Part shown: in pieces, positions 1 to 64,000 of the stretch
Layout: each line of letters opens with the position of its first letter
How positions within the stretch are numbered: the first letter of the stretch is position 1
From: Candidatus Thiodiazotropha sp. 'RUGA'
Lineage (GTDB): Bacteria; Pseudomonadota; Gammaproteobacteria; Chromatiales; Chromatiaceae
Assembly: GCA_016842065.1 (NCBI GenBank)
Contig: JAEPDS010000002.1
Location: 1-64,000, forward strand
Direction: 5' to 3'
DNA: 64,000 nucleotides
Position numbers and translations under genes: made by a program
The notes under the pieces: model-generated
What the model saw: only the letters and a program-made list of their open reading frames with translations
Databases searched by the model: none
What the model was told of the DNA's origin: nothing

Positions 1-2
1 GT

Positions 3-338
3 GTCTATTTCAAGGTACTGGCTGAATATGGTTTTCCCGGCATCATCATATACATTTTGAGTATCCTGCATAATCTGAAGATCAATCGGGAAACCCAGAG
101 ACTGATCACGGAAAATCAGCAACGGCTCGATATAACACCTTTCTGGCCACAGGCCCTCAACTGGGCAACCATCTCCTGGGCGATCTGCGCGATGTTTCTT
201 ACCGGTTATGTCTACCCACATCTGTTTCTGTTAATGGGTCTAACGATAGCTGTGCATCGTATTGTAGTAAAAGAGCTGGAGAAGAGTGCTGAGCCCATCG
301 AGGAGACACCGGCACCAGCCCGACCACGATACTTCTAA
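3..338 (+). CDS. O-antigen ligase / polymerase family protein, C-terminal part only
   Basis: The reading frame is open from the window edge, so the gene begins upstream and only about 111 C-terminal residues are visible. The first residues (VYFKVLAEYGFPGIIIY) resemble the motif before the last helices of Wzy/WaaL/ExoQ-type membrane proteins that polymerise or ligate cell-surface glycans. Two more hydrophobic segments follow (around WATISWAICAMFLTGYV and HLFLLMGLTIAVH), then a charged, proline-rich tail. The neighbouring glycosyltransferase on the opposite strand fits a surface-polysaccharide region. A TTG at 57 is an in-frame internal codon, not a convincing start. Which subfamily (O-antigen ligase, exosortase-linked ligase) cannot be told from the fragment. 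Confidence 0.6.
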   Translation, partial: VYFKVLAEYGFPGIIIYILSILHNLKINRETQRLITENQQRLDITPFWPQALNWATISWAICAMFLTGYVYPHLFLLMGLTIAVHRIVVKELEKSAEPIEETPAPARPRYF

Positions 339-411
339 TAGGGCCAGTTTGAGTCGCGCATCAACCGACACTGGCGTAGAGCCTTAAAGGGTAGTTGGTG
401 GATAATCCGGC

Positions 412-1521
412 TTACGACGCCATCATGGAGTCGTACAACTTTTCATAGTTATCTGCCATCTGCTGAACGGTAAAGTTCTCGGCAAACCGCTGTTTTGCGT
501 TTTCACCGAAGGTGCGTCTCAACTCACTATCCAACAGCAGTCTCTCCATCGCATCAGCCAGCATCTCTGCCTGATTGGGTGGTACGATCAAACCACATGA
601 GTCATGCTCGATAACAACACCATTTTCACCGACTTCCGTAGCGACAATCGGCTTTCCGGCTGACATGGCTTCAAGAATCACCATCGACATGGCTTCCCAT
701 TTTGAGCTTTGTACAAAGACATCGAACCTGGGTAGCAAATTGACATTGGCATCCCGTACCCAGCCGGTAAATTCAATGATCTCGGAAAGATTTTTCTGTT
801 TACACAGCTGAAGCAATTCATCCATCATGTAACCATCGCCGGCAATCACGAACTTGGATCGGCCGGGATGCCTTTTCTCCAGTATTTCGACAGCATCGAT
901 CAGTACAGGTATACCTTTCTGTTCAATCAGCGTACTCAGCGAACCGAACAGGAGTGGACGATCTTCATCTTGCGGATCAACTTCCACAGGTTGAGAATTC
1001 AATGCATGTACCCCGTTGTAGATGACCTGTAATCGCTCTTCCGGGTAGTTATAGGTGTCCCTGATTGCTTTTGCCTGTTTGGTGCCAACAGCGATCAAGA
1101 CATCAATAAACCGGGTAAAAAGTTTTTCAAAATAGTAAATCTTCTTGTCGATATTGGGGTAGTTGCCGAAATGAAAGGTGTAGATCGTTTTGATTTTCGG
1201 CATCAGTAACTTGACCTGTGATGCATTCATCATGGAGTGGATATCATGGGTATGTATCAGGTCAATATTGTGCTCCTTCACAAACTTTCTCAGGTCGAGA
1301 AAATTGAGATAATTTCTATTTTGTCGCTCGGTTTTTTTTATTTTAATAACCTTGATGCCTTTCTCCTTCAAGGCTTCACCACGATCGCCACACTCCTTGT
1401 AGTAACCACAAATCACCTCATATTTATCGCCCAGCAGCTCACATAGATGTTCTACAACGTGCTCGGCGCCACCACCTGTAATCGAGGATATTGTGATTAG
1501 AACTCTCTTTTTATTGGGCAT
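412..1521 (-). CDS. Glycosyltransferase family 4 (GT-B fold)
   Basis: A retaining GT4 glycosyltransferase of about 369 aa, probably transferring a sugar from a nucleotide donor to a cell-surface glycan at the cytoplasmic face of the membrane. The N-terminal Rossmann domain has the glycine-rich SSITGGGAEHVV loop. The C-terminal domain has LLFGSLSTLIEQKGIPVLIDA and the family signature with the E-x7-E motif (SKWEAMSMVILEAMSAGKP). The frame opens earlier with a TTG at 1536, but the ATG at 1521 (MPNKKRVLITIS) puts the first beta strand at the usual distance and is preferred. It converges with the O-antigen-ligase-like gene. The acceptor cannot be predicted. Confidence 0.85.
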   Translation of the reverse strand: MPNKKRVLITISSITGGGAEHVVEHLCELLGDKYEVICGYYKECGDRGEALKEKGIKVIKIKKTERQNRNYLNFLDLRKFVKEHNIDLIHTHDIHSMMNASQVKLLMPKIKTIYTFHFGNYPNIDKKIYYFEKLFTRFIDVLIAVGTKQAKAIRDTYNYPEERLQVIYNGVHALNSQPVEVDPQDEDRPLLFGSLSTLIEQKGIPVLIDAVEILEKRHPGRSKFVIAGDGYMMDELLQLCKQKNLSEIIEFTGWVRDANVNLLPRFDVFVQSSKWEAMSMVILEAMSAGKPIVATEVGENGVVIEHDSCGLIVPPNQAEMLADAMERLLLDSELRRTFGENAKQRFAENFTVQQMADNYEKLYDSMMAS

Positions 1522-1619
1522 GCGTATAGTATCCAACGTTACATAAAGGACCGTTCAATCCACAATCAGTGTTTTCAGGTCCGTCAGGGCTGATCGGCTG
1601 TGTGCAATCAGATCCTAGG

Positions 1620-3446
1620 TCATTCTACGGTTACCGATTTGGCCAGATTTCTTGGCTGATCCACATCCGTACCTTTCAATATCGCAACATGATAGGCAAG
1701 CAATTGCAGTGGAATACTGTAGACAATGGGCGATGTGGATGGATAGATATCAGAAAGCGTCAGGTTTTGATAACGATCCAGTCCAATCTTCACACTGTGG
1801 TCACTGAAAAGAAAAAGTTCACCACCGCGGGCGCGAACCTCCTGTAGATTGGAAATGACCTTTTCCAACAGAGGATCATCCGGCAGGGCACAGATTACCG
1901 GCATTTCCGCATCAACCAGTGCAAGCGGACCGTGTTTCAGTTCGCCAGCCGGGTAGGCCTCGGCGTGAATGTAGGAGATCTCTTTAAGTTTCAACGCACC
2001 TTCCATCGCGATCGGATAGAAACAGCCGCGTCCCAGAAACAGAGCATGATGACGTTCCGCAAAAGCATTCGCCATCTGCTTGATCTCGTCATTCAGTTTC
2101 AGAATCACTTCAACCTGTCGGGGTAGGGCGTGCAGTTCATTGACCAGTTCCTGTTCTCTCTCCTCTGGCATACCGCGACGTTTGGCCAATGCCAGGGTGA
2201 ACAGTCGCAAGGCAACCAACTGGGTGGTAAAGGCCTTGGTCGAGGCCACCCCGATCTCCGGACCTGCACGGGTCATCAGGGCAACGTTTGATTCCCGCAC
2301 CAGCGAGCTTTCCGGAACATTGCAGATTACCATGCTACCCAGATAACCTTTCGACTCCGAACCTCTCAGAGCCGCCAGGGTATCTGCGGTTTCACCAGAC
2401 TGGGATATGGTGACAAACAGGGTGTCATCCGGAACAACAACCTCCCGGTAACGAAATTCGCTGGCCACTTCGACACTGCAATGCACACCGATCTCTTCAA
2501 GCCAGTATCTGGCTACCAGACCGGCATGAAAGCTGGTTCCACAGGCAACGATATGGACATTGCGGGTTTTGTCGAGCAACGCTTTCGCCTCATGCCCGAA
2601 TGACTCTTCCAGTAGACGGCCTTTGTGTATCCGCCCCTCAAGGGTCTCAGCGATGACAGCGGGTTGCTCAAAAATCTCCTTCAGCATGTAGTGGCGATAG
2701 GGGCCTTTTTCCGCTTTCGCTGCGGAAACCTGTGAGGTACGGATTTCGCGCTCTACCGGTTCTCCATGGAGATCGGCAATCGTCACTTTTTCACGCGTGA
2801 TGTGGGCCAGATCACCCTCTTCCAGAAAGATGAACTGCTGGGTAACCGGTAGCAGGGCAAACACATCCGAAGCGATGAAGTTTTCATCATCACCCAAACC
2901 AATAACCAACGGACTGCCGGCACGGATTACCACCATCTGGTCCGGATCATCCGGGCTGACCACAGCCAGAGCATAGGCGCCAATCAGCTTGTTCGAAGCC
3001 TGACGTACCGCCTCGACAATATCTGCCTGGCTTTTCATGATGTCAGCCAGCAGATGGGCAATCACTTCCGTATCCGTTTCAGAAGTAAAGACAAAGCCTT
3101 TGGCGGATAACTCTTCTCTGAGGTCGGCGTAGTTCTCGATGATGCCATTGTGCACGATGGCAACCTGCTCACCACTCATGTGTGGATGAGCGTTTCGCTC
3201 AGATGGCATGCCATGGGTGGCCCAACGGGTATGGGCGATGCCCAGTTTGCTGCTTAAATCAGCCTGATCGATCAAACCTTTAAGACTCGATACCTTGCCG
3301 ACAGAGCGAATCCGTTGCAGATGCTGATTCTCATCCAGCACCGCCACCCCTGCTGAATCATAACCGCGATATTCCAAGCGCTTGAGTCCTTCCATGAGGA
3401 CCGGTACAACATCCCTGTGCGCGATACCGCCTACAATGCCACACAT
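1620..3446 (-). CDS. glmS: Glutamine--fructose-6-phosphate aminotransferase (isomerizing)
   Basis: Makes glucosamine-6-phosphate from fructose-6-phosphate and glutamine, the first step to UDP-GlcNAc for peptidoglycan and LPS. 608 aa. The start is ATG at 3446, giving MCGIVGG, because the Cys after Met must become the N-terminal nucleophile of the class II glutaminase domain; the frame extends 27 codons upstream but those residues are not part of the family. The glutaminase domain (about 1-230) contains RWATHG and HNGIIEN. Two SIS sugar-isomerase domains follow (SQSGETADT), and the protein ends in KSVTVE as expected. It lies 22 nt downstream of glmU, consistent with the common glmU-glmS operon. 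Confidence 0.97.
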   Translation of the reverse strand: MCGIVGGIAHRDVVPVLMEGLKRLEYRGYDSAGVAVLDENQHLQRIRSVGKVSSLKGLIDQADLSSKLGIAHTRWATHGMPSERNAHPHMSGEQVAIVHNGIIENYADLREELSAKGFVFTSETDTEVIAHLLADIMKSQADIVEAVRQASNKLIGAYALAVVSPDDPDQMVVIRAGSPLVIGLGDDENFIASDVFALLPVTQQFIFLEEGDLAHITREKVTIADLHGEPVEREIRTSQVSAAKAEKGPYRHYMLKEIFEQPAVIAETLEGRIHKGRLLEESFGHEAKALLDKTRNVHIVACGTSFHAGLVARYWLEEIGVHCSVEVASEFRYREVVVPDDTLFVTISQSGETADTLAALRGSESKGYLGSMVICNVPESSLVRESNVALMTRAGPEIGVASTKAFTTQLVALRLFTLALAKRRGMPEEREQELVNELHALPRQVEVILKLNDEIKQMANAFAERHHALFLGRGCFYPIAMEGALKLKEISYIHAEAYPAGELKHGPLALVDAEMPVICALPDDPLLEKVISNLQEVRARGGELFLFSDHSVKIGLDRYQNLTLSDIYPSTSPIVYSIPLQLLAYHVAILKGTDVDQPRNLAKSVTVE

Positions 3447-3468
3447 ATTGAAATCTCCCGTTCCTTGC

Positions 3469-4839
3469 TTAATCTTTCGCTTTTTTGACTGGCCGCACCC
3501 AATTGTCGATGCTGAACTGTTTTGCACGACTCAGGGTCAGTTGTTCCGCCGGGGCATCCTTGGTAATCGTTGAACCCGCTCCAATGGTTGCGCCTTCACC
3601 CACGGTTACCGGTGCGACCAATTGGGTATCGGAACCGATAAAGGCCCGATCGCCAATCACCGTACGAAACTTGTTCGCACCATCATAATTGCAGGTAATC
3701 GTACCCGCACCAATATTCACCTTGCTACCAATCTCCGAGTCACCGATATAACTGAGGTGATTGATTTTACTGCCATCTGCAACCTGGCTTTTTTTAATTT
3801 CCACAAAGTTACCGACATGGACCTGATCGGCAAGCCGAGCTTCCGGTCTCAAACGGGCAAACGGGCCAATCCGACAGCCACTACCGACCGCGCAATCCTC
3901 CAGCACACTGTTTGCGAGAATCTCCGTCTCTGCTCCGATGACGCAGTTTTTCAGCACCACGTTGGGCCCGATAGAGACTCCGTCCGCCAGGCTGACGCTA
4001 CCCTCGGTAATCACGTTACAGTCGATGAATACATCCTGGCCTGTCTTCAATTCACCACGGATATCGATTCTGCCGGGGTCGGCCAGGGTAACCCCCGACT
4101 GCATCAGCTCATCGGCCCTGTTCCTGTGATAAAAGCGTTCAAGATAGGCCAGCTGCTTGCGATCGTTGACACCCATCACCTCTTCTTCATTGTGAGGATG
4201 GACGGCCTGGATATTCACCCCGTCAGCAACAGCCAGGGCGATGATGTCAGTCAGATAGTATTCGTTTTGTGCATTGTTATTGTCGATCCGCGATAACCAG
4301 GCCTCCAGTTTGGCCCGGTTCACCGCCATGATACCGGTGTTGATTTCACTGATCTCAAGCTCCCGTGCAGAAGCATCCTTCTGTTCAACAATCCGGGTAA
4401 TGCGATCGTCACGGTCTCTTACGATCCGGCCATAACCTGTCGGGTCTTGCAGATCCACGGTCAGCAACGCCAGGTCACTGCTATGCAGGCAACTCAGAAG
4501 ACTCACCAATGTGGGTCCGCTGATCAGGGGTACATCCCCATACAGAATCAATACCTGATCCACCTGCTGAAGATAGGGCAGGGCCTGCATCACGGCATGC
4601 CCGGTACCAAGCCTCTCCTTCTGTTCGATCCAGTCCAGATCGTCTGCCGCCAGGTGGTTTTTGACCGCTTCTCCCCCATGACCGTAGATCACCGAGATTT
4701 CATCCGGATTGATCCTACGTGAGGTCTCGATTACATGGGAAAGAAGCGGCTTTCCGGCCAATGAGTGCAGAACTTTCGGAAGCTTGGAGCGCATACGCGT
4801 CCCTTCCCCGGCAGCTAGAATCAGTGCACCAAGATGCAT
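3469..4839 (-). CDS. glmU: Bifunctional UDP-GlcNAc pyrophosphorylase / glucosamine-1-P acetyltransferase
   Basis: Acetylates glucosamine-1-phosphate and uridylylates the product to UDP-GlcNAc in the cytoplasm. 456 aa, the usual length. The N-terminal uridyltransferase domain shows the LILAAGEGTRMRSKLPK nucleotide-binding loop and the YGDVPL segment. From about residue 250 the protein is a left-handed beta-helix of hexapeptide repeats (ISIGPNVVLKNCVIG and similar), with the acetyltransferase His region HLSYIGDSEIG and NIGAGTITCNYDG near the end. It precedes glmS on the same strand. Confidence 0.97.
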   Translation of the reverse strand: MHLGALILAAGEGTRMRSKLPKVLHSLAGKPLLSHVIETSRRINPDEISVIYGHGGEAVKNHLAADDLDWIEQKERLGTGHAVMQALPYLQQVDQVLILYGDVPLISGPTLVSLLSCLHSSDLALLTVDLQDPTGYGRIVRDRDDRITRIVEQKDASARELEISEINTGIMAVNRAKLEAWLSRIDNNNAQNEYYLTDIIALAVADGVNIQAVHPHNEEEVMGVNDRKQLAYLERFYHRNRADELMQSGVTLADPGRIDIRGELKTGQDVFIDCNVITEGSVSLADGVSIGPNVVLKNCVIGAETEILANSVLEDCAVGSGCRIGPFARLRPEARLADQVHVGNFVEIKKSQVADGSKINHLSYIGDSEIGSKVNIGAGTITCNYDGANKFRTVIGDRAFIGSDTQLVAPVTVGEGATIGAGSTITKDAPAEQLTLSRAKQFSIDNWVRPVKKAKD

Positions 4840-5022
4840 CCCTCTCTCCCCTTAATGACATAAGTAATAGCGTTTTCAGGCCCACATGGGCATTGCACAA
4901 ACCGCACTGCAGCTCACCACGACGCATAGACGGATTCAATGACCAGCCTACAACAGTCTCAGCAAACTTAAAACTTCGAAAAAGAGATTTTCACTGCAAT
5001 CTTCCCTGACAGCTTTTGCAGA

Positions 5023-5511
5023 TTAATTGACGGTTTGTGACTGCCCCGGCATGCCAAATTGCAACATATCTTCCTGGCTGGCATCCCTGACCTGCAGAAT
5101 TTTTACTTTCACCTGCAGCGTTTTTCCTGCCAATGGATGATTACCATCGACCGTCAGCTTATCGCCTTCAATTTTGGTCACATAGAAACTTCTGACATCC
5201 CCGGCGTCATTCTGCATCTGAACCTCTGCACCAAGCTGGCGAAGTTCGACAGGCACATTTTCAATGCCATCGGTAATGACTAAATCGGGATTGTAGTCAC
5301 CAAAACCGTCCTCCGCTGGGATGGTCATGGTCACCTCTTCACCCTGTGCCTTGCCGAGTACCGCCTGGTCCATACCACCAATCAATTCGCTCTCACCACC
5401 ATGGATGTAACCAACCGGCAGGTCACTCTGTTCAAGCACATTGCCATCCATATCCTGGATCATGTAGCTAAGCGATACGAATTTACCGGGCTTGACGGTC
5501 TCTTGAGACAT
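5023..5511 (-). CDS. FKBP-type peptidyl-prolyl cis-trans isomerase, SlyD-like
   Basis: Predicted cytoplasmic prolyl isomerase/chaperone of 162 aa. The FKBP half-domain at the N-terminus (VKPGKFVSLSYMIQDMDGNVLEQS, then YIHGGESELIGGMDQAVLGKAQGEE) is split by an insert-in-flap domain (PAEDGFGDYNPDLV), and the FKBP fold resumes with VDGNHPLAGKTLQVKVKILQVR. This is the SlyD arrangement, but the His/Cys-rich metal-binding tail of E. coli SlyD is missing; the protein ends shortly after the fold. No signal peptide. It lies between atpC and glmU and is separated from atpC by a hairpin, so it may have its own expression. Confidence 0.85.
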   Translation of the reverse strand: MSQETVKPGKFVSLSYMIQDMDGNVLEQSDLPVGYIHGGESELIGGMDQAVLGKAQGEEVTMTIPAEDGFGDYNPDLVITDGIENVPVELRQLGAEVQMQNDAGDVRSFYVTKIEGDKLTVDGNHPLAGKTLQVKVKILQVRDASQEDMLQFGMPGQSQTVN

Positions 5512-5522
5512 CAGGGATAGGG

Positions 5523-5550
5523 TAGTGGGTCTGTCTAACCAGACCCACTA
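5523..5550 (-). terminator. Hairpin between atpC and the SlyD-like gene
   Basis: An 11-bp perfect stem (TAGTGGGTCTG pairing with CAGACCCACTA) with a 6-nt loop sits 15 nt after the atpC stop on the minus strand. There is no run of T after it, so it is more likely a pause, processing or partial termination site at the end of the atp operon than a full intrinsic terminator. Confidence 0.5.
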
Positions 5551-5565
5551 TAAGCAGGATGGGGA

Positions 5566-5994
5566 TTAACCGCGCTTGCCTTTGCGAATGCGTTCTATAG
5601 CGCGTAACTGGGCAACCGCCTCGGCAAGTTCCGACTGGGCTTTTGCGTATTCAAACTCAGCGCTGCGATCAGCCATTGCCTCTTCGGCGCGTCGCTTGGC
5701 TTCCTGGGCTGCGGCTTCATCAAGATCGGTAGCACGAATCGCCGTATCTGCAAGTACCGTCACCACATGAGGCTGAATTTCCAGAATGCCTCCTGAGACA
5801 TAGAAGTGCTGCATGTCCTTACCGCTGCCGGTATCGACCCGGATTTCACCCGGCTTGAGCTGAGTGACCAGAGGGGTATGACGGGGTGCGATACCCACCT
5901 CACCCATGACAGCCGGAGCATAGATCATTTCAGCTACGCCGCTGAAGATCTCACCTTCTGCACTGACGATGTCCACATGAATGGTCATGGCCAT
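5566..5994 (-). CDS. atpC: F1Fo ATP synthase epsilon subunit
   Basis: Central-stalk subunit that couples rotation to catalysis and can inhibit ATP hydrolysis. 142 aa. The N-terminal beta-sandwich has the typical [13 protein letters not shown] and [20 protein letters not shown] segments. The C-terminal helical hairpin is rich in Ala, Glu and Arg ([20 protein letters not shown]) and ends in KGKRG. Last gene of the operon, 18 nt after atpD. Confidence 0.97.
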
Positions 5995-6012
5995 CTTTAA
6001 TCTCCCGGGCTA

Positions 6013-7446
<1,434 letters not shown>

Positions 7447-7461
7447 TTACTGATCCTGCCA

Positions 7462-8322
7462 TCAAACGGCGGCTGCACCACCCACGATCTCGGAGATCTC
7501 CTGGGTAATCGCGGCCTGACGGGCCTTGTTGTAGATCAGCTGCAATTCGTCAATCAGGTTCTTCGCATTGTCGGATGCGGATTTCATCGCAACCATTCGT
7601 GCCGACTGCTCACAGGCGCCATTCTCAACCACTGCCTGGTAAACCAGAGACTCGACATATCGACCCAGTAGGTTGTCGAGAACTTCTTTCGAATCAGGCT
7701 CGTAGATATAGTCCCAATGATGCTTCAGGTCCTCTTCCATGGTCGATGGAATGGGTACCAGCTGCTCAAAGGTGGGACTCTGCGTCATGGTATTGACGAA
7801 GTTGTTGTAGGCGATGTAGATACGGTCGATCTTGCCTTCCGCATAAGCATCCAGCATGACTTTCACGGTACCGATCAGATCCTCGATGTGCGGCATGTCA
7901 CCCAGGTGAGTTGCCTGACTGACGATGTTGCCACCGAAACGCCCGAAGAAACCCAATGCCTTATTGCCGATGGTGCAGAATTCAATCTCAGTGCCTGCAT
8001 CCCGGTGTTCCTTCAACTCTTTGACCAGCTTGCGGAACAGGTTGTTGTTCAGACCGCCGCACAGACCCCGGTCTGAAGAGACGATGATGTAGCCAACCCG
8101 TTTCACTTCACGTTCAATCATGAACGTGTGCTTGTATTCCGGATGAGCATGAAAAAGGTGACCGATTACCTTACGCATCTTCTCAGCATAGGGACGCGTC
8201 GCCGCCATGCGGTTCTGCGCCTTACGCATCTTGGAAGCGGCGACCATCTCCATAGCCTTGGTGATCTTGCTCGTATTCTTGATACTGCCGATCTGTGTCC
8301 GGATCTCTTTTGCACCCGCCAT
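7462..8322 (-). CDS. atpG: F1Fo ATP synthase gamma subunit
   Basis: Rotor shaft of F1. 286 aa, normal size. The N-terminal coiled-coil helix ([36 protein letters not shown]) and the C-terminal helix ([28 protein letters not shown]) are the conserved parts, and the [13 protein letters not shown] segment sits at about residue 85. It lies between atpA and atpD as expected. Confidence 0.98.
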
Positions 8323-8354
8323 AGCTTAAACCCTATTTCGTGATTGCCCGACGT

Positions 8355-9896
8355 TTACCAAGTGTGGTTGGCCTTGAAGTCTTTCAGAGCATCGTGAAGG
8401 GCTTGCTCGATCTCGGCGTTGTAGTCGCCGGCCTCATCGATCTTGTCCATCAGCTCTTTCTGGTTACTCTTCATATAGCCCTGAAGCGATGCTTCGAAGT
8501 CCACGACTTTGTTCGCATCAACGTCATCCAGGTAGCCTTCATTGGCGGCAAACAGTGAGACGCCCATGCCGGATACGGAGAGAGGCGAGTATTGCGCCTG
8601 CTTCATCAACTCAGTGACACGCTCACCACGTTCCAGCTGCTTACGGGTCGCTTCATCAAGATCGGAAGCAAACTGAGAGAAAGCCGCCAGCTCACGATAT
8701 TGGGCCAGCGCCAGACGAACACCACCACCCAGTTTCTTGATGATCTTGGTCTGAGCAGAGCCACCCACACGGGATACGGAGAGACCGGCGTTGATCGCAG
8801 GTCGAATACCCGCGTTGAACAGATCCGCCTCAAGGAAGATCTGACCGTCGGTGATCGAGATCACGTTGGTCGGAACGAATGCGGATACGTCACCGGCCTG
8901 GGTTTCGATGATCGGCAGTGCGGTCAGCGATCCGGTCTGTCCCTTCACCTTGCCGCCGGTGTTTTTCTCCACATAGGCGGCATTGACTCGCGCCGCACGC
9001 TCCAGCAGACGGGAGTGCAGATAGAAAACGTCACCAGGATAGGCTTCACGACCTGGCGGACGACGCAGCAGCAGGGATACCTGACGATAGGCCCAGGCCT
9101 GCTTGGTCAGATCATCATAGATGATCAATGCATCTTCACCCTTGTCACGGAAGTATTCACCCATGGTGCAACCGGAGTAGGGGGCGATGAACTGCATTGC
9201 AGCCGAGTCTGCCGCCGGGGCTGCCACGATGATGGTGTGGTCCATGGCGTCATGCTCTTCGAGCTTGCGCACTACCTGGGCAATGGTTGAGTTCTTCTGG
9301 CCAACCGCCACGTAGATACATTTTACGCCGGTGCCCTTCTGATTGATGATCGCATCGATGGCTACCGCAGACTTACCGGTCTGACGGTCGCCGATGATCA
9401 ACTCACGCTGACCTCGACCGATCGGCACCATGGCATCGATCGCCTTGATACCAGTCTGTACCGGCTGGTCAACCGACTTACGTTCGATAACGCCAGGGGC
9501 TACCTTTTCAATAGGTGAGGACTCATCGGCCTTGATATCGCCTTTGCCGTCCATGGGATTACCCAGGGAGTCGACAACACGTCCCAGCAAACCTTCACCA
9601 ACCGGGACTTCCAGAACGCGGCCGGTACATTTTACTGCATCGCCTTCACTCAGGTGCTTGTAGTCACCCAGCACCACGGCACCGACTGAGTCGCGCTCAA
9701 GGTTAAGCGCCAGACCGTAAGTGTTACCCGGGAACTCCAACATCTCGTAAGACATGACATCTTCGAGACCGTGGATGCGGGCGATACCATCAGTCAGACT
9801 GATGATCGTACCCTCGTTGCGGGCTTCGGTTTTAAGATCGAATTTTTCGATCTTGCTTTTGATCAGTTCGCTGATCTCGGATGGATTGAGTTGCAT
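8355..9896 (-). CDS. atpA: F1Fo ATP synthase alpha subunit
   Basis: Non-catalytic nucleotide-binding subunit of F1. 513 aa from the ATG at 9896 ([17 protein letters not shown]), exactly the length of the E. coli protein. The frame extends 18 codons upstream over the atpH/atpA junction, but those residues lack family similarity. The P-loop [15 protein letters not shown] and the [42 protein letters not shown] block are intact. 13 nt separate it from atpH. Confidence 0.98.
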
Positions 9897-9909
9897 GATG
9901 GCTTCTCGC

Positions 9910-10449
9910 TTAGATTCCCAATTCGTTAGCCAGTTGCTGAAGTTGACCACGGACGGAGCCGTCGATCACCATATCCCCGGCGCGGATGTGAACACCACCG
10001 ATCAGGTCGGTGTCCTTGTCGCTGGTGATGGTGATATCGCGTCCCAACTTGGCCTTCAAGGCATCGGCAATAAGTTTTTCCTGCGCGGGCTTGAGTGCAT
10101 AAGCAGTGGTGACGTGGACATTCATCACCTTCTCTTTTTCCGCTTTGAGCTCAGCAAAGAGTGCATTGATCTCCGGTAGCACCTGAAGACGGCGGTTCTG
10201 AACCAGCACACGGATCAGATTACTGCCTTCCTCGGTTACCCGGCCGCCGGCAATTTCCAGCAGCAGCTCAGTCAATGCCGGCTGATCGATCAGTGGGTTG
10301 CCGACTACTTTGGCAACCGCTTCATCCTCTACGACAGAGGATAGAAAGGTCAGCATCTCATGCCACAGCTCGAGTTTGCCCTGCTCATCGGCATGAGCAA
10401 ACACGGCTTCCGCGTAGGGTCGGGCGATTGTGGTAGCTTCACCGGCCAT
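9910..10449 (-). CDS. atpH: F1Fo ATP synthase delta subunit
   Basis: Stator subunit linking the b dimer to the top of F1. 179 aa. The N-terminal helical domain starts [23 protein letters not shown], typical of the OSCP/delta family. The C-terminal region holds [28 protein letters not shown], the conserved signature. It follows atpF by 9 nt. Confidence 0.97.
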
Positions 10450-10458
10450 AGTTCTGCC

Positions 10459-10929
10459 CTAAATCTCTTTGGCCAAGGCCGTAACGATGTCCTGATGTGC
10501 GTCGGCGCTGATCTCTTTCTTGAGAATCTTTTCAGCACCGGCCACAGCAAGCATTCCGACCTTTTCACGCAGCTGTTCACGTGCGCGGTTGGCTTCCTGC
10601 TCGATTTCAGACTGTGCGGCTGTGAGGATACGGTCGCCTTCTACGCGAGCTGTATCCTTGGACTCATCGACGATTTCGGCTGCGCGCTTTTGAGCCTGGG
10701 CTACGATCTCCGCAGCCTGTGCCTTGGCTTCATGCAGCACATCCTTGGCCCGCTCCTTGGCAAGCTCCTGCTCGTGCTGGCCTCGCTCGGCTGCTGCCAG
10801 TCCGTCGGCTATCTCCTTTTTACGGGTTTCCAGCGCTCCCATGATCGGGGTCCAGACATACTTCATGGTGAACCACACGAACACCGCGAAAGAGAGCAGC
10901 TGACCTATAAGAGTCAGATTGATGTTCAT
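10459..10929 (-). CDS. atpF: F1Fo ATP synthase b subunit
   Basis: Peripheral stalk. 156 aa, starting MNINLTLIGQLLSFAVFVWFTMKYVW: one N-terminal membrane helix, followed by a long charged helix (DGLAAAERGQHEQELAKERAKDVLHEAKAQAAEIVAQAQKRAAEIV) that forms the dimeric stalk. Single b-type gene; no b' paralogue is seen. Confidence 0.97.
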   Translation of the reverse strand: MNINLTLIGQLLSFAVFVWFTMKYVWTPIMGALETRKKEIADGLAAAERGQHEQELAKERAKDVLHEAKAQAAEIVAQAQKRAAEIVDESKDTARVEGDRILTAAQSEIEQEANRAREQLREKVGMLAVAGAEKILKKEISADAHQDIVTALAKEI

Positions 10930-10981
10930 CCCGGAATTACCTCTCGTTGGACGAGATGAGAGAGAGTTCGCTCAAAGCTTA

Positions 10982-11242
<261 letters not shown>

Positions 11243-11255
11243 TTAAGAAAAAAGA

Positions 11256-12508
<1,253 letters not shown>

Positions 12509-12556
12509 GCCGGTTTCCCGGAACCCCTATACGAGCCTATCCAGCAAGGAGGGAGG

Positions 12557-12585
12557 AGTATAAGGGGTCTGGAATATAAGGTCAA
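12557..12585 (-). promoter_or_regulatory. Sigma-70 promoter of the atp operon
   Basis: Read on the minus strand: -35 TTGACC (12585-12580), a 17-nt spacer and -10 TATACT (12562-12557), about 50 nt before the atpI ATG. One mismatch in each hexamer and ideal spacing make this the best promoter match in the window. Confidence 0.75.
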
Positions 12586-12758
12586 AGGATAGATACATAA
12601 ATTTTTTAATAGACAATATCTATAAATGGCTATTTTTTGCTCTTGAACGCTGCTTTTTGGTTTAAAACAGCAGCTTACGGTTAGTGTTCATGATCGACCT
12701 CCCCGCGAGGCGGGTTGCGCGCCTCAAAGGTGGTGATCGATCTTCAGTCAGACAATTC

Positions 12759-13199
12759 CTATCGGCGCCAGAATAACCGGTCGAGTGACACCTGACCAGC
12801 GCCGTGATGGATCAGATAGAGCAGTGCGATGGCCCACCACATATGCACATTCCAGGCATCCGGATAGACAAACAGCTGAATCACAGCGGTCATGCCCAGC
12901 AGGGAGAGGGCAGCAAAGCGGGTGAACAGACCGAATACCAGCAGAATCGGAAACAGATGCTCCGCATAGGTCGCCAGGTGGGCGGCAATCTCATGGGGGA
13001 TCAGCGGAACCTTGTACTCATGCTCAAACAGGAAGTAGGTCGATTGGGAGATATCGAGAAACCCCGATACCTTGGTACGGCCAGAGCTCCAGAACGTATA
13101 GGCGACAGCACCCCGGGCAAGCAGGGCGATCAGCCAGTCGGGAACCAGTTTTGCAATTAGGTCGAAAAGAGAGATCAGGCCGTTAACTATTGTATTCAT
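12759..13199 (-). CDS. DoxX family membrane protein, last gene of the buf operon
   Basis: About 146 aa from the ATG at 13199 (MNTIVNGLISLFDLIAKL), with four hydrophobic segments typical of DoxX/DoxD proteins: LIALLARGAVAYTFWSSGRTK, an amphipathic stretch with FLFEHEYKVPLIP, LFPILLVFGLFTRFAALSLLGM and MWWAIALLYLIHHGAG. The GLFTRFAALSLLGMT segment is characteristic. The frame can be extended to a TTG at 13319, but the extra 40 residues are polar and unlike the family. DoxX proteins commonly accompany DUF692/DUF2063 gene pairs and are thought to act in membrane redox chemistry; the exact role is unknown. A GC-rich hairpin (CCCGC-GAG-GCGGG, 12702-12714) lies downstream. Confidence 0.8.
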   Translation of the reverse strand: MNTIVNGLISLFDLIAKLVPDWLIALLARGAVAYTFWSSGRTKVSGFLDISQSTYFLFEHEYKVPLIPHEIAAHLATYAEHLFPILLVFGLFTRFAALSLLGMTAVIQLFVYPDAWNVHMWWAIALLYLIHHGAGQVSLDRLFWRR

Positions 13200-13340
13200 A
13201 ATGTCACTAGTAGGTATCGTTATTGATTGGGGAACCTCAGAAGAGACCACCTGACACAGTAGGCGGTTCTCCATCGGCTCGACACGCCCGTCATAGCGGG
13301 ATTCGGATCGTCGATTCAAACCGGGCTTGCTGAGTTGTAC

Positions 13341-14105
13341 TCACATGGCACAAAACGTCCCATCAAACAGATGACGGGAGAAAAACTGCCCCAAATCGAA
13401 TTGCGGATCCGTTTGGCTCGTCGCTTCGAAGGCCTCACCGATGGTTGCCGAGGCAAGGAGCCTTTTGACAAACTCGAATTCACCCTGCGGGACAACTCTT
13501 ACCTGGACCTCATTGTCCGGCCTTACGACGATCAACCGACAGGCTCCCTCATCCAGCGAGATCAGCTCATCCGTATCATCGGACTGATTGACTGACCAGA
13601 TCCGATGGATGGGAAAATCGGAAGCCAGAAGCTGCAACGAAGGGTGGAGACGAAGCTGAAGCCCGGCAAACGCCTCTTCAGACAGATCCTGTAGTTGATC
13701 CGGCTGCAGCGGGTGCGCATCCGCCGCGTGATAGGCTGCAGTCCAGGCAAACTCCAGGCGGGCCACATCACTCAGGTAGGGCAACTCCGACAGCTCGGGT
13801 ATGGCCTGCAAAAAGTCGGCAAACAGATCCCCATACAACAGTAGGGTGCGATCCCTGGGGGGGTGTTGACGCACATAAGCGGTTGCCAGCACACGAAAGG
13901 CTTCCTCACCCACCAGCCGTTTCACTACCGGGAACATGTCCGCCAACGCATCGCCATTGAGCACGATGAAGTTGTTTCGGTAGACCTGGAATCTCTGCAG
14001 TGCCAGATCGTCATCCTGCAGCATCGCCAACAGAGCGCCATCCGGCGCCTCGGCCGTTCTCAATGCATCACAAAAGCTCTTTTGCAGCTCAGCCAGTAAC
14101 GACAT
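13341..14105 (-). CDS. bufC: BufC-like DUF2063 protein, partner of the MNIO enzyme
   Basis: A 254-aa protein of the HvfC/BufC (DUF2063) family, thought to bind the precursor peptide and present it to the MNIO enzyme BufB. The N-terminal helical domain is recognisable: LQKSFCDALR, then FQVYRNNFIVLNGDALADMFPVVKRLVGEEAFRVLATAYVRQHPP, which includes the usual YRNN-x-L/A-L-A-x-YPVV-like pattern. The ATG at 14105 (MSLLAELQ) overlaps the end of bufB by 17 nt, so the two are translationally coupled; a frame extension to 14132 is less likely. Confidence 0.88.
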   Translation of the reverse strand: MSLLAELQKSFCDALRTAEAPDGALLAMLQDDDLALQRFQVYRNNFIVLNGDALADMFPVVKRLVGEEAFRVLATAYVRQHPPRDRTLLLYGDLFADFLQAIPELSELPYLSDVARLEFAWTAAYHAADAHPLQPDQLQDLSEEAFAGLQLRLHPSLQLLASDFPIHRIWSVNQSDDTDELISLDEGACRLIVVRPDNEVQVRVVPQGEFEFVKRLLASATIGEAFEATSQTDPQFDLGQFFSRHLFDGTFCAM

Positions 14106-14979
14106 TACGAACCTCCGTTTCAGCCACACCATCCATCAGACTCTGCGCGCCAGAGACCTCCTCCAGCAGTTGAGGAAACTCAGGAATGTTACTGTCCCAC
14201 TCGATCAGGGTAGGCGCCAATCCGAACCGGGAGATGAACTGCTGATAGAGAGTCCATACCTCAGAGCAGACCGGTGAACCGTGATCATCGATCCTCAAGG
14301 TGCGGCCTTCGACCTGCTGCACCGAATGTCCCGACAGGTGGATCTCCCCGATCAGCGAGATCGGTATCGCCGACAGATAGTCGTCGATGTTCCAGCCATG
14401 ATTGGTGCAGGAAACAAAAACATTGTTTACATCTACCAGCAGACCGGCACCACTACGCTTTGCAGCCTCCACATAGAAGACCTGCTCAGGCATCTCACTG
14501 GCTTTGAACTGCAGATAGCTGGAGGGATTTTCGATCAGTATCTGCCTCTGCAGGTGCTCCTGTACCTGGTCGATGTGTTCCACCATGAGCTGCAGACTCT
14601 CCTCTGTATAGACCAGAGGCATCAGATCGTGGGTATACCATTCATAGCCATGGCTCCAGGAGAGATGCTCTGAAACCAGGCCTGGTTCGAACCTGTCCAC
14701 CAGACGCTTCAACTGCTGCAGATGTTGCCTGTCCAAAGGCAGGTGACTGCCGAGGGAGGTACCGACACTGTGCAGCGAGATGGGATAGTCCTGGCGTATC
14801 TTTTCAAGATAGCGCAAGGGTGGCCCACCCCGGCCCATATAGTTTTCAGGATGAATCTCAAACCAGCCGATATCCGGCTGATCCTCGATTACGGATTGAT
14901 AGTGCTGCGGCTTCAAACCTGCCCCGGCCCTGATCGGAACCGGGGTGGGTTTTCTACCGGACTTGTGGATCGTTTCCAT
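14089..14979 (-). CDS. bufB: BufB-like multinuclear iron-dependent oxidase (MNIO, DUF692)
   Basis: A TIM-barrel MNIO enzyme of 296 aa. In characterised bufferin systems the BufB-BufC pair converts core cysteines of the precursor into thiooxazole-type heterocycles using iron and oxygen. Visible family residues: GAGLKPQHYQ near the start, WFEIHPENYMGRGGP, LHSVGTSLGSHLP, VSEHLSWS, ILIENPSSYL, GLLVDVNNVFVSC, EIHLSGHSV, IDDHGSPV and LIEWDSNIPEF, giving the His, Asp, Asn and Glu ligands expected for two or three iron ions. It starts 20 nt after the bufA1 stop. Its function here is inferred from the family and its neighbours. Confidence 0.93.
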   Translation of the reverse strand: METIHKSGRKPTPVPIRAGAGLKPQHYQSVIEDQPDIGWFEIHPENYMGRGGPPLRYLEKIRQDYPISLHSVGTSLGSHLPLDRQHLQQLKRLVDRFEPGLVSEHLSWSHGYEWYTHDLMPLVYTEESLQLMVEHIDQVQEHLQRQILIENPSSYLQFKASEMPEQVFYVEAAKRSGAGLLVDVNNVFVSCTNHGWNIDDYLSAIPISLIGEIHLSGHSVQQVEGRTLRIDDHGSPVCSEVWTLYQQFISRFGLAPTLIEWDSNIPEFPQLLEEVSGAQSLMDGVAETEVRNVVTG

Positions 14980-14999
14980 ATCAGGTCCAGCAGTTCAGC

Positions 15000-15257
15000 T
15001 TATTTTGAAGTCAGGCTGCCACCGACAATCTTGTCACAGGTTCCCTTCAGCACCAGCATCCAGGCATTACCCTGTGCGTCACTGGTTGAAGTGCCTGCAC
15101 AGCTGGTACCCGGTCCAGCGGCACAATCGTTTTTACCGGCTTTGGCTACGCCGTAACACTTTTCAGTATCACCCGCGTTTGCTACGCCGACAGGAGAGAG
15201 TGCCAAAGCGGTGGTAATTGCGCCGGCGACAAGTGCAGAAGTGTTGGTTTTTTTCAT
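15000..15257 (-). CDS. bufA1: Bufferin precursor peptide, BufA1 type (DUF2282)
   Basis: An 85-aa secreted RiPP precursor. Residues 1-28 form a Sec signal peptide (two Lys, hydrophobic stretch, VANA cleavage site). The mature part has four cysteines, Cys34, Cys45, Cys53 and Cys74, in the contexts [23 protein letters not shown] and LKGTCDKI, which is the DUF2282 pattern. In studied family members the two central Cys are modified and the outer two can form a disulfide, and the product sequesters copper in the periplasm. Placement directly before bufB and bufC supports this. The start is secured by a strong Shine-Dalgarno sequence (GGAGGAG) 6 nt upstream. Confidence 0.93.
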
Positions 15258-15987
15258 GATTAACTCCTCCGAGAGAGTATTGTTTAAAAAATCGACCGTG
15301 ATGCGATTACCGCATTTCGTCTAATCGAACATGGAGAAAGAACCCCTTGTGTCTGTTATTACGCCTTCAACACTTTTTCGGATTCACTTTTCCATCTCTT
15401 TTTTACAAATCCCTTCGTTTAATTCATCAGTGAAATTGTGGTTGAACGTAAAACCTCAATCCGACCTTTCAACTAAACGGCGGTAACACAACAGAGTTCT
15501 GAGTTCTGTTTGTGTTGTATACAACATAGCAGTTGTCACTCGGATAGATATTAACGAAAGTATCACAGTGAATAGGGGCTTTATGAGGTGAAAGCCAATT
15601 CGACCAGGCTGTTCAAGGAGGTGTTTTCGTGATCAGTAAATGGACTAACGCATTGATAAATTGACAACTCACCCACAACTGCTGAGTGCGCCGTCAATCA
15701 ATGGTGTGTCAATTCATCTGATTTGCGGTTCGCCATTTACTAACTTTTCTATCACACAATCTATGAAACGCCGGACAGGCCGCTCATGAACACAATGGGA
15801 ATCATGAAGTTGGCTGAATGCCACGGTTTTTGAAACGCTGCAGGCCGGCTCATTCGGACAACAATTGAGATGGAGAACCCTATTGTCCACCAACGGTGAA
15901 GTCAGACGAGGGGGAAATGGTAGCGCAATCGTGAAACGACGAAGCGTGATATTGACTCGAGGCCGGCTGACCAACCCTGGTGGGCCA
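15258..15987. other. Gene-poor gap between bufA1 and parB (730 bp)
   Basis: Presumably contains the buf operon promoter on the minus strand and the sequence downstream of parB. A 14-bp perfect palindrome lies at 15513-15526. Short inverted words (AATTGACA near 15657 and TGTCAATT near 15707) suggest a folded region. A minus-strand sequence TGAATCC, 16 nt, CGTAA near 15390-15363 is spaced like an ECF-sigma promoter but is not a match I can assign to a known factor. No convincing gene was found. Confidence 0.4.
15513..15526. promoter_or_regulatory. 14-bp perfect palindrome upstream of bufA1
   Basis: TGTTGTATACAACA is a perfect palindrome in an otherwise gene-free stretch, about 255 nt upstream of the bufA1 start. 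Its symmetry and size fit an operator for a dimeric regulator (for example GntR- or MerR-like), but no regulator gene is adjacent. Confidence 0.35.
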
Positions 15988-16890
15988 CTATTTTATGTGG
16001 TCCAGGATTCCTTCCAACTCATCCAGACTGTTGTAACCGATCACCAGCTTGCCTTTACCCTTGGAACCCTGTTGCAGATCCACTTTGGCACCCAGTTTTT
16101 CCGACAGGTCGGTGACCAGCCGTTTGATATCCGGATCGACCGGCTGCGCGGCACGCTTGGGTTTGGGGTTTTCAGACTCATTCTGCAAGCGTCGCACCAG
16201 ACGTTCGGTCTCCCGCACCGACAATCCCTGGCTGACCACCTGATTGGCCGCTCTGGTCTGATCTTCACCCTTCAATCCCAACAGGGTACGGGCATGGCCC
16301 ATCTCGATTCGACGCGATTCGACCAGCCCTTTGACCTCTTCATTGAGCTCCAGCAGACGCAGCAGATTGGTTACCGTGGTACGCGATTTACCCACCGCTT
16401 TGGCCACTTCCTGATGGGTCAATCCAAATTCATGCAGCAGTCGGCTCAGGGCATTCGCCTCTTCCAGTGGATTGAGATCCTCGCGCTGGATATTCTCAAT
16501 CAGCCCCATCGCCATGGCGGCCTCTTCGGTGACCTCCTTGATCACCACCGGGATCTCATCCAGACCCGCCTGCTGGGCAGCCCGCCAGCGTCGTTCACCG
16601 GCAATCAGTTCATAGCGGTCGTTCTCAACAGCACGAACGACCACCGGCTGAATCACCCCTTGAGCGGCAATCGAGTCGGCCAGCTCACGCAGACTGTCCG
16701 GGTCGAATTCACGGCGCGGTTGATAGCGACCCCGTTGAATCAGGTCCACAGGCAGTCGAGCCAGGTTGTCCCGCTTGCTCTCTTTACCGCTGCCGCTCTC
16801 GGATGTTGCAACTTCCTCTTGCGTGTCAGCCTGCATGCCACCCAACAGGGCATCCAGTCCACGTCCTAATCCTCTTTTCTTTGCCGCCAT
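15988..16890 (-). CDS. parB: Chromosome-partitioning protein ParB
   Basis: CTP-dependent DNA clamp that loads at parS sites near oriC. 300 aa. The start MAAKKRGLGRGLDALLGG is the family N-terminus (ParA-interacting segment). The ParB/Srx CTPase domain contains QPRREFDPDSLRELADSI and the GERRWRAA motif. The helix-turn-helix region follows (EVAKAVGKSRTTVTNLLRLLEL), then the C-terminal dimerisation domain ending in YNSLDELEGIL. It forms an operon with parA 13 nt upstream. Two parS matches in recF provide its likely targets. Confidence 0.97.
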   Translation of the reverse strand: MAAKKRGLGRGLDALLGGMQADTQEEVATSESGSGKESKRDNLARLPVDLIQRGRYQPRREFDPDSLRELADSIAAQGVIQPVVVRAVENDRYELIAGERRWRAAQQAGLDEIPVVIKEVTEEAAMAMGLIENIQREDLNPLEEANALSRLLHEFGLTHQEVAKAVGKSRTTVTNLLRLLELNEEVKGLVESRRIEMGHARTLLGLKGEDQTRAANQVVSQGLSVRETERLVRRLQNESENPKPKRAAQPVDPDIKRLVTDLSEKLGAKVDLQQGSKGKGKLVIGYNSLDELEGILDHIK

Positions 16891-16903
16891 GTCTCTTTAT
16901 CTC

Positions 16904-17695
16904 TTATACCGTTTGGGCTTCGCTTTGACGCATGCGATGCCGGCGTACCAGCTCACTGGCCAGGGCCAGATAGGAGGTTGCGCCTCGGGATTGTTTATCA
17001 TAGATCAACACCGGCAAACCGTGACTCGGCGCCTCGGCCACCCTGACATTACGTGGAATGATGGTGTTGAACACAGCGTCTTTGAAGTGGGCCAGCAGTT
17101 GACCGGACACATCAATGGCAAGATTGTTTCGAGGATCGTGCATGGTGCGCAGAAACCCTTCGATCTGCAGATTGCGATTGAGGTGGGAGCGAATCTGCTC
17201 AACCGTATTCATCAGTGCCGACAGCCCTTCCAGGGCGTAGTACTCCGTCTGGATGGGGATCAATACCCCATTGGCTGCCACCAGCGCGTTGAGGGTCAGC
17301 ATGTTCAATGACGGTGGACAGTCGATCAGAATATAGTCGTAGTCCTGCTTGGCCGGAGCCAAGGCGATATCAAGACGCTTTTCCCGCATCGATGTGTTCA
17401 TCAACCCCACCTCAGCCGCGGTCAGATCCGCATTCGATGGGATGACGTCGTAACCTCCTTCCGGGGAGGTCATCAGGGTCTCTCGCAGGGTGGCATCCCC
17501 AAGCAACAGCTCACAGCTGGTGTTGTCCAGATTGTGTTTGTCGATACCACTACCCATACTGGCATTACCCTGGGGATCCAGGTCCACCAGCAGAACACGC
17601 TTTTTCATGGCCGCCAGGGAGGCCGCCAGATTCACCGTGGTAGTGGTCTTGCCGACGCCGCCCTTCTGGTTGGCAATGGAGATGATGTAACCCAT
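16904..17695 (-). CDS. parA: Chromosome-partitioning ATPase ParA (Soj)
   Basis: Deviant Walker-type ATPase that moves ParB-parS complexes. 263 aa. The P-loop [18 protein letters not shown], the Walker A' [12 protein letters not shown] and Walker [14 protein letters not shown] are intact. It is usually directly next to rsmG; here 409 bp of repeat-bearing DNA lies between them. Confidence 0.97.
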
Positions 17696-17800
17696 GTTGG
17701 TCTACTTGATTCCACAGTTGCAGGAAGGGCCTATCATAACGGCACAGCCGCCCAAGGTGGTAACTTTCTTGGCAAAGCGGCCTTTTAGCACCCTATATTA

Positions 17801-17852
17801 GGGCCTGTTAACACGAATCCAATGCGCCCTGCTGCGCTTTTCAGGCGCAACC
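17801..17852. mobile_element. Truncated copy of the TA-flanked MITE (left end)
   Basis: Starts directly after a TA with GGGCCTGTTAACACGAATCC, nearly identical to the terminal repeat of the full element at 63364, followed by a GCGCTTTTCAGGCGCAAC word also found inside that element. No matching right end is seen downstream, so it is a half copy. It lies between parA and rsmG. Confidence 0.7.
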
Positions 17853-18002
17853 CCCTTATTAGATACAAAAGAGGGGGCTGGGCCGAATGGTACTGACTTT
17901 AGGGTTATTTGGTGGGGCCATGCCCCACCGAAACACTTTGATAGAACTCGATGCAATCAGTTTTGGTGCTTAAGTAAGCGCCATCCGGGGCTGAGCCAGC
18001 TT

Positions 18003-18101
18003 AAGAGAATAACCGCAAAGGAACGCAAATCATCGAGAATTGACACCATAAATGTGAAAACTTCTTGCGGTGATTTGCGTTCATTGGCGGTTTATTCTTT
18101 T
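18003..18101. repeat. Long inverted repeat, 'ACCGC' family, copy A
   Basis: The left arm AAGAGAATAACCGCAAAGGA continues to ACGCAAATCA; the right arm (18071-18101) is its near-perfect reverse complement (TGATTTGCGTTCATTGGCGG then TTTATTCTTTT), enclosing about 38 nt. The same words recur at about 25372, 40676 and 41431. It lies just downstream of rsmG. Confidence 0.8.
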
Positions 18102-18104
18102 GAC

Positions 18105-18782
18105 TTAACTGCCATTCCCGTCAAAAGGCACATAATCTGCCCGATCAGGCTCTCTGATCGATACCAGACAGCGCTGCCCATCGGTGAAGGGCACATTCAG
18201 GGAGTCCAGGCTGCATTGATAATCTACTGAGAGTTCATCAATCTCCTGCTGCGGATCTCTCCCCTTCATCGCCAACAGCAGGCTCTCCCGGGTACGCAGA
18301 TGTGCGCTTACCTCCAGCAGTGTGGACAGTGTTGTGACGGCGCGGGCCGTCAGCAACTGAAAAGGGACTTGCGGGCGATAAGCCTCGATTCGACTGTGCA
18401 CCGGCTGACAGTTCTCCAGCCTTAGCTCCAACACCACCTGGCGCAGAAAACGGACCTTTTTGCTATTGCTGTCGAGCAGGGTGAATTGTATGTCGGGACG
18501 CATGATGCCCAACGGAATCCCGGGCAACCCAGGTCCGGTACCCATATCCAGGCAGCTCTCTCCCTGCAGGTAGGGCAGAACAACCAGGCTGTCGAGCAGA
18601 TGTCTGGAGACCATCTCCAGAGGATCGCGCACTGCGGTCAAATTGAAGGCCTTGTTCCATTTGTGCATCAGCGCCAGATAATCAAGCAGCAGTTGCTGCC
18701 GGTCTGGCTCCAGTGTCAGACCCATCAGCGAGGCACCTTCGCTAAGACGCCGGCTACAGGCGTTTCTATCGAATCCGGCCAT
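18105..18782 (-). CDS. rsmG: 16S rRNA (guanine-527-N7)-methyltransferase
   Basis: SAM-dependent methyltransferase acting on 16S rRNA G527. 225 aa. The N-terminal segment LLDYLALMHKWNKAFNLTAVRDP and the SAM site CLDMGTGPGLPGIPLGIMRPD followed by LLDSNSKKVRFL are typical. It starts 1 nt after the mnmG stop, the standard gidA-gidB arrangement. Confidence 0.96.
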   Translation of the reverse strand: MAGFDRNACSRRLSEGASLMGLTLEPDRQQLLLDYLALMHKWNKAFNLTAVRDPLEMVSRHLLDSLVVLPYLQGESCLDMGTGPGLPGIPLGIMRPDIQFTLLDSNSKKVRFLRQVVLELRLENCQPVHSRIEAYRPQVPFQLLTARAVTTLSTLLEVSAHLRTRESLLLAMKGRDPQQEIDELSVDYQCSLDSLNVPFTDGQRCLVSIREPDRADYVPFDGNGS

Positions 18783-18783
18783 A

Positions 18784-20658
18784 TCAGGCGGAGCGCTTTT
18801 TCAGATGAATCAGCAGCAGAGAGATTGCCGCAGGGGTGACACCGGGTATTCGGCCCGCCTGTCCCAAGGTTTCGGGTCGATGGCGCTGAAACTTCTCGCG
18901 CACTTCGGAGGAGAGACCCCGCACATTGGTATAGTCCAGATCCTCAGGTAATTGGACCGATTCGTTGGCCCGCTGCTTTTCGATCTCTCCCTGCTGACGG
19001 GCGATATAGCCGGCATACTTTGCCTGTACCTCCAGTTGTTCCACCTCTTGCGGTTCCTGCAGACCGGGGCCGAGCCTGGGAATGGTCATCAGCTGCCGAT
19101 AGCTGACATTCGGTCTTGCCAGCAGATTGTGGGCACTGGCCTCTTTCGACAAACTGCCTCCCAGGATGTTCTCAGCCTGCTGCGAATCCACATCGGTGGG
19201 ACGCAGCCAGATATCCTTCAAGCGCTGCTGCTCCCGCTCGATGTTCTCCCGTTTGCGGCAGAAGATCTCCCAACGCTGATCGTCGACGATCCCCAGCTGA
19301 CGTCCGGTTTCGGTCAGCCGCAGATCCGCATTGTCTTCTCTCAGCAGCAACCGGTACTCTGCCCGGCTGGTGAACATCCGGTAGGGCTCCTGAGTTCCCT
19401 GGGTAATCAGGTCATCGACCAGAACGCCCAGATAGGCCTCATCCCTTCTTGGCGACCAGGGCTCCAGCTGCTTGCTGAAGCGCACCGCATTGATGCCGGC
19501 CAGCAGTCCCTGTGCTGCCGCCTCCTCATAACCGGTGGTGCCGTTGATCTGTCCGGCAAAAAAGAGGCCGTCGATATATTTGGTCTGAAGCGAGGATTTC
19601 AAATCTCTCGGATCGAAAAAGTCATACTCGATGGCATAACCGGGGCGGGTGATATGGGCGTTTTCGAAACCCTTCATCGAGCGCACCAGCTGAAACTGGA
19701 TATCGAACGGCAGACTGGTGGAGATACCGTTGGGGTAGATTTCGTGGGTATCGAGACCTTCAGGCTCAATAAAGATCTGATGTGAATCCTTGTCGGCGAA
19801 GCGAACGATCTTGTCTTCTATGGAGGGACAGTATCTGGGTCCAACCCCCTCGATCACACCGGCATACATGGGCGAGCGGGCGAGCCCGCCACGAATGATC
19901 TCATGGGTCTGCCGATTGGTGTGAGTGATATGACAGCTGACCTGAGGTGGATGCTGCTCACGCTTGCCAAGAAAGGAGAATACCGGTGTCGGGGTATCGC
20001 CGGGCTGGGCCTGCAGTTGAGAATAGTCGATGCTGCGGCCATCAATTCTAGGCGGGGTTCCAGTCTTCAGCCGTTCCACCCGAAAGGGCAGATCCCTGAG
20101 ACGTTGCGAAAGGGCATTCGAGGGCGGATCACCGGCCCGGCCTCCCTGATAATTCGAAAGCCCGATGTGGATCCGGCCACCGAGAAAGGTACCCACGGTC
20201 AATACCACCGCATCGGCACGGAACTTCAGACCCATCTGGGTCACCACCCCGGTGACTCGATCCTGCTCCACCAGCAGATCGTCCACCGCCTGTTGGAACA
20301 GTTGAAGATTGGTCTGATTCTCCAACCGATGTCGAATTGCGGCCTTATACCGCACCCGGTCTGCCTGGGCTCTGGTGGCTCTCACCGCCGCCCCTTTGCG
20401 GGAGTTGAGAATACGGAACTGAATACCGCCAAGATCGGCCGCCTGAGCCATCGCGCCACCCAGTGCATCCACCTCTTTCACCAGGTGTCCTTTACCGATC
20501 CCGCCAATCGCCGGATTGCAGCTCATCTGACCCAGGGTCTCGATATTGTGAGTCAACAGCAGCGTCCGGGCACCCATCCGAGCTGCCGCAAGGGCCGCTT
20601 CTGTACCGGCATGGCCGCCGCCCACCACAATCACATCAAACTTATCGGTAAACAACAT
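18784..20658 (-). CDS. mnmG: tRNA uridine-34 carboxymethylaminomethyl-modification enzyme MnmG (GidA)
   Basis: FAD enzyme that with MnmE installs cmnm5 on U34 of certain tRNAs. About 624 aa from the ATG at 20658 ([22 protein letters not shown]), which aligns with the E. coli start; another ATG lies two codons earlier and the frame opens 22 codons upstream. The FAD motif is [17 protein letters not shown], followed by [24 protein letters not shown] and the C-terminal helical domain ending in [10 protein letters not shown] and [19 protein letters not shown]. Its usual upstream neighbour mnmE is separated by a 4-kb cassette. Confidence 0.96.
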
Positions 20659-21014
20659 TGTCATAACTATTCGCGGATTCGCTGTTTGCCTGTGTAGCCT
20701 ATTTTCGAACCACATTGATGGCAAGCGAGCTGAAACTAGTGTATCGAACCCGGCATTTTAACTGATTCATCCCGCTAATGAGACGATTTATCAAACGCCA
20801 TCGGATTCACTATAGCCATTTATCCCTATTTATACAGACAACTCAGGATTGCTCAGGATGCGGGTGAATCGCAATCAAGGGGAATCTTTACGGCATAGGC
20901 TGATAAATGTGCATTCGGTACTAAACCTGCCTAGGCAGGCTGCCGATCCATTATGCTGATACCATGATCGACGACAAAGTCACCGATCAGCCCGATACAA
21001 CAAGAGGAACAAGC
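20659..21014. other. Divergent gap between mnmG and moxR
   Basis: About 355 bp with the promoters of two divergent units. It contains a 14-bp perfect palindrome CCTGCCTAGGCAGG at 20926-20939, about 75 nt before the preferred moxR start, possibly an operator or part of a hairpin. No DnaA boxes were seen here, unlike E. coli where oriC lies next to mnmG. Confidence 0.4.
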
Positions 21015-21932
21015 ATGGGTCCTGAATTAGCCGAGGCAATCAAAGCGGCAGGCAATATCCTGCTGGGTAAACAGGAGGTGGTGAAACTCTCCCTGACCTG
21101 TCTGCTTGCCAGAGGTCACCTGTTGATCGAGGATGTTCCCGGTGTGGGTAAAACCACCCTGGCCCACACCCTGGCACATCTGCTTGGACTCAACTATCAG
21201 CGCATTCAGTTCACCAGTGATCTGCTGCCTTCAGACATTATCGGGGTCTCGGTATTCGATACCAACCAGCAGAACTTTCAATTTCACCGCGGGCCGATCT
21301 TCGCTCAGGTGGTGCTCGCCGATGAGATCAATCGGGCCACACCCAAGGCTCAGAGCGCCCTGCTCGAAGCCATGGAAGAGCGACAGGTCACCACCGACGG
21401 AGCAACCTACAACCTGCCGGAACCCTTCTTTGTCATCGCCACGCAGAATCCGAGCCATCAGGTGGGTACCTTTCCTCTACCCGAATCCCAGCTCGATCGC
21501 TTTCTGATGCGCATCAGCATCGGCTACCCCGGTCGAAGCGCGGAGCGTGATCTGTTGGCTGGTGGAGATCGCCGGGCCGCATTGGAAGATCATCCGGTGG
21601 TTCTCGACAGTCAGCAACTCTCGGAATATCAGCAACAGGTCGCCAAGGTTCATGTGGCCGATGCCCTGATCGAATATTGCCAGGACATTTTGGCACACAC
21701 CAGAAACATGCCCGACTATCGACTCGGGCTCTCGCCCAGAGCCGGATTGGCAATGTTGCAAGCCGCCCGGGCCTGGGCCTTTCTTGAGGATCGAGATCTT
21801 GTGCTGCCAGAGGATCTTCAGGCGGTACTGCCGGCAACCATCGGTCACCGACTACAGACCTCCGGCGAGAAGATGTCGGTTTCCGGAGAGGGTCTGGTGA
21901 AGGATCTGTTGAACAAAATACCGCTACCCTGA
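21015..21932 (+). CDS. MoxR-type AAA+ ATPase
   Basis: AAA+ ATPase of about 305 aa, a chaperone-like protein that usually acts with DUF58/von Willebrand proteins in maturing or remodelling periplasmic or membrane complexes. Motifs: Walker A EDVPGVGKTTLAH, Walker B VLADEINRATPKAQSALLEAM, and the sensor region FFVIATQNPSHQVGTFPLPESQLDRF. The ATG at 21015 is preferred because AGAGGAAC lies 7 nt upstream; the frame also has an ATG at 20964. 8 nt before the DUF58 gene. Confidence 0.93.
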   Translation: MGPELAEAIKAAGNILLGKQEVVKLSLTCLLARGHLLIEDVPGVGKTTLAHTLAHLLGLNYQRIQFTSDLLPSDIIGVSVFDTNQQNFQFHRGPIFAQVVLADEINRATPKAQSALLEAMEERQVTTDGATYNLPEPFFVIATQNPSHQVGTFPLPESQLDRFLMRISIGYPGRSAERDLLAGGDRRAALEDHPVVLDSQQLSEYQQQVAKVHVADALIEYCQDILAHTRNMPDYRLGLSPRAGLAMLQAARAWAFLEDRDLVLPEDLQAVLPATIGHRLQTSGEKMSVSGEGLVKDLLNKIPLP

Positions 21933-21940
21933 TCGGCACC

Positions 21941-22909
21941 ATGACCCGCTCCTCACTCTATCGTTGGTTCAGACAGTTCCGCCGCCAGGCCAAACCGGAC
22001 ATTTATGGCGGTGTCACCGTCAAAGCCAGAAGTATCTATATACTGCCCACCAAACAGGGCCTGCTGCTGGCGGTGGTACTGTTGGCGATGCTGGTCGGTT
22101 CGATCAACTACGGCAGTAATCTAGGTCACCTGGCAACCTTTCTACTTGGTGGCATCTGGATCACCACCATTCTGCATACCTGGCGTAACCTGTTGGGTCT
22201 GAGACTGCAACCGCAACACGCGGATGCAGTGTTTGCCGGGGAGTCGGCGGATTTCTGCCTGTCGCTGATCAATCCATCGAATCTGGACCGTTTTGCAATC
22301 ACCCTGAAACAGAAAAAAAACTTCGGTGACAGTCTCGATATTCCAAACAATGAGCAGCTACCGATCCATCTCCCTCTGGTAAGTAAAAAACGCGGTCTGT
22401 TCAAACTGCCGCAGATCACGCTGCACACCACCTATCCTCTGGGTCTGTTTCATGCCTGGACCTATGCCGAAATCGATCTCAGCTGTCTGGTCTATCCAAA
22501 ACCGGCAGAACGGGGTGATCCGCCTGTTACCGAGAGTTATACAAAGAGCAGCAGTGGCGACCGGGGGGTTGGCAGTGATGACTTTGTCGGACTGCGAACC
22601 TTTCGTACCGGTGACTCACCGAAACAGATCGACTGGAAGGCCTATGCCCGACAGCAGGGCCTGATGAGCAAACAGTTCGGCGGCGACCGCCATCTGGAAA
22701 TCACTCTGGATTGGGATCTGATACCGGAACAGGAACCTGAACGACGACTCAGTCTGTTATGCCGTTTCATACTACAGCAGGAGGAGCTAAGACACGCCTA
22801 TGCGATGAAAATACCGGGTCTCTCCATAGCCAGCGGTCTGGGCAGCGGCCATATGCAGAAGTGCCTAAGCGCTTTGGCACTATACGGAATAGCCGATGCA
22901 GATCGCTGA
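21941..22909 (+). CDS. DUF58 domain protein
   Basis: 322 aa. Two hydrophobic helices near residues 40-75 (GLLLAVVLLAMLVGSINYGSNL and LATFLLGGIWITTILHTW) are followed by a periplasmic beta-rich part and the DUF58 core with GDRGVGSDDFVGLRTFRTGDSPKQIDWKAYARQQGLMSKQFGG. Its partner is the MoxR ATPase just upstream; it overlaps the transglutaminase gene by 14 nt. Precise function unknown; such trios occur widely in gammaproteobacteria. Confidence 0.88.
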   Translation: MTRSSLYRWFRQFRRQAKPDIYGGVTVKARSIYILPTKQGLLLAVVLLAMLVGSINYGSNLGHLATFLLGGIWITTILHTWRNLLGLRLQPQHADAVFAGESADFCLSLINPSNLDRFAITLKQKKNFGDSLDIPNNEQLPIHLPLVSKKRGLFKLPQITLHTTYPLGLFHAWTYAEIDLSCLVYPKPAERGDPPVTESYTKSSSGDRGVGSDDFVGLRTFRTGDSPKQIDWKAYARQQGLMSKQFGGDRHLEITLDWDLIPEQEPERRLSLLCRFILQQEELRHAYAMKIPGLSIASGLGSGHMQKCLSALALYGIADADR

Positions 22910-24878
22910 TCACACTCTGACGGCAAGACAGCATCTGCTGGTCAGCCTGTGTGCCGGGTTGGCAATCGTGCCTCATGCCCTGCACGTTCCAATAGCGATT
23001 TCGCTTTTTCTGATCTTTCTTTTCGTCTGGCGACTTACGGCGCTTCGCTATCCACAATTCCAACCGGGTCGATGGTTGCTGGTACTGACAACCTTGGGTG
23101 GCGTAATCCTCACATTCAGCCAATACCATACTCTGATCGGCCGGGACGCGGGTGTGGGTCTGCTGACCGTGATGATGATGCTTAAAATACTGGAGGTGCG
23201 AAGACGTCAGGACCTCTATGTCGCCGTCTTCATCTCCTACTTTGTGATCATTACCCATTTTCTGTTTGATCAATCGATGGTGATGGCCCTCTATCTGTTT
23301 TCCGTGATGGTCTGTTTGACCGCCCTGCTGATTGAGATCAATCGCATCAAACCATCCGCCACCACGCTGGAACCCTTCGTCAGAACCGGGATCATCACAC
23401 TGCAGGCGATTCCGATCGCCATCGTGTTGTTTATTATTTTTCCCCGCTTGAGCCAACCCCTCTGGAATCTTGGTATCGGCAGTAGCGGAACCACCGGCCT
23501 CAGCGATCGGATGACACCGGGGCAGATTGCCGAGCTGATCGAATCACCGGAGGTTGCCTTCCGGGTAAGTTTCGACACCGAGGCACCAGCCGCAGAACAG
23601 CGCTACTGGCGAGGCCTGGTGATCTGGGATACGGACGGCCACAGCTGGTTCAATCGAAAGGATCTGGTGCGGGAAAGACACATGCAACTCAAATCCCATG
23701 GCGAACACAGTTACGAGGTATTCCTCGAAGCACACCAACAGCGCTGGTTGTATGCCCTCGACATCCCTGTCAGTAGCAAACAGAGGTTCAGGCTTTCACA
23801 GGATCTGATCCTACAGAGAAGGGAACCGGTCAGACGATCATTGACCTATCAGGTTCGTTCCACCACAGAGCAGCAGAACAAGGTTGTTATGCCCGGTATG
23901 CTGCAACGCGCTTTGGAGTTGCCGGACAATGTCACCCAAAGGCAATTCGAACTGGTTGAAGGGTGGCGCACTAACGCCAAGTCACCCAGAGAAATAATCG
24001 AACTTGCACTGAGCCACTTCAATAAACAACCTTTTGTCTACACGCTCACACCGCCCCGTTACCTGGACAACCCCATCGATCAGTTTCTTTTCGATGCTCA
24101 AGAGGGTTTCTGCGAACACTATGCAACCAGCTTTACGCAACTGATGCGTATCGCCGGTATACCCACCCGTCTGGTGCTGGGTTATCAGGGTGGTGAATAC
24201 AACGAATTGGGAGACTACTTCATCATCCGCCAATACGATGCTCACGCCTGGACGGAAGTCTGGCTGGAAGAGAGCGGTTGGTTGCGAGTCGACCCAACAG
24301 CAGCCGTTGCGCCGGAACGCATCCGCTTTCAACTGAGAAATGATTTCGGCAGAGAGGGATCGCCGGCAATGTTTCAACTCGACGAACTGGGGCTGGTCGG
24401 GTCGAGCCTGCGACACTTCGCCCATATGCTGGATAATGCCAATATCCAGTGGCGCCGCTGGATCATCGGTTACAGCCGGGAGCACCAGTTCTCTCTGATG
24501 CGTAACTTCGGCTTCGATAGCTTTACACCGCTTCAGTGGAGCCTTATCACCATCGGACTGATCGCCGTCCCTTTGATGCTGGTTGCTCTGCGATTGGTAC
24601 TGTCGGGAAGAAAACAACCGCTCCCGGAGATTATTGCCTACGACCGGTTTTGCAAAAAACTTGCCCGTCTGGGCATCAGCAGGAAAACCTATGAAGGTCC
24701 GATGGACTACGCGAAACGGGCGATTGGAGAGCGGCCCGATCTAACCGCGCCGATCAGCAGAATTACGGCCCTCTACATCAATTTACGCTATGGGCCCAAT
24801 GCCGACAAAAGCCAGAGCAAAAAGCTGCTTCAACAGGTAAGGCAGTTCCGCCCTGGCCGGCAGAAACCGGGTACCTGA
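22896..24878 (+). CDS. Transglutaminase-like membrane protein (TgpA / DUF3488 family)
   Basis: 660 aa. About six N-terminal membrane helices are followed by a periplasmic transglutaminase-like domain with an intact catalytic triad: Cys in QEGFCEHYATSFTQLMR, His in QYDAHAWTEVWLEESGW and Asp in LRVDPTAAVAPERI. A further helix (PLQWSLITIGLIAVPLMLVAL) and a DUF4129-like C-terminal tail follow. The Pseudomonas TgpA homologue is associated with cell viability, and the same moxR-DUF58-tgpA order is seen there. The substrate is not known. Confidence 0.9.
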   Translation: MQIADHTLTARQHLLVSLCAGLAIVPHALHVPIAISLFLIFLFVWRLTALRYPQFQPGRWLLVLTTLGGVILTFSQYHTLIGRDAGVGLLTVMMMLKILEVRRRQDLYVAVFISYFVIITHFLFDQSMVMALYLFSVMVCLTALLIEINRIKPSATTLEPFVRTGIITLQAIPIAIVLFIIFPRLSQPLWNLGIGSSGTTGLSDRMTPGQIAELIESPEVAFRVSFDTEAPAAEQRYWRGLVIWDTDGHSWFNRKDLVRERHMQLKSHGEHSYEVFLEAHQQRWLYALDIPVSSKQRFRLSQDLILQRREPVRRSLTYQVRSTTEQQNKVVMPGMLQRALELPDNVTQRQFELVEGWRTNAKSPREIIELALSHFNKQPFVYTLTPPRYLDNPIDQFLFDAQEGFCEHYATSFTQLMRIAGIPTRLVLGYQGGEYNELGDYFIIRQYDAHAWTEVWLEESGWLRVDPTAAVAPERIRFQLRNDFGREGSPAMFQLDELGLVGSSLRHFAHMLDNANIQWRRWIIGYSREHQFSLMRNFGFDSFTPLQWSLITIGLIAVPLMLVALRLVLSGRKQPLPEIIAYDRFCKKLARLGISRKTYEGPMDYAKRAIGERPDLTAPISRITALYINLRYGPNADKSQSKKLLQQVRQFRPGRQKPGT

Positions 24879-24902
24879 TAGGATTAGTATCGGCTCAGCG
24901 AC

Positions 24903-25139
24903 TCAGTCATGCAGTATGGCGTACAACTTGTCTTTCAACAGTACACGCCTTTTTTTCATCTCTTCGATATGAAAATCGGAGACCGGTGTACTCAACTCTT
25001 CCAGATTACGGATATGGGCATCCAGCCAATCGTACTCATCCATTAAATTGTGAAACACCTCATTCGTTTTACGCAGATCCGCGATTTTTTCTGCGTATTC
25101 GGGAAATTCATGCAACAGATCGTGTGACTCGCCCAGCAT
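24903..25139 (-). CDS. YdcH family protein (DUF465)
   Basis: A 78-aa, highly charged, helical protein (HDLLHEFPEYAEKIADLRKTNEVFHNLMDEYDWLDAHIRNLE, ending KKRRVLLKDKLYAIL). This is the DUF465/YdcH pattern, whose function is not established. It converges with the transglutaminase gene, and a GGAGA sequence precedes the start. Confidence 0.85.
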   Translation of the reverse strand: MLGESHDLLHEFPEYAEKIADLRKTNEVFHNLMDEYDWLDAHIRNLEELSTPVSDFHIEEMKKRRVLLKDKLYAILHD

Positions 25140-25371
25140 CTTTCTCTCCTCTTATTAAGAATCTCTATTTCAACACCTTAAAGCGACTCTGGCTATGGCA
25201 ACAATGTACTGAATCAAAAAAAACCGAGAAATTTAGTACAACGGGTGTAGTGTCTCATATTAAATGAGTGTTATCAGAGTCACCCTCGGGATCTCAACCC
25301 ATCAGCGATGAATGGCACTTACTTAAAGCATTTAGCGTCCCAACTTAACTGAAGAAGTTGGGCCAGGCCTC

Positions 25372-25487
25372 AGAGATTAACCGCCAATGGACGCCAACCA
25401 CCGCGAATCTACGCTAATTGAGGCCCCGATGTGAGCGTGATTCGCGGCGTTTTGCGCTGATTAGCGTTCCTTGGCGTTTTATTCTTT
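25372..25487. repeat. Long inverted repeat, 'ACCGC' family, copy B
   Basis: AGAGATTAACCGCCAATGG, then ACGCCAACCACCGCGAATC, pairs imperfectly with GATTAGCGTTCCTTGGCGTT and TTATTCTTTT at the other end. Each arm is about 50 nt. It fills most of the gap between the ydcH gene and mnmE. Outer words match copy A. Confidence 0.75.
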
Positions 25488-25521
25488 TAAGTAAGCAACA
25501 TTCTCACCCGTGATAAAAACA

Positions 25522-26868
25522 CTACTTGCCAATACAGAAACTGGAAAATATCCGGCCCAATAGATCGTCTGCCGTAAACTCACCGGTGATCTCCGAGAGA
25601 GCAAGCTGGGCAACTCTGAGATCTTCTGCAAGCAGCTCACCCGCCTGGTCCTGTAAAAGACTCTGTTGTCCGTGCTCAAGATATTGCATGCCCCGCTGAA
25701 GCGCATCGAGATGACGACGTCGGGCGATGAACTCGCCTTCATGCTGATCATGATATCCGGCACACTGCTTCAAATGGTCATTCAACAGAGACATTCCCTC
25801 CCCCTGTTTGGCTGACAGACAGATCTCTACCCCATCCTCCAATTGATGCAATCCTGGCGATTTTCCAGTCAGGTCGATCTTGTTGCGTATCAGAGTCACC
25901 GGCACCCCTTCGGGCAGGGTAGTTCTGTCCAGCGCCATTGGATCAGGCTCGCTTCGATCATCAAATACCCAAAGCACTCTGTCAGCCTCGGCCATCTGCT
26001 CTCTTGCCCGCCGCACACCCTCCGCTTCGATCGGATCATCACTCTCACGCAGACCCGCCGTATCGATGATGTGGAGAGGAATGCCATCAATGGTGATACG
26101 CTCCTTGAGCAGATCCCGGGTGGTGCCCGGAATCTCGGTGACAATCGCGGATTCACTGCCTGCCAGAGCATTCAGCAGACTCGATTTCCCCGCATTGGGT
26201 CTACCGGCGATCACCAACGTCAAACCATCACGCAATACTCTGCCGCTTTGCGCAGATTGAAACGTCTTTTCAACCTGCGACACTATCGAGAGTAAACGCT
26301 CACTAACATGACCATCATTGAGAAAATCGATCTCCTCTTCCGGGAAGTCGATCGCCGCCTCAACATAAAGCCGCAACTCAATCAGCTGCTCAACCAGGGT
26401 GTGGATACGTTGGGAAAAGTGCCCTTGCAGGGTACGGCTGGCCAGACGGACCGCAGCATGACTCTGGGCATCGATCAGATCGGCGATCGCCTCTGCCTGT
26501 ACCAGATCGAGTTTGTCATTTAAAAAGGCCCGCTCACTGAACTCACCCGCATGGGCGATTCTGGCGCCGGCCTGGACAACTGCCTGCAGCAACAGATCCA
26601 TCACCACCGGACCACCATGACCCTGGAGTTCGAGTACATCCTCACCGGTAAATGAGTGGGGCGCTGGAAAGTAGAGCGCGATTCCCTGGTCGATGAGCTG
26701 CTGTTGCTGATCGGTGAAGTCGACCAGTTTGGCCACTCTTGGGGGTGGCAGGCTGCCGATCAGGGATTTCGCAATTGCCGGACAGTTGGCACCACTGACT
26801 CGCACAATCCCAACCCCACCACGACCGGGTGGGGTTGCGACTGCGGCGATGGTGTCCCGCGCTGCCAT
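25522..26868 (-). CDS. mnmE: tRNA modification GTPase MnmE
   Basis: Partner of MnmG in U34 modification. 448 aa. The N-terminal folate-binding domain begins [22 protein letters not shown]. The G domain has [16 protein letters not shown] (G1), EIPGTTRD (G2), [13 protein letters not shown] (G3) and NKIDL (G4). The protein ends FCIGK, the invariant Cys-containing C-terminus. It follows yidC after 27 nt. Confidence 0.97.
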
Positions 26869-26895
26869 GGTTTTAGTGCCTGTTAAGAGGCCGCC

Positions 26896-28572
26896 CTAGG
26901 TCGCAGCGTTCTCGATCTTACGGGTGATGTACCACTGCTGGGCAATGGAGATCAGATTGTTGACCACCCAGTAGAGTACCAGCCCGGCCGGGAAGAAGGC
27001 GAAAAAGATCGTGAAGACAAACGGCAGGCTCATCATGATCTTCGCCTGCATCGGATCGGGTGGCGCCGGATTCAGTTTCTGCTGCACGAACATGGAGACG
27101 CCCATGATCAATGGCAGAATAAAGTAGGGATCCTTCTCCGAAAGGCTCTCAATCCAGAGAATCCAGGGTGCATGACGCAGCTCCACACTCTCCAACAGCA
27201 CCCAGTAGAGGGCGATGAAAACCGGTATCTGAACCAGAATCGGCAGACAGCCACCAAGTGGATTGATCTTCTCTTTTTTATAGAGCTCCATCATGGCCTG
27301 CTGGAAACGTTGTTTGTCATCCCCGTAGCGATCTTTCAGCGCCTGCACTCGGGGCGTGAACTTACGCATGTTGGCCATCGATTTGTAGCTGGTCTCGGAG
27401 AGCTTGTAGAACACCAGCTTGATCAGAATCGTCAGCAGGATGATCGCCCAGCCCCAGTTACCCACCATGTTATGGATGGTCTTCAGCAACCAGAAAATCG
27501 GTTTGGCGATTACCGTAAGCCAGCCGTAGTCGACGGTCAGTTCCAAACCTTCCGCAATCACTTCCAGTTGATCCTGCAGTTTCGGGCCGACATAGAGCTG
27601 TCGACTGATCTGTTGGGTCTCTCCATTTTCAACCGTAATGGATGGGGAGTAGCTTCCAAGCAGATATTTACCGCCACTCAAAGCATTGGTGTAGTAGTGT
27701 TCGACCTGATCCTTGGGTGGAATCCAGGCACTCAAAAAGTAGTGCTGGATCATTGCCAACCAGCCCCGATCCGTATCGATATCGAGCTTCTTACTCGCCA
27801 TATCGTCGAAATCGACCTTCTCGTATTTATCCTTCGGGTTGTAATAGACACCGCCGGTATAGGTGTAGGTTGTGAAACCACTGCCATCCCCATCCGGCTC
27901 AACCCGCTGTAACTGGCCATAGTCACGGGCGGCCCAGCTCTCGCCGGACTGGTTTTCGATCAGGTAATCAACATCAATCAGATAACTGCCGCGATTCAGG
28001 GTGAACTGTTTGGTGACCGTCACACCGTTGTCGCTCTTCCACACCATGGGAATGATCAGCTGATCCTGATTCTCACCCATTTCATAATTAGTCTGCTCAG
28101 TCTGATAGATGGCGTCATGGCTTGGAGCCTCGCCTTTCTCGGATCCGATCAGACCCGATTGAGCGATATAGAGGTCGGATCCGGAAGGGGATAACAGTTC
28201 CACCTTCAGATCAGGGGTATCCAATGACTCAAAATATTGCAGCAGGTCAGACCGCTGCACCGTGCCGCCCTGAGTAGAGATCTCCAGCTTCAGCAGATCG
28301 GTCATCACATGGATCACCTGGCCGTTCCGACCACCCTGCTGTTCACCGGGAACTGCACTGTCCGACGCCGCGCGAGGCAGATCCGCTTGAACCGCAGCAG
28401 TCGGTACTCCGGAATCCTCACTGCTCTGAGGTGTGGCCAGACCACCGTTCTGTTTGGCAGCCTGTTCTGCGGCCAGTTGTGCCGGAACACCATAGTCCTG
28501 TTGCCAGGCTTGATAGATCAACAGCCCCAGAAAGGCCAGTGTAAAGAAGAGAATCAGTCTTAGATTATCCAT
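26896..28572 (-). CDS. yidC: Membrane protein insertase YidC
   Basis: Inserts and folds inner-membrane proteins with or without Sec. About 558 aa from the ATG at 28572 ([24 protein letters not shown]), the family start; the frame extends 16 codons upstream through yidD. An N-terminal helix, a large periplasmic beta domain (about 60-340) and five C-terminal helices are visible, including [41 protein letters not shown]. It overlaps the yidD stop by 8 nt. Confidence 0.96.
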
Positions 28573-28801
28573 GGAACTGCTTTTTTTGAGGTTCGGGAAC
28601 CGGGTCAACCCCACCTTCATGCCAAGGGTGACAACGTGAAATTCGTTTCAGCGCCAACCAGAATCCGCGCAACGCCCCATGCTTCTCAATCGCCTCGAGA
28701 GAATAGGCTGAGCAGCTGGGATAGAAACGGCAGTGCTGACCGACAAAGGGGCTTAGTATAGTTTGGTAGAGCCTGATCAGAAAGATCATTATCTGGCGCA
28801 T
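28565..28801 (-). CDS. yidD: Membrane protein insertion efficiency factor YidD
   Basis: A 78-aa protein with the family motif [24 protein letters not shown], followed by [21 protein letters not shown]. It overlaps rnpA by 13 nt and yidC by 8 nt, the typical rpmH-rnpA-yidD-yidC operon. Confidence 0.95.
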
Positions 28802-29151
28802 TGCGCTGCAATCCTATGCCAATGTTGCTGTAGTGAATTGAAACAAACTCGATTATCCGCATGTGCTGCGCCTTGTCTGGCGACGACCACAAGATCCAAA
28901 CCACTCAATTGTGTCTGGTTGAGCCGGAAACTCTCGCGAATGATACGCTTGATACGGTTTCTGTCCACTGCTTTTCGGCAGTGCTTTTTGGCTACCGCCA
29001 GGCCCAAGCGGGCATCAACACAATGGTTCGGATAAGCCAGTACCAGAAAGAAGCGATCGCTGGAGCGCCGACCTTCACTAAAAACCCGACGAAATTCGTC
29101 GGGCTTAAGTAATCTTCGGCTTCGGGGGAAAGCCCCTTCGGATATTGGCAA
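28789..29151 (-). CDS. rnpA: Ribonuclease P protein component
   Basis: Protein subunit of RNase P, which trims tRNA 5' ends. 120 aa. The conserved RNA-binding helix is intact ([28 protein letters not shown]), as is the N-terminal [17 protein letters not shown]. The only usable start in this position is a TTG at 29151; no ATG or GTG lies at a better place. 11 nt after rpmH. Confidence 0.95.
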
Positions 29152-29162
29152 TGAACCCTGGC

Positions 29163-29297
29163 TCAGAGAGCGAGACGGGCACGACCCTTGGCGCGACGCG
29201 CCTTCAACACTTTACGGCCATTGCGAGTTGCCATGCGCGCACGAAAACCATGAGTGCGGGCTCGTTTTAAGTTACTGGGCTGAAATGTTCTTTTCAT
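29163..29297 (-). CDS. rpmH: 50S ribosomal protein L34
   Basis: A 44-aa basic protein beginning [18 protein letters not shown] and ending KGRARLAL, a full-length L34. Its start lies about 50 nt downstream of a predicted promoter. First gene of the rpmH-rnpA-yidD-yidC-mnmE unit, divergent from dnaA. Confidence 0.98.
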
Positions 29298-29349
29298 AGC
29301 TGCTTACCGGTAAATCCGCCAATGAAGTATGGACGAAAAAAAGACGCGT

Positions 29350-29379
29350 AGACTAGACCTAAACACCATCGCTTGTCAA
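29350..29379 (-). promoter_or_regulatory. Sigma-70 promoter of the rpmH operon
   Basis: On the minus strand, a perfect -35 TTGACA (29379-29374), an 18-nt spacer and a weak -10 TAGTCT (29355-29350), about 53 nt before the rpmH ATG. Confidence 0.6.
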
Positions 29380-29421
29380 TAGAAAACAGCCGTAAACAGA
29401 GAAAACAAATTCGTTTTTAAC

Positions 29422-29430
29422 TGTGGATAA
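29422..29430 (-). promoter_or_regulatory. DnaA box upstream of dnaA
   Basis: TGTGGATAA on the plus strand is a perfect TTATCCACA box in reverse. A small hairpin (CTCTGG-CCAC-CCAGAG) follows. A single box here fits autoregulation of dnaA. Confidence 0.7.
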
Positions 29431-29556
29431 CTCTGGCCACCCAGAGTAGACTTGCATAGTTCCAGCCATTACCAACAGGTCAACATGGCCTTGTTACAAG
29501 AAGCTGGCGTTTCTTCTGTTTTAAATACCAAGCTGATATTAGACCCTCGCTGGAGA

Positions 29557-30900
29557 GTGAAATTGGACCTTTGGCACCGCTGCACCGAGCACCTGGAGCA
29601 AGTACTCTCACCACAGCAATTCAACACCTGGATCCGCCCACTGCAAATCATTGAAGATGACAAGCTGCTGCGTCTGCTTGCTCCCAACCGCTTTGTGCTC
29701 GACTGGGTCCGTAACCACTACCTGGATATGATCCAGAATCATCTGAATGTGGTGTGTAACGGTCAGGCACCCAAGGTCCTCATTGAGATTGGTTCAAAAA
29801 GCAAGCCACAGAAGAAACAGCAGATCACACCGCCTCAACCGATAACCGTCACCTCGGGTGGTGAGAATACAACACCGATTCAGAGCAATCTCAACCAGAG
29901 CTTTGTATTCGATACTTTTGTCGAAGGTAAATCCAATCAGATTGCCCGTGCTGCCTCCATGCAGATCGGGGAAAATCCGGGTAAAGCGTACAACCCTCTA
30001 TTTATATATGGTGGCGTAGGTCTCGGTAAAACCCACCTGATGCATGCCGTCGGCAACATGATGCTGAAAAAGAATCCACAGGCCCGTGTTGTCTACCTGC
30101 ATTCCGAGCGATTTGTTGCGGAGATGGTCAAAGCGCTGCAACACAACACCATTGAGCAGTTCAAAAAGAAGTACCGCTCCGTAAATGCTCTGCTGATCGA
30201 TGATATTCAGTTCTTCGCAGGCAAGGAGCGATCACAGGAAGAGTTCTTCCATACCTTCAATGCACTGTTCGAATCCCAGCAGCAGATCATCCTATCCAGC
30301 GACCGTTTTCCGAAAGAGGTGACCGGCCTAGAAGAGCGACTCAAATCGAGATTCGGCTGGGGACTGACCGTCGCCATAGAACCACCGGATCTGGAGACCA
30401 GGGTCGCCATCCTGCAAAGTAAGGCACTTCAATTGAATGCTGAGTTACCCACGGAAGTCGCCTTCTTCATGGGTAAACGGATCCGATCCAACATTCGTGA
30501 ACTGGAGGGAGCGTTGCGACGGGTGATTGCCAACGCAACCTTCACCGGTCGGGATATCAATCTGGATTTCGCCAAGAACGCACTTCGGGATATGCTGGCG
30601 GCACACGACAAACAGATTACCATTGAGAATATTCAAAAGACGGTGGCTGAATATTTTCAGATCAGAACATCCGATCTGGTCTCTTCTAAAAGAAGTCGAT
30701 CGATCGCAAGACCGAGACAGATTGCCATGACTCTGGCAAAAGAGCTGACCAATCACAGTCTCCCGGAAATAGGTAGCGCCTTCGGTGGCAGAGACCATAC
30801 CACAGTGATCCATGCCAACCGAAAGGTCAAAGAGTTAAGAGAGAGTGACCCGAGAATTTCGGAGGATTATTCCAATCTGTTAAGAACACTGAGTAGTTAG
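29557..30900 (+). CDS. dnaA: Chromosomal replication initiator DnaA
   Basis: AAA+ initiator that binds DnaA boxes and melts oriC. Domain I ([26 protein letters not shown]), a linker, the AAA+ domain ([43 protein letters not shown]) and the domain IV signature [15 protein letters not shown] are all present. The start is uncertain. The GTG at 29557 (VKLDLWHRC) aligns with the family N-terminus and gives 447 aa, but its GGAG lies too close. An ATG at 29485 and a TTG at 29452 give longer forms of 471 and 482 aa with no recognisable extra domain. Confidence 0.95.
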
Positions 30901-31126
30901 TGTGGATAAAATGTTTAAAAAAAGCGCAAAATTGAAGCAGCTTAGTTATCCACAATCCGTTAACACCTATTCAGCAGGATTAGAGCTGTTCAATACAGTG
31001 GATATAATAAGAAAATCTCTTATAAAACAAATAGATATACAAAATAAACTTAGATATCTACAGGCCTAATAATAATAACAGGTCTATATATCTAAAAATA
31101 TACTATTAAGATACTGAGTGGATAAC
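30901..31126. other. Candidate replication origin (oriC) between dnaA and dnaN
   Basis: A 226-bp AT-rich gap. Two perfect DnaA boxes lie at 30901-30909 (reverse) and 30946-30954 (forward, TTATCCACA), with a one-mismatch box at 31117-31125 touching the dnaN start. The stretch between about 31000 and 31110 is very AT-rich with repeats such as TAATAATAATAAC and ATATATCTAAAAATATAC, suitable as an unwinding element. Surrounding dnaA-dnaN-recF-gyrB, the parS sites and parAB all fit an origin here. The number of boxes is low, so some may lie elsewhere. Confidence 0.65.
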
Positions 31127-32227
31127 ATGAAAATCAGCACCGAACGAGAAAACTTGCTTGGACCACTACAGAAGATTGCAGGTGTTGTCGAACGTAGACA
31201 GACACTTCCCATATTGGCAAACATTCTGGTCAACGCTAACAATGGCCAATTAAACCTCACAGCAACCGATCTGGAAGTGGAACTGAAAACAGAAACCGAA
31301 GCGGAATGTGATGGGGATGCTGACTTCACCATACCGGCAAGAAAGTTACTCGATATCTGCAAGGCTCTACCGGAATCAGCCAAGGTGACATTGGATATCA
31401 GCGAAGACAAAGTCAAACTGCAATCGGGAAGAAGCCGTTTTTCACTCAGTGTTCTACCCGCTCGAGACTACCCGGTTATCGAACCGACACCCAGTAGCAC
31501 CGTATTCACGATCAAAGAGTCAATACTCAACACACTGATTGAGAATACACAATTTGCCATGGCTCAACAGGATGTTCGCTACTATCTCAATGGTATGCTG
31601 CTGGAACTCACCGGGGGTGACATCAGAACAGTCGCGACCGACGGACACAGGCTTGCTATGAGTCAGTCTCTGAAGACCATCGATGATAAAACCAACCTTC
31701 AGGTCATACTGCCGAGAAAAGCTGTCATCGAACTCAGTCGTCTACTTGGTGATAACGACAATGAGATCAAAGTTGAACTCAGTAACAGCTACATCAAGGT
31801 GCTTTTTGAAAAGACCGTTTTCACCTCCAAACTGATCGATGGAAGATTTCCTGAGTATCAACGGGTCATGCCAACAGGATCAGATAAGGAAGTCGAAGCA
31901 GAAAAGAGTGCAATTAAACAATCACTCACACGGGCGTCAATACTTTCGAACGAAAAATACCGTGGCATAAGATTTCATCTATCGAACAACCTGCTTGAAC
32001 TACAGGCACATAACCCTGAACAAGAGGAGTCCGAGGAGGAGTTGGAAGTTAACTATCAGGGAGACGAACTCAAAATAGGATTCAATGTGGGATACATCCT
32101 CGATGCAATTTCAGCGATCAAAGAGGATACAATTATCATCGAATTGAAGGACACAAACAGTAGTGCACTCATCTACGGTAAGGACAACAAAGACAGTAAA
32201 TATGTTGTCATGCCAATGAGAATCTAG
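31127..32227 (+). CDS. dnaN: DNA polymerase III beta subunit (sliding clamp)
   Basis: Forms the dimeric ring that tethers DNA polymerases. 366 aa from the ATG at 31127 (MKISTERENLLGPLQKIAGVVERRQTLPIL); an in-frame GTG 9 nt upstream lies within the weak DnaA box and is less likely. The three repeated clamp domains are visible and the C-terminus MPMRI matches the family end. Confidence 0.97.
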   Translation: MKISTERENLLGPLQKIAGVVERRQTLPILANILVNANNGQLNLTATDLEVELKTETEAECDGDADFTIPARKLLDICKALPESAKVTLDISEDKVKLQSGRSRFSLSVLPARDYPVIEPTPSSTVFTIKESILNTLIENTQFAMAQQDVRYYLNGMLLELTGGDIRTVATDGHRLAMSQSLKTIDDKTNLQVILPRKAVIELSRLLGDNDNEIKVELSNSYIKVLFEKTVFTSKLIDGRFPEYQRVMPTGSDKEVEAEKSAIKQSLTRASILSNEKYRGIRFHLSNNLLELQAHNPEQEESEEELEVNYQGDELKIGFNVGYILDAISAIKEDTIIIELKDTNSSALIYGKDNKDSKYVVMPMRI

Positions 32228-32255
32228 AAACGGCAAACGTATAAATCCAAACACA

Positions 32256-33326
32256 TTGGATCTGCAAAGACTTAAGATACAAAATCTCCGCAATATCTCA
32301 GATGCGGAGATTTTTCCATCAGATAAACTCAATATCATTACCGGTGCAAACGGCGCCGGTAAAACCACATGTCTCGAAGCCATCTATCTGCTGGCTCGCA
32401 CCAGGTCATTCAGACAAAGCCAAAACAGAACACTAATCAAGTCTGGTGAAGAATCACTGACAATATTCTCAGAGCTAAATACGGAATCTGGAACAAAGTA
32501 CCGCATTGGATTGAGTAAAAGCAGAGAGGGCACCACGGTACACAAAGACCGAAAGAAAATAACTAAATTGTCAGAATTGGCAAAATCGCTTCCACTAACC
32601 ATCATCACGCCGAATATCCAACGAATTGTAGAAGAGGGACCAGTACACAGAAGAAAACTTCTGAATTGGGGAATGTTCCACGTGGAACCTTTTTATGCAC
32701 AGCTTGCGCAGCGCTATAACCAGACAATTTCCCAAAGAAACCGTGCGCTCTCTGGAAACCGGGAAGATCTGAAAGTTTGGACCAGACAGTTGGTAGAGTT
32801 GGGTAATCAGCTAAATCAACTCCAACAAACTTACCTTGAGGAGTGGAATCAGTCGATGACTGAGTTAACAGAGAGTCAAGAAAATGGTTACAGATGTCGT
32901 CTTGAACTCTACAGCGGATGGAGAAAGGGAGCCAGTTTTGACGAAGCTTTAGACGAACTTATCCAGACAGATCGGGATAGAGGTTTTACATCGGCTGGGC
33001 CCCATCGACTGGACGTCAAGATAAACGTGGATCAAAAGGGTGTTAAAAACTACTTCTCCAGGGGGCAGAACAAACTGCTGGCATTGAATCTGATGCTTGC
33101 ACAAACAAAGCTGTTGCAGTCAAAAACCAAGGAGAGACCGATTCTTCTGGTAGACGACATACAATCAGAACTTGATCAGGAGCGTTACTTACAGGTTCTG
33201 CAATCCATCTCAGATTTAGAGATACAAACTTTTATCACTGAGCTGAAAAAAGATATTGGGGAATGTTTCGAAAAGGATCAATTTAAAATGTTCCACGTGG
33301 AACATGGCCAGTTTGCAGAGATTTAA
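32256..33326 (+). CDS. recF: DNA replication and repair protein RecF
   Basis: SMC-like ATPase that loads RecA at single-strand gaps. 356 aa with a TTG start at 32256 (MDLQRLKIQNLRNISDAEI), which aligns with E. coli RecF. Walker A is GANGAGKTTCLEAIYLLARTRSFR, the signature motif FSRGQNKLLALNLMLAQ, and Walker B RPILLVDDIQSELD. The gene carries two parS sites at its middle and end, where the coded peptide MFHVE recurs. Confidence 0.95.
   Translation: MDLQRLKIQNLRNISDAEIFPSDKLNIITGANGAGKTTCLEAIYLLARTRSFRQSQNRTLIKSGEESLTIFSELNTESGTKYRIGLSKSREGTTVHKDRKKITKLSELAKSLPLTIITPNIQRIVEEGPVHRRKLLNWGMFHVEPFYAQLAQRYNQTISQRNRALSGNREDLKVWTRQLVELGNQLNQLQQTYLEEWNQSMTELTESQENGYRCRLELYSGWRKGASFDEALDELIQTDRDRGFTSAGPHRLDVKINVDQKGVKNYFSRGQNKLLALNLMLAQTKLLQSKTKERPILLVDDIQSELDQERYLQVLQSISDLEIQTFITELKKDIGECFEKDQFKMFHVEHGQFAEI
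32674..32689. promoter_or_regulatory. parS site 1 (inside recF)
   Basis: TGTTCCACGTGGAACC matches the Pseudomonas-type ParB-binding site, with one base off perfect symmetry. It lies within recF, 1.5 kb from the candidate oriC. Confidence 0.85.
33289..33304. promoter_or_regulatory. parS site 2 (3' end of recF)
   Basis: TGTTCCACGTGGAACA is a perfect 16-bp palindrome and a full parS consensus. It lies 615 bp from site 1, at the 3' end of recF and about 100 bp before gyrB. Confidence 0.9.
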
Positions 33327-33355
33327 ATCGGTCGTAACTCAGGCGAAAGTGTAGG

Positions 33356-33361
33356 TATAAT
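33356..33361 (+). promoter_or_regulatory. Candidate -10 element for gyrB
   Basis: A perfect TATAAT 42 nt before the gyrB ATG in the recF-gyrB gap. No good -35 hexamer is visible at the usual spacing, so it may need supercoiling- or factor-dependent activation. Confidence 0.45.
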
Positions 33362-33373
33362 AGGCCCTTTTAA

Positions 33374-35809
<2,436 letters not shown>

Positions 35810-35825
35810 CTTTGATACAGTGCAG

Positions 35826-35845
35826 GTAAGTGAGTAATCACTTAC
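35826..35845 (+). terminator. Palindrome downstream of gyrB
   Basis: GTAAGTGA-GTAA-TCACTTAC forms an 8-bp perfect stem 17 nt after the gyrB stop, followed by TTTGGG. Possibly a weak terminator; related GTAAGTG palindromes occur at 37145 and 38090. Confidence 0.4.
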
Positions 35846-35871
35846 TTTGGGTAGCTAGTAAGTAAAGCATC

Positions 35872-36594
35872 TTAGCTTCTTTCATGAGGCAAACTATCGA
35901 CGGTGGATTCAATCCACTCTTCAGCCTCCTTGTTGATCTGGGAGGACGATTTACCCTCTGTCTGTATCAGCGGACCAATCACCACATCGATGACCCCTGG
36001 ATACTTACGCAGATCCCGTCTGCGCCAGAAAACTCCCGCATTGTGTGCGACCGGAAGAACTGGATAGCCTGATTTCTCCGCCAGAATCGCACCACCGATG
36101 CCGTAGCGTTTGCGGGTGCCTGGAGCTACCCGGGTACCCTCCGGAAAAACGAAGACGTGGTTGCCTGATTTAAGCCGTTGAATACCCTGTTCAATGATCT
36201 GTTCCACGGCTTTACGTCCCGACTTCCGGTCGATGGCGATGGGCCGGAAGTAGACCATGATCCAGCCAAAGAAGGGCACAAACAGCAACTCTCTTTTCAA
36301 TACCCAGGATTTGGCACCGGGGATCACGCTGATCAAGGCGATGGTTTCCCAGGCCGATTGATGCTTGGCGAAGATGATGCAGTTCTGTTTCGGCAGATGT
36401 TCGGTACCAGTGACACGATAGGTCAAACCACAAAAGAATTTCAGTGCCCAGAGATTGAGACGGCTCCAACTGGTATCGAACAGGTGAACCTGTTTTTGGG
36501 GTAGCGCCCAGGCTACCAGACTGCCGACAGTGGCAATAACGATGGTGGTGACTACCAGAAAAGCGAAATAGAGAATTGATCTAAGCAGGATCAT
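35872..36594 (-). CDS. 1-acyl-sn-glycerol-3-phosphate acyltransferase (PlsC-like)
   Basis: Membrane-bound acyltransferase of 240 aa that would make phosphatidic acid from lysophosphatidate. Two N-terminal hydrophobic stretches (LRSILYFAFLVVTTIVIATVGSLVAWAL) are followed by the catalytic HQSAWET motif (H-x4-E variant of the family's H-x4-D), the FVPFFGWIMVYFRPIAIDR block and FPEGTRVAPGTRKRYGIGGA. It overlaps the gmhB stop by 4 nt, a common gmhB-plsC pairing. Confidence 0.9.
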   Translation of the reverse strand: MILLRSILYFAFLVVTTIVIATVGSLVAWALPQKQVHLFDTSWSRLNLWALKFFCGLTYRVTGTEHLPKQNCIIFAKHQSAWETIALISVIPGAKSWVLKRELLFVPFFGWIMVYFRPIAIDRKSGRKAVEQIIEQGIQRLKSGNHVFVFPEGTRVAPGTRKRYGIGGAILAEKSGYPVLPVAHNAGVFWRRRDLRKYPGVIDVVIGPLIQTEGKSSSQINKEAEEWIESTVDSLPHERS

Positions 36595-37142
36595 TGGGTG
36601 TCCATCTCATTGATGAGTTGTAGGGCAAAGCTGTTTAGGTTTTCGTAAACTGGCGTTTCAGCCAGCTTACCTGAAAGTTGCTTGACGGTTTTCTCGCCAT
36701 TACCACTGCGAACCAGGATGGGCTGTGCACCGACTTTGGCGGCGGCCTGAAGATCCCTCAGAGAATCACCGACAATCGGCACATCCTTCAATGCCGTCTG
36801 GCTGCGCTGGGCGATCGTCTCATAGAGCCCGGTGTCGGGTTTGCGGCAGTCGCAACCCTCATCCGGTCCATGGGGGCAGAAAACGATCCCTTCGATATGT
36901 CCACCGACCTGCTGCACCGCATCAACCATTTTCTGGTGAATTTGATTCAAGGTTTCGATATCGAACAGGCCCCGGGCCAGACCTGACTGATTGGTTGCGA
37001 CAAATACCCGGAATCCGGCTCGACTCAGTTTGGCGATGGCCTCGAGGCTGCCATCGATCGGTTGCCACTCATCCGGATGCTTGATGTAAGCGTCGGAATC
37101 GTGATTGATCACACCGTCCCTGTCTAGAATTATCAGTTTCAT
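36591..37142 (-). CDS. gmhB: D-glycero-beta-D-manno-heptose 1,7-bisphosphate 7-phosphatase
   Basis: HAD-family phosphatase of the ADP-heptose pathway for LPS inner core. 183 aa. HAD motif I is LDRDGVIN, and the zinc-binding loop CPHGPDEGCDCRKP is present with the expected Cys/His spacing. Motif III/IV region GDSLRDLQAA is intact. Confidence 0.94.
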   Translation of the reverse strand: MKLIILDRDGVINHDSDAYIKHPDEWQPIDGSLEAIAKLSRAGFRVFVATNQSGLARGLFDIETLNQIHQKMVDAVQQVGGHIEGIVFCPHGPDEGCDCRKPDTGLYETIAQRSQTALKDVPIVGDSLRDLQAAAKVGAQPILVRSGNGEKTVKQLSGKLAETPVYENLNSFALQLINEMDTQ

Positions 37143-37144
37143 GA

Positions 37145-37158
37145 AGTAAGTGCTTACT
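37145..37158. repeat. Short palindrome AGTAAG-TG-CTTACT
   Basis: Lies in the 17-nt gap between the MazG-like gene and gmhB. It is similar to the palindrome after gyrB and one inside glyS (38090-38105). Confidence 0.4.
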
Positions 37159-37159
37159 A

Positions 37160-37495
37160 TCAGTCTGCATCTCTGAATTCTGAGACTCGCACTCGTCCAT
37201 TGATCATCCGGGAAGGCCTTTTGTCGAGTTTCGCCATCTTCTCCCAGAATGCCTTGTTGAGGTCAAAATCCTGGGCAATTGCGGTACCCATCACCAGGAT
37301 CAACAGATCCGCGACCTCTTCTGCCAGATCGCTTTTCGATTTCCCTTTGGTGACACAGGCGGAGATCTCCCCCAGCTCTTCAGCCATCAGCGCTACCCGG
37401 TAGTTCATCTCTTCACCACCGGTTTCGCGAAACCGGTGTTTATCGTGAAACGCCTGTACCGCTGCCTGCATCTGCTGGTAGGAGTCCTCGTTCAT
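37160..37495 (-). CDS. MazG-like nucleotide pyrophosphohydrolase
   Basis: A small all-alpha NTP pyrophosphohydrolase-like protein of 111 aa. It has the metal-binding E-x2-E and E-x2-D pattern (MAEELGEISACV and LAEEVADLLILVMGTA) of MazG/dUTPase-type enzymes that hydrolyse non-canonical NTPs. The substrate is unknown. It overlaps the glyS stop by 4 nt. Confidence 0.85.
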   Translation of the reverse strand: MNEDSYQQMQAAVQAFHDKHRFRETGGEEMNYRVALMAEELGEISACVTKGKSKSDLAEEVADLLILVMGTAIAQDFDLNKAFWEKMAKLDKRPSRMINGRVRVSEFRDAD

Positions 37496-39582
37496 GACTG
37501 GTTTTCCTGGACCTGCAGACGGGTGATGTCTGCGACAGAGAGAAACAGTCTTTCCAGTTGGGAGAGCAGCGACAAACGGTTGGTGCGGATTTTCTGATCA
37601 TCGGTCATGACCATCACCTGGTCGAAGAAGCTGTCTACCGGTTCTCTCAAACCCGCCAGGATCTGCAGCCCCTTGGCGTACTCACCCTGCTCGAAAAGGG
37701 GTTGAGCCAATGGCGCCAGTTCATCCATTTTCTGAGCGAGTTGGTGTTCGGCCTGATCCTGATAGAGGGCCGGGTCGGCTTTGTCCGCCAGTGGATCACT
37801 GCTCTTCTTCAGAATGTTGCGGATACGCTTGTTTGCCGCAGACAGACTCTCCGCTTCCGGTAACTTGCTGAAGGCTTCGATGGCCCACACCCGCTGATCG
37901 AAATCGGCCAGGGTTTTAGGTGCTACATCGGCGACGGATTGAAACAGATCCACACTGATGCCCAGCTCACTGTAGATGCCTTTGAGGCGCTCCAGCATGA
38001 ATTTATAGACTGAATCGGCGACCTTCTCCTCGGTGAGTTTGTCACCCAAGGATTGCGCAACCGATTCGAGCAGTGCTGGGAGGTCCAAAGTAAGTGAGTG
38101 CTCACGTATGATGCGCAAGGCGCCAAGCGCCGCGCGTCGCAGGGCGAATGGATCCTTGTCACCGGTGGGTTTCTGCCCAATGCCGAAGATACCCACCAGG
38201 GTATCGAGTTTTTCTGCGAGTGAAACAGCAATGCCGGTTTTTGTCTGCGGCAGTTGATCGCCGGAAAATCTCGGCATGTAGAATTCGTCCAGCGCCTGTG
38301 CCAGCTCCTCCGGTTCCCCATCACGCTGAGCCTGGTATCGACCCATGATGCCCTGCATCTCGGGAAACTCGTAAACCATGTTGGTCATCAGATCGCAGCG
38401 GCTCAGCAGTCCGGCGCGATAGGCCAACTCGCTGTCCCCACCGCAATCCGCTGCAATGCGTTTTGCCAGATCGGCGACCCGCTGGGATTTGTCGTACATG
38501 CTGCCCAGCTGATTCTGAAAGACCACATGTTTGAGAGATTCCTGGTGATCTCCAAGCGTTTTTTTACCATCCTGCTCCCAGAAAAACATGGCATCCGCCA
38601 GGCGTGGTCTGATTACCCTTTCGTTGCCTTCCTGAATCAGTTCCGGTTGTGGGCTGTCGATATTGGCGATGGTGATGAAATGGTTCATCAGCTGACCGTC
38701 GCCGGTAAACAGAGGGAAGTACTTCTGGTGGCCTTTCATGGTGGCGACCAGGGCTTCCTGAGGTACTGCCAGAAATCGCTCTTCAAAACTGGCGCTGATC
38801 GGCAGTGGCCACTCGTTGAGTGCAGTGACCTCATCCAGAAGATCGGGATCGAGGTCGGCTTTGCCACCAAGTTTGGAGGCGCTCTGTTGAATGGATTGCG
38901 AAATTTTCTGTTTACGTTTTTCGAAATCCGCGATTACGTAGCCCAGGTCTTCCAGCACGGAGGCGTAATCCTGCGGGTTGTAGATGGTGATCGCGTTGGG
39001 ATGGTGAAAGCGATGGCCATAGGTCAAACGGTCTGCCTCTGCGTCGAGCAGTGTGCAGGGTACCACCTGATCGCCAAGCAGAAACAGCAGCCAGTGAACC
39101 GGGCGGACAAACTGGGCATCCGAATCACCCCAGCGCATCCGCTTGGGAATCGGCAGTTTGTTGAGTGCCTGTGTGGCGATCTCCGGGAGCAGTTCTTCGG
39201 CCGCTTTACCTTTTGAGTGGATACGGTAGCTGAGCCACTCCCCTTTGTCGGTCTTCTGCCGTTGTAACTGATCGACGGTTGTCTGACAGGATCGGGCAAA
39301 ACCCTCGGCCGCTTTGGTGGGATTGCCTGCATCGTCAAACGCAGCCTGCACGGCGGGCCCGCGACGCTCCATCTCACTGTCCGGTTGTCGAACATCACAA
39401 TCCCTGACCAGCAGTGCCAGACGACGGGGTGTGGCGAATGGTACTACCTCAGCGTGGTTCAGATTGGCCTGTTTGAGCCCGGCAATGAAGCTTTCGGTTA
39501 AAGAGTGACTGAGTCGCTTGAGGGCCTTGGGTGGCAGCTCTTCGGTACCCAGTTCAAATAACAGGTCTGCTTGATCAGCCAT
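37492..39582 (-). CDS. glyS: Glycine--tRNA ligase beta subunit
   Basis: Beta chain of the alpha2beta2 glycyl-tRNA synthetase. About 696 aa from the ATG at 39582 ([24 protein letters not shown]), the family start; the frame extends 25 codons upstream into glyQ. Conserved segments: [45 protein letters not shown] and [18 protein letters not shown]. The C-terminus is a helical anticodon-binding region. Confidence 0.96.
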
Positions 39583-40513
39583 TCGCAGCCTCCTTTGATG
39601 ACTCGAGCATGGGGAATCCGAGGCGCTCTCTGGCGTCGTAGTAGGCTTGTGCCACATCCCGCGCCAGGCCTCTTACCCGAAGGATATAGCGTTGCCGCTC
39701 GGTGACCGAAATGGCATGCCGGGCATCGAGCAGGTTGAACGTGTGCGATGCCTGAAGGACCTGTTCATAGGCTGGCAGAGGTAGGCCCAGATCAATCAGT
39801 TTACGGGACTCTTTTTCGCACTGATCGAACTGACCGAAGAGGTAATCCACATCCGCATGTTCAAAATTGTAGGCGGACTGTTCAACCTCATTCTGGTGGA
39901 ACACGTCACCATAGGTCACGGTGCCTTGAGGTCCTTCGGTCCAGACCAGGTCATAGATACTCTCCACACCCTGCAGATACATGGCGATCCGCTCCAGGCC
40001 ATAGGTGATCTCACCGGTCACCGGACGGCAGTCGAGGCCTCCCACCTGTTGGAAGTAGGTAAACTGGGTCACTTCCATGCCGTTGAGCCAGACCTCCCAG
40101 CCCAGTCCCCAGGCACCCAATGTGGGGGATTCCCAATTGTCCTCGACAAATCGAATGTCGTGCAGATTCAGATCCAGACCGAGCATCTGCAGGGAACCCA
40201 GATAGAGATCCTGGATGTTCTTGGGGGATGGTTTCATTACCACCTGGTACTGATAATAGTGCTGTAACCGGTTGGGATTGTCCCCGTAACGTCCATCTGT
40301 GGGTCTGCGGGAGGGCTGTACATAGGCCGCATTCCAGGGTTCCGGTCCGATGGAACGGAGAAAGGTTGCGGTATGGAAGGTACCGGCACCCATCTCCATA
40401 TCATAGGGTTGAAGCACGATGCATCCCTGCTCTGCCCAATAGTCTTGTAGTGCGAAAATCAGATCCTGAAAAGTCTGGATGTTTCGCTGTTTCGGTTCTG
40501 CCGCTTGATTCAC
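39575..40513 (-). CDS. glyQ: Glycine--tRNA ligase alpha subunit
   Basis: Class II catalytic subunit, 312 aa. Family blocks include [102 protein letters not shown] and [13 protein letters not shown]. Its 3' end overlaps glyS by 8 nt. Plus-strand GGGCC-rich repeats do not affect it. Confidence 0.97.
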
Positions 40514-40675
40514 AACGAGGCCCCGTTGATGTGGATGAAAACCGCGTAAGTATAACGATGCCGCCTGCCGATGGCTAACTTTACAGAGGTCGGAGCGGAG
40601 CCTAACAGGGAATCTGGGGAATGGTAATGATTGAAGGTATTTATGCCCGATTGCCGGTGAAGTCGGGCGACACCC

Positions 40676-40787
40676 AAGAGATTAACCGTCAATGAACGCC
40701 AATCAGCGCAAAAAACCGCGAAAACCTTGCATAACTATATTCGCGTATCTTCGCGGTGATTGGCGTTCATTAGCGGAAAATTTCTTA
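40676..40787. repeat. Long inverted repeat, 'ACCGC' family, copy C
   Basis: Left arm AAGAGATTAACCGTCAATGA, then ACGCCAATCAGCGC; right arm TTCGCGGTGATTGGCGTTCA then TTAGCGGAAAATTTCTTA. It lies in the 343-bp gap between glyQ and the DUF2780 gene. Together with copy D it brackets that gene. Confidence 0.8.
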
Positions 40788-40856
40788 GCTATTCAGTGCC
40801 ACTAGATAGGCCTGCTTCTCAGGTTTGGATTCCGCGTGCGAAGAAGCAATGCTCAA

Positions 40857-41306
40857 TCAGAGTGAAAGTGCCCCTTTCATCATCGACATGATGCTTTCGC
40901 CCCCTTCGGATTGCAGATATTCGAGAACAATCGGCACAAACTGTCCAACCATGTTCGAATCCATACCCAGACCTTCGAAAGCGGAGGCGAGGCCGGCCAG
41001 GTTACCGGCTGAGCTGTCACCGCCCAGCATCGAGGCGACAGCGCCTACGGCTCCGGACTCCTTACTGGAGGATTGGGCGCTGGACATCATCTTGTCGATG
41101 CCGGGCACCACCGAGGCGATCTGTGAAAAATCCTCTGCGGAGAGATTGTTTTGCGCCATCTGAAACAGAGATCCGGCGCCGCCTGATGCCTGCTCACTGG
41201 TGACACCAAGCTGACTGGTCAGTGCATCGAGCAGTCCATTGGCAAAAACCGAAGCGGAGGAAAACAGCAGGGTGAGCGCTAGTAGCGTACGGGCAAGGGT
41301 TTTCAT
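40857..41306 (-). CDS. DUF2780 (VcgC/VcgE-like) secreted protein
   Basis: 149 aa with a Sec signal peptide (MKTLARTLLALTLLFSSASVFA). The mature part is Gly/Ser/Ala-rich with LLDALTSQLGVTSEQASGGAGSLFQMAQNNLSAEDF and MLGGDSSAGNLAGLASAFEGLGMDSNMVGQFVPIVLEYLQSEGG, the DUF2780 pattern. Function unknown. It is flanked on both sides by copies of the same inverted repeat. Confidence 0.8.
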   Translation of the reverse strand: MKTLARTLLALTLLFSSASVFANGLLDALTSQLGVTSEQASGGAGSLFQMAQNNLSAEDFSQIASVVPGIDKMMSSAQSSSKESGAVGAVASMLGGDSSAGNLAGLASAFEGLGMDSNMVGQFVPIVLEYLQSEGGESIMSMMKGALSL

Positions 41307-41430
41307 AGATCCATCCTCATAAGTATTGATTTGGTCGGCTCATTATATTCCCATCCTGGAAGGGATAGATCCCATGTTTTGTAAAAGGATGTTGCAGAGT
41401 TAACAAGATCTAGGATTTAGTATGAATAAT

Positions 41431-41552
41431 GGGCCGCAAATAGACGCGAATCACCGCCAATATTCGCAAATTGTTGATAGATGATCTGCTTTTTTTCAGC
41501 AGAAAGAGATTTTACGGCCTTTCGCGGTGATTTGCGTCCATTAGCGGTTAAT
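41431..41552. repeat. Long inverted repeat, 'ACCGC' family, copy D
   Basis: Left arm GGGCCGCAAATAGACGCGAA then TCACCGCCAATATTCGCAAA; right arm TTCGCGGTGATTTGCGTCCA then TTAGCGGTTAAT. It lies upstream of the DUF2780 gene and ends 2 nt before a MITE right end. Confidence 0.75.
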
Positions 41553-41554
41553 GA

Positions 41555-41572
41555 ATTAGTGTTAACAGGCCC
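41555..41572. mobile_element. MITE right-end fragment
   Basis: ATTAGTGTTAACAGGCCC is identical over 18 nt to the right end of the element at 63364-63628. It abuts repeat copy D. The flanking dinucleotide is TG rather than TA and no left end is nearby, so it is a remnant. Confidence 0.6.
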
Positions 41573-41651
41573 TGACTGCAATCACTTGATCATTCGGCCT
41601 AAACAAGCCGGTTTCGGGTATAATTCCCCCTTTTGATATCGACAAGTTTTC

Positions 41652-42695
41652 ATGAGCGAACAAAGAAAGGCAGTTGCGCTGATCTCTGGTGGTCTCGATT
41701 CGCTGTTGGCGGCCCGGGTGATCCAGGACCAGGGCGTACATGTGGAAGGCATCAACTTCTTCACCGGTTTCTGCGTCGAAGGGCACACACACGCCATTCG
41801 CAAGCGGGATCAGAATAAGCAGAAACGCAACAATGCCCTCTGGGTGGCGGAACAGCTCGGCATCAAGCTGCACATCGAGGATATCGTCGATGAGTACAAG
41901 CAGGTCCTGACCAATCCGAAACATGGCTATGGGGCGAATCTGAATCCCTGTCTCGATTGCAAGGTGTTCATGGTACGCAAGGCCCATGAATGGATCGAAC
42001 GGAAAGGCTTCGATTTCATCATTACCGGTGAGGTGATCGGCCAGCGGCCGATGTCTCAACGCAAGGAGACGATGCCGATCGTTGCCGATGAATCGGGTGC
42101 CAGCGATCTGCTGTTGCGACCCCTGTGCGCCAAGAATCTTCCGGAGACTCTGCCGGAGAGAGAGGGCTGGGTGGATCGGCAACAGCTGTTCGATTTCTCC
42201 GGTCGCAGCCGCAAGCCGCAGATGGCCCTGGCGGCCAGTCTGGGATTCGAGGATTATGCCCAACCGGCCGGTGGTTGCTGCTTCCTGACCGATGAACAGT
42301 ATGCGGTGAAGTTGAAGGATCTTTGGCAGGCCCGGGGCAGCCGAGATTATGAGATGGACGATATCATGCTGCTCAAGGTGGGTCGCCACCTGAGACCCAG
42401 CAAAGCCTACAAGGTGATCATTGCCCGTGAGGAGGGAGAAGCGAATTTTCTGCAGGGCTATCGAAAGGGCTTTCCACATATCAAGACGGTCAGTCATGGG
42501 GGTCCGCTGGCGCTGATCGATGGTGAAGTGACCGATCAGGATGTACAACTGATTGGCAGACTGGTGGCCCGTTACAGTCAGGGCCGTAATGCGGATGAGG
42601 TGGTGCTGACCTATACCGATCTGGCCGGCGAGACCCGTGAGTTGCGGGTCGATCCCATGAAGCCCCATGAGATTCCGAAAGATTGGCTGATATGA
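41652..42695 (+). CDS. PP-loop thiouridylase-like protein with NFACT-R-like C-terminal domain
   Basis: 347 aa. The N-terminal PP-loop ATP site SGGLDSLLAARV resembles MnmA/ThiI enzymes that adenylate tRNA uridine before sulfur transfer. Candidate catalytic cysteines are in NPCLDCKVFM (C-x2-C) and in PAGGCCFLTDEQYA. The C-terminal third (DDIMLLKVGRHLRPSKAYKVIIAREEGEANFLQ) resembles the NFACT-R RNA-binding domain, known to be fused to such enzymes in some bacteria. It overlaps tusA by an ATGA junction, suggesting a sulfur donor and acceptor pair. True MnmA is longer and different, so this is a paralogous system; the target RNA is unknown. Confidence 0.75.
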   Translation: MSEQRKAVALISGGLDSLLAARVIQDQGVHVEGINFFTGFCVEGHTHAIRKRDQNKQKRNNALWVAEQLGIKLHIEDIVDEYKQVLTNPKHGYGANLNPCLDCKVFMVRKAHEWIERKGFDFIITGEVIGQRPMSQRKETMPIVADESGASDLLLRPLCAKNLPETLPEREGWVDRQQLFDFSGRSRKPQMALAASLGFEDYAQPAGGCCFLTDEQYAVKLKDLWQARGSRDYEMDDIMLLKVGRHLRPSKAYKVIIAREEGEANFLQGYRKGFPHIKTVSHGGPLALIDGEVTDQDVQLIGRLVARYSQGRNADEVVLTYTDLAGETRELRVDPMKPHEIPKDWLI

Positions 42696-42922
42696 AACGT
42701 CACCAGATCGACTGTCGCCGGCTGCTCTGTCCAATGCCGGTGATCAAAGTGCAGAACGCCATCGAGGATCTGCCGGCGGGTACCCTGGTGGAAGCGATCT
42801 GTACCGATCCGGGAGCATTGAACGATATTCCGGCCTGGAGCAGAATTAATGGCCATCGACTGGTGGAGACCAGAACCGATGACGGGGAGTATATCGTGGT
42901 TGTGGAAGTAGTAGACGAGTAG
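42692..42922 (+). CDS. TusA-family sulfur carrier protein
   Basis: 76 aa from the ATG at 42692, which overlaps the upstream stop codon as ATGA. It has the TusA motif C-P-x-P in LLCPMPVIKVQNAIEDL, whose Cys carries the persulfide, and the end of the fold (YIVVVEVVDE). In sulfur oxidisers TusA proteins pass sulfur between oxidation enzymes and tRNA thiolation; coupling to a PP-loop enzyme favours the latter here. Confidence 0.9.
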   Translation: MKRHQIDCRRLLCPMPVIKVQNAIEDLPAGTLVEAICTDPGALNDIPAWSRINGHRLVETRTDDGEYIVVVEVVDE

Positions 42923-42925
42923 AGT

Positions 42926-44062
42926 ATGAACCGGGATCAACGCTATGAAGTAAGCCGAAAAGCGGCCATCGTAGGTGCGGTCACCAACAGTGTGCTGGCC
43001 GTATTGAAGATTTTGTTCGGCTGGTTGGGACACTCCCAGTCACTGATCGCAGATGGTATCCACTCCCTTTCGGATCTGCTCACCGACGCGCTGGTGATTT
43101 TTGCCGCGCGGCACGCCAATGAGGCGCCGGATGAGGAGCATCCCTACGGTCACGGGCGATTCGAAACCGTTGCAACGCTGGTGCTTGGAGGATTTCTAAT
43201 TACGGTTGGTGTCGGCATCATCTGGGATGCGGTTGAGCGTCTCTTCTCGCCGGAAGATCTGTTGCAGCCGGAGATGCTGACCCTCTACGTGGCGGCCTTC
43301 TCCATCCTCGCCAATGAGGCGCTGTTTTTCTATACCCGCCATCTGGCCAACCTGATCAACTCCGATCTGTTGAAGGCCAACGCCTGGCACCATCGCAGTG
43401 ATTCCGTCTCATCGATCGTGGTGCTGGTCGGTATTGGCGGTACCATTCTCGGCCTTCCCTATCTGGATGCCATCGCTGCGGTTCTGGTCGGTTTGATGGT
43501 GGTGAAGATCGGTTGGGAACTGGGTTGGCAGGCAACCCACGAATTGGCGGATGCGGGGCTTGAACAGGAGTCCGTCGCTGAGATCCGCAAGGTGATCGCC
43601 AGCGTTTCCGGGGTCAACAGCGTGCACATGCTGAGAACCCGAAAACTGGGAGGTCATGCTCTGGCCGATGTTCATGTTCAGGTCGATCCCTGGTTGAGTG
43701 TATCCGAGGGCCACCGAATTGCCGAGGTGGTTCAGTATGGGCTGATCGATCGGGTCGATCTGCTGGAGGATGTGACGGTACACATCGATCCTGAAGATGA
43801 CGAGGCTGGGCCTTCCTGCGCCAACCTGCCGTTGCGGGAAGAGGCGGAAAAACTGCTGCAGGATCACTGGTCGGGTATGGATTGCTTCGACCGGCGCAAG
43901 CGAGTGGTGCTGCACTATCTGTCGGGCCGGATCGATATCGATCTCTATCTGCCAACCGACTGCTTCGAGTCGAGTGAAAAAGCTGATCGGCTGACCCAGC
44001 GCTATCAGCAGGCGCTATCCGGTTCAGCGGTATTTAGAACTGTGCAGGTCTGGTTTGGTTAG
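42926..44062 (+). CDS. Cation diffusion facilitator (CDF) family transporter
   Basis: Inner-membrane metal/proton antiporter, 378 aa. Metal-site residues are visible in SLIADGIHSLSDLLTDALVIF and in the H-x3-D of AWHHRSDSVSSIVVLVG. About six hydrophobic helices lie between residues 10 and 200, followed by the cytoplasmic domain (VNSVHMLRTRKLGGHALADVHVQVDPWLSVSEGHRI). A C-terminal extension of about 90 residues (from PSCANLPLREE) is not in typical FieF (about 300 aa) and repeats a ferredoxin-like look. Three nt after tusA. The transported metal cannot be read from sequence. Confidence 0.9.
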   Translation: MNRDQRYEVSRKAAIVGAVTNSVLAVLKILFGWLGHSQSLIADGIHSLSDLLTDALVIFAARHANEAPDEEHPYGHGRFETVATLVLGGFLITVGVGIIWDAVERLFSPEDLLQPEMLTLYVAAFSILANEALFFYTRHLANLINSDLLKANAWHHRSDSVSSIVVLVGIGGTILGLPYLDAIAAVLVGLMVVKIGWELGWQATHELADAGLEQESVAEIRKVIASVSGVNSVHMLRTRKLGGHALADVHVQVDPWLSVSEGHRIAEVVQYGLIDRVDLLEDVTVHIDPEDDEAGPSCANLPLREEAEKLLQDHWSGMDCFDRRKRVVLHYLSGRIDIDLYLPTDCFESSEKADRLTQRYQQALSGSAVFRTVQVWFG

Positions 44063-44077
44063 CACTATAATGGGGCA
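44061..44077. promoter_or_regulatory. NtrC-type operator 1, upstream of glnA
   Basis: AGCACTATAATGGGGCA matches the NtrC pattern GCAC-N7-GTGC except for one base in the second half. The seven-base centre contains TATAAT. It begins at the end of the CDF gene and lies 31 bp (about three helical turns) from operator 2. Confidence 0.55.
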
Positions 44078-44091
44078 AAAATAGCCGAAGG

Positions 44092-44108
44092 CGCACTATT
44101 TTTGTGCA
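44092..44108. promoter_or_regulatory. NtrC-type operator 2, upstream of glnA
   Basis: CGCACTATTTTTGTGCA has both half sites (GCAC and GTGC) at N7 spacing, as in E. coli glnA enhancer sites. It is about 180 nt upstream of the glnA ATG, a normal enhancer distance. No canonical -24/-12 sigma-54 promoter (GG-N10-GC) was found between. Confidence 0.65.
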
Positions 44109-44241
44109 TAATCCAACATAAAACCGTAACCTAAGGAAGCGTGCCCCTGGATGTTTTCTCCGTAAACGGTGATTGAATATCACGGCATGATGCGTATCGC
44201 GGAGCTTCTGGTATAGTTGCCAAGCCGCCAAAATAAAGATT

Positions 44242-44259
44242 TGCCGACATGAATCGGCA
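44242..44259. promoter_or_regulatory. Inverted repeat in the glnA leader
   Basis: TGCCGA-CATGAA-TCGGCA gives a perfect 6-bp inverted repeat 30 nt before the glnA ATG. It could be an operator or a small RNA hairpin. Confidence 0.35.
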
Positions 44260-44288
44260 TTGCATAAACCTAAACCCTGGAGAATAAG

Positions 44289-45695
44289 ATGGCCTCGAAA
44301 GCCTTTAAGATGATCAAAGACAATGATGTGAAATTTGTTGATCTTCGGTTTACCGATACCCGCGGTAAGGAGCAGCACGTCACCTTGCCCACAAGTGAGA
44401 TTAACGAAGAGTTTTTCACTGATGGCAAGATGTTCGACGGTTCTTCCATCGCCGGCTGGAAAGGCATTAACGAGTCAGACATGATTCTGATGCCGGAGGA
44501 TGCCACTTCCGTGATGGATCCGTTCGCCGATGAAAACACCATGAATGTGCGCTGCGATATTCTTGAGCCATCCACCATGCAGGGTTATGAGCGTGACCCC
44601 CGCTCTGTCGCCAAACGCGCAGAGGCCTATCTCGCTTCAACCGGTATTGCAGACACCGCTTACTTTGGTCCTGAGCCTGAGTTTTTCGTGCTCGACGACG
44701 TTCGCTGGAGCGTCGATATGAGCGGTGCCATGGTGAAGATCGATTCGGAAGAGGCGGAGTGGAACTCGGAGCGTGTCTACGAAGACGGCAACATCGGTCA
44801 CCGTCCCGGGGTTAAAGGCGGTTACTTTCCGGTTCCTCCGGTGGATTCTCTGCATGATCTGCGTGGCGCAATGTGTCTTGCGATGGAGGAGATGGGCGTA
44901 CCGGTCGAAGTTCATCACCACGAGGTTGCGACCGCTGGTCAGTGTGAAATCGGCACCCGTTTCAGCACCCTGGTAGAGCGTGCCGACTGGGTTCAGATCC
45001 AGAAATATTGCACCTGGAATGTTGCTCACGCCTACGGTAAAACCGCTACCTTCATGCCCAAGCCGATCGTTGGTGACAACGGTTCCGGTATGCATGTGCA
45101 TCAATCCCTGGCCAAAGGCGGTGAGAATGTATTCGCCGGTGATCAGTATGGTGGTCTGTCTGAAACCGCACTCTATTATATTGGCGGCATCATCAAACAT
45201 GCGCGTGCACTGAACGCCTTCACCAACGCTTCCACCAACTCCTACAAGCGTCTGGTGCCAGGCTTCGAAGCCCCGGTCATGCTCGCCTACTCCGCGCGCA
45301 ACCGTTCTGCTTCGATCCGTATTCCATGGGTATCCAGTCCCAAGGGGCGTCGTGTCGAAGTTCGCTTCCCTGATCCCACCGCCAATCCCTATCTGGCCTT
45401 CTCCGCCATGATGATGGCCGGACTTGATGGAATTCAGAACAAAATCCATCCGGGCGATGCGATGGACAAGGATCTTTATGATCTGCCGGCTGAAGAGGCG
45501 GCCAGCATCCCGACTGTTTGCCACAGTCTGGATATGGCGCTGGAAGCACTGGATGCGGATCGCGACTTTCTCACCGCCGGTGGCGTATTCACAGACGATC
45601 TGATCGATGGATATATCGAACTGAAGATGGAAGATGTCACCACCATGCGGATGACCACCCATCCGGTTGAGTTCGATCTCTACTACAGCCTCTGA
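44289..45695 (+). CDS. glnA: Glutamine synthetase, type I
   Basis: Ammonia assimilation: glutamate + NH3 + ATP to glutamine. 468 aa, dodecameric GSI-beta type. Metal- and substrate-binding segments include [23 protein letters not shown]-like start, [22 protein letters not shown] and the [10 protein letters not shown] region. The adenylylation site is Tyr397 in [10 protein letters not shown], so activity is expected to be controlled by GlnE. NtrC-like operators precede it and ntrBC follow. Confidence 0.98.
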
Positions 45696-45735
45696 TCAAG
45701 GCGCCTGACTGGAACGCTTCAGTCAGCGGATTAAA

Positions 45736-45767
45736 AACACCTTCCAAATAATTGGAAGGTGTTTTTT
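45736..45767 (+). terminator. Intrinsic terminator of glnA
   Basis: A 12-bp perfect stem (AACACCTTCCAA with TTGGAAGGTGTT), a 4-nt loop and a following T-run (TTTTTTT). It lies about 40 nt after the glnA stop. Confidence 0.92.
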
Positions 45768-45821
45768 TATTTGCGAACTTCGTCGCTTGTTAGTTATCTT
45801 CGGAGTGACTATGCTTGGCAC

Positions 45822-46325
45822 ATGCGTATTCTGATCCTGCTTCTTCTGCTATTCGTTGTGCTGCCGCTGCATGCCAGGGACGTCTATAAATGGATTACCC
45901 CGGACGGTGAGGTTGTCTACTCCGAAAACTATCAGCCGGGAGCGGATACAATCCGGGTACAGGATAAAAAAAGGAATACTACCCTGAAAGTCGATGAACT
46001 CGACAAGGAAGCGGATGCCGCTGCTTCGGGTGACTATCTGCAGTTCGCTATCGTACAGCCATCCAATGATGAGACGATTCGCAGCGACGAAAATTCCGTC
46101 TCTGTCGGTCTCTCCATCTCACCGCCACTCTTCAGCGGTCATGCCATCCATCTCTATGTGGACGGTAAGAAGCTCGATTCGGAGATCAAAACCACGCAAC
46201 TGGTTCTGCAGCAACTGAGTCGCGGTACCCATACCATCAAAGCTGAAATCGTCGACGCCGAGGGTGAGCTGGTGAAACAGAGTGGCTCAACCACCTTCCA
46301 TCTGCGCCAGGCCGCCGTCAATTGA
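45822..46325 (+). CDS. DUF4124 domain protein, secreted
   Basis: About 167 aa from the ATG at 45822 (MRILILLLLLFVVLPLHA), which gives a clean Sec signal peptide; the frame extends 21 codons upstream into the terminator region. DUF4124 follows directly (RDVYKWITPDGEVVYSENYQPGA). The C-terminal half (SVGLSISPPLFSGHAIHLYVDGKKL and LVLQQLSRGTHTIKAEIVDAEGELV) looks like an immunoglobulin-like fold. Function unknown. It lies between glnA and ntrB, as seen in related sulfur oxidisers. Confidence 0.85.
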   Translation: MRILILLLLLFVVLPLHARDVYKWITPDGEVVYSENYQPGADTIRVQDKKRNTTLKVDELDKEADAAASGDYLQFAIVQPSNDETIRSDENSVSVGLSISPPLFSGHAIHLYVDGKKLDSEIKTTQLVLQQLSRGTHTIKAEIVDAEGELVKQSGSTTFHLRQAAVN

Positions 46326-46423
46326 TAGCTGTTTCGGTGACTCACTGAATCTCTGAGTTTCTCCCGGCAAGCTCGAAAACGACCGATTTTCAGCCCGCTA
46401 AGCGTTCTAACCGAAATGATCCA

Positions 46424-46440
46424 TGCACTATAATGGTGCA
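46424..46440. promoter_or_regulatory. NtrC-type operator upstream of ntrB
   Basis: TGCACTATAATGGTGCA is a full 17-bp match to the NtrC consensus, with perfectly symmetric TGCAC and GTGCA half sites. Its centre contains a TATAAT, so bound NtrC would block a sigma-70 -10 there; a weak TTCTAA lies 18 nt upstream. This fits negative autoregulation of ntrBC. It is about 190 nt before ntrB. Confidence 0.8.
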
Positions 46441-46627
46441 TATTGGTTTGTGTTTTTCTTAATCTGTCTCGACGACCAGGTCGCCGCAAATCGGATTCAC
46501 TGGCTGCAGTTTCGTAAAGACCCCTGCTGCCCTGGAATCTTCCATGATTTGCCTGGACCAACGGCAGCTCAGTGCGAATTTGGTCGTTGTTGCATTCTTT
46601 GGTGTAGTTTTTGCTAGTTGAATAGCC

Positions 46628-47704
46628 ATGAATCCTCAACCCGCTAAACCCTCCATGGAACGGCGCGTACTCGACAACCTGAGTACCGCCATTCTGCTGT
46701 TCGATCGTGAGTTCAATCTGCTGTTCATCAATTCAGCTGCGGAAATGCTGTTTGGTGTGAGTGCGCGGAAGATGGTTGGTAACCATGCGGCGGAGTTGCT
46801 CTACTGCTCCAGTGGCATTGTCAGGAATAATCTGAACCGCTCTCTGGAAACCGGGCAACCCTTTACCGAGAGAGAGCATCAGCTGGAGTTACAGGAGGGT
46901 CGCGAGATCACCGTGGACTGCACCGTGATCCCACTCAGATCCGGTCAGTATGTGAGTGAGTTTCTGGTGGAGATTCAGCAGGTGGACCGGCAACTGCGTA
47001 TTACCCGGGAGGAGCAGATCCTATCACGCAATCAGGCCAGTCGCGCACTGGTCAAGAGCTTGGCCCATGAGATCAAGAATCCACTGGGAGGCCTGCGTGG
47101 AGCGGCGCAACTGCTGGAGCGTGAACTTCCGGATCAATCCCTGACCGAATATACCCAGATCATCATTGAAGAGGCGGATCGACTGCAGAATCTGGTCGAT
47201 ACCATGCTGGGACCAAACCGGATTCCGGAGATGAAAGCCGTCAATGTTCACCAGGTCATGGAGCGGGTCTGCAGTCTGGTGCAGGCGGAGTCCGGACCGA
47301 ATCTGAATCTGATCAAGAACTACGATCCGAGTATTCCCGATCTTAATGGCGATATGGATCAGCTGATTCAGGCCTTTCTCAATATCGTTCGGAATGGCGT
47401 CAGAGCGGCCGGCTCCCATGGCGTGGTGGGCATAACCAGTCGGGTGTTGCGCCAGTTCACCATTGGCAACATCCGCCACCGACTGGTGATCTCGATCGAG
47501 ATCTGTGACAACGGCCCCGGGATTCCACCGGAGCTGCAGGAGCGGGTCTTTTTTCCGCTGGTCTCCGGCAGCACTGGTATGGGCCTCGGTCTTTCCATAT
47601 CCCAGACCCTGATCAATCGTCATCAGGGGCTGATTGAATTCACCAGTAAACCTGGTGAAACCATATTTAGAGTATTACTTCCTTTGGAGCAGGTAGATGG
47701 ATAG
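46628..47704 (+). CDS. ntrB: Nitrogen regulation sensor histidine kinase NtrB (GlnL)
   Basis: Cytoplasmic kinase/phosphatase that, with PII, reports nitrogen status to NtrC. 358 aa. An N-terminal PAS domain (LSTAILLFDREFNLLFINSAAEMLFGVSARKMVG) is followed by the H-box with His147 (SLAHEIKNPLGGLRGAAQLLERE), the N-box (LIQAFLNIVRNGVRAA), and the G-boxes (ICDNGPGIPPEL and TGMGLGLSIS). It overlaps ntrC by 8 nt. Confidence 0.95.
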   Translation: MNPQPAKPSMERRVLDNLSTAILLFDREFNLLFINSAAEMLFGVSARKMVGNHAAELLYCSSGIVRNNLNRSLETGQPFTEREHQLELQEGREITVDCTVIPLRSGQYVSEFLVEIQQVDRQLRITREEQILSRNQASRALVKSLAHEIKNPLGGLRGAAQLLERELPDQSLTEYTQIIIEEADRLQNLVDTMLGPNRIPEMKAVNVHQVMERVCSLVQAESGPNLNLIKNYDPSIPDLNGDMDQLIQAFLNIVRNGVRAAGSHGVVGITSRVLRQFTIGNIRHRLVISIEICDNGPGIPPELQERVFFPLVSGSTGMGLGLSISQTLINRHQGLIEFTSKPGETIFRVLLPLEQVDG

Positions 47705-49103
47705 AGCATGCCGCGTATGGGTGATCGATGATGATCGCTCGATTCGATGGGTTTTGGAAAAGACCCTGGAAAAGGCGGAGATGGAGGTTACCAGTTTCGA
47801 GAGTGCGGACAGCGTGCTCAGTTCACTGGATAAAGGCCAGCCCGATGTGGTTGTTTCCGATATCCGCATGCCGGGTATGGATGGTCTGGAGCTGCTGGAG
47901 TTACTGCATGCCCGCTATCCCAACCTGCCGGTGATCATCATGACCGCCCATTCGGATCTGGATAGTGCGGTCTCCGCCTATCATGGTGGGGCCTTCGAAT
48001 ATCTGCCCAAGCCCTTCGATGTGGATGAGGCCGTGCAGCAGATACGCCGCGCCTGCCGTCAGCAGCTGACAGTGGAAGAGCAGCCGCAAATCGATACCAG
48101 TGATGGGGGCAAGGAGATCATCGGTGAAGCACCTGCGATGCAGGAGGTGTTTCGGGCGATCGGCCGTCTGGCCCGCTCGAATATCACGGTATTGATCAAT
48201 GGTGAATCGGGTACCGGTAAAGAGCTGGTTGCCCACGCATTGCATCGGCACAGCAGCCGCGCTGAAGGACCGTTTATCGCACTTAATATGGCGGCGATTC
48301 CAAAGGATCTGATGGAATCGGAACTGTTCGGTCATGAGCGAGGCGCCTTTACCGGTGCCCAGACCCGGCGGGTCGGCCGCTTTGAACAGGCGGATACCGG
48401 CACCCTGTTTCTGGATGAGATCGGCGACATGCCGGCTGAGTTACAGACCAGACTGCTACGGGTGCTGGCCGACGGTGAATTCTATCGGGTGGGTGGACAT
48501 GAGCCGGTCAAGGTCGATGTAAGGATCATTGCGGCAACCCACCAGCATCTGGAGGGGCTGGTCAAGGAGGGGGCGTTTCGCGAAGATCTGTTCCATCGTC
48601 TGAATGTGATCCGTATCCATCTGCCCTCTCTGCGTCAGCGTCGTGAGGACATACCCTTGCTACTGAACCATTTTCTCAAGACCGCGGCAGAAGAGTTGGC
48701 GGTGGATTTCAAGGTTCTGCTGCCTGAGACGGAAAACTATCTGAGCCAGTTGGAGTGGCCTGGCAATGTCAGGCAGCTGGAAAATACGGCCCGTTGGCTG
48801 ACGGTGATGGCGTCGGGCCAGGAGATCCACATCGACGATCTGCCGACTGAGCTGAAAGAGTCCGATACCGCTACATCGCCTCAGGATGATTGGCGTCAGT
48901 TACTCAGAGGCTGGGTAAAACGGCGTCTACAGGAGGGATGTGAAGGTATCCTGAATGAAGCGGAACCCGATTTTGAAACCGTGATGATCGAGACCGCCCT
49001 TGAGCATACGGCCGGTAAACGACAGGATGCGGCGAGACTGCTGGGCTGGGGGCGCAACACCCTGACCCGAAAGATCAAAGAGCTCGGTATGGAAGAGAGC
49101 TGA
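47697..49103 (+). CDS. ntrC: Nitrogen regulation response regulator NtrC (GlnG)
   Basis: Sigma-54 enhancer-binding activator of nitrogen genes. 468 aa. Receiver domain with Asp55 ([17 protein letters not shown]), AAA+ domain with Walker [16 protein letters not shown], the sigma-54 contact loop GAFTGAQ, and [23 protein letters not shown]. The Fis-type DNA-binding helix-turn-helix is at the C-terminus ([30 protein letters not shown]). Confidence 0.97.
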
Positions 49104-49292
49104 TCTCGATTCCATTAACCCGGCGACTCCGTTGTGATCCTTAGCCGGATTGGGCTGGGCCGAAACGCTCCATCCCCAGAAAATTCCGGGTATCAGGCTT
49201 TTGTCCGGAGCGTGCACTGGGGTTAAGATGCTGCATCCGAAGCAGCTCCCCTGGGGAGTTGTGATCTCAAGTTTCAAAAACGTAGGTGTAGC

Positions 49293-49691
49293 ATGGATTC
49301 CAGTACTATCGATCTGCCGAACAGCGAAATCGAATCAGTTAAATTCGAAGACGGCAGACTGACCATCTCTTTTTCACGGGTGATCATCATCAAGACCATG
49401 AGCGGTTCAGCTGAACGCACCCGCTGGTACCAGGCCGGTGAGCTGATCTTTGAGGAAGCGGAACTTGAATCGTCACTCCCCGAATGCCCCTGTATCTGCG
49501 AAGGGGGGGATGTGGGTGAGAATGTCTACACCTATCGGGATATGATTCCGTTGCCTTTGGAGAGCCAGGGCAGAGCAAGATGTGACCTGAAAATCAAAGA
49601 CCAGGAACCTCTGCAGGCCTGGGCGGAAGGGGTCAGACTGGCGATGAAGGAGAGACCCCGCTATATCGAACATCTGCGGGATACTGATTAA
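49293..49691 (+). CDS. Conserved-looking hypothetical protein with a CPCIC motif
   Basis: 132 aa, acidic, no signal peptide or membrane helix. I do not recognise the family. Features: a beta-rich N-terminal half (IESVKFEDGRLTISFSRVIIIKTM), a Cys-rich turn (LPECPCICEGGDVGENVYTYRDMIPLP) that could bind metal, and a helical C-terminus (LQAWAEGVRLAMKERPRYIEHL). It overlaps the end of the endonuclease V gene on the opposite strand by 4 nt. Codon usage looks like neighbours, so it is likely real. Confidence 0.6.
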   Translation: MDSSTIDLPNSEIESVKFEDGRLTISFSRVIIIKTMSGSAERTRWYQAGELIFEEAELESSLPECPCICEGGDVGENVYTYRDMIPLPLESQGRARCDLKIKDQEPLQAWAEGVRLAMKERPRYIEHLRDTD

Positions 49692-50380
49692 CCACGGCGG
49701 GACTCACCGCTAACGGCAGACTTGTCCACTGAAGCAAGATGATGGGCTGCCCGAGTGGTCTCTGGTAGTTTATAGCGAGTGGTCGCGGCCAATACATAGT
49801 TCAAGGCACTGCTCAGTGAGATCCGGTGACCAATCGAAACATAGATTGGTTTCACGCCTGAACGGCTGCGCAACACCGCGCCGATCACCTCATCCCGATC
49901 GATCAATGGAACCCAACTCCCCTTCTTCTCCGACACGGCCTGATGGGTGCCGATAAGGCGTGTCTTTGCAACACCGATCGAGGGGATATCGGTCAGTAGA
50001 CCCAGATGACATGCCAGGCCAAAACGTCTTGGGTGGGCTAATCCCTGGCCGTCGCATAACAGCAGATCCGGTGGGCAGCTGAGCTTGTCAATGGCCTGCA
50101 GGATCGCCGGCACTTCCCGAAAGGAGAGCAGACCTGGTATGTAGGGAAACCGGGTTGGAACGCTTGCTATCGCCTGTTCGACAAGTTGAAGAGAGGGAAA
50201 TTCGAGAATCGCGATCGCCGCTCGGGTGACTTTGCCGGCTTCCTCAAAGCCCACGTCCACTCCGCCGATGCGTTGCGGAGGTCTCATCTGATCAACTTGG
50301 ATAACCTGGCTACTGAGCTGTTTCTGTAAGGCTATAGCATCCTTAGGCGTCAGGTTCCATGGGTGGCTTAGGGCCATCAA
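49688..50380 (-). CDS. nfi: Endonuclease V (deoxyinosine 3' endonuclease)
   Basis: Repairs deaminated bases (hypoxanthine) by nicking 3' of the lesion. 230 aa. The family residues are visible: IGGVDVGFEE with the first catalytic Asp, LLCDGQGLAHPRRFGLACHLGLLTDIPSIGVAKTRL, and SGVKPIYVSIGHRISLSSALN near the C-terminus. Single gene, facing the 132-aa protein. Confidence 0.92.
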   Translation of the reverse strand: MMALSHPWNLTPKDAIALQKQLSSQVIQVDQMRPPQRIGGVDVGFEEAGKVTRAAIAILEFPSLQLVEQAIASVPTRFPYIPGLLSFREVPAILQAIDKLSCPPDLLLCDGQGLAHPRRFGLACHLGLLTDIPSIGVAKTRLIGTHQAVSEKKGSWVPLIDRDEVIGAVLRSRSGVKPIYVSIGHRISLSSALNYVLAATTRYKLPETTRAAHHLASVDKSAVSGESRRG

Positions 50381-50576
50381 TTGATGATTTCCGCTTACAA
50401 ATTTTGAAAAATAGCTTAATCTTGAAGTTCAGAGGTCAAGAAAACAACTAATATTATTTATAAATTACTGTATTATGTTTAAGCTTTCTTGAAACTGGAC
50501 GATACACCTGTATCGATTTCAAGGATTGATCTGCTTCAAGCGGTACAGTTTTAACAGCGAAATCTTAAAGAATATT

Positions 50577-51335
50577 ATGTCAGTCGAGCTATTCAATAAC
50601 GGAAGCCACATCTGTGTGGCATTCAGAGACCTGGTCTCAGGTGAAGCCGTACAAGCCAATCAGTTTCTAATCTACGATCATCAGCATGCTGCACTCATCG
50701 ACCCAGGCGGTGAACTGACCTACTCCAGGCTGTTCATGGCGATCAGTGACTATATGAATGTGAAGAAGCTGGATTATGTGGTTGCCTCCCATCAGGATCC
50801 GGATATCGTTGCTTCCGTCAACAAATGGTTGGTTGGTACAGACTGTAAGGTTGTGGTGCCTGCCCTGTGGGAGCGCTTCATCCCCCATTTCACACGCCCA
50901 GGCCGCTTGGTTGATCGGGTTGTGGCAATTCCGGATGAGGGTACCAATCTGCAACTGGGGAATATCCGCCTGATGGCGTTGCCCGCCCACTTCCTTCATG
51001 CGGAAGGCAATTTCCAGTTTTATGATCCACTCAGCCGGATTCTCTTCTCCGGGGATTTGGGCGCTAATCTGCCACCGGGCGATCTTAATGCTCCGGTGAA
51101 GAAGCTCTCTGAGATGATGCCATACATGGAAGGCTTTCACCGTCGCTATATGAACTCCAACAAGGTCTGCAGACTCTGGGCGAACATGGTCCGTCAACTC
51201 GATATCGATATGATCGTGCCCCAGCATGGTCGGGCGTTCGTCGGTAAGAAAGTGGTCAATGAGTTCATCTCCTGGATCGAGAATCTGGAGTGCGGTGTGG
51301 ATCTCGTCACCCAGGCGAACTATCAGTTACCCTGA
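50577..51335 (+). CDS. Metallo-beta-lactamase-fold diiron protein (ODP/FprA-type domain alone)
   Basis: 252 aa from the ATG at 50577; the frame extends 17 codons upstream without family residues. Putative metal ligands: VVASHQDPDIVAS (His, Asp, Asp; note HQDPD in place of the HxExDH of true lactamases), ALPAHFLHAEGNFQFYD, SGDLGANLPPGD and VPQHGRAFVG. This resembles the oxygen-binding diiron proteins and flavodiiron core rather than hydrolases. Substrate unknown; it may bind O2 or NO. An AT-rich upstream region precedes it. Confidence 0.75.
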   Translation: MSVELFNNGSHICVAFRDLVSGEAVQANQFLIYDHQHAALIDPGGELTYSRLFMAISDYMNVKKLDYVVASHQDPDIVASVNKWLVGTDCKVVVPALWERFIPHFTRPGRLVDRVVAIPDEGTNLQLGNIRLMALPAHFLHAEGNFQFYDPLSRILFSGDLGANLPPGDLNAPVKKLSEMMPYMEGFHRRYMNSNKVCRLWANMVRQLDIDMIVPQHGRAFVGKKVVNEFISWIENLECGVDLVTQANYQLP

Positions 51336-51413
51336 TGAATAGGCCGCCTGCCTGACTGGCGGTGGCCTTGCCATAGCGGCAAATCGAAGCGTGGTATTAC
51401 ACTGACCTGTCGG

Positions 51414-53366
51414 TCAGCTGATTTCTGTTGACGGCACTATTTCCGGGATCTGCTCAATGGGGATGGGTTTGCTGAAATAGTATCCCTGCACATATTCGCA
51501 CCCCAGATGAGTCAGAACTTTCAACTGCTCTTCTGTCTCCACGCCTTCTGCAATCACTTCCAGTTCCAAAGCCTTGCCCATGGAGAGAATGGCATTGACC
51601 AACGAGTATTGGTTGCCGGGTTTTGGCGAATCATGTTCTTGTGACCACTGTAGCTGGCTGATGAAACTGCGGTCGATTTTAAGTTGACCGATTGGTGCAT
51701 TGTCGATCGTGGCCAGCGATGAGTAGCCGGTACCGAAATCATCAACTGAAAAGGTGATATCCAGTTCCGATAACTGTTTCAGAGTATCATTGGCAACCTT
51801 GTTGTCGGGCAACAGCAAGGATTCCGTGATTTCGAAAACCAGACATTTGGGATCGAGCTTGTAACGCTCGATGATCTGTTTCACCTGAGTGTAGAAGCTG
51901 GAGTTCTCAAGCTGTTTGGCACTGACATTGATCGCATAACGAATCGAGGGATCGAACAGCGTCTGTTGCTGCCAGGTAATGATCTGTTTCACCGCCGTCT
52001 CCAGGACCCAATTGCCGATTTCAATAATCATGCTGGTATCTTCGGCAACATGGATGAACTGGTCCGGGGTGACAATGCCACGATAGGGGTGTTGCCAACG
52101 TAACAGGGCTTCTAACGCATAGATGGTGCCATCGCTGCGCATTTGAGGCTGGTAGTAGAGATTGAACTGTTGCTCTACCAGAGCCACCCGCAGTTCGGCC
52201 TCCAGGATCATGCGCTGCCTGGCCATCTCCTGCATGTTGGCCTGAAAAAAACGGGCCAGTGCCCCACCCTCTTTTTTCGCCTGGTACATGGCGGTATCCG
52301 CCTGGCGTACCACATCGTTGAGATTGTCTTTAGTCTGAAACGGAAAGATGCTGATGCCAATGCTCAGGGTGACCTGAAAGCTGTGACCACCGAGTATGAT
52401 CGGTTCATTCAATGAACCGGTGATATGTTCGGCAAAGCGCTGGGCAATCACCGCCATGGTATTTTTATTGTGATGTTGCTCGGCGAGCAGTATCACAAAC
52501 TCATCGCCACCCATGCGAAACAACATGTCTTCCTTACGCCTATGCTGTTGAATCCGATGGGTGAAATCGATCAGTAATTTATCGCCGGTGTGATGGCCTA
52601 GTGAATCATTGATGTTTTTAAACCGATCCAGATCCATAAACAGCAGGGCGCCAAAAGAGTGCTGTCGCTTGGCAAGGGCGAGGGCATTCTCCAGTCGCTC
52701 ATAGAGAGAGGCCCGGTTCGGTATGCCGGTGAGCAGATCGTGAAATGCCTGGTAGTGAATCTTCTCTTCAGATTTTTTTATCTCAGTGACATCACTGATG
52801 ACAATAAGAATCGTTTCTGACCAGTGCTTATCGCCCGATTTATTGTCGCTATCCAGTCGCCGACCCTGAATCCTGCCGATGAAGCTGCTTGTCTCCGATT
52901 GCTTGTCGCCCGCCTTGAAGCGGACATCGATATGTTTATCCTGTGGTTGTTTGACGAAGGCGTTGAAGCGACTGCGAAAGATGTTCTGATCGATTGGCAG
53001 CATGAACTCTGCCAGCGCCTTGCCGGTGAGGCTGTATTTTTCCATGCCCAGCATGGAGGCGAGCATCTGGTTGGAGCGTACGATCAGGCCACTGTCGTCG
53101 AGGCTGGCGTAACCGACCGGGGCTTCGTTGTAGAGATCGAGATACTGTTGGTGGGTAAACTCCAACTTGGCCTGGGATTGGCGCAACTCTTCGTTCTGCA
53201 ACTCCAGCTCAATCTGATGAACATGCAGATCCTGCAGCAACCGGTCCCGGTCAGCCAGTTTTTTTTCAAAAGTGATGCGTTGCCGTCTTTGCGCAATCTG
53301 CTCAGCCCGCTCGCGCATATACTCATGGTTTGGATGGCCAGGTTTGTTGTTATCGTCGTTACCCAT
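51414..53366 (-). CDS. PAS-GGDEF-EAL protein (c-di-GMP turnover)
   Basis: 650 aa. An N-terminal coiled coil (about 10-75), a PAS domain with an appended stretch (YNEAPVGYASLDDSGLIVRSNQMLASMLGM), a GGDEF diguanylate cyclase with intact active site (RMGGDEFVILLAEQH), and an EAL phosphodiesterase with ALEALLRWQHPYRGIV and LVFEITESLLL. Both sites appear intact, so it could make and break c-di-GMP. It is downstream of the CheB-CheR fusion, 18 nt away, probably in the same operon. Confidence 0.93.
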   Translation of the reverse strand: MGNDDNNKPGHPNHEYMRERAEQIAQRRQRITFEKKLADRDRLLQDLHVHQIELELQNEELRQSQAKLEFTHQQYLDLYNEAPVGYASLDDSGLIVRSNQMLASMLGMEKYSLTGKALAEFMLPIDQNIFRSRFNAFVKQPQDKHIDVRFKAGDKQSETSSFIGRIQGRRLDSDNKSGDKHWSETILIVISDVTEIKKSEEKIHYQAFHDLLTGIPNRASLYERLENALALAKRQHSFGALLFMDLDRFKNINDSLGHHTGDKLLIDFTHRIQQHRRKEDMLFRMGGDEFVILLAEQHHNKNTMAVIAQRFAEHITGSLNEPIILGGHSFQVTLSIGISIFPFQTKDNLNDVVRQADTAMYQAKKEGGALARFFQANMQEMARQRMILEAELRVALVEQQFNLYYQPQMRSDGTIYALEALLRWQHPYRGIVTPDQFIHVAEDTSMIIEIGNWVLETAVKQIITWQQQTLFDPSIRYAINVSAKQLENSSFYTQVKQIIERYKLDPKCLVFEITESLLLPDNKVANDTLKQLSELDITFSVDDFGTGYSSLATIDNAPIGQLKIDRSFISQLQWSQEHDSPKPGNQYSLVNAILSMGKALELEVIAEGVETEEQLKVLTHLGCEYVQGYYFSKPIPIEQIPEIVPSTEIS

Positions 53367-53384
53367 AGTTGCAGACTGCTTCGC

Positions 53385-56303
53385 TTATTGAGCTTTTAAC
53401 AGACCCACAAACCACTGACGTTGGCCGATGATCATTTCTGCAACCGTCAGATGTTGAGTGATAATCTCACCATCTTTCCTTTTTACCGGGACTTCACGGG
53501 TCTTGCCGATAATCTTTGAGCCGCCCTCTTTTAGATATCGTTGAATGTGATGGTCATGCTGTGCGGCGTGATCGCCCGGCATGAGAATCGATATGTTTTG
53601 ATCGATCAAGTCGCTTTCATTGTAGCCGACCAGGTCGATCAGGGCCTGATTGACTTCCTGGATTTCGCCCTGTTCATTGATCAATACATAGGCATCGCTG
53701 ACTCGGAGCAGAGCCTCCATCCTCAACTCCTGCTCGACCAGCTTGTTTTGTGCCTTACGTAAGCCGCTGGTGCTGACAAAGGTGAAGACCACCCCGGAGT
53801 AGGTGTCGGGTGCAATCTGATAGGGAAAGACCCGCATATAATATTCTTCGCCAGTCTCCGTATTGATCTTTTCCTGTTCTATACCGGTTTCGTTTATCAG
53901 GACCTCTTTGGCCAGCTGAATCAGATCCACATTGAGCAGCCTGTGAGAGAGGTGACTGATCGGTCTTCCAATGTCCTGGTCGATGATGCGGAAGAGCTGT
54001 GTGGCCTCCGGGGTATAGCGTCGTATATCCAGATTCTCATCGAGAAACAGCGTGGCGACACGGGTGTTGCACAGCAGGTTATCCAGGTCGTTGTTCACCT
54101 CTGTCAGTTCGGTGATTTTACCCTGGTACTCGGAGTTGACCGTATAGAGCTCTTCGTTGACCGACTGCAGCTCTTCGTTGGTACTCTGCAACTCCTCATT
54201 ACTGGCCAGCAACTCTTCATTGGTCGCCTGCAGCTCTTCATTGGAGGTCTCAAGTTCCTCAACGGTTGCCTGCAGATTCTCCCGGGTAAACTGCAGTTCA
54301 TTCTCCAGATCGATGATGCGCTGCTGTGCCTCTTTGCCCACATTGTAGGTTTCGGGGGAGGAGGAGGCGGATTGAGTGGCCGTGCGAACTTCTTCGATAA
54401 ATACCGCGACCATCATGGACTGGCGTTTTTTCGTCGGCAGTGGTTTCAGCCGCATATTGACGATTTTATGGTTCTCTGTCAGGTTCAGATTGATGTTGGA
54501 ATAGATCAGCTCTTCCTTACTTTTGAAGACTTTTTGCAGACCTGTAGAGAGCGGGATCGCCAGATCCTTGATGACCAGTTTGGAGACGTCGTTGACCACC
54601 TTGCCGGTGGTGAATTGAAGATAGTCTTTGGCGTCACCGGCAACGTGCATCAGCTCCAGCGATTCACTGACCACCAGGCAGAACGGCAGATAGTCTCCCG
54701 CCACGCCTTCCACCAGGCGCTCCAGCAGACGCTCCTCCTCATGCATGCGTGCGGCCATGCCTCGGCCTGACATACGGTTGTTGTTATACCAGCGCTTGGC
54801 ATCGAAGTTGATCGCCGGTTCCGAAAGCTCGGCCTGACGACGTCGCCCTCGGGACTGATAGATCCGCCATTTGTGATCGATCGGATCGAAATACTCACCC
54901 ATCTCACCGGTGGTCTCACTGCTGCCGAGGAACAGTATGCCTTTCGGATTGAGGGCAAAGTTGAACAGCTCGAGAACCCGTTTCTGCAACACCGGCTGCA
55001 GATAGATCAGCAGATTGCGACAGCTGATCAGATCGATGTTGGTAAAGGGAGGATCCTTCACCAGATTGTGCTGGGCGAACACCACCATCTCTCTGACCTG
55101 ACGGCTGATATAGAACCCTTCATCCCGCCGGTAGAAATATTTCGAGAGCATGCCGGGCTCGATATCCGCCACCGCACTCTCGGCGAAGACGCCGGCACTG
55201 GCGGCCAGGATCGCCTCCCGGTCCACGTCGGTGGCAAAGATCTTTACATCCAGTACCAGGTTGTGTTGCTCCATTACCTCACAACAGAGAATCGCCAGAC
55301 TGTAGGCCTCTTCACCGGTGGAGCAACCGCTGACCCAGATGCGAAGTTTGTCCTCCTTGGCCTCTTTCAAGAGTTGCGGCAGATATTTCTCATTGATCGC
55401 ATCAAACGCCTCCGGATCCCGGAAGAAACTGGTGACGCCGATCAGCAGGTCTTTATGCAGACTGTTGAGCTCAACCGGATAGCTTTCGAGAAAGCGCACA
55501 TAGTCACGCAGATCGTGGATCTGATTGACCGCCATGCGGCGTTCGATACGACGAATGATGGTGGTGGGTTTGTAGTAGGTGAAATCGATCTTGTTGCTCT
55601 CTCTGAGCAGGGCGAAGATTCGCGTTACTCCATCTTCATCGTTGAGCATGGTGCTGGCATGCTCATCCTTGGCGGTGAACGGATGCTTCAGATAGGAGAG
55701 CAGCTGAGTCGGCATCTCATTGGGGGGCAGGATGTAATCCACCAGCCCGGTGGCGATGGCGCTGCGCGGCATGCCGTCAAAGGCAGCGGTCTCTTCCACC
55801 TGGACCATCACCATGCCAAGCTCTTCCTTGATGGCGCGGATACCACTGGTGCCGTCACTGCCGGTGCCGGAGAGTACGATGGCGATCGCCTTGGCGCCCT
55901 GGTCTTCGGCCAGAGAACGGAAAAAGATATCGATCGGCAGGTTGATGCCTCGCGCATCCCGGTCCTGCTCCGACAGAATGATGCGTCCGTGAAACAGACG
56001 CAGGTTCTTGTTAGGTGGAATCAAATAGACCGAATTGGGTTCTACCAGAACACCATCTACAGCCCGGTGAACCGGCATCCGGGTGCGTTTTGAAAGCAGT
56101 TCCGCCATCAGGCTTTTGTGATCCGGCGAAAGATGCTGAATCACCACAAAGGAGACCCCGCTGTCCGGCGGCATCACCTTGAAGAAGGCTTCGATTGCTT
56201 CCAGCCCTCCTGCAGAGGCGCCGACGCCTACGATATGAGTTGGTTTTACCTCGGATTCCAACTCATCCTGAAGCTCGGAATCACCGCTGTTTTTATCATT
56301 CAT
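53385..56303 (-). CDS. CheB-CheR fusion with coiled coil and PAS domains
   Basis: 972 aa. A CheB methylesterase domain ([14 protein letters not shown] Ser, [10 protein letters not shown] His, [13 protein letters not shown] Asp) without the usual receiver domain is followed by a CheR methyltransferase domain ([31 protein letters not shown] site, [12 protein letters not shown]). Then a PAS-like region, a coiled coil of repeated NEELQxTNEEL units, and C-terminal PAS domains. Such fusions are thought to act on chemoreceptor-like sensors or other proteins rather than core chemotaxis. Partner receptors are not in the window. Confidence 0.93.
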
Positions 56304-56421
56304 ATCACTATTTCTGATGGTGTAGTTTGGGGTTTGAATCCCAATCTGATTATACTTATTAAGACAGTATGGATATTGATATGTAACAGTTAAAGACGTT
56401 TTTTGCGCTTATCGGGCATCA

Positions 56422-56958
56422 TCAAATCGTATTCATACAGACCGGGCAGACGGTGTAGCTGACATGGAAGCTGTGTCTGCACCAAAATTGTGCGGCTTCG
56501 TCCGGTTCAAGCCAGACCTGTTCCGATTCAATACGGTTACAGATACTGCAGCGCCATACGGTCTCGGCATTTCCATCGTTTGCAGGATGAATCTCCACTG
56601 GTGGATCCAGAGGTTCACTACTCAATTGAGTGTGGGAGACCCGCAGGCCGGCATCGGCCAGGGGTTCGATCTGCATCGACATAAAGCGTTTCTGGTCAGC
56701 GGAATCACAACGATAGGGAAGCGCTTTTATCTTTTGGGTCTGTCTTACATAGTCAAAAACAGTCTGCAACAACATCTTTGTGTTGGCGTCATGAACATAG
56801 GATTCAAGCTTGTTGCCGAGAACCTGTCTCTTTCTCAGGTTCACATAGTCTTGATGCTGATCGATATTTGCCTGCAGAAACTGGTCCCAGTCGCCACCGA
56901 TATGGCAGATCTGGTTGTCTGCATCCAATTCGTAGATGGTTGATCCTTTGCTGGACAT
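56422..56958 (-). CDS. Unknown protein with PAS-like N-terminus and C-terminal zinc ribbon
   Basis: 178 aa. The N-terminal 100 residues look PAS-like (IYELDADNQICHIGGDWDQFLQAN). The C-terminal 50 carry two Cys pairs (WRCSICNRIES and TVCPVCMNTI) with a Cys and His between (FWCRHSFHVS), a plausible zinc ribbon or rubredoxin-like site. I do not recognise the family. It lies in the minus-strand signalling group, upstream of the CheB-CheR gene. Confidence 0.6.
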   Translation of the reverse strand: MSSKGSTIYELDADNQICHIGGDWDQFLQANIDQHQDYVNLRKRQVLGNKLESYVHDANTKMLLQTVFDYVRQTQKIKALPYRCDSADQKRFMSMQIEPLADAGLRVSHTQLSSEPLDPPVEIHPANDGNAETVWRCSICNRIESEQVWLEPDEAAQFWCRHSFHVSYTVCPVCMNTI

Positions 56959-57085
56959 AATTCCCGAAAAATCTGTTTACCAGGGCTGATCTAAGAGCAT
57001 TAAACGCGCTCTTATAGAAATCTAGATGGCAAGTCAGGTATTAACAAGTGTTATTGTCGCCAGACAATCTATTGAAATTAGGAGG

Positions 57086-58033
57086 TTAAATCTCATTGGT
57101 GCCCAACCAGAAGCTCAGATTCTTGGCCAGAAACTCCTCAACCGGCATATAGTGCGAACCGTCACATGAGAATGTCAGACCGAGCATGCCGTTCATGATA
57201 TTCACCGATGCGCTGCGCAGATAGATGGTCTCATCGACAAATCGCAAGGCCTTGAACTCCTGCAACACATCACGCAACTGTTGAGGGGTCACCTTGGCCC
57301 GTTCAGGGTAGGGGTGCAGCGGATAGGCCAACACGATATCCGGATCGATGATCTCCTCGACACCATGAATATGGTAGCTGTAGGGGTCATCCATATCCCA
57401 GAATGAGCAGCGCCCGCTGGAGAAGTGGATCTTGCAATGGAAGATGCCATGCTCGGTCATCAGGTCGTAGACGGTTTCATGCACTGAATCGATGTGCTCA
57501 TCGAGCCGGCTCTGCACCCTCTGCTGCATGAAGAGTTGGCCACGAACCGCTGGATCCCCCTTGAACTGCTGCCACTGGGGCTGTCCTATACTGGCGTTCT
57601 CATCCGTGTTGAGCTTGTCGAGAGAGAAGTCCGCGGCGATGAAGCCAACCAGGTTTTTGTTCTGCCTTACCGCCTGCAGAGCGGTGACACACTCGCGATG
57701 TGAAAACTGGCTGTGGTAGACCGATGAGAGCATGACCCCTTTGAAGGGCAGATTGTTCTTCAGATAGGGGCGCTCGGAGAGGTCCCTGCCCCGCCAACTT
57801 TTATCCACCCCATCGGGCATAATCAGGGATGAGATCTCCAGACCTTCCAGGTCCCAGGCATAGAGAAATTCGCAATTGGTGATATCGCCAATATGCTCCA
57901 GCAGTACGCTGTCGAGTGCATCCGGATCCTGCCAGACCTGGGCACACTGTTTGGCCAATTCGGAGAGGGGCTCGCCGATCGCGCCGGCCAAGGCATCTTT
58001 TTTTGCCAGTATGATCTGTTTTACTGCGGACAT
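57086..58033 (-). CDS. PDC/Cache-like sensor domain protein without output domain
   Basis: About 315 aa from the ATG at 58033 (MSAVKQIILAKKDALAGAIG); a GTG five codons earlier is also possible. The first half resembles a PDC (double Cache) sensing domain: FLYAWDLEGLEISSLIMPDGVDKSWRGRDLSERPYLKNNL and GVMLSSVYHSQFSHRECVTALQAV. No transmembrane helix or signalling output domain is evident, so it is probably a cytoplasmic stand-alone sensor. It lies head-to-head with hemE. Confidence 0.6.
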   Translation of the reverse strand: MSAVKQIILAKKDALAGAIGEPLSELAKQCAQVWQDPDALDSVLLEHIGDITNCEFLYAWDLEGLEISSLIMPDGVDKSWRGRDLSERPYLKNNLPFKGVMLSSVYHSQFSHRECVTALQAVRQNKNLVGFIAADFSLDKLNTDENASIGQPQWQQFKGDPAVRGQLFMQQRVQSRLDEHIDSVHETVYDLMTEHGIFHCKIHFSSGRCSFWDMDDPYSYHIHGVEEIIDPDIVLAYPLHPYPERAKVTPQQLRDVLQEFKALRFVDETIYLRSASVNIMNGMLGLTFSCDGSHYMPVEEFLAKNLSFWLGTNEI

Positions 58034-58134
58034 AGGTTTGAGATTCACTCCTGGGCTGAACGCGATATACTTAGTTGCCGGGTTGGCCGGCTACCTCTTT
58101 ATACCAAAAAAATGTTGCTAAAGGATCTTAATCC

Positions 58135-59199
58135 GTGACCAGTTTAAAAAATGACCGTTTTCTTAGAGCCTTGGCGCGTGAGCCGGTGGATATGACCCCT
58201 GTGTGGATGATGCGCCAGGCAGGACGCTATCTGCCTGAATACCGGGCGACCCGTGCGAAAGCCGGGAGTTTCATGGATCTGTGTAAAAATCCGGAATTGG
58301 CCTGTGAGGTAACCCTGCAGCCTTTGGATCGCTATCCGCTGGATGCGGCGATCCTATTCTCCGACATTCTGACCGTTCCGGATGCGATGGGACTGGGCCT
58401 CTATTTCACCACCGGAGAGGGCCCCAGGTTTGAGCGCCCGGTAACCGACGAAGCGGCCGTTGAAGCACTCGGTCAGCCCGATATGGCGGAAGACCTGGGT
58501 TATGTGATGGATGCGGTGAGCACCATTCGGCGGGAGCTGGATGGTCGGGTACCCTTGATCGGCTTCAGTGGCAGTCCCTGGACACTGGCCACCTATATGG
58601 TCGAGGGTGGCGGCACCAAGAACTTCTCCAAAGTGAAAGGGATGATGTTCGACCGTCCGGAGCTGATGCATCGCCTGCTGGAGAAGGTCGCGACCGCGGT
58701 CACCGCCTATTTGAACGCTCAGATTGAAGCCGGCGCCCAGGCGTTGATGATCTTCGACACCTGGGGCGGAGCCCTCACCCCTCAGCACTATCAGAGCTTT
58801 TCCCTTGACTACATGGCGCGGATTCTGGATGGCCTGACCAAACAGGCGGATGGACGCAAGATTCCGACCATACTCTTTACCAAAGGGGGGGGTCTATGGC
58901 TGGAGAAGATGGCGGATACCGGCTGTGACGGGCTCGGTGTCGACTGGACTTTGAGTCTTGCGGATGCCAGAAGCCGGGTGGGAGATCGGGTCGCACTGCA
59001 GGGAAATCTGGACCCTTGTACCCTCTACGCCTCACCGGAGCGGATTCGTGACGAGGTGGCGAAGGTGCTCGCCAGCTATGGAAAAGGCAGTGGCCATATC
59101 TTCAATCTGGGGCATGGTATCCACCCTGAAATCGATCCTGAACATGCCGGTGTGTTTGTCGATGCGGTTCATGAATTGAGTCGCCCCTACCATCAGTAG
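58135..59199 (+). CDS. hemE: Uroporphyrinogen decarboxylase
   Basis: Converts uroporphyrinogen III to coproporphyrinogen III in heme synthesis. 354 aa with a GTG start at 58135. Family signature [23 protein letters not shown] at about residue 25, then [19 protein letters not shown], and [13 protein letters not shown]-terminal HGIHPEID is present. Confidence 0.97.
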
Positions 59200-59212
59200 A
59201 GCCATAAAAATT

Positions 59213-60100
59213 ATGAAAGTAACCCTGCTAGGACTTGGATTGATGGGGCTGCCGGTTGCCCATCGCTTGATTCAACGTGGTCATGAGGTGAAAGCCTGGA
59301 ACCGATCAGAATCACGTCTGCAGGCGGCGCAGGCTGAAGGCATAGCCGTGACAGGGGATCTGATCGATGCGGTCAGCGATAGCGAGGTCATCCTGCTGAC
59401 ACTGAGTGATGCGGAGGCGATCGAGTCGGTGCTGTTCAGCGATGAGGTCGTGAGCCGACTTGGCGGTAAGACGGTGTTGCAGATGGGCACCATCTCGCCC
59501 GATCAAAGTCGAGAACTCGCTGATCGGGTGCAACAGTCAGGTGGTGACTATCTGGAGGTGCCGGTTCTCGGCAGTATTCCAGAGGCGTTGAGTGGTGAAT
59601 TGATCGTCATGGCCGGCGGTTCCGAAGAGGTCTACCACCACTGTCTGTTGTTGCTGCGAGGACTGGGTAAGGAGGTCGACCTGGTTGGTGGAGTCGGTCA
59701 GGCAGCGGCAATGAAACTGGCGATGAATCAACTGATCGCTGCACTGACGGTTGGATTCGCCCAGAGCCTGGGATTGATCCGGGCGGAGGGTGTCGAGGTC
59801 GAACATTTCATGAAGTTACTGCGTGAAAGCGCACTCTATGCACCGACCTTCGATAAAAAGCTGCAGAAGTATCTCGAACACGACTACACCAAAGCCAACT
59901 TTCCCCTCAAGCATCTGATCAAGGATATCGGACTGTTTAAACAGGTGGCTGAATCATCCGGTATGAACGGTGAAGTGGCCGATGCCACACTGAGTATTTT
60001 GAACAGTGGTCAACAAGCGGGATACGGTGATGAAGACTATTCAGCTCTGTATGAAGCGATCAATCCGGGTTTCGATGCGGAAACCGATATCGGTTGTTAG
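59213..60100 (+). CDS. NAD(P)-dependent beta-hydroxyacid dehydrogenase family protein
   Basis: 295 aa, 3-hydroxyisobutyrate/6-phosphogluconate dehydrogenase superfamily. The Rossmann motif is LLGLGLMGLPVAHRLIQRGHEV, followed by VLQMGTISPDQSRELAD and the catalytic lysine block GQAAAMKLAMNQLIAALTVGFAQSLG. Substrate unknown (glyoxylate or succinic semialdehyde reductase are options). The stop codon TAG coincides with the first bases of a GGGCCTG word like the MITE left end. Confidence 0.85.
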   Translation: MKVTLLGLGLMGLPVAHRLIQRGHEVKAWNRSESRLQAAQAEGIAVTGDLIDAVSDSEVILLTLSDAEAIESVLFSDEVVSRLGGKTVLQMGTISPDQSRELADRVQQSGGDYLEVPVLGSIPEALSGELIVMAGGSEEVYHHCLLLLRGLGKEVDLVGGVGQAAAMKLAMNQLIAALTVGFAQSLGLIRAEGVEVEHFMKLLRESALYAPTFDKKLQKYLEHDYTKANFPLKHLIKDIGLFKQVAESSGMNGEVADATLSILNSGQQAGYGDEDYSALYEAINPGFDAETDIGC

Positions 60101-60108
60101 GGCCTGAC

Positions 60109-60152
60109 ATAAAGCGGCGGGATAGTCTTGCGATGCAGCCGCTTTTTTGTTT
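60109..60152 (+). terminator. Intrinsic terminator after the dehydrogenase gene
   Basis: AAAGCGGC ... GCCGCTTTTTTG: a GC-rich stem (GCGGC with GCCGC) with about 21 nt between, followed by six T residues. It is just after the dehydrogenase stop. Confidence 0.75.
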
Positions 60153-60381
60153 GCTCCGGCGATTTAACTGACCGTTGTTAAATCAAAAAAGCAGAATCGC
60201 TTCAGATGTGAATTTACCAATCAGGTCTGGTTTGGATGGAAGCTTTTCTCTGTTACAACCGGCTACTCTTTCGCCCTTCACCCGAAGAACTATTAACATG
60301 ACAGACTGAGTCGCCGGGTTAATAATAAAACCCCATTTAATGCAAATTGTTGTTTGCCGGCTTGACAGGCATTACCATCTA

Positions 60382-60435
60382 GGATCTGTTAACACCAATC
60401 CGGATCGTGTGATTGGTGGTTGTGTTAACAGGCCC
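60382..60435. mobile_element. Minimal 54-bp MITE copy (terminal repeats only), TA-flanked
   Basis: Left end GGATCTGTTAACACCAATCC and right end GGTTGTGTTAACAGGCCC face each other with only about 16 nt between, and TA dinucleotides lie directly outside both ends (60380-60381 and 60436-60437). It can fold almost end to end. It lies in the 420-bp gap before the hybrid kinase gene. Confidence 0.75.
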
Positions 60436-60520
60436 TAACCGAAACTGAAGCATTTATCTGACTGACGGTTGGCAGGTAATCGAAAACAAGAAGTAGATTT
60501 AAACCATGGACTAAAGATAG

Positions 60521-62416
60521 ATGGAACTTACACTTCAACGGAAGATGAATACCAAGCTCGATCTGGAATTAGCCAAGGAATCCTACAAGCTTGCAACAAA
60601 AGCCAGTATCGGCAGTTTCGCGACGTTTGCCGCCATCATCTATTTTTTCTGGGGCCTGGTTCCAACCCCTCTACTGACGGCCTGGGTCTTTATCAATATT
60701 GTCTGTTCTGCATCGGTGTTCTTCGTTGCCCGTCAGTTTGAAAAACGAGTCAATCTGAATAATGCGAACAGATGGCTGCGCATATACAGCCTGTTGGTGT
60801 TGGTCAGCGTTGTACCCTGGGGCTTTATCGGTCCGATCGGTTTCATGATCGAGGATGAGACCTATCATATGTTGACCCTGTTCATACTGGGCGGTGTGAC
60901 TGCGGGTGGCATCATTACCCGTGCAGTAATATTCAAGAACTATGTGCTGACCCTTTTTTCCCTATTGACCCCAACCCTGATAACCCTGCTGATGCAGGCA
61001 ACCGTTCTCGCTGAAACCGTATTGATCCTGATATTGATCTACATGGTGTTCATGCTGTGGGTTGCTAAAAGTTACAGTCGTAACGTCAAACACAACATCC
61101 AGTTATGGCTGGATAATGAAAAGCTGTTGGGAGAGGTAAGGGATTCTCATGCTGAAATTGCAAAAAAGAATCTGGAGCTGACCCATGAGATCGAACAGGG
61201 TAAAAAGATTGAAAGCCAACTGATTGAAGCCAAGGAGAGATCTGAGCGGGCGAGTGAAGCAAAGAACCAGTTTCTGGCCAATGTCAGTCATGAACTTCGT
61301 ACACCGTTAAACGGTATTATGGGATTTACCGAGTTGTTGCAGGAAGAGCATCTGGAGCAGAAGCATAATCAGTATGTTTCACAGATCGGTAAAGCCGCAA
61401 AAAGTCTGTTGCATATCGTGAATGACATTCTGGATATAACCTCGATCGAGTCCGGCCAGATCAGTTTGAATGAAGAATCCTTCACACTGCGTACGGAAAT
61501 GGAAGAGGTTCTCGCCATCATGGGCCCGATTGCCGAGCGTAAGAATCTGCTTCTCAAGCTGTTTATCGATAAGCAGCTTCATAACAGGTTGTATGGGGAT
61601 GCCAACCGATTGCGTCAGATTGTCAGCAATCTGCTTTCCAACGCGATTAAGTATACTGAGTCGGGTTATGTCAGTTTGACGATAAAACTGTTGAACTCAA
61701 ACGGTAAAAAAGTATTGCTTAGATTCGAAGTCGAGGATACGGGAATCGGCATTGCTGAGGCTGAATTAAGCACCATTTTCGATAATTTTACCCGGGTGGA
61801 AAACTTTGAAACCCGTAAAACGGAAGGTGCCGGACTGGGCCTGGCGATCGTTAAGAGTCTGGTGGAAAAAATGGATGGTGTACTGGATGTCAGCAGCAGT
61901 TTGAGCGAAGGCTCCTGTTTCAGTCTGGAACTGCCGCTGAGAGTCTGTAGCAAGGATGATCTCTGTTCGCAGCCGCCAAGAGCGGCCACGGTCACGCAAC
62001 AACAGCGACAAAACTTTCATGTTCTGGTTGTCGATGATAACGAAATCAATCGCATGTTGCTTTGTGCATTTCTTGCCAAGCTGGGTAATCCCTATGCGGT
62101 CGCCAGCAATGGCTATGAAGCCTTGGCACAAATACGCAACAACCGCTTTGATGTTGTGTTGATGGATATTCAAATGCCCGATATCAGTGGCATGGATGTG
62201 GCCAGCCGGCTACGCGCGGAAAGTCGAGCAATACCAATTCTGATTGCAACCACAGCACACGCTTTTCCTGAACAGCATCAAACAATTCTCGATGCCGGTT
62301 TTTCTGACCTGTTGACAAAACCGGTTGGCATGGAGGAGTTGGAAAGGACACTGACCCAGGCTTTCAGTGGCGGTTACACAGAAAACAACAGAGTCGCCAA
62401 TACCATGTTGATGTAA
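60521..62416 (+). CDS. Hybrid sensor histidine kinase / response regulator
   Basis: 631 aa. Six or so hydrophobic helices between residues 25 and 190 form an integral membrane input. A coiled-coil linker leads to the HisKA domain with His257 (FLANVSHELRTPLNGIMGFTELL), the HATPase domain (IVSNLLSNAIKYT, DTGIGIAEAELS, GAGLGLAIVKSL), and a C-terminal receiver with Asp549 (VVLMDIQMPDISG). No output domain; phosphate would go to a separate partner. No cognate regulator is next door. The signal is not known. Confidence 0.93.
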   Translation: MELTLQRKMNTKLDLELAKESYKLATKASIGSFATFAAIIYFFWGLVPTPLLTAWVFINIVCSASVFFVARQFEKRVNLNNANRWLRIYSLLVLVSVVPWGFIGPIGFMIEDETYHMLTLFILGGVTAGGIITRAVIFKNYVLTLFSLLTPTLITLLMQATVLAETVLILILIYMVFMLWVAKSYSRNVKHNIQLWLDNEKLLGEVRDSHAEIAKKNLELTHEIEQGKKIESQLIEAKERSERASEAKNQFLANVSHELRTPLNGIMGFTELLQEEHLEQKHNQYVSQIGKAAKSLLHIVNDILDITSIESGQISLNEESFTLRTEMEEVLAIMGPIAERKNLLLKLFIDKQLHNRLYGDANRLRQIVSNLLSNAIKYTESGYVSLTIKLLNSNGKKVLLRFEVEDTGIGIAEAELSTIFDNFTRVENFETRKTEGAGLGLAIVKSLVEKMDGVLDVSSSLSEGSCFSLELPLRVCSKDDLCSQPPRAATVTQQQRQNFHVLVVDDNEINRMLLCAFLAKLGNPYAVASNGYEALAQIRNNRFDVVLMDIQMPDISGMDVASRLRAESRAIPILIATTAHAFPEQHQTILDAGFSDLLTKPVGMEELERTLTQAFSGGYTENNRVANTMLM

Positions 62417-62453
62417 TTAACATGGGTAAGCCCCCAGCTGTGCCAGGTAGACC

Positions 62454-62483
62454 AGGGCCAATTGGATTCGTGTTAAAAGGCCC
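62454..62483. mobile_element. MITE right-end fragment
   Basis: CAATTGGATTCGTGTTAAAA then GGCCC, followed by TA, matches the right end of the element at 63364-63628 with a few substitutions. No left end is nearby. It lies just after the hybrid kinase gene. Confidence 0.6.
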
Positions 62484-62530
62484 TAGCACAGGTTTTTCAG
62501 TGACTGCGCGCTGAGCAGTTCTCTGGCTAT

Positions 62531-62625
62531 TCTTTATGACCACGAAGGACACGAAGCGCACGAAGATTGGCCTTTCTAAGGCGTAGAGTTGGATGCTCCC
62601 TTCGTGTTCTTCGTGGTAATAAACG
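62531..62625. repeat. CTTCGTG-type inverted repeat
   Basis: TTTATGACCACGAAGGACAC then GAAGCGCACGAAG is mirrored by CCCTTCGTGTTCTTCGTGGT then AATAAA. The arms are about 24 nt with about 40 nt between. It resembles ACCACGAAGGACACGAAG repeats seen in several proteobacteria and has the same layout as the ACCGC-family copies. Confidence 0.7.
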
Positions 62626-62689
62626 ACAAAGTTTGTGATTCTGTACAGTATGATTTGACTAAAATATTTGAATTCGCATTATTATTTGC

Positions 62690-62731
62690 TTGATTCATAT
62701 CAAGTTTGTCATTTCCACCATCCTCTATGAT
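62690..62731 (+). promoter_or_regulatory. FNR/Anr-type class II promoter of the hemerythrin gene
   Basis: TTGATTCATATCAA (62690-62703) is a perfect FNR consensus (TTGAT-N4-ATCAA). A -10 hexamer TATGAT (62726-62731) sits downstream so that a start at about 62738 would place the FNR site at -41.5, the standard class II position. The gene start follows at 62765. Confidence 0.8.
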
Positions 62732-62764
62732 GCGCAGTTTACTGCTACAGATCTTTGGTGCGTC

Positions 62765-63202
62765 ATGAGCAAATATCAGCTACCCATCGTAGCCAGTGAC
62801 CAGATACCGCTTGTTGAACTGGAAGTGATGAATCAGGTGCATCGGGAAGAGGTTGAAATGATCAATCAGTTGGGCGCGCTGTTGATCGACGGATTACAGG
62901 GAAAGCCCGAAATAGAGAAGATCAGTCACACGGTTAAGGCCTGGATCGATCACACCCGGGAACATTTTGAGGGTGAGAACAAAATGATGATGGAGTATGG
63001 TTTCCCACCCTATCCGGTGCATAAGGGCGAGCATGATCAGGTGTTGCTGCGCCTTGAATCGCTTCAGGCTGAATGGCTAAAGGAGTTCAATCTGGAGCTG
63101 CTGGCCGACTTCATCTTCATCGAATGGCGCGACTGGTTTGATACTCATGTCAATAGCATGGACATGGTTACGGCCCAGTTCTTAGATCGGTTTATTCGTT
63201 AG
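62765..63202 (+). CDS. Bacteriohemerythrin
   Basis: 145-aa four-helix diiron O2-binding protein from the ATG at 62765; the frame extends 25 codons upstream into the promoter. Probable iron ligands: HREEVEMINQ near the start, TREHFEGENKMM (His, Glu), HKGEHDQVL (His, His) and DTHVNSMD (His, Asp). It is predicted to be under oxygen control (see promoter). Such proteins carry or sense O2, often in microaerobic bacteria. Confidence 0.87.
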   Translation: MSKYQLPIVASDQIPLVELEVMNQVHREEVEMINQLGALLIDGLQGKPEIEKISHTVKAWIDHTREHFEGENKMMMEYGFPPYPVHKGEHDQVLLRLESLQAEWLKEFNLELLADFIFIEWRDWFDTHVNSMDMVTAQFLDRFIR

Positions 63203-63248
63203 AGGGAAACTGGAAAAGACGCGCTGAGCAGACTATTGGTATTTTGCT

Positions 63249-63276
63249 GGGCGGGGCCAATCACTGGCCACCGCCC
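63249..63276. terminator. Hairpin between hemerythrin and the small minus-strand ORF
   Basis: GGGCGG-GGCCA-ATCAC-TGGCC-A-CCGCCC forms an 11-bp stem with one bulge, placed between two converging genes. There is no strong T-run, so it may be a bidirectional pause or weak terminator. Confidence 0.5.
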
Positions 63277-63286
63277 TATTCTGCAG

Positions 63287-63634
63287 TTAGCCAATCATTA
63301 CTGAGATGATGATGCCCAGCACCAGGATTGCTAATGCGCCGACTATTGCTTTATCACTACCTAGGGCCTGTTAACACTAATCCAATTGCCCCTGCTGGGT
63401 CTATTTTTTCGTCCAGCAAGGCAGAATGAGCGACGTGTAGTTGTTCTACATGAGCGAATGATAACGCCGCTGGGCGGAAAAATAGACCCAGCCCTCCGGG
63501 TTGCGCCTGAAAAAGCGCCACTCGGCGTTGCTCGTCGTTCATTTGGAATCACCAAACCTCACTCCTCGCGCCTTGATTGGCGCTTTTTCAGGCACAACAG
63601 GGCCAATTGGATTAGTGTTAACAGGCCCTAACAT
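63287..63634 (-). pseudogene. 26-residue membrane-peptide gene interrupted by a MITE
   Basis: On the minus strand, GGAGGA then an ATG at 63634 begins MLG, and the 265-bp element follows at once. On the far side (63363 down to 63287) the frame continues GSDKAIVGALAILVLG then IIISVMIG and a TAA. Removing the element and one TA joins the ATG to this frame exactly, giving a 26-aa peptide with a short charged start (GSDK) and one long hydrophobic helix. As it stands translation would read into the element and stop after about 31 codons. Function unknown; such mini membrane proteins often accompany larger complexes. Confidence 0.75.
63364..63628. mobile_element. 265-bp MITE-like element with 25-bp terminal inverted repeats and TA duplication
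   Basis: Both ends begin GGGCCTGTTAACACTAATCC then AATTG when read inward, 25 nt perfectly matched. TA flanks each side (62-63 and 29-30). Inside are two further inverted pairs: CTGGGTCTATTTTTTCG with its complement near 63470, and TTGCGCCTGAAAAAGCGCC with GGCGCTTTTTCAGGCACAA. No ORF that could encode a transposase. The TA target and small size suggest mobilisation by an IS630/Tc1-mariner type enzyme encoded elsewhere. Confidence 0.85.
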
Positions 63635-64000
63635 GGTTTGTCCTCCAAAGTTGACTTGACCAAAAGCTCCACAAAAGATTAGACATCAGCAATTGTGTCT
63701 TTTCACGGGAGACAAGCAATAACATTGCGGAGACTAGGGTAATTGCAGGCTGCTCCATTTCAACTGATTTAAGTCAATGAACTGCAAGGTTTTAATCCGT
63801 TTTGCACGGAATGTGACCAGATATTGACTGAATCTGATGGCGATCCTGATCACTCCTGTGCCGCAAAGTGTGTTGGGCTGGTGCAGATCGTTTCGCGGGG
63901 GTGATACGCCCCGAAGCTCCCTATCGGGCCGGGTTTCATGGTACAAATAGCTCAAATACTCTTTATCCTGATGCAGCGGCAAAAACAATAACAGATCAGG
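63635..64000. other. Gene-free end of the window with one FNR-like site
   Basis: No supported gene. Reading on the minus strand, TTGACTTAAATCAG (63777-63764) resembles an FNR site with two mismatches, and TACCCT lies at the -10 distance, upstream of the broken small gene. A minus-strand frame at 63734-63988 has no recognisable features. Confidence 0.4.

Follow-up and report, generated by a model that had tools for sequence, protein, structure and literature searches.

Genes of 26 codons normally lie below annotation limits, and the locus described here raises the question of whether a mobile element has landed in one of them and, by breaking it, brought it to notice. The window, a stretch of 64,000 nucleotides from Candidatus Thiodiazotropha sp. 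'RUGA' (the source genome, G000), contains near its end a 265-bp element placed directly behind an ATG with a strong Shine-Dalgarno (SD) sequence. The original prediction held that deletion of this element together with one copy of a flanking TA restores an unbroken 26-codon open reading frame (ORF), and that this deletion proves the element's borders, gives its target duplication and reveals an otherwise invisible gene for a small membrane peptide. The features of the locus are listed in Table 1.

Table 1. Features at and around the interrupted small gene (window coordinates)
Feature	Coordinates	Strand	Basis or remark
GC-rich 3' hairpin downstream of the small gene, terminator-like, with no clear T tract (by eye)	63249..63277	-	
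Hemerythrin-domain protein, convergent neighbour	62690..63202	+	Present in 17/20 loci compared
Remainder of the interrupted small gene downstream of the element (codons 3-26 with the TAA stop)	63287..63361	-	Residues 3-26 identical to G002, G008 and G016
TA target duplication, distal copy	63362..63363	.	Empty-site alignment and flanks of other copies
MITE-like element, 265 bp, GGGCC...GGCCC, without a transposase-sized ORF	63364..63628	.	Inverted repeats, copies, fold
TA target duplication, proximal copy	63629..63630	.	Empty-site alignment and flanks of other copies
Broken small gene: ATG start (63634-63632) and first base of codon 2 (T 63631)	63631..63634	-	
Shine-Dalgarno GGAGG	63642..63646	-	Common to the 19 aligned orthologues except G001 (GAAGG)
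Near-palindrome GCAATGTTATTGC at the predicted transcription start	63716..63728	-	Mean identity 0.91 over 13 columns
Predicted -10 hexamer TACCCT	63736..63741	-	TACCCT in 17/19 loci having the box
FNR-type box TTGACTTAAATCAG, 22 nt upstream of the -10, centre about -41.5	63764..63777	-	

Reconstruction of the locus before insertion

When the two flanks in G000 were joined with one TA, a 26-codon ORF (MLGSDKAIVGALAILVLGIIISVMIG) followed by a stop codon was obtained; the predicted coordinates and pre-insertion sequence were thus correct to the base. The restored open frame is by itself a weak proof, since 38% of random 25-codon stretches from positions 58001-64000 are equally stop-free. The deletion alone therefore does not prove the borders, as had been claimed; the borders and the TA duplication are borne out by related genomes and by the flanks of other copies of the element, and it is on these, and not on the restored frame alone, that the reality of the gene rests. 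As the sequence now stands, the ATG of the broken gene starts a frame of 31 codons that runs into the element and then meets a stop. Upstream of the codons that remain, the same frame is closed after three codons by a TAA inside the element, and no start codon lies in this interval. Because translation is diverted into the element, the 26-aa peptide cannot be made in G000.

The intact gene and the empty site in related genomes

A query with the hemerythrin-domain neighbour retrieved loci in Candidatus Thiodiazotropha taylori, the Stewartia floridana symbiont and Ca. T. endoloripes, as well as a distant Bacteriovorax protein (32%); by these matches the host groups with Candidatus Thiodiazotropha, clam symbionts. 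The 23 residues encoded after the element were searched against 93 genomes, G000 included. At E < 0.001, G000 itself and 19 of the other 21 genomes of the genus gave matches, G014 and G017 gave none, and the single match outside the genus had an E value of 2.5. The whole 26-codon ORF, from ATG to stop, is present and free of the element in 18 of the 21 other species of the genus, close relatives among them, and the hidden gene of the original prediction is thereby real. An identical 26-aa peptide is encoded behind the same GGAGG in G002, G008 and G016, and one that differs by a single residue in G009 and G012.

Aligned with the 19 relative sites that could be read, the G000 flanks, once joined, showed no gap at the joint; none of the 19 carries the element at the orthologous site, and the empty sites contain one TA. 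All five nearest relatives (84-94% identity over the region) have the ORF. The alignment to the nearest, G008 (93.7% over 18.4 kb), falls into three blocks; one of the breaks is the element, and at the other some 10 bases in G000 stand opposite about 110 in G008. As G000 is a draft assembly of 177 contigs, several of which end inside the element repeat, the insertion might be suspected to stem from misassembly or to represent a minority allele. A false join between two repeat copies would, however, not yield flanks that are both collinear with one relative site, together with a precise TA duplication, although a minority allele could; taken as a whole, we regard this explanation as very unlikely.

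The surroundings of the ORF are also shared. The same 229-aa gene lies beside it in all 20 loci compared (G000 and 19 relatives), and in 17 of these (16 of the 19 relatives) the ORF is situated between this gene and the convergent hemerythrin-domain gene; a different gene occupies the place of the latter in G005, G013 and G018. The 229-aa gene (L061:9177-9866) begins 176 bases past the end of the window and had no Pfam or NCBIfam match. A 1284-aa FAD-oxidase/iron-sulfur protein with DUF3683 and DUF3400 domains is encoded at L061:14654-18508, beside PEP carboxylase.

The 265-bp element and its copies

The termini of the element form a 41-nt inverted repeat that is 90% complementary (arms counted with the TA), and its interior contains two 24-nt inverted repeats. 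Folded as single-stranded DNA, it assumes the shape of a Y with two internal hairpins, at -89.8 kcal/mol compared to a shuffle mean of -38.7 (z = -14.6, 200 shuffles). The longest ORF that overlaps it encodes 81 aa (63386-63631, plus strand) and extends past the element's end. With up to two mismatches allowed, 179 such termini (87 forward and 92 reverse) were counted in G000, against 0 for a reversed control; G002, G004, G015 and G016 have 98-141 each at no more than one mismatch. A search for copies gave at least 100 matching pieces in G000, cross-matches of inverted ends included. Thirty element loci were kept, six of which had no two-ended copy and were left out; the two-ended copies in the other 24 span 255-285 bp, are flanked by TA on both sides in 22 cases, and in all 22 of these the target reads Y-TA-R. 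Inverted repeats, dispersed copies, a short TA duplication and the lack of a transposase of its own make the element a MITE by structure.

The original prediction had named it as such, and on the structural side this stands; a parent transposase was not found. Among the matches listed for G002, facing ends were 50-570 bp apart, and in the search for an autonomous parent none were seen at 0.6-3 kb (both judged by eye). No DUF4096 transposase was matched in G000, and none of nine DDE_Tnp_1 loci, located in four of the five genus genomes searched, had a pair of matching ends, one of them showing a single-sided match to the element end with two mismatches. Derivation from the IS5 family was not supported, no parent transposase with matching ends having been found in these searches (DUF4096 in G000, DDE_Tnp_1 in five genomes). 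The autonomous parent may be extinct. Since no autonomous element was found, the case for mobility is made by the copies and the empty sites. The insertion looks recent, because the most similar other copy among the matches listed is 99% identical and the cut-off codons in G000 still specify the exact residues of the relatives.

Two further repeats in the window were noted by eye: a degenerate stretch resembling an element end (GGGCCAATTGGATTCGTGTTAAAAGGCCCTAG, 62455-62486), located just past a histidine kinase gene and probably a relic of this family of repeats, and another inverted repeat at 62539-62618, of the type ACCACGAAGGACACGAAG / CTTCGTG...TTCGTGGT.

Selection, second copies and losses

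Across the 171 pairs that 19 sequences form, which are not independent of each other, the pooled pN/pS was 0.28 (pS 0.458, pN 0.129). This excess of synonymous change shows that the small ORF is under purifying selection. In ten of the 21 other species the gene has a diverged second copy, likewise of 26 codons, at a distance of 0.85-2.1 kb (L067, L068, L069, L074, L075, L076, L077, L078, L079 and L080). Second copies were left out of the pooled value, and eight of them taken separately gave a pS of 0.396 and a pN of 0.194. In G000 there was a single match only, and no second copy was found. All 18 intact copies and all ten second copies read have 26 codons and a purine-rich SD sequence.

One could also suppose that the unit conserved here acts as a regulatory RNA, in which the short ORF is incidental. 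The unit has its own promoter, described below, and in some relatives pairs of the 3' hairpin are changed on both sides, as an RNA would predict; in others they are broken. Against an RNA, change is concentrated at synonymous sites, and the length of 26 codons and the purine-rich SD are kept throughout the intact and second copies. We hold a regulatory RNA to be quite unlikely, and a protein-coding gene is the reading followed here.

The original prediction expected relatives without the element to carry the ORF, an expectation from which three of the 21 depart. In G011, which is 71% identical over the region, CTG replaces ATG and the promoter box is missing. The sequence of G014 tracks that of G005 at 93% identity but departs from it shortly ahead of the promoter box, and the remaining 90 nt or so, as far as the contig end, no longer match; loss of the gene is likely here, in a sequence that ends at the contig edge. 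G017 has a 63-nt remnant at 73%; two anchor genes lie near each other there, and inspection of the ORFs by eye showed neither a hemerythrin gene nor the small ORF in the interval. We infer that these were separate losses, as G011 is so distant, while the five nearest relatives all have the ORF. G001 retains the ORF with a weakened SD and, compared to G003, shows six non-synonymous and no synonymous changes. Given this last pattern and the three species with no intact copy, the gene is, on these comparisons, conserved but dispensable and not essential.

An FNR-type promoter with fixed layout

Upstream of the ORF, a box of the form TTGA-N6-TCA(G/C) is found exactly 22 nt before the -10 hexamer in 19 of the 20 loci, G011 being the exception; where the hexamer departs from TACCCT it reads TACCTT (G001) or TGCTCT (G007). 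Over the 19 loci (G011 left out), mean column identity was 0.54 before the box, 1.00 in TTGA, 0.63 in N6, 0.96 in TCAG, 0.62 in the gap, 0.97 in the hexamer and 0.91 in the near-palindrome, falling to 0.45 over the 60 columns that follow. In 1000 shuffles, which preserve base composition only and are compared with loci that share descent, the box turned up in 0.13 of the 20 regions on average and never in more than 3.

The consensus for FNR is TTGAT-N4-ATCAA, and the boxes agree with it at 7-9 of 10 positions. Scored singly against the full consensus, several upstream regions were no better than shuffles (p of 0.157 for G000, 0.730 for G009, 0.763 for G012 and 0.717 for G016). The centre of the box, at about -41.5, falls at the class II FNR position, and this layout is present in 19 of 20 loci, with the start site being predicted. 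G000 encodes an FNR protein (NF008365, 281.8 bits compared to an NCBIfam cut-off of 228) and a second FNR-like protein below the cut-off (166 bits). As there are 11 CRP/FNR-type helix-turn-helix matches in G000, the regulator could be another member of the CRP/FNR family. The near-palindrome is largely kept in the relatives and inexact in some; it could be a second operator. None of eight second copies scored has a box at the same spacing, and those of G015 and G021 have a 9-of-10 FNR site about 192 nt upstream. These features suggest that the small gene would be induced at low oxygen via FNR, as a one-gene transcript.

The peptide and its possible role

The peptide has a mean hydropathy of 2.98 over 19 residues. 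Four peptides gave Pfam matches, none of which reached the cut-off; three peptides had no NCBIfam match, and the PDB gave none; Rfam gave one chance-level hit and nothing relevant. An alignment of 15 chosen rows (A1) was used for a wider search, which matched 12 of 194 sampled genomes of the family, 11 from the genus (G000 included) and one, G110, from another genus, and two of 369 sampled genomes of the class, both from this genus. The match in G110 (E 0.001 per genome, with about 0.2 expected over the 194-genome set) is a stand-alone 26-codon ORF, MFDGEGAIMGAAVLLILGVVVSALIG, at L099:1501-1578 on the minus strand, and is a possible remote homologue of 26 residues. No FNR-type box was seen there by eye, and the adjoining ORF resembles, by sight, a spermidine synthase.

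Its size and one hydrophobic stretch, the two copies 0.85-2.1 kb apart in some species and the losses in others are also what might be seen with a small hydrophobic type I toxin acting on its own membrane and silenced here by the element. The class II FNR layout and the chromosomal place are, however, fixed across the genus and change is mostly synonymous; moreover, no match to the peptide was found in phages, and PHROGs returned a single one (E 0.69) for 15 members. For an antisense RNA, Rfam offered just the chance-level hit mentioned above. A toxin is therefore considered unlikely, and we return to a peptide with a proposed function under low oxygen.

CydX and CydH/YnhF are FNR-regulated small membrane proteins of similar length and hydrophobicity, and the FNR-type promoter would likewise suit a subunit of cytochrome bd oxidase of their kind. 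CydA exceeded the Pfam cut-off in 9 of 22 genus genomes, with over 400 bits only in G012 and G021 and partial matches of 41-87 bits in the other seven. However, 10 of the 18 species with an intact ORF had no CydA match (E 0.001), and among the genomes with the peptide and no CydA match are G004 and G015, each of them one contig; this leaves a cytochrome bd subunit with hardly any probability. A partial match to cytochrome bd subunit I (81-87 bits) was observed in frames of 637-648 codons, L110 (G010:C1:231607-232371) and similar ORFs in G001, G003, G007, G011 and G013. All 22 genus genomes matched CcoN, 21 of them above the cut-off and G009 with a fragmented match. Genomes with no peptide are among them, and this distribution speaks neither for nor against the cbb3 oxidase; no phyletic partner was found with CydA and CcoN across the genus genomes.

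According to the accessible part of PMC6872982, Ca. T. endoloripes encodes and expresses aa3 and cbb3 oxidases, a lifestyle that low-oxygen regulation would fit. We suggest that the peptide is a single-pass membrane helix, probably a dispensable accessory of a membrane process at low oxygen.

Discussion

Taken together, these results indicate, with a probability that we put at nearly 0.9, that a MITE-like transposon, 265 bp long and non-autonomous, has inserted, apparently recently, in codon 2 of a real short gene of Candidatus Thiodiazotropha. The element entered a TTAG target and duplicated its TA. Start codon, SD and FNR-type promoter are all still there, but translation enters the element and ends after 31 codons; in the relatives, the intact peptide would be produced when oxygen is low and would span the membrane as a single helix.

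The insertion has exposed a gene of a size that annotation normally misses, which the comparison (18 of 21 species, the synonymous change and the fixed promoter) then made credible. It adds a concrete family of small proteins to a symbiont genus that is already much studied, with natural losses available for comparison, and gives base-exact ends, a target and a duplication for an abundant repeat family of this genus. In the accessible parts of the literature on Thiodiazotropha we found neither a description of a 26-aa peptide nor a link to the term 'miniature inverted-repeat'. A wider scenario, which we offer tentatively and at somewhat less than even odds, is that the genus has its own family of FNR-controlled 26-residue membrane micro-proteins, which tune a membrane complex active at low oxygen, whether in the clam or in the sediment; some lineages would have duplicated the gene, and repeated losses would have removed it from others. 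G000 would then be a natural transposon knockout of such a micro-protein.

Among known systems, IS5-type insertion sequences have a YTAR target and are in this like the element; they differ in that the element duplicates TA only and that none of the nine DDE_Tnp_1 loci inspected has its paired ends, nor did DUF4096 match in G000. With bacterial MITEs the element shares its shortness, long terminal inverted repeats, absence of a transposase gene, many copies and short target duplication, and it departs from them in having no parent IS found and in its Y-shaped fold with two internal hairpins. The MITEs of P. syringae are one example of this class, as presented in the accessible part of PMC3189936. 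The peptide differs from the CydX and CydH/YnhF class in having no family match above cut-off and no co-occurrence with cytochrome bd, and resembles it in its very short length, its single hydrophobic stretch and a promoter of the low-oxygen type.
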